The position numbers and the translations under genes were made by a program. Of a DNA stretch of 41,017 nt, positions 1 to 41,017 are shown piece after piece. The notes beneath the pieces are model-generated. The model ran no database searches and was not told the origin of the DNA. It worked only from the letters and a program-made list of their open reading frames with translations. Position 1 is the first letter of the stretch. Each line of letters begins with the position of its first letter. This stretch comes from Terriglobales bacterium (GTDB lineage Bacteria; Acidobacteriota; Terriglobia; Terriglobales; Acidobacteriaceae), in assembly GCA_015655315.1 (NCBI GenBank), contig JAATFH010000039.1:1-41017 (forward strand). Reading direction: 5' to 3'.

Positions 1-1
1 G

Positions 2-1498
2 ATCGTCATCGCGATCTACAGCTTCATCTTCACCGGAATAGCTTCGCTGCTCGCGGTAATGCTTATCCCCGACTACCCCCGCACTCACATCTACCAGGAC
101 AATCTAATTGCCGGGCTGGCGATGTACATGGTTGGGCCCGAGGTCCTGCGGATCATCTTCCGCGTCTTCGTCGTGATTGTCGGCTTCCTTATCCTCTCCG
201 GCGCCATCAATACTTCGATCATCGGCTCGACTGGCGTGCTGATGCGCATTGCCGAAGACGGCGTGTTGACCGACTGGTTCCGCAAGCCGCAGAAGAAGTT
301 CGGCACCAGTTACCGCATTATCAATCTCGTCACCGCACTGCAGCTTTTCACTATCATCGTCAGTCGAGGCAATGTCATCACGCTGGGCGAGGCATACGCA
401 TTCGGCGTGATATGGAGTTTCACCTTCAATTCCCTTGCCATGCTGGTGTTGCGCTGGAAGTACAAGGGAGAGCGCGGATGGAAAGTGCCGATCAATATCC
501 GCATCGGCAAATTTGAAGTGCCCGTCGGCCTGTTCTCGGTATTTCTCGTTCTATTCTCGACAGCGATTGTGAACCTCTTCACCAAGAGCGTGGCCACGGA
601 AAGCGGAATTATCTTTGCAGCCACTTTCTACGCCATCTTCACCGTCTCCGAAAAGCGAAATAAGAAGAAGCATGCTGCCACCGAAAAGCAGATGAAGGAA
701 CACTTCCAGCTGGAGCATCCGGAGACAATCGGACGCGAAGCGTTGGAGATCCGTCCCGGCGGCATTCTGGTTACGATGCGCGATGCAACAAATCCTTTTG
801 CGCTGAAGTGGGCGCTTTCGCGCACCAATACAGACGATCAGGACATCGTCGTACTGACGGCGCGCATGATGGGCGCCGGCGGCCCCGAATATATCGATGC
901 TGCCGAGCAGCTCTTCAGCGAACATGAGCAGATGCTCTTCACCAAAGCTGTCTCCGTAGCCGAGAGTTTCGGCAAACATATCTCGTTGCTCGTTGTTCCA
1001 GCCGGAGATATCTTCGCCGCTCTGGTACAGACAACGAATTCTCTCGAAGTTACTGCTCTAGTTTCCGGACTATCTACCAAGATGACCGCGCAGGAGCAGG
1101 CGTTCCATGTTGGCCAGGCCTGGGAAAACCTGCCGGAGCCGAAGCGGCAATTTACTTTCTATGTCGTTATGCCGAATGGCGAGGCGCAGGGCTTTCATAT
1201 CGGCCCGCATGCTCCTACCTTGCAGGCCGATGATGTGCAGTTAGTGCACAGGCTGTGGCTTAACTTCCGTCGTGATCCCGAAATGCAGGGACTTCATCAC
1301 AGCGACATTGTCACCTATGCGCTCACTCGTCTCGCGGTTGAGTATGCCCGCGATAAGCAGGAGACATTACGGGACATACGGCGCTACAGGGACGGAGGCA
1401 AAAGCGGTACTCTTCAAACTCCTTCCACGGCAAAGTTCGGAGACTATTCCATTCCCGCTCCCAAACCATCTTCCGGGCCATCCGATCAGGAAAACTAA
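2..1498 (+). CDS. APC-family amino acid permease, C-terminal part (truncated at left edge), with a soluble USP-like C-terminal domain
   Basis: The reading frame is open to the window edge (IVIAIYSFIFTGIASLLAVML... before the listed M). Several hydrophobic TM segments are followed by a long soluble tail (NPFALKWALSRTNTDDQDIVVLTARMM...). Confidence 0.8.
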   Translation: MVIAIYSFIFTGIASLLAVMLIPDYPRTHIYQDNLIAGLAMYMVGPEVLRIIFRVFVVIVGFLILSGAINTSIIGSTGVLMRIAEDGVLTDWFRKPQKKFGTSYRIINLVTALQLFTIIVSRGNVITLGEAYAFGVIWSFTFNSLAMLVLRWKYKGERGWKVPINIRIGKFEVPVGLFSVFLVLFSTAIVNLFTKSVATESGIIFAATFYAIFTVSEKRNKKKHAATEKQMKEHFQLEHPETIGREALEIRPGGILVTMRDATNPFALKWALSRTNTDDQDIVVLTARMMGAGGPEYIDAAEQLFSEHEQMLFTKAVSVAESFGKHISLLVVPAGDIFAALVQTTNSLEVTALVSGLSTKMTAQEQAFHVGQAWENLPEPKRQFTFYVVMPNGEAQGFHIGPHAPTLQADDVQLVHRLWLNFRRDPEMQGLHHSDIVTYALTRLAVEYARDKQETLRDIRRYRDGGKSGTLQTPSTAKFGDYSIPAPKPSSGPSDQEN

Positions 1499-1777
1499 GG
1501 ATCTGTTCAGCACCGAACAACGTTGTTGCAGTCATTTCTGCGTTATTTCTTCGATAGTAAATTTGTCAATATTTTCTGGCTCCCGTAGAGTAATTAAGGA
1601 GTTAGATATGTCTCCGCACCCCTGTAGCTACTTACACATGGATTCCATAAGGGGACAGTTAGAGAAGACTGTACTAACTTGCGCGGGTAAGAAAGAAGTG
1701 CTGCGCGGCAGATGATTCCCTGGAATTCGTTTGTCCGAAAACTCAACGGCAGGTAAACGTCCTACCCGAATGGAGGA

Positions 1778-2008
1778 ATGGTGGAAGTTAGCAAAATAGT
1801 GGTTGAACTGGATAAGGAAATTGCGCGGCTGAAAGAAGCTCGCGCACTGCTTGCGGGAACGCCTGCATCAAATCGTGGAACCAGCACCAAGAAAGCCGCG
1901 GGAAAACCGGCGAAGAGAACTATGACCGCCGAAGGCCGGCGCCGGATTGCTGAAGCAATGAAAAAGCGTTGGGCAGAGCGCAGGAAGCAGCAAGGGGCTA
2001 AGAAGTAA
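1778..2008 (+). CDS. Small basic Lys/Ala-rich protein (76 aa)
   Basis: GGAGG ribosome-binding site just upstream of the ATG. Short coiled N-terminus, then a basic tail TKKAAGKPAKRTMTAEGRRRIAEAMKKRWAERRKQQGAKK. Confidence 0.75.
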   Translation: MVEVSKIVVELDKEIARLKEARALLAGTPASNRGTSTKKAAGKPAKRTMTAEGRRRIAEAMKKRWAERRKQQGAKK

Positions 2009-2040
2009 CTGCATTCGTGCCATTATCAAAATAGCTGTAA

Positions 2041-2068
2041 GGCGGCGGCAACATAGTCTGCCGCCGCC
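2041..2068. terminator. Hairpin between convergent genes
   Basis: GGCGGCGGCA-acatagtc-TGCCGCCGCC, a perfect 10-bp stem in the gap between the convergent ORFs ending at 2008 and 2078. No clear U-tract. Confidence 0.55.
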
Positions 2069-2077
2069 TCTGCCTTA

Positions 2078-2788
2078 TCAGCGCACGCTCTCTCCCGGTG
2101 AAATCGCTCTTACCTCAATGCCGCTTCCCTGCAACTCGGCGGCAAGCTCCTGCGGTGTTCCGGTAAGTACTGGAAACGTTCCATAGTGAATGGGGAGCAC
2201 GCCTGTAACTCCCAGATACTTTGCTGCGATTGCAGCGGCCTTCGGCCCCATCGTGTAGTGATCGCCTATCGGCAGCATGGCAAATTGTGGGTGATAGAGA
2301 TCGCGGGTCAACTGCATATCGAGATGCAGGCATGTATCGCCTGCATGATAAAGCACAGGGCCCTTCTGTATGGTGATGACGAATCCAACAGGCTCGCCGC
2401 CGTAGATCACCTCGTTTCCATCGCTGATTCCGGAGCTGTGCCTGGCTTCGACGGCGCTGATCGTCACATCTTCATACTTCCATGATCCGCCAAGATTCAT
2501 GCCGACCGTATTCTTCACGCCTTTCGACTCCGCCCAGCCCATCAGTTCCACCATGCCAACGACCTTAGATCCATGTTTCTCCGCGACAGGCACCAGATCT
2601 GCAATGTGGTCGCCGTGGCCGTGCGTGGCCAGAATCAGATCGATCTTTTCCGGAAGCTGATAGCCCTTGGGAAATTTTGGGTTCTGCTCGATAAATGGGT
2701 CGATCAGTATCGACGTCCCTTTCGCCGTGGCGATGTGGACCGTAGCATGCCCTAACCAGGTCACAACTGTGCCCTTCAAATCCGTCAT
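2078..2788 (-). CDS. UPF0173-type metal-dependent hydrolase (metallo-beta-lactamase fold)
   Basis: MTDLKGTVVTWLGHATVHI...ILIDPF...LATHGHGDHIAD...YHAGDT...GDHYTMGPKAAAIA...HYGTFP motifs. Confidence 0.9.
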   Translation of the reverse strand: MTDLKGTVVTWLGHATVHIATAKGTSILIDPFIEQNPKFPKGYQLPEKIDLILATHGHGDHIADLVPVAEKHGSKVVGMVELMGWAESKGVKNTVGMNLGGSWKYEDVTISAVEARHSSGISDGNEVIYGGEPVGFVITIQKGPVLYHAGDTCLHLDMQLTRDLYHPQFAMLPIGDHYTMGPKAAAIAAKYLGVTGVLPIHYGTFPVLTGTPQELAAELQGSGIEVRAISPGESVR

Positions 2789-2946
2789 TGATACACCTCT
2801 TTGGTTTTCGTTTCGTTGCGTGAATAGGTTGTGGTGAGTCTCTTTTCTTCAGTTTAGGATGCGCTCGCCGTATTGAAGAATTATTGATTTTCATACCGTA
2901 AATTTCTCCATTGACGGCTGCATAAACGCAGAGTAGCGTAGTCCAC

Positions 2947-4044
2947 ATGGGCGAAGAAAAGGCGAAAATAGATAGCCTGTCTCTCTTTCATGACGGGCAG
3001 CCAACCGGTCTAGTCGGCATCGCACGACTCGCCAGCCACGCTGAGGTCGCCGACACTGGCCACCTCACGGAATACCGCGCGATCCAGGTGCGCTCGATCC
3101 TCAATAAATCCGTTTCCAAACGCGGCCTTCCTTTTGGCAGAAGCATCAATCCTTATCGCGGATGCGAATTCGGCTGCCGTTATTGTTATGCGCGCTACAC
3201 GCATGAGTTTATGGAATTGCGCGATCCGGAGCTCTTTGAGCGGCTCATCTTCGTGAAGCAGAATGCCGCGTGGCTATTGCGGCAGGAACTGCGCAAATTG
3301 CGGCGGGGCGAAGACATTGCCATGGGCACCGCCACCGATCCCTATCAGCCGATTGAACGCCGCATGCAGGTCACTCGCAGCCTGCTGCAGGTGATGGCGG
3401 AATGCCGCGGGCTGCGGCTTGGGATCGTGACAAAATCCACTTTGATTCTGCGCGATCTCGACTTGCTGAAAAAATTCGCCGCCCGCAATTACCTTTCGAT
3501 TCATCTCAGCATTACCACGCCGGATACGAAGCTGGCGCGCATTCTGGAACCGAGAGCGCCGCGGACCGATTTGCGCTTTGCAACTGTTTCGGAGCTGCGC
3601 AAGGCCGGCCTGCGGACAGGCATTTTATGCTGCCCCATTATGCCCGGCATCAACGACACGCCCGCTGCATTCGATGCGATGGCAAAGCGGGCCAGTGAGG
3701 CACAGGCCAGTTTTCTGGCGGCGAATCCCCTGTTTCTTAAGCCGTGCTCCAAAGGAACATTTCTGGAATTCGTACGCCAATACTTTCCGGCGCTTGAGGC
3801 CACTTACGAAAAGCGCTATGCCGATGACGCTTTTGCGTCCAAGGCATATCAGAAACGCATCGCCGATCTGCTGGCGGCTGCGGTCAAAAAATATGGGCTG
3901 GGACGAAGGCGAGGTGAATCTCCGCCTGCAAGCGAAATGTATCCAGCCGATACGGGTCCGGTGCAGCAGTCTCTCTGGCCAGAGCTGGCAAAAATTCCTC
4001 AGCCTGCGCAGATGGACGCGGTCAAACGCAAATTCAGCGCATAA
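2947..4044 (+). CDS. Radical SAM protein of the SPL/Rv2578c-like family
   Basis: INPYRGCEFGCRYCYARYTHEF (CxxxCxxC cluster motif), GTATDPYQPIERR, LGIVTKSTLILRDLDLL. Confidence 0.9.
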   Translation: MGEEKAKIDSLSLFHDGQPTGLVGIARLASHAEVADTGHLTEYRAIQVRSILNKSVSKRGLPFGRSINPYRGCEFGCRYCYARYTHEFMELRDPELFERLIFVKQNAAWLLRQELRKLRRGEDIAMGTATDPYQPIERRMQVTRSLLQVMAECRGLRLGIVTKSTLILRDLDLLKKFAARNYLSIHLSITTPDTKLARILEPRAPRTDLRFATVSELRKAGLRTGILCCPIMPGINDTPAAFDAMAKRASEAQASFLAANPLFLKPCSKGTFLEFVRQYFPALEATYEKRYADDAFASKAYQKRIADLLAAAVKKYGLGRRRGESPPASEMYPADTGPVQQSLWPELAKIPQPAQMDAVKRKFSA

Positions 4045-4061
4045 CACTTAGCGCGTGACGT

Positions 4062-4724
4062 TCAGCGCGTGATGATGACTTCGTAGAGATTATCTTTTGC
4101 CAGAAAGAAACGGTAGTTGCTGAAGGCCGTGAACAGCTTTTCAATATTGCGGTTGGTATAGACGCGCTGCACCGGATGCGGCGCGCTCTCCTGCATCTCG
4201 ATCATCTCGGTCTCGGTGAGATGGTAGCGGCAGAAGATTGTCTCCGGTCCGGTTGGCTTGGTGTGAAAGAGCGATAGGATGCGGCCGCCTTCACGTACTG
4301 AAAGATGAAGGCGTTCTACAAGAGGAGCAATCAGCCCTTCGGGAAGATAGTCCAGCGTCGTCCATAGAAGGACGACATCAAACTCGCGCCCGTTGAAGTT
4401 CAGGTTCTGCTCGAAAAACCCATCAAGGTCGAATCCCGGTTTCCCGCCCTCTTCGGCAGGCGGCGTCACCCATCCACCCTTCAGCGCCTCATCAACGACA
4501 TCGGCCATCCACACACTGTGGCCGAGGCTGGTTAGATAGTTGATGTTCGTCGGTGAGGTCGGACCGATATCGAGCACACGCAGGGCCGGTTCCGCCTTCA
4601 GGTATTTCTGCAGGGCAGACCAGCCGCTAGAGTGGCGCGGCACACGCGGGCCGGAGAGTAATGTGGGCTTGTGCCCCTGGTCCTCTCCCTGGCCACGGTT
4701 GAATATACTTCGCAGCACGCTCAT
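4062..4724 (-). CDS. Class I SAM-dependent methyltransferase-like protein
   Basis: LRVLDIGPTSPTNINYLTSLGHSVWMADV, EFDVVLLWTTLDYLPEGLI, REGGRILSLFH. Confidence 0.7.
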   Translation of the reverse strand: MSVLRSIFNRGQGEDQGHKPTLLSGPRVPRHSSGWSALQKYLKAEPALRVLDIGPTSPTNINYLTSLGHSVWMADVVDEALKGGWVTPPAEEGGKPGFDLDGFFEQNLNFNGREFDVVLLWTTLDYLPEGLIAPLVERLHLSVREGGRILSLFHTKPTGPETIFCRYHLTETEMIEMQESAPHPVQRVYTNRNIEKLFTAFSNYRFFLAKDNLYEVIITR

Positions 4725-4780
4725 TCCATGCCTTTGAGCAATTTAGTTACCAGCAATCGACTCCAATGCTTAGTCCGCGT

Positions 4781-5212
4781 TTACTTTGTTGCCGCTGTGC
4801 CGAAAAGCGCTCCCGGCTTCTCTGCCGGAGCCGTCGTCGGTTGCGGCGCGGACCCTGCGGCCTTCTCTGTCGATCCCGCTGCCTGTACCAAGTCTACCTT
4901 GCCGGAGAAAACCGCATTTTCTTCAATTGACAAGCGGGCGCCGCGAAGGTCGCCCGTAACCTTGCATCCGGCGCGCAACTCAACCCGTCCCGCCGCGTTG
5001 ATATTGCCGTTCAGCGTGCCTAGAATCACGACATCACGCGCGGCTACATTGGCCTGCACGCGTGCATTGGCGCCAATCGTAAGGCGGCTGTCGCTCAATG
5101 TTATCGTGCCTTCGACAAGGCCATCTACGAGAAGATCTTCGCTTCCCTTTACCTCACCGCGAATCTGTACGGACTTCCCGATCGTGGCAGTCGTGCTGTC
5201 GCCTGCAGCCAT
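4781..5212 (-). CDS. Bactofilin (polymer-forming cytoskeletal protein)
   Basis: IGKSVQIRGEVKGSEDLLVDGLVEGTITLSDSRLTIGANARVQANVAARDVVILGTLNGNINAAGRVELRAGCKVTGDLRGARLSIEENAVFSGKV, a right-handed beta-helix repeat. Start taken at MAAGDST. Confidence 0.92.
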   Translation of the reverse strand: MAAGDSTTATIGKSVQIRGEVKGSEDLLVDGLVEGTITLSDSRLTIGANARVQANVAARDVVILGTLNGNINAAGRVELRAGCKVTGDLRGARLSIEENAVFSGKVDLVQAAGSTEKAAGSAPQPTTAPAEKPGALFGTAATK

Positions 5213-5419
5213 GTAATTTCTCCTGAAATTTTTAACTGGAACGTTGCCACGAATATACGCAACCAAGATCAAGCCTGCAACCACAGGCATGCGCAGTTGC
5301 CTGCCGCCCGACCCAAAACGGGTCGAAGTAACTGATTCGGGAAAACTTCACACTTGAATTTAGCGTCTAATGAATTCAGCACGTCGAAATATGCAAAGAA
5401 ACGTTGTCGTGATTAGAGA

Positions 5420-6337
5420 ATGTTTGATAGAACACAGGCCATGAGGGATGAATGTATGATTCTTCAGCCCTGTCGATTTGCCGCTCTTGTTTTTTTTGCC
5501 GTCGCAGCACTTGTGCATCCTCTGTATCAGGCTTTCGCTGAGGGAGAGGATGCGGCTCCCGACGTGGTGCCGCTTGTGCGCCGAGCGGCTCAGAACGAAC
5601 TCAGGTCCTCCAACGGCAACCGACCTTACCGATATCGGCTCCACAAAATTGACGACGCGAAGGTCACCACGAAAGAAATCGTCGAGACCAAAGATGGAGA
5701 TGTGGCCCGCCTGATCGCAGTCGATGACAAGCCGCTCGACGCTGACGCTCAGAAGGCCGAAATCGATCGACTGAACAACCTGGCCGCTCACCCGGAATTA
5801 CAGGAACACCGCCGTAAACGGGAAAAAGAAGACAGCGACCGGGCGAATGAGATGATTCGTCTGCTGCCCGACGCCTTTTTGTATAAGTACGAGGGCATGA
5901 CGGACGGACCCAATGGTTCCTGCTACAGGCTCAGCTTCCAGCCCAATCCCAACTTCACTCCGCCGGACCGCGAGGCGCAGGTGTATCACGGCATGGCGGG
6001 AGAGCTATGGATCGACAAGACACAGGAGCGAATGGTGAAACTCGATGCCCATCTCATTGCCGATGTTGACTTCGGCTGGGGTATCCTGGGACGCCTCTAC
6101 AAAGGCGGCAGCATCCTGGTCGAACAAGCCGACGTGGGCGATCACCACTGGGAAACTACCCACATGAAACTGAGCCTCACCGGCAAAGCGCTCCTGATTA
6201 AGACGCTCAACTTCCAGACCACGGAAGATGCGTCTCATTTCGAGCCGGTCCCGCCAGAGATGGGCTACCAGAACGCCATCAAGATGCTGTTAAGCGATAA
6301 TGACGGCTCCCAGGTAGCCGACGGGCACATGCACTAG
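5420..6337 (+). CDS. Exported hypothetical protein (start probably 5456, MILQPCRFAALVFFAVAALVHP)
   Basis: Signal-peptide-like N-terminus and a long ORF with coding character. The C-terminal half (GELWIDKTQERMVKLDAHLIADVDFGWGILGRLYKGGSILVEQADV) resembles outer-membrane lipoprotein-sorting-like proteins. Confidence 0.75.
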   Translation: MFDRTQAMRDECMILQPCRFAALVFFAVAALVHPLYQAFAEGEDAAPDVVPLVRRAAQNELRSSNGNRPYRYRLHKIDDAKVTTKEIVETKDGDVARLIAVDDKPLDADAQKAEIDRLNNLAAHPELQEHRRKREKEDSDRANEMIRLLPDAFLYKYEGMTDGPNGSCYRLSFQPNPNFTPPDREAQVYHGMAGELWIDKTQERMVKLDAHLIADVDFGWGILGRLYKGGSILVEQADVGDHHWETTHMKLSLTGKALLIKTLNFQTTEDASHFEPVPPEMGYQNAIKMLLSDNDGSQVADGHMH

Positions 6338-6513
6338 GCTGTATCTACATCTAAAACACCCCGGTTGTCATCCTGAGCGAAGTATGACGCGCTTTTTGCG
6401 TCATACGCAGTCGAAGGATCTGTTTTCCCCTCTCCGCTCACACATTCTGCTGACCGAAAAGAAAAACAGATCCTTCGCCTCGGCTCAGGATGACAACTCT
6501 TAGTTGCGCCTAG
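6334..6513. repeat. Dispersed nested-palindrome element, copy 1 (CTAG-flanked, right arm partly deleted)
   Basis: CTAGgctgtatctacat...GGTTGTCATCCTGAGCGAAGTATGACGCGCTTTTTGCGTCATACGCAGTCGAAGGATCTGTTTT...GAAAAACAGATCCTTCGCCTCGGCTCAGGATGACAACTCTTagttgcgcCTAG. Shares sequence with copies at 29493 and 38803. Confidence 0.9.
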
Positions 6514-7301
6514 ACCAGGTTGTCGTCGCCCCCGCCGAAATCGCTGCCGAAATCATCTCCGTTTCCGAAATCGCCGCCCTGCGTATCGTCAAAGGACGTC
6601 GGATCGGTGTCAGGCTGATAGCTTGCGTCGTGAAGGCCTGCGTGGCCCTCGGGGCGTTCGTCGTAGGATGCCTCGCGCTCGTGGTGCTCGGCAAAGCCGC
6701 CGCCTTGTTGCTGCGGGTCGTCGTAATAGTTATTGATGACCGTCTCTTCGACCGGAGGCGCGCCAAAACCACCGGCATAACCACCGCCGAATCCTCCCCC
6801 GCCGCCGTGACCGAAGCCGTGCATCAGCGATTCGATTCCCTCAAAGGCCAGCGCTCCCGCGGCAACCCCGGCGGCCGTCGTGGCCGCGCTGCGCATAAAG
6901 CTACCCGCGGGGCTGGGAGCTGGCGGTGCGTAGGCCGACGAAGGCGCATATTGCGGGGGAGCCTGATATTGAGGCTGGTAGGCCGGAACCGGCTGATACT
7001 GTGCCTGGGGCGGCGGAGCAGGCGCGGGGTCGCGTTGCCCCAGCAGGCTGCCGAGAAAACTGGTTGCACGCGCAGGCTGCGGCGGCGCCTGTTGCTGCTG
7101 CAATTGCTGCAGTTGCGCGCGCGCCTGGTTCAGGGCCAGATTCTGCACCAGAACCGTCTGGGCCAGTTTGTAAATGGCGTCAGGATCGCGGCCTAGTCCT
7201 TCCAGCAGCAGTTGCTCCGCATCAGGATCCTTTTCTGTTAACTGGGTTCCTTCAACCTTGCGAACCAGATCTTCGAGCATCGAACTTTCTTGCGGTGTCA
7301 T
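6510..7301 (-). CDS. DUF2076 domain-containing protein
   Basis: MTPQESSMLEDLVRKVEGTQLTEKDPDAEQLLLEGLGRDPDAIYKLAQTVLVQNLALNQARAQLQQL, with Gln-rich and Gly-rich C-terminal segments typical of the family. Confidence 0.85.
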   Translation of the reverse strand: MTPQESSMLEDLVRKVEGTQLTEKDPDAEQLLLEGLGRDPDAIYKLAQTVLVQNLALNQARAQLQQLQQQQAPPQPARATSFLGSLLGQRDPAPAPPPQAQYQPVPAYQPQYQAPPQYAPSSAYAPPAPSPAGSFMRSAATTAAGVAAGALAFEGIESLMHGFGHGGGGGFGGGYAGGFGAPPVEETVINNYYDDPQQQGGGFAEHHEREASYDERPEGHAGLHDASYQPDTDPTSFDDTQGGDFGNGDDFGSDFGGGDDNLV

Positions 7302-7446
7302 GACAGTCCCTCAAACTCCTTAGGATGCTCCTTTGAGCAGCCTTCCATTGTTAAGACGCGTGTAGACGCAACAAAGTGGCGGACAAAGCCGCCACTTCTG
7401 GAAATACGTATTGCCGTTTGCTTCTGTTCCCTGGGCAAAGCCGGAA

Positions 7447-8568
7447 TCAGGCGAAGGCGAGAGCGCGAATTTCTTCCTTGCGCACCGTCAGCTGCGTGAT
7501 CAGGTCTTCACGCACCTCAAAGCCCCGTCCAACGCTCTGCGGCACCCCGATTTCTCCCGCAGGCGAGACCGTCACCTCCGGCTCGATGATGTCTTCCTTC
7601 CAGTAGCGCTTCGACGCTGAAACATCGCCTGGCAGCCGGAAGTTCTCCAGCGACGACAGCGCAATATTGTGCGAGCGTCCAATGCCGGTTTCGAGCATTC
7701 CCCCGCACCATACAGGAACGCCGCGCTCCTGCGCCGCATTGTGAACCGCGATTGCCTCGCTGAATCCACCCACGCGACCGTTCTTGATATTGATAATGCG
7801 GCAGGACTCCATTTCAATCGCCGCCAGAGCATCGCGGCGGTTGTGGATCGACTCGTCGAGGCAAATGGCCGTATCCAGCCGTTTTTGCAGAATGGAATGA
7901 AAGTAAAAATCGTCGGACCAGAGTGGCTGCTCAATCATCAGCAGGTTGAATTCGTCGAAGTCGACGAGATGCTCGATATCGTTCATGCGATAAGCGGAGT
8001 TTGCATCGCAGCTCAGCATGATGTCGGGCCAGCGAGAGCGCACGGCCTCAAATATTTTCACGTCCCAACCGGGCTTGCACTTGAGTTTGACTCGCTGATA
8101 TCCCGCCGCCAGCTCTTTCTCGACTTCTGCAATCTGCTTTTCAAGCGTCGGCTGAATGCCGATGGAGACACCGCACGGAATCACCTCACGGATGCCGCCG
8201 AGCAGTTCCGACAGCGCAATACCGCGCATCTGCGCCTCAACGTCCCATACCGCATTTTCGAGCGCTGCCTTGGCCATGCGGTGGCCCCGCACCTGGTGAA
8301 AAATACCAGGACACTTGCCGCCGTGCTCCGGGTCGGCGCTTGCCAGGGCAGGCGCCAGTTCCTGCGCCGAGATCATCCATGCCGTATCGATGGTTTCAGC
8401 ACTGAAATAAGGATGCTCTCCGGCAACGCATTCCCCCCACCCGGTGAAGCCCTCAGCCTTCAGCTCGACCAGCATGATACGGCGCTCGGTGGTTGTTCCA
8501 AAGCTGGTCTGGAAGGGCTGGACCAGCGGCATACGAATTTCACGAAGGACAATAGCGTCAATTTTCAT
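7447..8568 (-). CDS. menC: o-Succinylbenzoate synthase / N-acyl(succinyl)amino acid racemase family (enolase superfamily)
   Basis: MKIDAIVLREIRMPLVQPFQTSFGTTTERRIMLVEL, QRVKLKCKPGWD, LSCDANSAY, LMIEQPL, CLDESI, INIKNGRVGGFSEA, VWCGGMLETGIGRSHNIALSSL. Confidence 0.9.
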   Translation of the reverse strand: MKIDAIVLREIRMPLVQPFQTSFGTTTERRIMLVELKAEGFTGWGECVAGEHPYFSAETIDTAWMISAQELAPALASADPEHGGKCPGIFHQVRGHRMAKAALENAVWDVEAQMRGIALSELLGGIREVIPCGVSIGIQPTLEKQIAEVEKELAAGYQRVKLKCKPGWDVKIFEAVRSRWPDIMLSCDANSAYRMNDIEHLVDFDEFNLLMIEQPLWSDDFYFHSILQKRLDTAICLDESIHNRRDALAAIEMESCRIINIKNGRVGGFSEAIAVHNAAQERGVPVWCGGMLETGIGRSHNIALSSLENFRLPGDVSASKRYWKEDIIEPEVTVSPAGEIGVPQSVGRGFEVREDLITQLTVRKEEIRALAFA

Positions 8569-8571
8569 GCG

Positions 8572-9468
8572 TCAGTCTCTTGGTTGTGGGGACGCCGGCC
8601 CCTGCCAGCGTCCCAGCCCAAAAACTCCGTTACCTTCCGCGTCCGTCCAGAAGTCGATGACCACCAGCCCGCGTGCAAATGCTTCCTCAAATCGCAGGCG
8701 ATTTTCTGTTTGAACAACAATCGCGCGCTGCTGATATTCCACCGACGACTTCCACATGGCGATTTCATGTGGAACCGTGATCGTTTCTTCAATTGTATGT
8801 GGAGTCGCCTGCTCAATATCGGATGTCGCAGAGAGAGCGCCGGACAAGATTGCCTCAACGCGCTCCGACTGCATCCACCACTCGGCGTGCAAACGGTCTG
8901 TAGGCAATCCTCCTTGCAGACGAGATGAGGATACACCATAAAAGTTCGGAGTGTATCTCCGAACTATTGCCCCGAGCCTGTGGATATTGAGAAAAGAATT
9001 TTTTATTTCCAGCGGATCGAAGGTCCACTCCATCAGTTGGAACCCTCGGGAAATCGCATCCTCACGCTGCGCCAGCTTCAGGCGGCGGCCTATTCCCGCG
9101 TTTCTGTACTCGTGCCGGACGGCCAGCATGTGGGAGTGCAGGTAGGGCTGTGGAAAAGTTTCTCCTCGCACCGCCGGAAGGGCCATGGCGAAGCCGACAA
9201 GTCGCTCCGAAGTAGCTGATGCGCCGTCAGTTACGTCAAAAGCACCCAGCACCTGGCCACCGATCTTCCGGGTCACGATAAAGACCCGTCTGGGAATCAC
9301 GTCGCCGTCGGAATAACCCCAGACATCAATCTGCAACTGTACGCAGGCGTCCAGTTCCTCAAATCCCTGGCAGGCCCGTATGAGAACCGTGCGGGCTTGC
9401 GGCGTGATGAAGGTCGAACCGGTTGAACTCACTGACCGCCACGCTCCTGCTGCTTCGCCGCTTTCCAC
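8572..9468 (-). CDS. GNAT-superfamily acetyltransferase (COG3375-like), GTG start
   Basis: ACVQLQIDVWGYSDGDVIPRRVFIVTRKIGGQVLGAF...GFAMALPAV...YLHSHMLAVRHEYRNAGIGRRLKLAQREDAISRGFQLMEWTFDPLEIKNSFLNIHRLGAIVRRYTPNFYG. Lies 3 nt upstream of the menC-like gene. Confidence 0.88.
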   Translation of the reverse strand: MESGEAAGAWRSVSSTGSTFITPQARTVLIRACQGFEELDACVQLQIDVWGYSDGDVIPRRVFIVTRKIGGQVLGAFDVTDGASATSERLVGFAMALPAVRGETFPQPYLHSHMLAVRHEYRNAGIGRRLKLAQREDAISRGFQLMEWTFDPLEIKNSFLNIHRLGAIVRRYTPNFYGVSSSRLQGGLPTDRLHAEWWMQSERVEAILSGALSATSDIEQATPHTIEETITVPHEIAMWKSSVEYQQRAIVVQTENRLRFEEAFARGLVVIDFWTDAEGNGVFGLGRWQGPASPQPRD

Positions 9469-10292
9469 AGATTTTCCAGAGATTCAGGAGCCAATTCTTC
9501 GAGTGGCATTTCGCTGGACGCCTCCATCGTGGCGAAGCGGCGGCGGAATCTGGCATTTGTTTCCCGCAGGGCAAATTCGGGATCGACGTGCAGATGCCGC
9601 GCCAGATTCACAGCTGTGAACAGCAGATCTCCGACCTCAGAGGCGACAGCTTCTGCATTCGGCTTTCCTTCAACAGGAGCCAGCTCCGCTTCGAGCTCCC
9701 CGATCTCTTCCTGCAGCTTGTCAAAGAGGCCGCGCACGTCCGGCCAGTCGAAACCCGACTTCGCGGCTTTTGAGCCCAGCTTGGTCGCTTCCAGAAGCGC
9801 GGGAAGCCCTCGCGGCACCGCATCGAGGCGACCGCGCGATTCTTCATCTTTTACTTGAGCATTTTTCTCTAGTCGCTTGATCTGTTCCCAATTACGAAGA
9901 ACCTGTCCGGCATCAATCCCGTTCGTTTCAAGCCCCTCGGCGACATTTCCGGCTGCAGCTGCGGCTTCATCCCCGAAGACATGCGGATGCCGCCGGATGA
10001 GCTTCCGGTTCAGCCCGGCAATGACGTCGGCGATGGTGAAGTCACCCGCTTCCGTCGCCATTTCGGAGTAAAAGAGTACCTGCAGGAGAAGGTCGCCCAG
10101 CTCTTCCTTCAGGTCGGTCCAGTTGCGGCGCTCGATCGCGTCAAAGACCTCATAGGTCTCTTCGAGCGTATATTTGCGGATGGAATCGAATGTCTGCTCG
10201 CGGTCCCAGGGGCATCCGCCGGGTGCGCGCAGACGGGCCATGATGGCCACCGCCTGGGCAAATTCCTCGCCTGCATCTCGCTGGGACGGCAT
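9429..10292 (-). CDS. mazG: Nucleoside triphosphate pyrophosphohydrolase MazG
   Basis: RLRAPGGCPWDREQTFDSIRKYTLEETYEVFDAIE...LKEELGDLLLQVLFYSEMA...RRHPHVFGD; second MazG half EEIGELEAELA...EVGDLLFTAVNLARHL. Confidence 0.95.
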   Translation of the reverse strand: MPSQRDAGEEFAQAVAIMARLRAPGGCPWDREQTFDSIRKYTLEETYEVFDAIERRNWTDLKEELGDLLLQVLFYSEMATEAGDFTIADVIAGLNRKLIRRHPHVFGDEAAAAAGNVAEGLETNGIDAGQVLRNWEQIKRLEKNAQVKDEESRGRLDAVPRGLPALLEATKLGSKAAKSGFDWPDVRGLFDKLQEEIGELEAELAPVEGKPNAEAVASEVGDLLFTAVNLARHLHVDPEFALRETNARFRRRFATMEASSEMPLEELAPESLENLWKAAKQQERGGQ

Positions 10293-10359
10293 GTACTTAC
10301 TCTAAACGATTCCTTCAGGAAATCGCTGCCCCAAGCTGACACGCTCTATACTTCGTCCA

Positions 10360-11139
10360 GTGATCGTGGCTCCGGCAATTTTCTCGGTTCTCTTCGGACT
10401 TGCATTCGGCAGTTTCCTGAATGTCTGCATCTCGCGTCTTCCCCGGCATGAGTCCATCGTGCATCCGGGATCGCGCTGCCCCGCCTGCATGCGGCCCATT
10501 GTCCCGGGAGATAACCTGCCGCTCCTGAGCTGGATCCTGCTCGGTGGACGCTGCCGCAATTGCGGATGGCGAATTCCGTGGCGTTATCCGTTGGTTGAGC
10601 TGGCAATGGCCGCGCTTTTCCTGCTGTCCTGCCTCATTTTTGGCGTCACCGTCGAAGGCGTTGGCGTAGCCATCCTCTGCTTCCTGCTCCTCGGCCTCTC
10701 CGTCATGGATGCCGAAACGATGCTGCTTCCCGATTCCTTTACCCTTCCGGGAATTGCGCTCGGCATCGTCTACTCCGGTTTGCGTGGAGGCTGGCGTGCG
10801 GGGCTTCTCGCATGCGCTTATGCGCTGGCGGCAGCGGCGATCATTCTGCTGATCCGCGGAGCCTACCTTCTGGTGCGAAAGCAGGAAGGCATGGGCCTGG
10901 GCGATGCGAAACTTCTTGCCCTGATAGCCGCATGGCTTGGACCATGGCAGACACTGCTGGCGCTTTTTCTTGGGGTCATCGCGGCAGCGCTTTTTGGTGT
11001 GCTCTGGATGGCGCGGAAGGACCGCTCCGGTTTCCGCAAGCTGCGGCTTCCATTCGGCTCATTTCTTGGCGCGGCAGCGATTTATGTTGTTTTCGAGGGC
11101 GAGCCGATCCTCAAGTGGTACTTTCAGTTCTTCCGGTAA
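10360..11139 (+). CDS. pilD: Prepilin peptidase, A24 family (PilD/GspO-like), GTG start
   Basis: AFGSFLNVCISRLPRHESIVHPGSRCPACMRPIVPGDNLPLLSWILLGGRCRNCGWRIPWRYPLVE (two CxxC pairs); GMGLGDAKLLALIAAWLG (GxGD family motif). Confidence 0.93.
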   Translation: MIVAPAIFSVLFGLAFGSFLNVCISRLPRHESIVHPGSRCPACMRPIVPGDNLPLLSWILLGGRCRNCGWRIPWRYPLVELAMAALFLLSCLIFGVTVEGVGVAILCFLLLGLSVMDAETMLLPDSFTLPGIALGIVYSGLRGGWRAGLLACAYALAAAAIILLIRGAYLLVRKQEGMGLGDAKLLALIAAWLGPWQTLLALFLGVIAAALFGVLWMARKDRSGFRKLRLPFGSFLGAAAIYVVFEGEPILKWYFQFFR

Positions 11140-11710
11140 GCTCATGAGGTTCGCGCATATCGGAAACAAGATTGTGAATCTGAACGAGGTGATGCCGGGC
11201 ATGCAGCACATGGAACTCGCGCCATTGATCAGCCGACAACGGACCAAATGCGAAATGCGACGCCATGGGCTGCGTTCCGAATTTTTCAGCACAGCAGCTT
11301 AATTGCGCGTCCATTTTTTCAATTTCAGATTCGAAAAATGACGCGAGTTCCTTACCGCATTGCCCTGGAATGTCACAATTCCCCGGGCTTACTTCCTTGC
11401 GAGCCTTACTTCCCTGCGGAAATCTTCCGGCGCCTATGTACTTTCGCCATAAGACTTCGTGCTCACGCGTGATGGGGGCCTGCGTAGCCCGGCCCTTTTC
11501 CAGGCGCTCGCCGAGCACATCCCTTGTACTGCGATAGCTAAGGACCAGATGTTCGACAATCTGCTGCGCGTTCCATCGACTCGGATCGCTTGCGGGATGG
11601 ACATGCACTTGCTGGGCAGTCAGGCCGTTCAGCGTCTCCGCATAAGACGCAACGATGGAATGGAATACGGGGTGCAAAGGTCGCGTCCTCAGGCGGATTA
11701 AAATCGACAA
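11111..11710 (-). CDS. DinB-like / DUF1569-type protein
   Basis: LNGLTAQQVHVHPASDPSRWNAQQIVEHLVLSYRSTRDVL...LSADQWREFHVLHARHHLVQIHNL (DinB fold with putative metal-binding His). Confidence 0.75.
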   Translation of the reverse strand: MSILIRLRTRPLHPVFHSIVASYAETLNGLTAQQVHVHPASDPSRWNAQQIVEHLVLSYRSTRDVLGERLEKGRATQAPITREHEVLWRKYIGAGRFPQGSKARKEVSPGNCDIPGQCGKELASFFESEIEKMDAQLSCCAEKFGTQPMASHFAFGPLSADQWREFHVLHARHHLVQIHNLVSDMREPHELTGRTESTT

Positions 11711-11796
11711 CCTGCCGGGGAAAACCGGAACCGCTCAATGTATCCATCGAGGAAGTCATAAAAAATATAGAGGATGGGTCGATCGGCGCGCCAGTC

Positions 11797-12567
11797 TCAA
11801 TGTTTTGCTGAGGCGTTCAAATCGCGCAGTGCCTTGTGCGCTTCTTTCGCCTTGGGGCCATCCGGCAATGCGGTCAGATACAGCTCGTAGTTTTGCACCG
11901 CCTCGTCTTTGTGGTTCATCCGGCGCGCAGCCTCAGCTAAATAAAACACGGCATCGGGATTTTCAGGATCAGCCAGAGTCGCCTCCTTGAAACGAGCGTA
12001 GGCTCCCTTATAATCCTCACGGTTCAGGTAGAACTGCCCAATGTGCACGTCATCGGCGGCCAGCTTGGGATTGTGAACCAAGCCGCCGGCACCGTCGGAA
12101 AGGCGGCTGTCGCGGTCGCCCTCAAGGTCGAGCGAATCGAGTTTGTCGCGACTGGAGCTTTCCCCCGACGCCGCAGGAGCCGTCTTCGCTGCGTCGGCAT
12201 CGCGAGCCCTCGCTTCAGCGGCTGCTTTTTCTGAAACGTCCGAGGGAAACGGATTGTCGTCGGCGGTGGATTTCTTTGGCTGCTGCTGCGCGGAATCCTG
12301 TGTGGATGGCGGCGGCACAGCGGGAGTATCGCTTCCCTGCGTTGCCGGCGGACAGGTACTGCTCGTCTTCCACGGGCCTTTCGATCCATGGGAAGCCTGA
12401 GCGCCGCAATTCTTAGCCGGTTGCGTCGACGGTGCCTGCGGAGGAGGTGGTGGCGGAGCGTAAGGATCGGATGCAGGCTGTTGCTGTTGTGCAAAGATTG
12501 CCGGACCGCACAAGAGTAAAGCAAGAACCGGAATCGGAATCAGCCGCCGCACAAAAAATCCCCTCAC
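11797..12567 (-). CDS. Exported tetratricopeptide-repeat protein
   Basis: Signal-like N-terminus, low-complexity Pro/Gln linker, then TPR-like DDVHIGQFYLNREDYKGAYARFKEATLADPENPDAVFYLAEAARRMNHKDEAVQNYELYLTALPDG. Confidence 0.85.
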   Translation of the reverse strand: MRGFFVRRLIPIPVLALLLCGPAIFAQQQQPASDPYAPPPPPPQAPSTQPAKNCGAQASHGSKGPWKTSSTCPPATQGSDTPAVPPPSTQDSAQQQPKKSTADDNPFPSDVSEKAAAEARARDADAAKTAPAASGESSSRDKLDSLDLEGDRDSRLSDGAGGLVHNPKLAADDVHIGQFYLNREDYKGAYARFKEATLADPENPDAVFYLAEAARRMNHKDEAVQNYELYLTALPDGPKAKEAHKALRDLNASAKH

Positions 12568-12621
12568 TTACTACTGTAGACGCGAAATGCAGTCAAAAGA
12601 ATCGGATAAAATCTGGCGCGC

Positions 12622-13101
12622 CTACAGGAGTTGCTCCATAAAAACATCCGCCCTCTTATAAGGAGACGGCTCCAGCAGCGATGGATCGATCTGCCTGAAC
12701 CCCAACGATTCGTAGACGTGGATAGCGTTCTGCAAACTGCTGTTCGTTTCCAGCGTGAGCTTCCGCGCGCCCAGAGCTCGCGCTGCTTCGACGACGTGCG
12801 CCAGCATGGCCTTGCCGATGCCCTGGTTGCGCTGGGATTCATTCACCGCCATCTTGGCGACTTCATAGGAGCCGGGACCATTCGCGATCAGCGCGCAGCA
12901 GCCGACGATGTCCTCCTCCAGTGTCGCGAAATAAATATGTCCGCCGGGATTGAGAATGTATTTCTCCGGCTCGTTCAGGGTGAGACGGTCCTTCTCTTCC
13001 AGAACAAAGTATTTCGCAATCCACTGCTCGTTCAGAATGCGAAATGCTTCTTCATCGCCGGCGCGGAACTCCCGGAAGGTAATTTGCATAGTGGCCTGCA
13101 T
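12622..13101 (-). CDS. GNAT-family N-acetyltransferase
   Basis: MQATMQITFREFRAGDEEAFRILNEQW...IVGCCALI...EVAKMAVNESQRNQGIGKAMLAHVVEAARALGARKLTLETNSSLQNAIHVYESLGF. Start placed at 13101 because the longer ORF runs into the divergent LysR gene. Confidence 0.9.
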   Translation of the reverse strand: MQATMQITFREFRAGDEEAFRILNEQWIAKYFVLEEKDRLTLNEPEKYILNPGGHIYFATLEEDIVGCCALIANGPGSYEVAKMAVNESQRNQGIGKAMLAHVVEAARALGARKLTLETNSSLQNAIHVYESLGFRQIDPSLLEPSPYKRADVFMEQLL

Positions 13102-13176
13102 CTTGTCTCCTTCATTGTTATCTAGCCGCATTGTGAATAAGATGTCCAATATATTGTTCGTCTCTATTAAGACTTT

Positions 13177-14076
13177 ATGGATATAGCTGACATCGAACTG
13201 CGACATCTTCGATACTTTGTGGCCGTAGCCGAAGAGCTGCACTTCGGTCGAGCGGCCCAGCGGCTGCACATGGCGCAGCCGCCGCTCTCGCAGCAGATTC
13301 GCAAACTGGAAGAGGCCGTCGGGCATCCGCTGCTTCTGCGCACCTCGCGCCAGGTGCGATTGACCGCTGCGGGAGAAGAGCTATTGAAACGCGCGCAGCA
13401 GACGCTGCGTAAAGTCGCGGAAGACGTGCACAACACGCGGCGCATCGGACGCGGCGAGGTGGGTACGCTCACGATTGGCTTCATCGCGTCGGCCATGCTG
13501 ACGGTGCTGCCTCGCATGTTGAGCGAATACCGTAAGCGGTTTCCCGAAGTTGAGTTACGCCTGCGAGAGTTCTATACCAGCGCCCTGCTGGGTGCGCTGC
13601 GGGACGGGACGGTGGATATCGGATTTACACGCGACGCCGGGAAAGAAGACAGGCTGCATACCGAGACGCTGCTTCCCGAACCCTATATCGCCGTCGTAAG
13701 CGCACAGCATCCCCTGGCCGATAGAAGATCGATTCCTATTGCGGAGCTGCGAACCGAGCCGTTCGTCCTCTTTTCGCCGGAGGTTGGTCAGAATGCATGG
13801 GAGAAGGTCATGCGCCTCTGCCAGCAGGACGGCTTCCGGCCCAGGATTGTGCAGGAAGCCCCACACTGGCTGACCATTATGCGGCTCGTGGGTACGGGGC
13901 TTGGCGTCACGATCGCTCCGGCCTGCGTGGAAAGAATTGCCGATGCAGAAGTGCGCTGCATCCGGCTACGGAATGCGAAGATCCTGAGCCATCTTGAGCT
14001 GGCGTATCGCGCAGAAGTATTGACGGAACTTGAAGAGACTTTTCTTACGCTGGCCAGAAGGACTTTCCGGCAGTGA
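13177..14076 (+). CDS. LysR-family transcriptional regulator
   Basis: ELRHLRYFVAVAEELHFGRAAQRLHMAQPPLSQQIRKLEEAVGHPLLLRTSRQVRLTAAG (wHTH), then a substrate-binding domain. Divergent from the GNAT gene. Confidence 0.95.
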   Translation: MDIADIELRHLRYFVAVAEELHFGRAAQRLHMAQPPLSQQIRKLEEAVGHPLLLRTSRQVRLTAAGEELLKRAQQTLRKVAEDVHNTRRIGRGEVGTLTIGFIASAMLTVLPRMLSEYRKRFPEVELRLREFYTSALLGALRDGTVDIGFTRDAGKEDRLHTETLLPEPYIAVVSAQHPLADRRSIPIAELRTEPFVLFSPEVGQNAWEKVMRLCQQDGFRPRIVQEAPHWLTIMRLVGTGLGVTIAPACVERIADAEVRCIRLRNAKILSHLELAYRAEVLTELEETFLTLARRTFRQ

Positions 14077-14135
14077 CGTCTTGTTTCCGCAGCCGCGCCA
14101 GCACAGATTGAGATATACTCTGCTGAATCCCTATC

Positions 14136-14600
14136 ATGAGTTTGATTATTCGTTCCTCTGTCATTCATGCAGCCGGCTGCTACACGACTGCACCGATCAA
14201 GAAGGGTACGCGCATCGCCGAATACACCGGGCCGCGTATCACCAAGGAAGAAGCCGACGAAAAATATCAGGACTCGCCCACGACGTATCTATTCGGCCTG
14301 GGGGACGGCTCGCAAGTGATCGACGGCCACGGCACGGCGATGTTCGTCAACCATTCGTGCGATCCGAATTGCGAGACCGCTGAGGTCCGAGGCCGCGTAT
14401 GGGTTACGGCTATCCGTGACATCGCCGCCGACGAAGAGCTGACCTACGACTACAACCTTTACGACGGCGAAGACGACGACGCCACCTGCAATTGCGGTTC
14501 GGCAAATTGCCGCAAGACGATGTACTCGGAAGAGGAAGTGAAAAAGCGCGTGCGCGCTGCCAGAAGAAAAAGTACGAACAAGACTGCAGGACGTAAGTAG
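14136..14600 (+). CDS. SET domain-containing protein with a post-SET-like cysteine motif
   Basis: SVIHAAGCYTTAPIKKGTRIAEYTGPRIT...MFVNHSCDPNCETAEVRGRVWVTAIRDIAADEELTYDYNLYDGEDDDATCNCGSANCRKTMY. Confidence 0.93.
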   Translation: MSLIIRSSVIHAAGCYTTAPIKKGTRIAEYTGPRITKEEADEKYQDSPTTYLFGLGDGSQVIDGHGTAMFVNHSCDPNCETAEVRGRVWVTAIRDIAADEELTYDYNLYDGEDDDATCNCGSANCRKTMYSEEEVKKRVRAARRKSTNKTAGRK

Positions 14601-14639
14601 TACAGCCGACCCGCCAAGATTTCCAGTTCGCCAGAAAAA

Positions 14640-14673
14640 ATAAAAGCGGAGAGCAATTGCTCTCCGCTTTTAT
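14640..14673. terminator. Bidirectional rho-independent terminator
   Basis: Perfect 34-nt palindrome ATAAAAGCGGAGAGCAA|TTGCTCTCCGCTTTTAT between convergent genes (SET and TonB receptor). Confidence 0.92.
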
Positions 14674-14686
14674 TTGTAGTGAAGAA

Positions 14687-17600
14687 TTAAAAGTTGAAGC
14701 GCAGCGAGAACTCCGTTGACCGCAATCCACCCTGATCAAAGGTGCCAGAACCACGCTGCACGCGAGTCTGGTTCTTGTAGTCGTAGTTGTTCGTTCCACC
14801 GTACTCACCGTTCACATATCCGGCTGCTCCTGAACCATCGGGGCCTGCGTTCGACGTATTGATTAACGTGCCCGTTGTTCTTCCCCAGTTGGCGAAGTTG
14901 GGCGCGTTGTACATTGCTACCGTTGGTTCCAGGGTGGCGGTTTCCGAGATGAACTTCAGCTTGATCGGATACGAGAAGTTTGCATCCAGCGATTTGAACA
15001 TCGGATTAGCAAACGAACCTGTCGTTGGAGCATAGATCGGCTGCTGCACTGCATTCAATCGTAAGAGCTGGTTGGGGGAAAACAATCCAGCGTTGACAAG
15101 CGCCTTGCCCGCCGGTGTCAGGGTGTTCGCGTAGCTGGAATTGTACTTGTCGACTGTCTTCTGAAGTCCTCCAGGACTAACTTCGTGCATAAAGCTGCCT
15201 GGGCCCGTGCCTGGCAACAAATCTGCATCTGTCGTCTGTATCCCATCACCATCAACGTCGGTCTGGAAGATATTGTCTTCGACAGTGTTATCCAAAGTCA
15301 GGTTGCTTGGAGCCGCTGACCGGAAGTGAGCGATCAGGCCAATCCGAGGACCGTACTTCAAGAGGAACGAACCGCCAAAAGACAAGGCGTTCTTGTGGTC
15401 GAGCTCTCCGCGACCCATGAAGAGAGTTGGCTGATCCATATCCCAGGGATAGTTCGTAAAGAATGCATCCGAACCGCCTCTCGATGTGGTCACCATCTTT
15501 GAGAAGGTGTACGAGACTTCAAAGTTCGAGTCCGCAACTCCCGGAAATGGATGGCGCTTTTGCATACGAAGGTTGAGTTCCAATGCGTCATAGCCGGCGC
15601 GGCCATTCGGGAAGTTAAACAAGCCCTGCCCAAGGTTTGGATTGGCACCCGCAAAAGCTGCCCCGGTGTTTGGTGTAGCTCCGACGTAAACAGCTGGATA
15701 ACCGCTGTTAAATTGGTTTCCTGAATCGAGGCCGTGAGCCATGAAGTCCTCGATTTGTGCACCATTGGCGATGGCATCATCGATGCTCGCCCAGCCGTTC
15801 TCTGCAAGCGTCGCATCAATCGCATTCTGTGCCGCAGCCGTATTCAGGTAGCGCGCGGCACCGACGTGGTTGACGTCAATCGTCTGCTGGATCTTGATCG
15901 TTGCACTGTGGACGTAATCCGCCGACAGAACAACACCTGATGTAAGTTCCTGCTGCAGACCGAAATTCCACTGGAGTGAATAAGGAGAAACATAGTTCGG
16001 GGAATAGAAGGCACTGTTTACCGTTAGGGTTTCTCCAACATAGTTCGGATTGATGTTGCCCGAAGCACCTGCAGCCGTCGTTGCCTGCTGATACTGTTGC
16101 TGGATTTGCGCAAACAGCGGAGCGGATTGCACCAGCGGTGCAGCGCAAATCTGCGCAAGACTCTGACCGTTCACGCTGGTGATCTGACCACCAGGAATGT
16201 TTACAGGCGCAGGATTTGCGCAGTTTAATGATTGTTCCGCGTTGAACAATCCAGACTTGAGGCGATTCTCACGATCGAACAGGATGTTGTTCCACACGTT
16301 GCTGTCGTAGTAAACACCGAAGCCAGCTCGTACGACGGTTTTTCCACCGTTATCCACGCCCCAGACAAAACCCAGCTGAGGACCGAAGTTCGCATTGGGC
16401 TGGCTCACCTGCTTGCCGAGTCCGGGCGAGAACTGATCCAGCAATGGAGAGCTGCCTGTGCAAGGAGCATCGGGGAAAATATCTGTATCGATATCCGAGC
16501 AGGGGATTACACCCAGATCCTGGTTCGCGCGTTGCGTGTCACGGCTGTAACGAACACCAGCCGTAAGAGTGAAGTTGGGCCGCAGTTTCCATGCGTCCGC
16601 AATATACCAGTTGAACCGCCAATCTTCCTGTCCACCGGCAGGCAAGCCAAATCCAGATTTTTCTGAGAAGTAGCCTTGTCCGTTTCCGAAGACGATGCTG
16701 TTTACGTGATAGCAATTGACAGGATCTCCGGTTGTGCAACCAGCTCCGCCCAGATAGGACGAGGCATTAATCGAGGCGCGAGGCGCAAGACCGAAGAAGT
16801 TTGCATATCCGCCACCGAGCAGCCGGTTATAACCCGAACCGAAGCGCACGTTATGCGCACCATGGGTCCAGCCACCGTCATAACGGAACTGTTTGTCAGA
16901 TTGATAAGTTTCCTGAGGAGCCAGATAATTTGGGCCGGCGTAAAGTCCCTGAGCAGAGAAGTAGAAAGACAACTCTGGAAGCGGGTTATACAAAGATGTA
17001 TTCCCAGAGGTGACGTCCGAAATCAGATTGTGGAATTTCTCGTAGCTGATGCGGAAGCTGTGCGTGAATTTTCCAGTGACAAAATCAGCTCCGCCTGCGA
17101 TACCCGGAGTGTTATCGCGGTTTGCGTAGTACCAGTAGCCATATCCAAAGTTCGAAGCAACTGAGTTTACGTCGTAGTTGATACGCGCAAAGTAGTGCCC
17201 ACCGAACGGGCCCTGATAATCGAGACGCCCCGTGGAGTATGTTTCACGATATGGGGAGCCGAGGGTCGAAAACTGCGACTGAATCCCAGAGAAGGTGGAA
17301 CCCAGAGAAGCGGCTACAGAAGAGTCCTGTTTAATGCGCTCGCTGCTGGCAAAAAAGAACAGCTTGTCCTTGATGATTGGACCGCCGATTCTTCCGCCAA
17401 ACTGATTCCGCTGAAAGGGAACGTCGATTCCTTCAGTAGTAGCAAAGCCCGCGCTGTGATCCTGGAAGTCATAGAACGCCTGTCCATGGAAAGCATTGGT
17501 GCCTGAGCGGGTTGCAACCAGAACCTGGCCGGTCGAAGTCAATTCGCCTGCGACGTCCTGCGTCGAATGGTTGATCTGAAATTCATCGATCGCACCTTCC

Positions 17601-18313
17601 GACACGTTCATGATGGTCGTACCGACGTTCTCGTCCGTGATGTCCTGACCGTCAAGAAGAATGCGGGTGGTACGGCCGGATACGCCATTGACTGCGATCG
17701 CGGAGAAACCAGCCTTCGTCGGATCGAAGCTCTGTCCATCCTGCAGTTGGACGCCGGGTTCCAGCTGCGCCAGATCGAGGAAATTGCGTCCGTTGATTGG
17801 CAGCGTATCGATCTGCTCCGCAGTGATGACACCTGAGACACCGGGTTGATCCGTGTTCACCTGAACAGCTCCGGCGGACACCGTGACTTCTGTTGTCGCC
17901 TGGCCAACGCTAAGCCTGTAGCTGCCTGAAGTTGCGGTACCGGTACGCACAACCGTATCCACAATCAGCTTTGAGAACCCCGAGGCATCGACAGCAATTT
18001 GATATGTACCGGGATTTAAAGGACCGATACTGTAAAAGCCCGCTGCATCAGTCTGTAGGATCTTTGAGTATCCGGTTTCACGGTTCGAGATTGTGACTGT
18101 GGCGTTGCTCACCGCAGAATTCGAGGAGTCCGTGATCGTCCCTTGGATCGATCCACCGTTTACCGATACTGCTTGACCCATTGCCAGACTGGGTAAGAAG
18201 AGGCCGTTCATTCCAGCCGCAAACGTAATCGCGATTCCCAGCGATCCGCGTCTCACTCCATGAAAGAATTTCGTCCGAAGACCGATGATCTTCGATTCTC
18301 TAAACATTTGCAC
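14687..18313 (-). CDS. TonB-dependent receptor with N-terminal carboxypeptidase-regulatory-like (Oar-type) domain
   Basis: GSIQGTITDSSNSAVSNATVTISNRETGYSKILQTDAAGFYSIGPLNPGTYQIAVDASGF, PGVSGVITAEQIDTLPINGRNFLDLAQLEPGVQLQDG, and a long beta-barrel ending FSLRFNF. Confidence 0.93.
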   Translation of the reverse strand: MQMFRESKIIGLRTKFFHGVRRGSLGIAITFAAGMNGLFLPSLAMGQAVSVNGGSIQGTITDSSNSAVSNATVTISNRETGYSKILQTDAAGFYSIGPLNPGTYQIAVDASGFSKLIVDTVVRTGTATSGSYRLSVGQATTEVTVSAGAVQVNTDQPGVSGVITAEQIDTLPINGRNFLDLAQLEPGVQLQDGQSFDPTKAGFSAIAVNGVSGRTTRILLDGQDITDENVGTTIMNVSEGAIDEFQINHSTQDVAGELTSTGQVLVATRSGTNAFHGQAFYDFQDHSAGFATTEGIDVPFQRNQFGGRIGGPIIKDKLFFFASSERIKQDSSVAASLGSTFSGIQSQFSTLGSPYRETYSTGRLDYQGPFGGHYFARINYDVNSVASNFGYGYWYYANRDNTPGIAGGADFVTGKFTHSFRISYEKFHNLISDVTSGNTSLYNPLPELSFYFSAQGLYAGPNYLAPQETYQSDKQFRYDGGWTHGAHNVRFGSGYNRLLGGGYANFFGLAPRASINASSYLGGAGCTTGDPVNCYHVNSIVFGNGQGYFSEKSGFGLPAGGQEDWRFNWYIADAWKLRPNFTLTAGVRYSRDTQRANQDLGVIPCSDIDTDIFPDAPCTGSSPLLDQFSPGLGKQVSQPNANFGPQLGFVWGVDNGGKTVVRAGFGVYYDSNVWNNILFDRENRLKSGLFNAEQSLNCANPAPVNIPGGQITSVNGQSLAQICAAPLVQSAPLFAQIQQQYQQATTAAGASGNINPNYVGETLTVNSAFYSPNYVSPYSLQWNFGLQQELTSGVVLSADYVHSATIKIQQTIDVNHVGAARYLNTAAAQNAIDATLAENGWASIDDAIANGAQIEDFMAHGLDSGNQFNSGYPAVYVGATPNTGAAFAGANPNLGQGLFNFPNGRAGYDALELNLRMQKRHPFPGVADSNFEVSYTFSKMVTTSRGGSDAFFTNYPWDMDQPTLFMGRGELDHKNALSFGGSFLLKYGPRIGLIAHFRSAAPSNLTLDNTVEDNIFQTDVDGDGIQTTDADLLPGTGPGSFMHEVSPGGLQKTVDKYNSSYANTLTPAGKALVNAGLFSPNQLLRLNAVQQPIYAPTTGSFANPMFKSLDANFSYPIKLKFISETATLEPTVAMYNAPNFANWGRTTGTLINTSNAGPDGSGAAGYVNGEYGGTNNYDYKNQTRVQRGSGTFDQGGLRSTEFSLRFNF

Positions 18314-18527
18314 ACTACACTCCAGGAAAATGAATCTTGCTAAGATTTATGCAGTCTGAATGCCAAATTAAAACTGTTTTAAAATGAATAATTTACGGGC
18401 TCTGATATTAATTTCCTAGTAAACAGCGCTCTACAGAATTTCATATTCACATTTCGGCTTTCATATCTTGCCGACCTTCCATGAAACAATAGAATCAGCG
18501 GTCAATTCGTCATGGAGGGCCGCGCTT

Positions 18528-19403
18528 ATGAACACGTTTAAGACTGCACTGCTTCTCACTGCCTTGACACTCTGCCTGGTGCTTCTCGGTGAACACTATG
18601 GCGGGCGCAACGGCATGATTCTGGCGTTCGTCTTCGCCGCAGGGATGAATTTTTTCAGCTATTTCTTTTCCGACAAGCTGGCGCTTGCCATGTACCGGGC
18701 GCAGCCTGCCTCTCGCGAAGAGCTTCCCCGCGTATATCAGGTCGTCGAGCGCATGACGCAGCGGATCGGGCTACCGATGCCGAAGATTTATGTCATTCCT
18801 TCGGATTCGCCGAATGCATTTGCCACGGGGCGCAACCCTAAACATGCCTCCGTTGCGGTCACGCAGGGCATCTTGAATCTTTTGACTGACGATGAACTAG
18901 AAGGCGTCCTCGCCCATGAGCTGGGACACGTGCGCAATCGCGACATTCTTACCAGCTCCATTGCTGCAACTCTGGCCGGTGCGATTACGCTGCTGGCACG
19001 CATGGGCTTCTGGGCTTCCATGTTTACCGGGGGCGGCGACAGCCGCGACCGCGAGCGTGGCGGCGGCGGTCTGGGCGCGCTCTTTATGTTGATTCTGGCT
19101 CCGATCGCGGCGACGTTGATTCAGCTGGCGATCTCTCGTTCACGAGAGTACGAAGCCGATGCGACAGGCGCGCAAATCACTGGCAATCCATACGCTCTGG
19201 CAACCGCTCTGGAAAAGCTCGATGCCTATTCCAAGCGACTCCCCATGCAGGCTTCTCCCTCGAACGCTCACCTTTTTATCGTTCAACCTTTGCTGAGCGG
19301 ACGAGATTTTGCCAGCCTCTTCGCCACGCATCCGCCGATTCCGAAGCGGATCGAGCGCCTGATTGGGCGGTCGAGCGTTTACGGAGCACCAAGTCAGAAA
19401 TGA
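18528..19403 (+). CDS. htpX: Zinc metalloprotease HtpX
   Basis: [53 protein letters not shown]...[15 protein letters not shown] (HExxH)...[11 protein letters not shown]. An upstream extension to 18468 is possible but less likely. Confidence 0.95.
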
Positions 19404-19873
19404 AGACTTTGCTGCGTGCCCTGATCCTGTTGTTGATCGTGCTCTGGCTTGGCGGAGTGATGTTCTTTCCTGTCGTCGCAGGTACAGCTTTTTCTTCCCT
19501 GCCGGATACGCATGCTGCCGGAACGATCGTAGGAAAATGCCTGCGTATTCTGCATTATGAGGGATTGTTTGCGGGCACGTTGCTCATCATCCTGCTGCTG
19601 GTGGCAGGCCGTGTCCGCGCCTACACCCGGAAGGTGGCATTGCCAGCATTTTTTGCACTGGCAATGCTTGTGCTCACAGCTTTTTCGCAGTTCTGGATTA
19701 TTCCAAAGATGGAAAACTACCGTCTTGCCGCAGGCGGCGCGATTGACGCCGTCGAGGTGAACGATCCGAACCGTGTCGCCTTCAACCAGCTGCATGTTGT
19801 CTCGGAGCGCGTCGAAGAGGGCGTGCTGCTTGCTGGACTCGTGCTGGTTGTTCTTGTAGCGCGAGAGAGCTGA
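19400..19873 (+). CDS. DUF4149-like membrane protein, translationally coupled to htpX (ATGA overlap)
   Basis: [56 protein letters not shown]...; the ATGA overlap with the htpX stop was read directly. Confidence 0.75.
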
Positions 19874-19926
19874 TTTTCCGAACAAGGCTTTTCGCGAGTT
19901 GATGAGCCTTATTCCCTCATCCACGT

Positions 19927-20103
19927 TCAGTCGTTCTTGCGCTCCTCGTCACGATCATCACCAGAAGATGGACTCTGCTGCTGTCCCGGCCGGAAAGCCC
20001 GGTTTCCCTGGTTCATGTGCGAGGGCCTGTTTTGCACGATTTGCGGCTTTTCCTCTTTGATATTTTGGTCACTGCGATCCTCTTGCGGTTCTTGGTCTGT
20101 CAT
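19927..20103 (-). CDS. Small hydrophilic, Gln/Asp/Arg-rich hypothetical protein (58 aa)
   Basis: MTDQEPQEDRSDQNIKEEKPQIVQNRPSHMNQGNRAFRPGQQQSPSSGDDRDEERKND with a strong upstream purine-rich RBS (GGAAGGAG on the minus strand). Confidence 0.55.
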   Translation of the reverse strand: MTDQEPQEDRSDQNIKEEKPQIVQNRPSHMNQGNRAFRPGQQQSPSSGDDRDEERKND

Positions 20104-20296
20104 GACGGCTCCTTCCTTTCTGAATCCGAACCGATACATTTGCATTAGATAGAGGAAATGGCCGATGGAGTGGTCCGCATTTTCACGGGCAGTTCTATGT
20201 TTCGATTCATCAGGGCTTTGCAAGGACGCCTATAGTATCGCGACAACAGGTATGATGAAGAATTGACATCACCCCTGAATTGACTCTAGGACAAGC

Positions 20297-21376
20297 ATGA
20301 AAACTGGCATTATCGGCCTACCGCAGGTGGGTAAGACATCTCTGTTCAGAATTTTGACGAAGGCAAAGGTCGAGGATCGCGGCTATTCGCGCGAGGCGCA
20401 CCTGGGCGTTGCGAAAGTACCGGATGACCGTCTGGAGAAGCTGGCGGCTCTATACAACCCGAAGAAAACCATCTACGCAACAGTCGAGTACGCCGATGTG
20501 GCGGCTATCGGGCAGGAAGCGCTGAAAGAGACGTCGTTCCTTACGAACCTTCGCAATGTGGACGCGCTCATTCACGTGCTCCGCGCCTTCGAAGACGATT
20601 CGATTCCGCACGTCGGAGAGATCGATCCCCTGCGCGATATCAAGAATGTCGAGTTCGACCTGATGGTCTCCGACCTGACGCAAATCGAGAAGCGGCTGGA
20701 GCGTCTGCAGAAAGATCTGAAGAAAATGCGCACGCCCGATCTCGAGAAAGAAAATGAGCTTCTGCTGCGGGCCAAGGAAGCGCTGGAGCAGGAGAAGCCG
20801 CTGCGCGAACTGGAGATGTCGGCCGAGGAGAAGAAGCTGATTCGCGGCTTCATGTTTCTCTCGCAGAAGCCGATCCTGTATGCGCTCAATCTTTCAGAGA
20901 GCACAACGCTCGGCGCAGACCTTGAGGTGGCGGCAGCGAAATTCAAGATCGAAGAAGCGGCGACTCGTCCGAATGCCGGGTCCACCGCGTTCTGCGGCAA
21001 GGTCGAGGCTGAGCTTGCCGAGATGGATGACGAAGAGGCTGCTGAATTCCTCGGCTCCTACGGATTGACCGAAAGCGGTCTGCGCCGCCTGATTCGCAAG
21101 AGCTATGAGCTGTTGGGGCTGATCAGTTTCTTCACCGTCGGCGAAGACGAGTGTCGCGCCTGGACGGTTCCGGTGAACTCGCGGGCGCAGGAAGCGGCAG
21201 GAGCCATTCACTCCGATATCGAAAAGCACTTCATCCGCGCTGAAACGATTCACTGGGACACGTTGCTCGCCGCCGGATCGGAAGCGGCAGCCCGCTCGCA
21301 GGGCACGCTGCGGCTTGAGGGCAAGGACTACCTGGTACAGGACGGCGATGTCATGCACATTCGTCACAGCGGCTGA
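20297..21376 (+). CDS. ychF: YchF-family GTPase/ATPase
   Basis: MKTGIIGLPQVGKTSLFRILTKA (P-loop), NVDALIHVLRAFEDDSIPHVGEIDPLRDI, SYELLGLISFFTVGEDECRAWTV and TGS-like C-terminus LRLEGKDYLVQDGDVMHIRHSG. Confidence 0.93.
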   Translation: MKTGIIGLPQVGKTSLFRILTKAKVEDRGYSREAHLGVAKVPDDRLEKLAALYNPKKTIYATVEYADVAAIGQEALKETSFLTNLRNVDALIHVLRAFEDDSIPHVGEIDPLRDIKNVEFDLMVSDLTQIEKRLERLQKDLKKMRTPDLEKENELLLRAKEALEQEKPLRELEMSAEEKKLIRGFMFLSQKPILYALNLSESTTLGADLEVAAAKFKIEEAATRPNAGSTAFCGKVEAELAEMDDEEAAEFLGSYGLTESGLRRLIRKSYELLGLISFFTVGEDECRAWTVPVNSRAQEAAGAIHSDIEKHFIRAETIHWDTLLAAGSEAAARSQGTLRLEGKDYLVQDGDVMHIRHSG

Positions 21377-21381
21377 TACAA

Positions 21382-22104
21382 ATGCTTCTTTCTCTCGCGC
21401 TCGGTGCAGTGGCTGCGGTTGCCGATATCTTCGGCGGCCTCGTACTGGTGCGCGCCAACTGGGAGAAACGCTACCTGCGGTATTCCGTCGCGCTGGGCGC
21501 AGGCTTCATGCTGGCAGTCATTTTTCTCGAAATGCTTCCGGAGAGCCTGCACTTCTCGCCGAAATGGGCGCCTGTGCTGGTGTTGGCGGGATACTGCTCG
21601 GTCCATCTGCTGGAACACACGATCGTGCCGCACTTTCACTTCGGCGAGGAGACGCATCACGACGAGTTCGTCTCGGCGAGGACCAGCTATTCGGTCCTTA
21701 CGGGACTTGCCGTGCATGCGTTTTTTGACGGCGTGGCCATCGCTTCCGGCTTCGTGCTCTCCAACGCGCTGGGCTGGGCGATTTTTATCGCCATCTTTCT
21801 CCACAAGGTGCCCGAAGGCTTTACTGTGGCGTCGGTGATGATGGCCTCGGGACGCAGCCGCAAAGTTGCCGTCTTTGCCGCCTCGGTGCTGGCGACCGCG
21901 ACGCTGCTGGGCGTGCTGATTATCAGCGTTTTGCCTGCATGGGTGGAGGCCGCCCTGCCGCTCTCGGCTGGAGTAGCGATCTACGTGGCGGCCACCGATC
22001 TGGTTCCGGAAGTCAACCGCGAACCGGGCATCCGCATGGCTCTGGTTTTTTTCGCCGGAGTCGTACTGTTCCTGCTGCTGCGATTGCTCCTGCCGACGGG
22101 TTAG
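21382..22104 (+). CDS. ZIP-family metal transporter
   Basis: Multiple TMs with His-rich signatures: EHTIVPHFHFGEETHHDE, GLAVHAFFDGVAIASGF, FLHKVPEGFTVASVMMASG. Confidence 0.88.
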   Translation: MLLSLALGAVAAVADIFGGLVLVRANWEKRYLRYSVALGAGFMLAVIFLEMLPESLHFSPKWAPVLVLAGYCSVHLLEHTIVPHFHFGEETHHDEFVSARTSYSVLTGLAVHAFFDGVAIASGFVLSNALGWAIFIAIFLHKVPEGFTVASVMMASGRSRKVAVFAASVLATATLLGVLIISVLPAWVEAALPLSAGVAIYVAATDLVPEVNREPGIRMALVFFAGVVLFLLLRLLLPTG

Positions 22105-23075
22105 CGGCCCATCATGGCATGGCGCAGTTTCCTGCCGGATGCCTGCCAGCGCTTGAGAATCTCATAGACGATGACCGTGGCATACGTAACCGTCAACCAT
22201 ACAAATACTTCTTCCACCGGCAGGCGCGACCAGGCGGTAATGCGAATTCCCACCATCTGCTCGTCACGGAAATTCCACCATCCATAGGGAACAGCCAGCG
22301 TTACTTCCCAGAGCAGGCTGATGAGCACAGTCATGAACATGGTCAGGCTGACCGCTCGCCAGTTGATGACTGGCCGCGCTGTGGGCAAGAACATGGAAGA
22401 CGGCAACAAGGCGCCGAGCACGAGAAAGGTGAAATACCCGGGAAAGCCGGGGCCGCCATGGTTTCTCTTGTAGAGAATCGCAACCAGTATCAGGAAGATG
22501 GCAAGGATCAACGACTGCGGATGCAACTGGAGCAAGCGGGAAAAGTGAATCCGGTCTTCATCGTCGTTCGGAACGCTATAAGCGGCAAGCCAGTACTCAT
22601 CCAGCCAGATATAAAGCAGGAGCACCAGGACGAAGCCCGTGAAGTAGAAAACATACTCTTCGAGCGGCACGCCTCCGCCCAGCGCCGGAGCCTTGATGCC
22701 GAGCGTCGCCTGTACATTCGGAAAGTAGAAGAAGTACCGGGCAAAGAAAAAGTCCAGCCCCGCGCCTAAAGGAAAGAGCACGCCAATGGTCCACCAGAAA
22801 GCCTTTTTCGAGACCTGAATGCCTTCACGCGGAATAAACCAGAAGGCGATCACCACGCTCGGAAGAATGAAAAGCAGCAGGCTTACCGTGTAACCGTAAG
22901 GCGTGGGATTTTGCTGGGACGCGTGCACCGTATGCAGCGTGATCGCTGCCGGAAGGGCGACCATCCCAAACATAGCCAGCACAATCCAGAAACTGGTGCG
23001 GGGCGAAGGCGTGCGCATGTGACTTCTCCGATCGAGCGGTACTCGATTACACCCAAACTCTTGTGTGGTAACCAT
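22101..23075 (-). CDS. Lycopene cyclase domain-like (CrtYc/CrtYd-type) integral membrane protein (start may be internal, e.g. MRTPSPRTSFW)
   Basis: Two EE-containing TM repeats: GGGVPLEEYVFYFTGFVLVLLLYIWLD and SRLPVEEVFVWLTVTYATVIVYEILKRW, a pattern typical of heterodimeric or fused lycopene cyclase domains. Confidence 0.72.
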   Translation of the reverse strand: MVTTQEFGCNRVPLDRRSHMRTPSPRTSFWIVLAMFGMVALPAAITLHTVHASQQNPTPYGYTVSLLLFILPSVVIAFWFIPREGIQVSKKAFWWTIGVLFPLGAGLDFFFARYFFYFPNVQATLGIKAPALGGGVPLEEYVFYFTGFVLVLLLYIWLDEYWLAAYSVPNDDEDRIHFSRLLQLHPQSLILAIFLILVAILYKRNHGGPGFPGYFTFLVLGALLPSSMFLPTARPVINWRAVSLTMFMTVLISLLWEVTLAVPYGWWNFRDEQMVGIRITAWSRLPVEEVFVWLTVTYATVIVYEILKRWQASGRKLRHAMMGR

Positions 23076-23232
23076 TACGAGTGATTTTAGTCACCGGAAT
23101 TCATAAACCGTTAGCTACCTTGCGCGGTCATCTCCGCTTACCTTAGCAATCTTGCCCTCCTTCCGCGGACTGGGTAAGATGCGGCATATCCAGAACAAAC
23201 AGAGGGACGGGTATATTCCGCCTATAGCTCGA

Positions 23233-24426
23233 ATGATGAAGAGAATTGTGTCGGCAGGAGCCTGCTGCGCATCCCTGTGGGCCGGAAGTGCAGGGATGTT
23301 CCTGTTGTTTTGCCACTTTCGGGGCATTCCGCTTATCCGGGACACGGATCTGGCCGGTGCGGATCAGCCCTTTTCTCTGTACCTCCTCTCCATTGGCAGT
23401 GGGTTGCGCATGCAGATGCATAACACATGGCTGTTTCTGGCAGCATTCGGCACGCTGGGAGTGGCGAGCATTTTATGGGTCGCAGCGGAGAAATGGCAGC
23501 AGGGATCGAAGTGGAACCGGCGCGATGCTCTCTGGATGCTGGGATTTATCTCCCTCCTCGGCGGCAGTGCGATTCTTTATGGATTAGGAACTAACGGCGC
23601 ATTGGCGAGAAAATTTGCACGCTCGGGAACCTTCGCAGATGTGCTCGGAATCGGCCTCATCATTGCCGTTCCGATCATTCTCTGGTTGCGATGGCGAAGA
23701 CGAGACCTTAAATCCAGCCAGGATGATGATGAAGGCTTGATTTCCAGCCCTGATTTTCCCCGAAGCGTTCTTGGCTTGCAGGATACTTCCGCCGAAGCAA
23801 ATCACCATGTCGCAAAAACGAAAAGATTCCACATAGCGGATACGTTTGCCGTGGTGAAGCCGCCGGTAAGCCAGCCGGCGGAGTGGCTCGAGGGAACTTT
23901 CCGTGAACAAAGCGCGCTAACGAAAAAGCTGACCAGGAACGAGGCAGTCATCATGGAAGATAGAGATTTTTTGAATATCGGCGCACAATCACTGATTTCT
24001 CAGGAGCGTGCAGGCCAGCCGTTGACGGCTCAACCTTTTGCGGATCAGTTGCCGGTCGAACGAACGTTTACCTCGCAGATGGCTGCCCTCCCAACCAGGA
24101 CACAAGACAAAGAAATGCTTCCTCCGGCAACTTTCCGCGAGCAATTGTTTGCATTGAATGCCAGCTGGCAGCGTATTGAAGAAACGGGTAAAGAAGTGGA
24201 AGACTGGTTTCAACACCAGCAAAAACGCGTGCTGGCTCACCTGGAACGGCATCCCGGAAAGGATCGGGAGCGCCAGATCGAACTCTCGCGCGATTTTCTC
24301 GATCGCAGGATGGAGAAGGTCGATGCCGAGTGGGCGGCGATTCATCGGACGATACGCGAAATAAACCGGTGGCTCGAAAACAGCAACTCCGGCAAAGAAG
24401 CCGTCGAAGAAACACAAGTCGGATGA
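23233..24426 (+). CDS. Hypothetical membrane protein with long C-terminal soluble/coiled region
   Basis: Starts MMKRIVSAGACC; several predicted TMs (FLLFCHFRGIPLI, WLFLAAFGTLGVASILWVAAE, ALWMLGFISLLGGSAILYGLG, VLGIGLIIAVPIILWLRWRRRD), then a Gln/Glu/Arg-rich tail. The ORF extends upstream to 23152 but the start is uncertain. Confidence 0.7.
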   Translation: MMKRIVSAGACCASLWAGSAGMFLLFCHFRGIPLIRDTDLAGADQPFSLYLLSIGSGLRMQMHNTWLFLAAFGTLGVASILWVAAEKWQQGSKWNRRDALWMLGFISLLGGSAILYGLGTNGALARKFARSGTFADVLGIGLIIAVPIILWLRWRRRDLKSSQDDDEGLISSPDFPRSVLGLQDTSAEANHHVAKTKRFHIADTFAVVKPPVSQPAEWLEGTFREQSALTKKLTRNEAVIMEDRDFLNIGAQSLISQERAGQPLTAQPFADQLPVERTFTSQMAALPTRTQDKEMLPPATFREQLFALNASWQRIEETGKEVEDWFQHQQKRVLAHLERHPGKDRERQIELSRDFLDRRMEKVDAEWAAIHRTIREINRWLENSNSGKEAVEETQVG

Positions 24427-24956
24427 CCCGGCAGGCGGCGCAGACCGAAAGTGAGAACAGAGGCCCGCAGCTTCCCCGAAGACGGTCTTACTATGCTCTG
24501 CTCAGTGGTTCGATGCTCGGTGTCATGTTCGCCGTAACCTTCGCATCCGGCGCATGGAACGAGGCCAGCCTGCCCGTAGGTGAGGTCGTAGCTCGGGATG
24601 CGTTCGTCGATGCGTTTATCAGCGGGGTCGTGCGGATGCATGGCTCGGACTTCACGCTCTACAGCGGCACCCGCATTCAGTCGCTGGACAGAGGGCTGGA
24701 CGTAAACCTGGAACGCGGGGGAACGGTATCGCTCTGTCCTCGGTCGGTTGCCCACGGATCGCAGCCTTTTTCATCCCGGTCCGTTGTGGCGTCTACGCCT
24801 TCCATGGAGAACGTGCAGCGCCCAGGCACAACGGTTGCCGCAGACAATACCGGCGAATCGCCGCAATTGGCAGCGAGTACGGGAAAGCGTCGCCAGCGGT
24901 CGCAGGATGTCGCGGGCTATGTCGCGTCCGCCGTTCACTTTCTCTTCGGGCGCTGA
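24423..24956 (+). CDS. Hypothetical single-pass membrane protein, possibly a short FecR-like fold, coupled to the upstream gene (ATGA)
   Basis: MTRQAAQTESENRGPQLPRRRSYYALLSGSMLGVMFAVTFASG...; FTLYSGTRIQSLDRGLDVNLERGGTVSLCPRSV resembles a FecR-like stretch. Confidence 0.6.
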   Translation: MTRQAAQTESENRGPQLPRRRSYYALLSGSMLGVMFAVTFASGAWNEASLPVGEVVARDAFVDAFISGVVRMHGSDFTLYSGTRIQSLDRGLDVNLERGGTVSLCPRSVAHGSQPFSSRSVVASTPSMENVQRPGTTVAADNTGESPQLAASTGKRRQRSQDVAGYVASAVHFLFGR

Positions 24957-24974
24957 TGGTCTTCGCCTGATGAT

Positions 24975-25535
24975 TCAGGAACTCTGGATAGCGGCCTTCT
25001 CTCGATCTTCTTTCCACACTTTATAGAGTCCCCAGGCGGCCAGCGTGCAACTGTCGCGTATCGTGCCATCGAGCAGCATCTGCTCGAACTCGGCAACGGT
25101 AAAGGAATGGAGAGTCAGGTCATGCTCTTCCGCGTCGAAGTCCGTGCCGACGTGTGTGAGACCGGAAGCCAGAAAGACATACTGTTTCTGGTTGGCGAAA
25201 CCATAGGCAATGTACATCATGCCGAGATACGTCATCGACGAAGCGTCGAAGCCCGTCTCTTCGCGCAGTTCACCGCGAGCCAGTTCTTCGGGATCGACAT
25301 CCGCAGTCTCCCATCCCCCTTGCGGCAGTTCCAGAGTGCGCTGCTGAATGGTGTAGCGGAATTGCTCGACGAGGAAGATACGGTCGCCCTCGATCGGAAT
25401 GACGACGGCGCAATCATCTTTATCGATGACGCCATAGATGCCGCGAACGCCATTGCTGCGCTCGATCTCATCCTCACGAAGGCGAAGCCAGGGATTGCGG
25501 TAGACTTCACGGCTGCTCAGCGTCTTGATGCTCAT
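24975..25535 (-). CDS. NUDIX hydrolase (ADP-ribose pyrophosphatase-like)
   Basis: Nudix box GGWETADVDPEELARGELREETGF (GX5EX7REUXEEXGU-like), VVIPIEGDRIFLVEQFRYTIQQRTLELPQG. Confidence 0.92.
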   Translation of the reverse strand: MSIKTLSSREVYRNPWLRLREDEIERSNGVRGIYGVIDKDDCAVVIPIEGDRIFLVEQFRYTIQQRTLELPQGGWETADVDPEELARGELREETGFDASSMTYLGMMYIAYGFANQKQYVFLASGLTHVGTDFDAEEHDLTLHSFTVAEFEQMLLDGTIRDSCTLAAWGLYKVWKEDREKAAIQSS

Positions 25536-25635
25536 AGAAACTCCCTGTATTCTGCCATGCGGAACATGAAACGCGAATCAAAACCGTTCGCGGCGCCTCG
25601 ATTCGGAATGCATAACAGGTGAGGACTCAGGTCAA

Positions 25636-26770
25636 ATGAGCAAACCGCTCTTTCTATTGTTGATATCGTTATCTGCCATCCTGTGTTGCACGTCGTCTGT
25701 ATCGGCGCTGTCTGACGATTCCCTCGCCTTCAAAAGAATGGAGCATCTGCAGCATGGCATTAACACGAGCCTCTGGTTCGCACAGTCTCCCGGCAATTAT
25801 TCCGTGGAGCGGCTGCGCAGTTTTACAACCAGTGATGATATCGCGCTTATCCATCAACTGGGGTTCGATCACATCCGCCTGAGCATCGACGCAGACCCGT
25901 TGCTGCCTTGGTTGCGGAATCCGGAGGGGACAACCCCGTTCGTGACCGAGTTGGATCGCGTCGTAAAAACCATGCTCGACCAGCATCTTGCGGTCATCAT
26001 CGACATCCACCCGGAGAGTAGCTACAAAGCGCAGTTGCTGCGTGGAACCGATGGGGTCGAACATTTTGCCGGGCTGTGGCGAGCGCTTGCGAAGCATTTC
26101 TCTTCGATCGATCCGGAGCTGGTCTTCTTCCAGATCATGAACGAGCCCGAGCAGGACGACCCCTACCGCTGGCAGGGAATCGAAAGCTTTGTCGCGGAGC
26201 AGATTCGCCAGTCTGCGCCGAACCACACCATCATCGTGGCGGGAGCGCACTGGTCGGGGCTGGAAGATCTGATGATGCTGGAGCCGATTGCCCTGCCCAA
26301 CATCATCTACACCTTCCACGATTACGAGCCTTTTCCCTTTACGCATCAGGGAGCCACGTGGACGAGTTCGCAGGTTCTACCCCTGCGTGCAGTTCCCTAC
26401 CCTTCCACGCCCGAAGCGATTCAACCCAATATCAACCAGGAGCCAACGCTGGCGGGCCAGTTCTGGTTGGAGCAATACGGCCTGAACCGCTGGGATGCAC
26501 AGCGTGTGGAGGCCACCCTGGCATTTGCCGAAGTGGTCGGATTCGCATCACGCACCCGTCTATTGCGGAGAGTTCGGCGTACTGCGCGATTACGTGGACC
26601 CAGCGATGCGTGCGCAATGGCTGCACGATATGCGAACCGGCTTCGAAAAACACAAAATCGGCTGGGCCATGTGGGATTATCAGGAGAACTTCGGCGTTGT
26701 GATCAAGAAAGACGGCAAAACCGTTCCCGATCCCGAGATCGTAAAAGCTCTCGGATTAAAGGCGCAATAA
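25636..26770 (+). pseudogene. Glycoside hydrolase family 5-type cellulase/endoglucanase, interrupted by a frameshift near 26530-26535
   Basis: ORF 25636.. carries MEHLQHGINTSLWF...FDHIRLSIDADPLL...FFQIMNEPEQDDPYRWQ...HTIIVAGAHWSG...NIIYTFHDYEPFPFTHQG. The conserved C-terminus APVYCGEFGVLRDYVDPAMRAQWLHDMRTGFEKHKIGWAMWDYQENFGVV is in the +1 frame (ORF 26495..26770). Confidence 0.85.
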
Positions 26771-26966
26771 CCGGGGATCGATGTCCGGGAGTGGACGCCA
26801 CCATCCGAATCCGGACACAACGAAAATCCTTCAGCCACTCATGTCTTTTTTCCTCAATGAGTTAAAGCTTCCAAAATTTGGCCACCAAGCTGCTCCCATC
26901 GTGGTGGAGTATCAGGTTGTATGAACAAGAAATAGGAACCGCAATTCAAGTCCTTCCTGATGAGGT

Positions 26967-29465
26967 GTGTGGATGTCTACATTTTTAAGTGATCTGCGCT
27001 ACGGCTTTCGCCAATTAAGAAAAGCCCCTGGGTTCGCAGTGGTGTGTGTGCTGACGCTGGCTTTGGGTATAGGCGCGAACACGGCTGTCTTCAGCGTGAT
27101 GAATGCCGTCCTGCTGAAGTCTTTGCCCGTCGCCGATCCGGAGCGCGTGGTGTATCTGAACACTTCCGGCGCGCCGCATCGTGGAAATAATACGGGTGAC
27201 TGGACCACCTCGTTTTCCTACCCGGTGTACGACACGCTGCGGCAGCAGCATAGCGCGCTGGCGGACGTCATTGCTTATGTACCGGTCAGCTCCGGCGGCA
27301 GCAAAGTTGCTGTCCGATTTGGCTCGGTACCGGAAGAAGCGGAAGGCGACATGGTCAGCGGCAACTTCTTCTCCGGGCTGGGCGTGCGCCTGGCGCGTGG
27401 ACGTGGTTTTACCGCGCAGGATGAGGCACAGCACACTCCCGTGGCCGTGATCAGCTACAACTACTGGACGCAGCGCTTCTCACGCAATCCCGACGTGCTG
27501 GGGAAGACGCTCTATGTGAAAGGCGTTCCCCTGACCATTGTCGGTATTGCGGCTGAGGGATTTGAAGGCGTCGAAGCGGGAAACTCCACTGATTTCTGGA
27601 TTCCTTTACAGAGCCGCCCCGAACTGAATGCCTGGAGCGATCCGGCGCAAGAGGGCAAGACCTATCTGCAACGGCCTAACTGGTGGTTCCTGCGCATGTT
27701 GGGGCGACTGGCTCCGGGCGTTACCAAGGAACAGGCGATTGCTCGGTTACAGCCTGTCTTTCAAAGGGCAGCGTATATCGGCATCGGCAATCCGGAAGCG
27801 GGCGAGAAACCTCCGGTCCTGAGCTTTCAGGATGCTAAAAACTTTATCGGCTATGACGGGGATTACGGCAAACCGCTCAAGATGCTGATGGCAATGGTGG
27901 GTCTGGTGCTGTTGATCGCGCTGAGCAACATTGTGATGCTGCTGATGGCACGCAATACAACGCGGCAGCGGGAGTTCTCACTACGTCTTGCCCTGGGAGC
28001 GGGCCGCAAGGAGCTGTTCCGGCAACTACTGACAGAAAGCCTGCTGCTGGTCGCGCTGGGAGGCGGGCTGGCGTGGCTCTTCGCCGCCGCAGCGACGCGC
28101 TCGCTCGCCGTCTGGTCGCAGATCGAGGCAAGTCTGGCGCCGGATCACACAGTGATGCTGTTTACGCTGGGCATTTTGCTCAGCGCGGCGCTTGTCTTTG
28201 GATTGGCGCCCTTGCGCGTAGCACTCTCAGGCGGTCCGGGACTTGTACTCAAAACTTCAGCCGCGACCGGCAGTATGGATGCCGGGAAGACCCGCACAGG
28301 CAAGCTCATCGTGACGCTGCAGATGGCGCTGTGCCTGGTCCTGCTGGTTGGTGGAGGACTTCTCGTCCGCACGCTGCGCAATCTGGAAAACATTCCGCTG
28401 GGCATGCAAACCGACGGACTGATTGTCTTCGGCGTGAATCCGCAGAACGTTCATTCCTTTGACGAGGGCGTGGCTTTTTATCAGAACCTGACGACGAAAC
28501 TGCGTGTCTTGCCGGGCGTTACATCGGTCGCAGTGATGGGAGAACGGATCGGCTCCGGGTGGTCGAACAACAACTCTGTAAGCAAAATCGATGGGAAGAA
28601 AGCGCCCAATTCCGACGGCGAAAACAGCATGGTGCGGAGTAACACGATTGGTCCCGACTTCTTCCACACCCTCGATGTGCCGGTGATGGCAGGCCGCGAA
28701 TTTACCGACGCGGATACAGCCGCTGCTCCCAGGGCTGTCGTCATCAATGAACTGTTTGCGCAGCGCTTTCTCCCGAACCAGGCTCCTCTCGGACATCACT
28801 TGACCGGGGACGATCCCAAAGACAGCGCAGTGATTGTTGGCGTGGTGAAGAACCACAAATACCGGAGTATCGAAGAAGAGCCGATTCCGATGCTGTGGAC
28901 CGTATACACACAGGGAAGATCCATCGGCGAAATGCACTTTGAGATGCGCGTTCACGGCGACCCGCTGGCGATCCTTCCCGCTGTCCGCAAGGTAGTGCAG
29001 CAGATCGATCCCAACCTGCCGCTCATGCAGCCGATGACCCAGCGCGCGCAGTATGAGCAAAGCATCTCGCGGCAACTGCTCTTTGCCCGTCTGGCTGGAT
29101 TCTTCGGATTGCTCGCCGTGATCCTGGTGGCTACGGGACTTTATGGAACACTGGCCTATCGCGTGGGCAATCGCACCATGGAAATCGGCGTGCGCATGGC
29201 TGTCGGCGCGAAACGCGGACAGGTGGTGTGGATGGTTCTGCGCGACAGCCTCCGTATGACTTTGATCGGCATTGCCATCGGGGTTCCATTGGCGACGATG
29301 GTAAGCAAGGAATTGACCTCTGCTCTCTACGGAGTAAAACCCTATGATGCCCTGAGTTACGCACTGGCTGTCGTTGGAGTCGCATTCGTTGCCGTGATAG
29401 CGAGCCTGATCCCGGCACAGAAGGCAGCCAGCGTCGATCCATTGAAGGCTCTGCGAAGCGAATAG
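26967..29465 (+). CDS. MacB/FtsX-like permease of the acidobacterial ADOP type (start may be 26973)
   Basis: MSTFLSDLRYGFRQLRKAPGFAVVCVLTLALGIGANTAVFSVMNAVLLKSLPVADPERVVYL, two FtsX-like halves (LLIALSNIVMLLMARNTTRQREFSLRLALGAGR; LLAVILVATGLYGTLAYRVGNRTMEIGVRMAVGAKRGQV), ending SVDPLKALRSE. Confidence 0.95.
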   Translation: MWMSTFLSDLRYGFRQLRKAPGFAVVCVLTLALGIGANTAVFSVMNAVLLKSLPVADPERVVYLNTSGAPHRGNNTGDWTTSFSYPVYDTLRQQHSALADVIAYVPVSSGGSKVAVRFGSVPEEAEGDMVSGNFFSGLGVRLARGRGFTAQDEAQHTPVAVISYNYWTQRFSRNPDVLGKTLYVKGVPLTIVGIAAEGFEGVEAGNSTDFWIPLQSRPELNAWSDPAQEGKTYLQRPNWWFLRMLGRLAPGVTKEQAIARLQPVFQRAAYIGIGNPEAGEKPPVLSFQDAKNFIGYDGDYGKPLKMLMAMVGLVLLIALSNIVMLLMARNTTRQREFSLRLALGAGRKELFRQLLTESLLLVALGGGLAWLFAAAATRSLAVWSQIEASLAPDHTVMLFTLGILLSAALVFGLAPLRVALSGGPGLVLKTSAATGSMDAGKTRTGKLIVTLQMALCLVLLVGGGLLVRTLRNLENIPLGMQTDGLIVFGVNPQNVHSFDEGVAFYQNLTTKLRVLPGVTSVAVMGERIGSGWSNNNSVSKIDGKKAPNSDGENSMVRSNTIGPDFFHTLDVPVMAGREFTDADTAAAPRAVVINELFAQRFLPNQAPLGHHLTGDDPKDSAVIVGVVKNHKYRSIEEEPIPMLWTVYTQGRSIGEMHFEMRVHGDPLAILPAVRKVVQQIDPNLPLMQPMTQRAQYEQSISRQLLFARLAGFFGLLAVILVATGLYGTLAYRVGNRTMEIGVRMAVGAKRGQVVWMVLRDSLRMTLIGIAIGVPLATMVSKELTSALYGVKPYDALSYALAVVGVAFVAVIASLIPAQKAASVDPLKALRSE

Positions 29466-29492
29466 CTTTCATCGTGACATGGAAAACGCGTC

Positions 29493-29690
29493 TCAGGCGG
29501 TATCGACCCCTGGTTGTCATCCTGAGCGAGTAGGGCGCGTTTTTAGCGCCGTACGTAGTCGAAGGATCTGTTTTTTTGTTCGCCCACATTTTCGCTGATC
29601 GAAAAAACAGATCCTTCCCTTCGTTCCTCAGGGTCAGGATGACAACTCTTTGCTGAAAATAAGTGTCTTCTGTATGTCGATACGTCCCAG
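29493..29690. repeat. Dispersed nested-palindrome element, copy 2 (diverged)
   Basis: tcagGCGGTATCGAC...GGTTGTCATCCTGAGCGAGTAGGGCGCGTTTTTAGCGCCGTACGTAGTCGAAGGATCTGTTTTTTT...GAAAAAACAGATCCTTC...CAGGATGACAACTCTTTG...TATGTCGATACgtcccag. Confidence 0.88.
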
Positions 29691-29763
29691 GAAGCTGAAA
29701 GCTCTGGGTTCCAGATGATAGAGTGAATGTCGTTGACTAATTCGCTTTAGTTAGGGCATTTCA

Positions 29764-31248
29764 TTGAATTTTCTCGGAATGGACGTGGGTACCGGCGGCA
29801 CGCGCGCAGTGCTGATCGACGAGCATGGGAAGGTCATAGCATCGGCGGCCAGCGAGCACGCTCCCTTTCGCAGTCCGCATCCCGGCTGGGCGGAGCAGGA
29901 CCCCGAAGACTGGTGGCGCGCCGCGCAGGAAGCGATTCGCGAAGTGCTTGCCACGAGCGGCGTGGCGGCTTCGAAAATTGGAGCCATCGGACTTACCGGG
30001 CAGATGCATGGCGCGGTCATGCTCGACGCCGAAGGCGCTGTGCTGCGTCCTTCGTTGATCTGGTGCGATCAACGTACCGATGCGCAATGCGACTGGCTGC
30101 ATGAACGGATCGGGCGCGCGCGGCTCATCGAGTTGACCTGCAATCCGGCGCTCCCGAATTTCACTCTCACGAAATTGCTCTGGGTGCGCGACCACGAGCC
30201 GGAGATCTTCGCCCGTATCGCCCACGTTCTCTGCCCGAAGGATTACGTCCGCTTTCGCCTGACAGGAACGTATTCCATGGATGTGCAGGAAGCTTCGGGT
30301 ACGCTCCTGCTCGACGTGACGCATCGGCGCTGGTCTTCGGAAGTAGCTCGGATTGCGGGAATCGACGAGTCCTGGCTGCCGCAGCTTTTCGAATCGCCTG
30401 AAGTCTGCGCTCACATCTCGACGGAAGCGGCTGCGCCTACCGGACTCGTTGCCGGAACGCCTGTCGTCGCCGGAGCAGGCGATCAGGGAGCAGGCGCGGT
30501 GGGCATGGGAATTCTGCAGCCCGGCTCCGTGTCGGCGACAATCGGCACCTCGGGCGTGGTCTTCGCGGCAACTGCGGCGCCGACAAAAGACCCGTTGGGG
30601 CGGTTGCATACCTTCTGCCACGCTGTTCCGGGACGATGGCATGTGATGGGCGTAACCCAGGCTGCGGGCCTGTCGCTGCGCTGGTTGCGCGATATCATCG
30701 CGCCGGGTGCGAATTACGACACGTTGACGGCAGAGGCCGCGCAGGTTTCGCCCGGCAGCGACGGTCTCATCTGGCTCCCGTATCTGCTGGGCGAGCGCAC
30801 GCCGCATCTCGATTCGCAGGCGACTGCCGCCTTCTACGGCATCACAGCCTCGCATACGCGTGGACACCTGGTACGCGCCGTGCTGGAGGGCGTGGCGTAT
30901 TCCCTGAAGGATACTTTTACGCTCTTTGCGGAGCTTGGGATTCCGGTGCACGGCGTGCGCCTCGGCGGAGGCGGCGCGCGCGGCCCCTTGTGGCGAACGA
31001 TTCAAGCCGGCATTTATGGCTATTCCGCCGATATTCTCGAAGCCGAAGAGGGCGCGGCTTTCGGCGCAGCCCTGCTGGCTGGAGTGGGTGCCGGTGCGTG
31101 GCCTGATACGGACGCTGCGTGTGCTTCAGCAATTCGCGTAGCCGAACAGATTGAACCCGATCCGGCAGCGGAGCAGAATTATGCCACTGGATACAAGGTG
31201 TATCGGCGATTGTATCCGGCGCTCCGATCAGTGCGGGAAACAGCGTAG
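29764..31248 (+). CDS. xylB: Xylulokinase (FGGY-family carbohydrate kinase), probable TTG start
   Basis: MNFLGMDVGTGGTRAVLIDEHGKV, IGLTGQMHGAVMLDAEGAVLRPSLIWCDQRTDAQ, LPNFTLTKLLWVRDHEPEIFARIAHVLCPKDYVRFRLTG, GAGDQGAGAVGMGIL, GGGGARGPLWRTIQAGIYG. Confidence 0.93.
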   Translation: MNFLGMDVGTGGTRAVLIDEHGKVIASAASEHAPFRSPHPGWAEQDPEDWWRAAQEAIREVLATSGVAASKIGAIGLTGQMHGAVMLDAEGAVLRPSLIWCDQRTDAQCDWLHERIGRARLIELTCNPALPNFTLTKLLWVRDHEPEIFARIAHVLCPKDYVRFRLTGTYSMDVQEASGTLLLDVTHRRWSSEVARIAGIDESWLPQLFESPEVCAHISTEAAAPTGLVAGTPVVAGAGDQGAGAVGMGILQPGSVSATIGTSGVVFAATAAPTKDPLGRLHTFCHAVPGRWHVMGVTQAAGLSLRWLRDIIAPGANYDTLTAEAAQVSPGSDGLIWLPYLLGERTPHLDSQATAAFYGITASHTRGHLVRAVLEGVAYSLKDTFTLFAELGIPVHGVRLGGGGARGPLWRTIQAGIYGYSADILEAEEGAAFGAALLAGVGAGAWPDTDAACASAIRVAEQIEPDPAAEQNYATGYKVYRRLYPALRSVRETA

Positions 31249-31265
31249 TTTCTCAAACTTCCATA

Positions 31266-31403
31266 TCTCGAAAGGAGACGCCGGAGGATGCGGTAAACGC
31301 CAAAATCGCGGCGATGCCGGCAGAGTTTTTGCACACTTCAGGCTATTTCGTGATATTCATTGCCTGACAGGCAAATGCTGAGGACGTGATTCCGGTCGGA
31401 ATC
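31266..31403 (+). ncRNA. Candidate structured leader / intergenic RNA upstream of the GGDEF gene
   Basis: Several short inverted repeats in order: TCTC-gaaag-GAGA (31266-31278); GCCGG (31280-31284)/CCGGC (31317-31321) enclosing GCG-gtaaa-CGC and ATCG-cgg-CGAT; TTGCCTG-a-CAGGCAA (31360-31374); GATTCC-ggtc-GGAATC (31388-31403). Confidence 0.4.
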
Positions 31404-31513
31404 CCTCGACGATCGGGAAATTGCTGTCACCCACGCAGCCGTTCTTCTCAGTTCCAGTTTTCAGACAACACGGCCCAGAAGATTGTTCCTTAGATCATTG
31501 ATGAGAACACTGC

Positions 31514-32698
31514 ATGGACTTGCACACGTTGCACATAGAACACACGGTTGCATTGGGCCTTTACACAGTTTTGACCTTTGTTAATTCGTGGCTGCACCGC
31601 GGAACCAGGGGTGTGTACCGCTTCCCGATTTACAATCTCTGCGCTTTTACCGGAGCGCTCCTGATCGCATTGCGCGGCCAGATACCGGACCCCGTTTCGA
31701 TCGTTCTCGGTGATTTATTTTTTCCTGTCGCCTATCTTTTTCTCAATCTTTCTCTCACTGAGTTCTTCGGAGAAGAACGCGGACGGGGCCTGGCGAGCTG
31801 GCAACTGCAGGCTGCCCTGGTCGGTGTTGCTTCCATCGGCCTGGTGAAATTCGGAATATCGCATCCGGACACCAAAAACAGGCTGATCGTCTACAGCCTC
31901 GTGCTCAGCATGCAACTGGCATTGATCGCATATTTTGTTTTCCGCCATGCGTCCGGGGCTTTACGCGTTTCCGGAGGATTGATGGGCGTTGTCATCGCCC
32001 TGATCAGCCTGAGCCATGCTGTAAGGCTGGTGGGAGTCATACTCCACGGCGCGCCGGCAGACTATCTGCGCTCTGGGCCGTTTCTGGCCTGGACCGTGCT
32101 GAACAATTCCGTATTGCAGGGCGGCGTAACCGTCGCATTTGTGTGGATGACGGCGGCGGTGTTGCGGCAGGATCTGCAGTTGCAGGCCTCGACCGACTCG
32201 CTGACAGGGCTGATGAACCGGCGTGGGGTACAGATCGCGGCGGAACAACAGATCGCAATGTGCCGTCGACGGGATCGGCCGCTCTGTGCGATTTTGATCG
32301 ATCTCGATGAGTTCAAACAGATCAATGACTCGTTTGGACACCACTCAGGCGATGCCACGCTGATTGCCGTCTCTCGCTGCCTGCAGCGGCACGTGCGAGG
32401 ACATGATCTGCTGGCACGGCTTGGCGGCGACGAATTTGTAGTTCTGCTTCCGGAGACGAACATTGAGTCTGCTGCGGAGATCGCCGAGCGGCTCCGTGCA
32501 GCCGTCGCAGAGCTTCGCGTGGTGTATGAGGATGCGCAAATCGATGTGCGCGCCAGCTTCGGTATAGCGCATCTGTACCACTCTCCGTTCAACTGGGAAC
32601 AACTCCTGAGGCATTGCGATAAGGCGTTGTACGCGGCAAAAGACAAGGGCGGCAACGGCATCTGGCATGCGAGTGACGATCTGGCGGTAGTCCAATAA
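31514..32698 (+). CDS. Membrane-anchored diguanylate cyclase (GGDEF domain)
   Basis: N-terminal multi-TM region, then TDSLTGLMNRRGVQIAAEQQ...LIDLDEFKQINDSFGHHSGDATLIAVSRCLQRHVRGHDLLARLGGDEFVVLLPETN. Intact GGDEF and an RGHD (RxxD) I-site five residues upstream. Confidence 0.95.
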   Translation: MDLHTLHIEHTVALGLYTVLTFVNSWLHRGTRGVYRFPIYNLCAFTGALLIALRGQIPDPVSIVLGDLFFPVAYLFLNLSLTEFFGEERGRGLASWQLQAALVGVASIGLVKFGISHPDTKNRLIVYSLVLSMQLALIAYFVFRHASGALRVSGGLMGVVIALISLSHAVRLVGVILHGAPADYLRSGPFLAWTVLNNSVLQGGVTVAFVWMTAAVLRQDLQLQASTDSLTGLMNRRGVQIAAEQQIAMCRRRDRPLCAILIDLDEFKQINDSFGHHSGDATLIAVSRCLQRHVRGHDLLARLGGDEFVVLLPETNIESAAEIAERLRAAVAELRVVYEDAQIDVRASFGIAHLYHSPFNWEQLLRHCDKALYAAKDKGGNGIWHASDDLAVVQ

Positions 32699-32790
32699 CA
32701 TCGAATGCTGCGCTTCCCAGAAGGTCAGCCTCCCCGCTCCCTGCCTGATTTCTATTGAACATTTCGTTCGCAGCATCTACAAAGACTTGT

Positions 32791-33873
32791 ATGCCTAAAC
32801 GCAAGTCTTCGGCCAGGGAGCCGAAGAAGAGTGAATTTCTTCCAGGGCGACCCATCAGTCTGAAAGTGCTGGGAGACTATCTCGATCTTTCTCCAGCCAC
32901 CATCTCACTAGTCCTGAATAACGCGCCGGGCGTGCGGTCCATCCCGCAGGAGACACGCGACCGCGTGCTGGCGGCCGCAAAAAAATTCGACTACAGGCCC
33001 AGCTTTTACGCGCGGTCGCTGCGAAGAAAGCAGTCTTTTTCCATCGGCGTGCTGGTGCCCGAATTGAGCGACGGCTATTCGGTGCTGGTGATGGACGGCA
33101 TTGAAGAAGTTCTGCTCGAAGAGGGCTACTTTTATCTGACGGCCAGTCACCGGCGCAAAGCCGATCTGATTGAAGAATATCCGCGGCTGCTGATGGATCG
33201 CTCCGTCGAAGGCTTCATTGCTATCGACACGGCTCTCCAGCACAGCCTTCCTCTGCCCGTAGTCGCGGTTGCCGGGCACAAGGAAATTGAGGGAGTGACC
33301 AGCATCACACTCGATCATAAGCGGGCTGCAGAGCTTGCCTTGAATCACCTGTACCAGCTTGGGCATCGGCAGATTGCCTTCATGCGCGGGCAGACCTTCA
33401 GTTCGGATTCTGAAGACCGCTGGAAAAGCTTTATGGCCGTGGCAAAGAAGCTTGGCCTGGAGGTGAATCCGGAGTTGACGGTGCGACTGGAAGTGAATGT
33501 TTCGTCGCCGGAACTTGGCTACCCGGTGGTGCAGCAACTGCTTTCGCAGAACAAGCCATTTACCGCGCTGGTCTCATTCAACGATGTCGCGGCGATTGGA
33601 GCCATCCGCGCCTTTCGGGATCACGGACTGCGTGTACCGGAAGATGTGTCGATTGTCGGCTTCGACGATATTCAGGGAGCGGCGTATCACAACCCCAGCC
33701 TGACCACGATTCGGCAGCCGCTGCACAGCATGGGAATCCACGCGGCGCGCATCCTGCTTCATCGTATTCAAGGCAGATCCGACTATCCCGAGCACATCGC
33801 CATTGTTCCGGAACTGATCATCCGCGAATCGACATGCCCGCCAAATCCAAAACGGATCGCGCGAAGACGCTGA
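32791..33873 (+). CDS. LacI-family transcriptional regulator
   Basis: SLKVLGDYLDLSPATISLVLNNAPGVRSIPQETRDRVLAAAKKFDYRPSFYARSLR (LacI HTH and hinge); LIIRESTCPPNP C-terminus. ATG at 32791 preferred over a TTG at 32755. Confidence 0.94.
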   Translation: MPKRKSSAREPKKSEFLPGRPISLKVLGDYLDLSPATISLVLNNAPGVRSIPQETRDRVLAAAKKFDYRPSFYARSLRRKQSFSIGVLVPELSDGYSVLVMDGIEEVLLEEGYFYLTASHRRKADLIEEYPRLLMDRSVEGFIAIDTALQHSLPLPVVAVAGHKEIEGVTSITLDHKRAAELALNHLYQLGHRQIAFMRGQTFSSDSEDRWKSFMAVAKKLGLEVNPELTVRLEVNVSSPELGYPVVQQLLSQNKPFTALVSFNDVAAIGAIRAFRDHGLRVPEDVSIVGFDDIQGAAYHNPSLTTIRQPLHSMGIHAARILLHRIQGRSDYPEHIAIVPELIIRESTCPPNPKRIARRR

Positions 33874-33925
33874 GGAAGCAAAGACGACGGCACATATGGC
33901 AGGGGTTATACTCTGTCTGACCTTT

Positions 33926-34465
33926 ATGTCTCAGAATGTAAAAATGAAAGCTCGGCACCACAGTATGGCGCTCGCAACTCTCTGGACCGCCTTGATCCTT
34001 TTCACTTCCGTCATCGGCTTCGCACAATCGACGCCACCGACTGTTCTGCATGCTTCGGAAGCAGCCAAGCTGTTGCCCGACGCAGTCTTCTTTCGCGGGC
34101 AATCGGCAACGGTGCAGACGCGCAATTCGGGTGGCATCCATTTTGCGGATGACATGTTCGTGCTCGTCGCTCTGGTCGACAACTCCGGATATTCGAGCGG
34201 CATTCAACAGAAGTATCAGGCCTATTTCATCACCGAGGTTCCACTCGATTTCAACGGGAATGCCTTGAAGCCCGGAGCTTACGGTGTCGGAATCGTAAAA
34301 GACCATTTCATTGCGATGGATATCGGAGCCCACGATTTGTTCACCGTTCCCATCGTTCACGATGCCGACCTGAAGCGTCCCAGCCCTCTGCAGTTGAATG
34401 CCGACGGCGACCATTACCGTCTGTACTTCGGACGCGACTACGTAACGTTCGCACAATCCAAATAA
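33926..34465 (+). CDS. Exported hypothetical protein
   Basis: Signal-peptide-like MSQNVKMKARHHSMALATLWTALILFTSVIGFAQS, then a soluble domain ending LQLNADGDHYRLYFGRDYVTFAQSK. Confidence 0.75.
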   Translation: MSQNVKMKARHHSMALATLWTALILFTSVIGFAQSTPPTVLHASEAAKLLPDAVFFRGQSATVQTRNSGGIHFADDMFVLVALVDNSGYSSGIQQKYQAYFITEVPLDFNGNALKPGAYGVGIVKDHFIAMDIGAHDLFTVPIVHDADLKRPSPLQLNADGDHYRLYFGRDYVTFAQSK

Positions 34466-34493
34466 GAACACCGGAAACGAGCTGTCACTCTCC

Positions 34494-35240
34494 ATGCCAA
34501 AAAACATTACCCTCGAAATTTGTCTCGAATCTGTTGACTCGGTGATCGCTGCCGATCGTGGAGGCGCACAGCGCGTCGAGCTCTGCGCCAATCTGCTGGA
34601 AGGCGGTACGACTCCCAGCGCCGGAACAATCCGTGCAGCGCGGGAAAATGCAAAAATCGCTATCAACGTGATGATTCGACCGCGAGGCGGAGACTTCCTC
34701 TATACCGACACGGAATTTGAGTCGATGCAGCATGACATTCGCATCGCAAAAGAGCTTGGCGCGGATGGCATCGTGCTCGGCCTGCTGCGGGCCGATGGCA
34801 CCGTCGATGTCGAACGCACACGCCAGCTTGTCGAACAGGCGCGCCCTCTGCCAGTCACGTTCCATCGGGCCATCGACGTATCGCGCGATCTGCTGGAGGC
34901 ACTCGAAGACGTGATTTCAGCAGGCGTCACACGTGTGCTTACGTCCGGAGGAGAGCCTTCGGTCGTTGATGGCGCAGCTGTAGTAGCAAAGATGATTGGA
35001 GCCGCGAAGGGCCGCATCGCTGTCATGCCCGGCAGCGGGATTAACCCGGAGAATGTACTGTCAATTCTCGAGTCTACGGACGCAAGCGAGGTGCATATCG
35101 CGCTCGAAGAAGAGGTACCGAGCGGCATGCAGTTCCGCAAGGCGGAAATCCCTATGGGCGGAGTGGATGGACGCGAGTACATTCGCTTTGTGACGCCGGA
35201 GACAGCTGTGCGGAACGTCGTCGAGATTCTGAATCGATAG
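34494..35240 (+). CDS. cutC: CutC-family protein
   Basis: LEICLESVDSVIAADRGGAQRVELCANLLEGGTTPSAGTIRAAREN...INVMIRPRGGDFLYTD...GADGIVLGLLRADGTVD...VTFHRAIDVSRDLLEALEDVISAGVTRVLTSGG...IAVMPGSGINPENV. Confidence 0.95.
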   Translation: MPKNITLEICLESVDSVIAADRGGAQRVELCANLLEGGTTPSAGTIRAARENAKIAINVMIRPRGGDFLYTDTEFESMQHDIRIAKELGADGIVLGLLRADGTVDVERTRQLVEQARPLPVTFHRAIDVSRDLLEALEDVISAGVTRVLTSGGEPSVVDGAAVVAKMIGAAKGRIAVMPGSGINPENVLSILESTDASEVHIALEEEVPSGMQFRKAEIPMGGVDGREYIRFVTPETAVRNVVEILNR

Positions 35241-35243
35241 CCT

Positions 35244-36530
35244 TCAGGAAGCGGAAAGGACGATGCCCCGGCATTCACCAAAGCCGATGCGCGGATGACC
35301 TTCCCGCTCGCAATAGCCGCGAAAAAACACCTCGTCTCCATCTTCGAGAAACTTCCGTAGTTCACCCGATGGAAGCTGAACCGGCTCGGCTCCGCGCTGC
35401 GTCATTTCCAGCAGGCAGCCGGCCGATTCCTTCAGAGGCCCTGAGACCGTACCGGAGGCCAGCAGGTCGCCCGGCTGCAGGTTGCAGCCATTGCTTGCGT
35501 GATGCGTGAGCATTTGTGCCAGTGTCCAGTACAAATCCTGTGCGTTCCCCTTGCTGAGGCGTGCAGGCGGCTGTTTCATTTCACGCATGCGCTGCGAAGA
35601 AAGCCAGACCTCCAAAGTAAGATCGATGCCGCCTCGCTGGCGATTGGGCTCGGAATTGAGATAAGGCAGCGGCTGCGGGTCGCCTGCCTGCCGCTCGAAA
35701 GCAGTTGCGCGAAATGGCTCCAAAGCATCCATCGTCACCACCCACGGTGAAATCGTGGTGGCAAAATTCTTCGCGAGAAATGGTCCAAGCGGCTGATACT
35801 CCCACGCCTGGATATCACGCGCGGACCAATCGTTCAGCAGGCAGAGGCCGAAGATATGATCTTCGGCTTTGCTGATGGGTATGGCTTCACCGAGGACATT
35901 CCCTTCTCCGACTAGGAAGCCTATTTCCAGCTCGTAATCGAGCAGCCGGCTGGGACCAAAGACGGGAGAAACAGCGTCCGCTGCTTTCGCCTGACCACTG
36001 GGCCGTTTGATTCCCGTTCCGCTGATGACTATGGATGAAACACGGCCGTGATAGCCGATGGGCACATACTTGTAATTCGGAAGCAGCGGATTATCCGGAC
36101 GGAACAGTTTGCCGACGTTCGTCGCGTGATAGATCGATGCGTAGAAGTCGGTATAGCCGCCAATCGCGGCAGGCAGTTGCATCGTAACTTCAGACATGCG
36201 ATGCAGCAGACGTTCAGTCTTGATGCGTAGTTCTGGCGCGGCATCAACACGGAGGATTTCCATGAGCCGCGTGCGCACCGATGACAAAGCTCGCCGGCCC
36301 TGCGACATGAAACGATTGAGCGTTAATCCGGCGCATGCGTGCTGGACCGCAGGATCTAGAGTGCGCAGCAAACCGTGCTCCGCACAAGCGCGAACATCGA
36401 GCACACTGTCTCCAATAGCGACGCCGATGCGCTGGTTAAGGCTGGAGGTGGAGAAAACTCCGAAGGGCAGGTTCAGCAGGGGGAAATCTGTCTTGCTGTC
36501 GTTCGCAGATTCCACCCAGCTGGTTTCCAT
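35244..36530 (-). CDS. fahA: Fumarylacetoacetase
   Basis: FPLLNLPFGVFSTSSLNQRIGVAIGDSVLDV, GYTDFYASIYHATNVGKLFRPDNPLLPNYKYVPIGYHGRVSSIVISGTGIKRPSGQ, LNDWSARDIQAWEYQPLGPFLAKNFATTISPWVV. Start placed at METSW (36530). Confidence 0.95.
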   Translation of the reverse strand: METSWVESANDSKTDFPLLNLPFGVFSTSSLNQRIGVAIGDSVLDVRACAEHGLLRTLDPAVQHACAGLTLNRFMSQGRRALSSVRTRLMEILRVDAAPELRIKTERLLHRMSEVTMQLPAAIGGYTDFYASIYHATNVGKLFRPDNPLLPNYKYVPIGYHGRVSSIVISGTGIKRPSGQAKAADAVSPVFGPSRLLDYELEIGFLVGEGNVLGEAIPISKAEDHIFGLCLLNDWSARDIQAWEYQPLGPFLAKNFATTISPWVVTMDALEPFRATAFERQAGDPQPLPYLNSEPNRQRGGIDLTLEVWLSSQRMREMKQPPARLSKGNAQDLYWTLAQMLTHHASNGCNLQPGDLLASGTVSGPLKESAGCLLEMTQRGAEPVQLPSGELRKFLEDGDEVFFRGYCEREGHPRIGFGECRGIVLSAS

Positions 36531-36532
36531 TC

Positions 36533-37405
36533 TCAAAACCACCCCAATGCTCTCAGTTCGTCGACCGGCTCAGTAAAGGAACAGGAACCGAATCCAATTG
36601 CGAAATTCTCGCGGGCAGTTTCGATCTGTTTCGTCGATAGACGATGATTTTTCCATTGCAGAGTATCTTTCTCCCACTGAAAGGCAGTGGGAGATTGCTC
36701 ATTCAGCAGGTCGATGACTTCCTCTTCCGTCGCTCCCTGATATGCAATCGATGCTGCTACAAATACATTGATGAAGCCATGCATAAGAGCAGTTGCGCTG
36801 CTCTCTTCATACGTAAGCTTCTGCGTGGAACGCCTTGGATGATGCAGACCCGCCGTCGCCTTAAATGGTACTTTCGCATCCGCACAGGCAATGAGAAAGC
36901 CAGCAAGATCCTGCACGCTGGGAATCGCGGCGGCGGTGATACCTCCGGTGCGGATCTTCGCTCTCGCATCGTATTTTTTCAGGACAGGCAGAAACTGACT
37001 GCTCTGCTGTGGTGGAAATTCCACGTAAGCTGCCATGCCGGACGGTACGAGCTTCAAATGCCTCTCGACCTGGGCAAGGTCCGTGGCTTTGAATTCGATA
37101 GCATCGAGATACGCCGCACCTTCGCTGAACGATGTCACCAGATTTTCATCCTCGTCAGCGTCGTCCGTGCTCAATACACTTAAAAGCCACGGAGAACCCA
37201 GTTCGCTGCAGCAGGCTTCAATAAAAGCTGCAAAGAATTCGGGCAATCTCTGCGCGGGAACGACAAAACGGCCGAGCATCCATGCGTCATCGCTCGCCTG
37301 ATAGGTGGAGTAATTTCGAACCGCCGTCTGCATATCGAGAGACGCTGGCGGGAAGAGGCCGGCGTAATCGATCAATCCGCCGAACAGAGCGCGCGCTGCT
37401 GTCAT
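36533..37405 (-). CDS. Conserved hypothetical protein in the homogentisate operon, possibly an alpha/beta barrel
   Basis: MTAARALFGGLIDYAGLFPPASLDMQTAVRNYSTYQ...ARAKIRTGGITAAAIPSVQDLAGFLIACADAKVPFKATAGLHHPRR. Lies between hmgA and fahA with gaps of 11 nt (to the hmgA stop) and 2 nt (to the fahA start). Confidence 0.85.
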   Translation of the reverse strand: MTAARALFGGLIDYAGLFPPASLDMQTAVRNYSTYQASDDAWMLGRFVVPAQRLPEFFAAFIEACCSELGSPWLLSVLSTDDADEDENLVTSFSEGAAYLDAIEFKATDLAQVERHLKLVPSGMAAYVEFPPQQSSQFLPVLKKYDARAKIRTGGITAAAIPSVQDLAGFLIACADAKVPFKATAGLHHPRRSTQKLTYEESSATALMHGFINVFVAASIAYQGATEEEVIDLLNEQSPTAFQWEKDTLQWKNHRLSTKQIETARENFAIGFGSCSFTEPVDELRALGWF

Positions 37406-37416
37406 TCTTTCATTCC

Positions 37417-38727
37417 TCAGCTTGTTTTATCGCCGGACTGAAAGTGTTTCTTCAATCCCTGCCAGCACTCGTAGTACTCATGTTGCAGGATTTTTGTTTC
37501 CAGCGCGAATTTAGTGGGGCGCACGGCGAGCTGCGTTTCGAACATAAATGCCAGCGTATTGCCGAGATATTGCGGCTTGAGTTCCGCTGCGGAAGCGCGC
37601 TCGAAGGTTTCGGCATCCGGGCCGTGTCCTGCCATGCAGTTATGCAGGCTCGCGCCGCCGGGGACAAAGCCCTCCGCCTTTGCGTCGTATTGACCGAAGA
37701 TAAGACCCATGAACTCGTTCATCATGTTGCGATGAAACCACGGTGGACGGAAGGTATGCTCGGCCACCATCCAGCGTGGCGGGAAGATGGCGAAGTCTAC
37801 ATTCGCGGTTCCGGGAATCGTGGAAGGCGCGGTAAGTACTGTATAAATGGACGGATCCGGGTGATCGAAGGAAACGGTATTGATGCAGTTGAAGTTTTTC
37901 AGATCATATTTGTAAGGCGCATAGTTGCCGTGCCACGCCACAACATCGAGCGGCGAGTGATCGATCTCGGCAACCCAGAGATTGCCGAGAAACTTGCTCA
38001 CGATCTGGAAGCTGCCTTCGCGGTCTTCATAGGCAGCGACGGGATAGAGGAAATCGCGCGCGTTGGCTAATCCGTTGGCTCCGATGGGGCCAAGTTCGGG
38101 CAGCCGGAACGGCTGGCTGTAGTTTTCGCAGATGTAGCCGCGCGCCGAGGCTTCTTCGAGGACGACGCGGAATTTCAATCCGCGCGGTAGAACGCAGATT
38201 TCTCCGGGAGCGACGCCGAGAATCCCCAATTCAGTATGGATGCGCAGTGAGCCCTGCTGAGGAACGAGCAGTAATTCGCCATCGGCGTTGTAGAAGAAGC
38301 GATCCTCCATCGATTTGGTGACGGCATAGATGTGAATACCTAATCCCGCTTGCATCGCAGGATCGCCATTGCCTCCGAGCGTGATAATGCCGTCGACAAA
38401 ATCCGTTGGTTCAGGCGGGATAGGCAATGGGTCCCAGCGAAGCTGATTGGGAGGCGTCGGAACCTCGGTAAATGGGCCGCTGCGAATGAGGCGCGCAGGA
38501 TACTCTTCGTATGGCTTGTGCGTTACCGACGGCTTGATGCGGTACGTCCAGGTGCGGCGGTTGGTGTGACGTGGCGAGGTGAACGATGTTCCGCTGAACT
38601 GCTCTGTGTAAAGGCCGAGCGCGTGTTTTTGCGGCGCGTTCTGCCCTTCCGGGAGTCCGCCCGCAACCGCTTCGGTGGCGAACTCGTTGGCGAATCCTGA
38701 CTGATAGTCGAGCCTGGAGGCTGTCAT
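37417..38727 (-). CDS. hmgA: Homogentisate 1,2-dioxygenase
   Basis: [117 protein letters not shown]. Start at MTASRL with GGGAGA RBS. Confidence 0.96.
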
Positions 38728-38802
38728 CGTGTCTCCCATAACTATAGCGTCAAAACTCTATAAGCTACCCGCAGGCGTATGGCTTTGGCAAACGCTCAAG
38801 CG

Positions 38803-39019
38803 CTAGGCTGTATCGACATATAGAACACCTTGGTTGTCATCCTGAGCGGAGTATGACGCGTTTTTTGCGTCATACGCAGTCGAAGGATCTGCTTTTTCCT
38901 GGCTCCCCCCACATTTTCGCTCACCGAAAAGAAAAACAGATCCTTCGCCTCGGCTCAGGATGACAACTCTTTGTTGAAATAAATACTTTCGCTTGCGCTT
39001 ATATGTCGATACCGCCTAG
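38803..39019. repeat. Dispersed nested-palindrome element, copy 3 (most complete; CTAG-flanked)
   Basis: CTAG-GCTGTATCGACATA ... TATGTCGATACCGC-CTAG terminal inverted repeats around GGTTGTCATCCTGAGCGGAGTATGACGCGTTTTTTGCGTCATACGCAGTCGAAGGATCTG...GAAAAACAGATCCTTCGCCTCGGCTCAGGATGACAACTCTTTG. Confidence 0.92.
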
Positions 39020-39759
39020 GGCTCGACGGAAAATAGATTCGGCAGCACTTCGCCTGCTTTGCCAAGTATGACTTCCGTAAATGCCCCTGCATTCAGCGGA
39101 GGTTCCGGTCCCACATAATAAGTTCGGACCCTGGGCGTGGCGGGTAGATTGCGTTGTCTGGCCCAGTGCACGAAGCTTGCCGCCGGGTGAACATTTCCCG
39201 ACGTACCGACAACGATCATCACACTGCAGCGGTCGATTTCCCGCATGATGCGGTCCATCTCCAGCGGGCATTCACCAAACCAGACAATATGCGGGCGAAC
39301 CTGCGCGCCACAAATGCACGCCGGAATTTGCGCTGCGGATTCATAGAGATTTCTATCCGAGAATACCGGCTCGCCGCAGTTCGCTTCGCAGCGCGAGGAG
39401 AATAGCTCTCCATGCATGTGAACCAGATTATGCGATCCCGCGCGTTCGTGAAGATCGTCAACATTTTGCGTGCAGAGAAAGAACCTCTCTCCGATCTGCG
39501 ATTCGAGAGCAGCCAAAGCGTGATGGGCCGGGTTTGGCTCACACCGCTCCGCGTCGCGCCGGCGCATGGAATAAAACTGCCACACCAGTTCAGGATTTGC
39601 TTCCCATGCCTCCGGAGTCGCCACATCCTCCACGCGATGGCCGCTCCATAGACCATCGCTGTCACGAAACGTAGGAAGACCGCTCTCGGCGCTGATTCCT
39701 GCACCGGTGAGAACGAAGACGCGTTCCTGATTTCCGATTTGAATGATGTTTGTGCTCAC
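39016..39759 (-). CDS. cobB: SIR2-family NAD-dependent protein deacylase (sirtuin)
   Basis: VFVLTGAGISAESGLPTFRDSDGLWSGHRVEDVATPEAW, FFLCTQNVDDLHERAGS, HMHGELFSSRCEANC, CICGAQVRPHIVWFGECP, VMIVVGTSGNVHPAASFV. Confidence 0.95.
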   Translation of the reverse strand: MSTNIIQIGNQERVFVLTGAGISAESGLPTFRDSDGLWSGHRVEDVATPEAWEANPELVWQFYSMRRRDAERCEPNPAHHALAALESQIGERFFLCTQNVDDLHERAGSHNLVHMHGELFSSRCEANCGEPVFSDRNLYESAAQIPACICGAQVRPHIVWFGECPLEMDRIMREIDRCSVMIVVGTSGNVHPAASFVHWARQRNLPATPRVRTYYVGPEPPLNAGAFTEVILGKAGEVLPNLFSVEP

Positions 39760-39762
39760 GCT

Positions 39763-41017
39763 CTAAGCGTAGCGGAAAAGCATCATGAAGCCGAAATCCA
39801 TGTGACTTTGCTGATGACAGTGGAAAAGGGTCATGCCAGGATTCGCGGCGACGAAGTCTACCTCGGCTGTGCTCTTCGCCTTGACGACCAACACATCTTT
39901 CATGAGACCACTGAGAACGGCACCATCGAGGTTTGTGACTTCGAATGTATGACGATGCAGATGTATCGGATGATCGTCCGTGCTTTCGTTGCGCATCACC
40001 ATTCGATAGCGCTTGCCCTGTTGGAGTGCAATGGTGTCGGTTTTGGGAAAAGACTTTCCGTTAATCATCCAGTGATCGAAGTCTCCGTGCCCGGTAAATT
40101 TCGAACGGAAGACAAGCGGAATGCGCACATCCGGCTCGGCTGCTTTTTGCAGATGCGCAAACTGCGCGTAATCCCACTGCGTTTCCGGCGGAGAGAGCCA
40201 TCGCGGCTCGCCTTGTCGATTCGCATATTCAATGACAATGCCCATGCCCGCTTTGCGAAGATCGTCGCGGGTCTCACCCAATACCCAGACGCCGGGCTGT
40301 TTCATTTCGATCATCACATCGATGCGCTCCGCTGGAGCAAGTCGCACCGCCTGAACTTTTTTCTGAACAGGTATAGGATTCCCGTCCATCGCGATCACTT
40401 GCAGTTCATGAGCAGAACAGCCCAGCCAGTGCGTCAACGTTGCGCTCGCGTTCAGTATGTGAACGAGGATGCGCTGGCCTTCCTTCACGCGAATGGGCTC
40501 GCCAGCACCGAGCATTTTGCCATTGATCGTAGCGGACTCGTAGCTCACGTCCATTGAAGCGTCGCCACCACCACCCATATAAGCATTCCAGTCATGCAGT
40601 GTCAGGAAAATTTCCTGATCGTAGTTGCCCGCATTGTTTTTCGGATCGATGTAGAAACAGCCGAATTGCCCGGTGTATGCGGCTCGCTTCAGGTTGTGTC
40701 CTGCATACGTGTGCGTGTGGTACCAGCGAAAGCCGGATGGGCGCGGCGTAAAAGTGTATCGCTGCCGATCCTGCGGCGGAATCATCGGCGAGCCTTCTTC
40801 CATGGAGCCGTCCATATCAGACGGAATCCAGAGACCGTGCCAGTGCACGATCTCCGATACATCGGTCTTGTTCAGCACATCGATGGTGATAGGTTTGCCT
40901 TCCGGCCAGCGAATCAGCGGACCGGGAACCGACCCGTTATAGGCGACGGTGCGAATCGTTTTGCCGGGAGCGATCTCCAGATCCAAAGGAGCGATCGTCA
41001 GTGTTACATCTGCCGCA
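39763..41017 (-). CDS. Multicopper oxidase (laccase/CopA-like), truncated at right edge
   Basis: Frame open to the window edge (AADVTLTIAPLDLEIAPGKTIRTVAYNGSVPGPLIRWPEGKPI...IVHWHGLW...RWYHTHTYAGHNLKRAAYTGQFGCFYI...DDHPIHLHRHTFEV...MTLFHCHQQSHMDFGFM), carrying the copper ligands. Confidence 0.95.
   Translation of the reverse strand, partial: AADVTLTIAPLDLEIAPGKTIRTVAYNGSVPGPLIRWPEGKPITIDVLNKTDVSEIVHWHGLWIPSDMDGSMEEGSPMIPPQDRQRYTFTPRPSGFRWYHTHTYAGHNLKRAAYTGQFGCFYIDPKNNAGNYDQEIFLTLHDWNAYMGGGGDASMDVSYESATINGKMLGAGEPIRVKEGQRILVHILNASATLTHWLGCSAHELQVIAMDGNPIPVQKKVQAVRLAPAERIDVMIEMKQPGVWVLGETRDDLRKAGMGIVIEYANRQGEPRWLSPPETQWDYAQFAHLQKAAEPDVRIPLVFRSKFTGHGDFDHWMINGKSFPKTDTIALQQGKRYRMVMRNESTDDHPIHLHRHTFEVTNLDGAVLSGLMKDVLVVKAKSTAEVDFVAANPGMTLFHCHQQSHMDFGFMMLFRYA

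Follow-up and report, generated by a model that had tools for sequence, protein, structure and literature searches.

Two convergent genes in the window (the whole stretch of 41,017 nucleotides analyzed here, contig C44 of the genome G000) share a junction occupied by a palindromic repeat whose two ends are the stop codons of the two genes. We consider it very likely that this repeat is a nonautonomous MITE which was moved by an IS427-like transposase and landed in the 4-nt overlap of two convergent stop codons, with both genes kept. As a MITE the element belongs to a known kind, of which it is a thoroughly documented example, and it is not a new system; its best and most distinctive feature is the doubly neutral insertion, for which we describe a second example, at a site on contig C390 that is empty in three relatives.

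A truncated MITE copy separates two convergent stop codons

The plus-strand gene at 5420 to 6337 encodes a 305-aa protein with no Pfam match and ends ATG CAC TAG, and the minus-strand gene at 6510 to 7301 encodes a 263-aa DUF2076 protein (PF09849; E = 2.3e-55) and ends CTG GTC TAG. The TAG of the first lies in the left CTAG (6334 to 6337) and that of the second in the right CTAG (6510 to 6513). We reread these coordinates and stops, and the first-pass annotation, which had described the two CTAGs as the ends of convergent genes, was correct. It had also called the sequence between them palindromic. The inter-CTAG interval folds with a predicted energy of −78.2 kcal/mol, compared with a shuffle mean of −42.1 kcal/mol (z = −9.3; 0 of 200 shuffles as good), and belongs to a genuine repeat family, in agreement with that description. 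A search for known RNA families gave no Rfam match anywhere in the window. Reading the structure as a transcription terminator was rejected, as positions 6300 to 6540 hold neither an intrinsic-terminator-like site nor a sigma-70-like promoter.

An nhmmer model built on 20 full copies matches positions 6336 to 6506 (156.6 bits), to which other copies are 80 to 90% identical. On the plus strand, the copy begins with the left terminal inverted repeat CTAGGCTGTATCTACATCTA (6334 to 6353), which differs at 2 positions from the family consensus CTAGGNNGTATCGACATATA. The left arm of an outer hairpin, GTTGTCATCCTGAGC (6364 to 6378), pairs with 6483 to 6497 with 100% complementarity, and nested within it the left arm of an inner hairpin, AGTCGAAGGATCTGTTTT (6409 to 6426), pairs with 6463 to 6480 with 94% complementarity.

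The element had been delimited as 6334 to 6513, and this interval is bounded by a CTAG at both borders; it is not a complete copy. By comparison with the complete copy at 38803 to 39019, a deletion of 36 bp has removed nearly the whole right terminal repeat and left the remnant CGCCTAG (6507 to 6513). Where complete copies run on as ...TTGTTGAAATAAATACTTTCGCTTGCGCTTATATGTCGATACCGCCTAG, the window copy has TTAGTTG directly followed by CGCCTAG. The window copy is probably now immobile.

The element belongs to an abundant repeat family

A genome search with the window interval returned 83 matches, 40 of which (itself aside) were strong, at 80 to 90% identity. A profile made from 20 full copies recovered 98 family loci in approximately 1.03 Mb of G000 contigs, a sample in which most contigs were picked because the repeat is present and many copies lie at contig ends. 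Genome-wide, the terminal repeat GTATCGACATATA (at most 2 mismatches) matches 207 times, versus 46 times for a reversed-pattern control. Alignment of the copies defines a full element of about 217 bp that extends from CTAGGCNGTATCGACATATAGAACACC to TATATGTCGATACNGCCTAG and carries a 20-bp terminal inverted repeat. The window itself contains two further plus-strand copies: the complete one at 38803 to 39019, whose right CTAG is the stop of a minus-strand gene (39016 to 39759), and a degenerate intergenic one at 29493 to 29690, which ends in TCAG and CCAG.

We took a MITE to be an element of 70 to 300 bp without coding capacity, with terminal inverted repeats and many dispersed copies. The family has a length of about 217 bp, 20-bp terminal repeats, and 98 loci in 1.03 Mb, and it encodes no proteins. 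Evidence of target duplication or an empty site comes from the locus on contig C390 and from a target shared by tandem copies (both described below), not from the window locus.

Several side observations concern the family as a whole. A 36-bp relic on contig C457 (L142; 14530 to 14565) consists of both terminal repeats alone, overlapping and in inverted orientation. Of 61 related genomes, 25 contain matches to stretches of the element core (GTCATCCTGAGC...GAAGGATCTG; around 6364 to 6378 and 6483 to 6497), and many of these 25 do not have the terminal repeats described here; the core appears older and more widespread than the MITE itself, and a text search of the literature with the core motif found no published description. 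The G000 assembly (5.3 Mb, 564 contigs, 77.5% complete) breaks at repeats. Many of its contigs (e.g., C201, C213, C223, C452, and C492) start or finish in or beside this repeat, which therefore probably helps to fragment the assembly.

An equivalent junction is empty in related genomes, and the stops are older than the element

We compared G000 with three congeners, G001, G002, and G003 (Acidobacterium sp. S8). The first-pass annotation had proposed comparison with relatives for an empty site at the window locus, which would read ...CATGCACTAGACCAGG..., and this site was found in none of the three. The locus has no match in G001, where DUF2076 was not found; G003 has an unrelated 129-bp spacer; and in G002 (L062; 747 to 1494) an insert of about 750 bp stands between CACTAG and AGACCAG, precisely where the two convergent genes meet. 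Scanning the genome contigs of GTDB r220 for the empty site at this locus brought up only Acidobacterium sp. S8, the species of G003.

The gene ends in G002 are nevertheless informative. The orthologue of the plus-strand gene has the same final residue (CACTAG), and the G002 DUF2076 protein also ends ...DNLV, as expected if both proteins were left intact by the insertion, which had been proposed from the window alone. The G002 flanks, from the left through CACTAG and on the right from AGACCAG, are compatible with a joined CACTAGACCAG.

The G002 insert is toxin-antitoxin-like: one ORF is Gp49-like (PF05973) and of toxin type, and a small ORF accompanies it as a partner. One junction thus holds two different insertions, the MITE in G000 and the toxin-antitoxin-like insert in G002.

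At a sister locus the empty-site comparison succeeded. On contig C390 of G000 (L110), a second copy lies between two convergent stops, flanked by ATAG and CTAA, and the three congeners carry in its place a single element-free 4-nt double stop: CTAA in G001, CTAG in G002, and CTAG in G003. The window locus and C390 are the two loci at which the element ends provide the stops of both neighbors. Together with the repeat family and the terminal repeats, the empty sites at C390 bear out the earlier proposal that the element is mobile.

These comparisons also bear on whether there was any insertion at a shared stop. The two window genes could have ended apart from the beginning, with CTAGs beside both stops by coincidence, and the spacer in G003 and the insert in G002 would suit such a history. 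Both junctions, however, match the family ends exactly, the G002 flanks suit the joined sequence, and the parallel at C390 has true empty sites, which makes coincidence highly improbable.

To date the stops, we sought the C-terminal parts of stop-bearing genes in the three congeners. Among the gene ends compared in G002 and G003, 37 of 41 fall at the same residue; TAG closes 17 of the 21 G002 genes and 11 of the 20 G003 genes, compared with 276 of 858 G000 genes overall. This agreement in the final residue, together with the prevalence of TAG, shows that the stops are older than the element.

The MITE shares its ends with IS5-family elements

Of 201 genomes from the bacterial family, 29 contain the consensus pattern CTAGGNNGTATCGACATATA; control matches are very few. 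Exactly the terminal repeat of the MITE bounds 837-bp elements in three genomes (L216 in G210, L209 in G159, and L223 in G219); a further element, L212, is 768 bp long. The 837-bp elements enclose two overlapping ORFs, DUF4096 followed by DDE_Tnp_1, whose frames are joined at an A6G slip site. In L216, ORFA matches DUF4096 (PF13340; E = 2.8e-25) and ORFB matches DDE_Tnp_1 (PF01609; E = 2.9e-21), and both score above the NCBIfam cutoff for NF033580, IS5-family transposase. Elements of the IS427 group are about 830 to 865 bp long and have a frameshift motif and two overlapping ORFs (PMC3281130); the 837-bp element has this size and layout. The direct repeats of IS427-group elements in Paracoccus are mostly 2 bp long (PMC3281130). 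Since the MITE and the 837-bp IS5-family elements have the same ends, the mobilizer is probably an IS427-like transposase, and from these shared ends we strongly infer that an IS5-family transposase moved the MITE in trans.

We found no complete transposase gene of the IS427-like group in the G000 assembly, which is 77.5% complete and fragmented at repeats. The only trace of a mobilizer there is a contig-end fragment on C261 (L178; 1 to 141, minus strand) that carries one end of an IS5-family element. It reads CTAGGGCGTATCGACATATAGACTTTGCA... and then RYELSETQ*LRIKDILPGRVEQVA, compared with RYELSEVQWEKIKDILPGRVESVG in L216, with a stop replacing a tryptophan near the transposase start. The putative G000 partner is thus deduced from relatives and from this one 141-bp fragment. 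A terminal-repeat-only match on contig C72 (L124), read onward by eye, showed no element interior.

MITEs with the same ends occur in other genomes (L221, L224, L225, L234, and L237), with interiors that are unrelated or partly related; those of L221, L224, L234, and L237 are unrelated and partly palindromic. Identical ends around different interiors suggest that a single transposase group gave rise to several families of MITEs.

Other partners were considered. An IS630/Tc1-mariner transposase would suit a CTAG or TA target and was rejected on 0 DDE_3 (PF13358) matches in G000. A RAYT/TIRYT partner was dropped once the IS5-family element with identical ends turned up. That an IS200/IS605-like tyrosine transposase (RAYT/TIRYT) moved the repeat as a REP-like or TIRtron element is extremely improbable, although the repeat has internal hairpins, flanking ORFs often take their TAG stop from GTAG-REPs, and several Acidobacteria carry TIRYT genes that have terminal repeats (PMC3733652). 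The partner with the same 20-bp ends is an IS5-family DDE transposase and not a Y1 transposase, and a palindromic target tetramer stands on both sides of the element, with one in common between tandem copies.

The target is mostly CTAG, of which TA is more likely duplicated

As had been claimed, the target is mostly CTAG: this tetramer stands at 22 of 48 left ends and 23 of 54 right ends in G000, and the others are mostly one step off. Matched end pairs CTGG/CTGG and CCAG/CCAG were found elsewhere. On contig C530 (L149; approximately 5889 to 6184), two tandem copies have one tetramer common to both (CTGG/CTAG/CTAG), as expected if the tetramer is the target.

The first-pass annotation had taken all 4 bp of CTAG to be duplicated. 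A 2-bp duplication of TA inside CTAG, in which the adjoining G and C are part of the element, fits the end sequences better and appears more likely. Changes in the end tetramer affect the outer base more often than the inner, element-side base, in G000 (19 versus 7; P = 0.03) as well as in other genomes (12 versus 2; P = 0.013); among the 35 paired elements alone the difference (11 versus 5) is not significant (P = 0.21), and some of the inner changes are misaligned ends. The unequal pair CTAG/CTAA was seen three times, CTAA/CTAA and TTAG/TTAG never. It is the steadier inner base and the unequal pairs that favor TA; at the window locus the two kinds of duplication look alike.

Duplication of the whole CTAG, with the element proper starting after it (GCNGTATCG...) as in E. 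coli IS5 and MITEPsy1, is possible and in our judgment rather unlikely. CTAG/CTAG is the commonest end pair (14 of 35 in other genomes), the IS5 target duplication is 4 bp (PMC11677980), and MITEPsy1 duplicates CTAG or YTAA (PMC3189936). A 4-bp duplication does not, however, lead one to expect that the element-side G and C vary less than the outer C and G, or that mismatched pairs of the CTAG/CTAA type occur yet CTAA/CTAA and TTAG/TTAG do not; moreover, in its size and its arrangement of two ORFs the mobilizer matches the IS427 group, in which 2-bp repeats predominate (PMC3281130).

With TA as the duplicated target, the following sequence of events can be proposed. An IS427-like transposase of the IS5 family would recognize the terminal repeat GGNNGTATCGACATATA, mobilize the MITE in trans, and insert it at the TA within CTAG, the preferred target, duplicating the TA. 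The first base of the element is G and its last base is C, so that at each junction one of the two strands would read TA followed by G. A TA that opens a TAG or TAA stop would thus become a TAG stop after insertion, on both strands where convergent stops overlap. The window copy would have hit such a 4-nt overlap, leaving both proteins at the same length, and a later deletion would have taken 36 bp from its right end. Neither gene would be harmed because a TA-in-CTAG target and the end bases of the element rebuild TAG on both sides.

One may speculate further that the terminal G...C of the IS427-type lineage was itself selected for writing TAG stops with the duplicated TA (TAA becoming TAG), so that the element would carry its own stop repair and convergent double stops would be reusable safe harbors; we regard this as decidedly unlikely. 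The safe-harbor reading cites the window locus, where the sister species has a toxin-antitoxin-like insert as well.

Copies lie at stops no more often than comparable CTAGs

According to gene calls from a home-made dicodon gene finder, an element end is the stop of a called gene in 27 of 71 assessable copies in the approximately 1.03 Mb of G000. Element-free CTAGs in the same DNA number 267 in genes, 123 between genes, 56 at one stop, and 1 at a shared stop. The genome-wide enrichment at stop codons that the first-pass annotation had anticipated is strong when copies with called flanks are compared with all element-free CTAGs (23 of 51 versus 57 of 447). It disappears within gap classes: stops account for 15 of 23 copies versus 18 of 32 free CTAGs in convergent gaps (P = 0.58) and for 8 of 21 versus 35 of 86 in tandem gaps (P = 1.0). 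What differs is the choice of gap. Convergent gaps are favored (23 of 51 copies versus 32 of 165 free CTAGs; P = 0.0004), and divergent gaps are avoided (7 of 51 versus 47 of 165; P = 0.04).

Active targeting of stop codons, or of transcript 3′ ends, beyond the CTAG preference could be read into the 27 of 71 copies that form a stop codon and into the excess over element-free CTAGs as a whole. The lack of any excess over gene-sparing CTAGs of the same gap class argues against it, and we consider such targeting very unlikely. Within the overall explanation that we favor as very likely, the distribution would instead be accounted for by CTAG preference and loss of harmful insertions, with a transposase that does not seek stops: copies would stand at gene ends because many of the CTAGs that lie outside genes are stop codons and because copies that disrupt a gene or a promoter do not persist.

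These numbers show how a high-copy element with a four-base preference can become the stop codon of many of its neighbors without harm. The clearest instance is an overlap of convergent stops, where one insertion must spare two genes; in the literature searched (open-access text only), we found no description of a MITE in overlapping convergent stops. For annotators, many stop codons in such genomes belong to a repeat. An abundant, unnamed repeat of the bacterial family is now linked to a transposase group.

Comparison with known systems

The insertion sequences in relatives agree with the IS427 group of the IS5 family in their 837-bp length, two overlapping ORFs, A6G slip site, and DUF4096 and DDE_Tnp_1 domains, and their ends, CTAGGNNGTATCGACATATA, are identical to those of the MITE. 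The window element, in contrast, has only these ends in common with the insertion sequences and lacks a transposase ORF, and no complete insertion sequence of this group was found in G000. GTAG-REP palindromes (PMC3733652) are likewise extragenic palindromic repeats whose termini are often the TAG stop of flanking genes; they differ in being tied to RAYT tyrosine transposases and in lacking a terminal inverted repeat pair and target duplication. MITEPsy1 of Pseudomonas syringae resembles the element in being short and noncoding, with IS5-type ends and a CTAG/YTAA preference, and differs in its length of 100 bp, its six copies, and its reported 4-bp duplication; the available part of its description mentions no stop-codon pattern (PMC3189936). 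The MITEs L221, L224, L225, L234, and L237 of other genomes share with the window element both the terminal repeat and a CTAG-type target and enclose other interiors.
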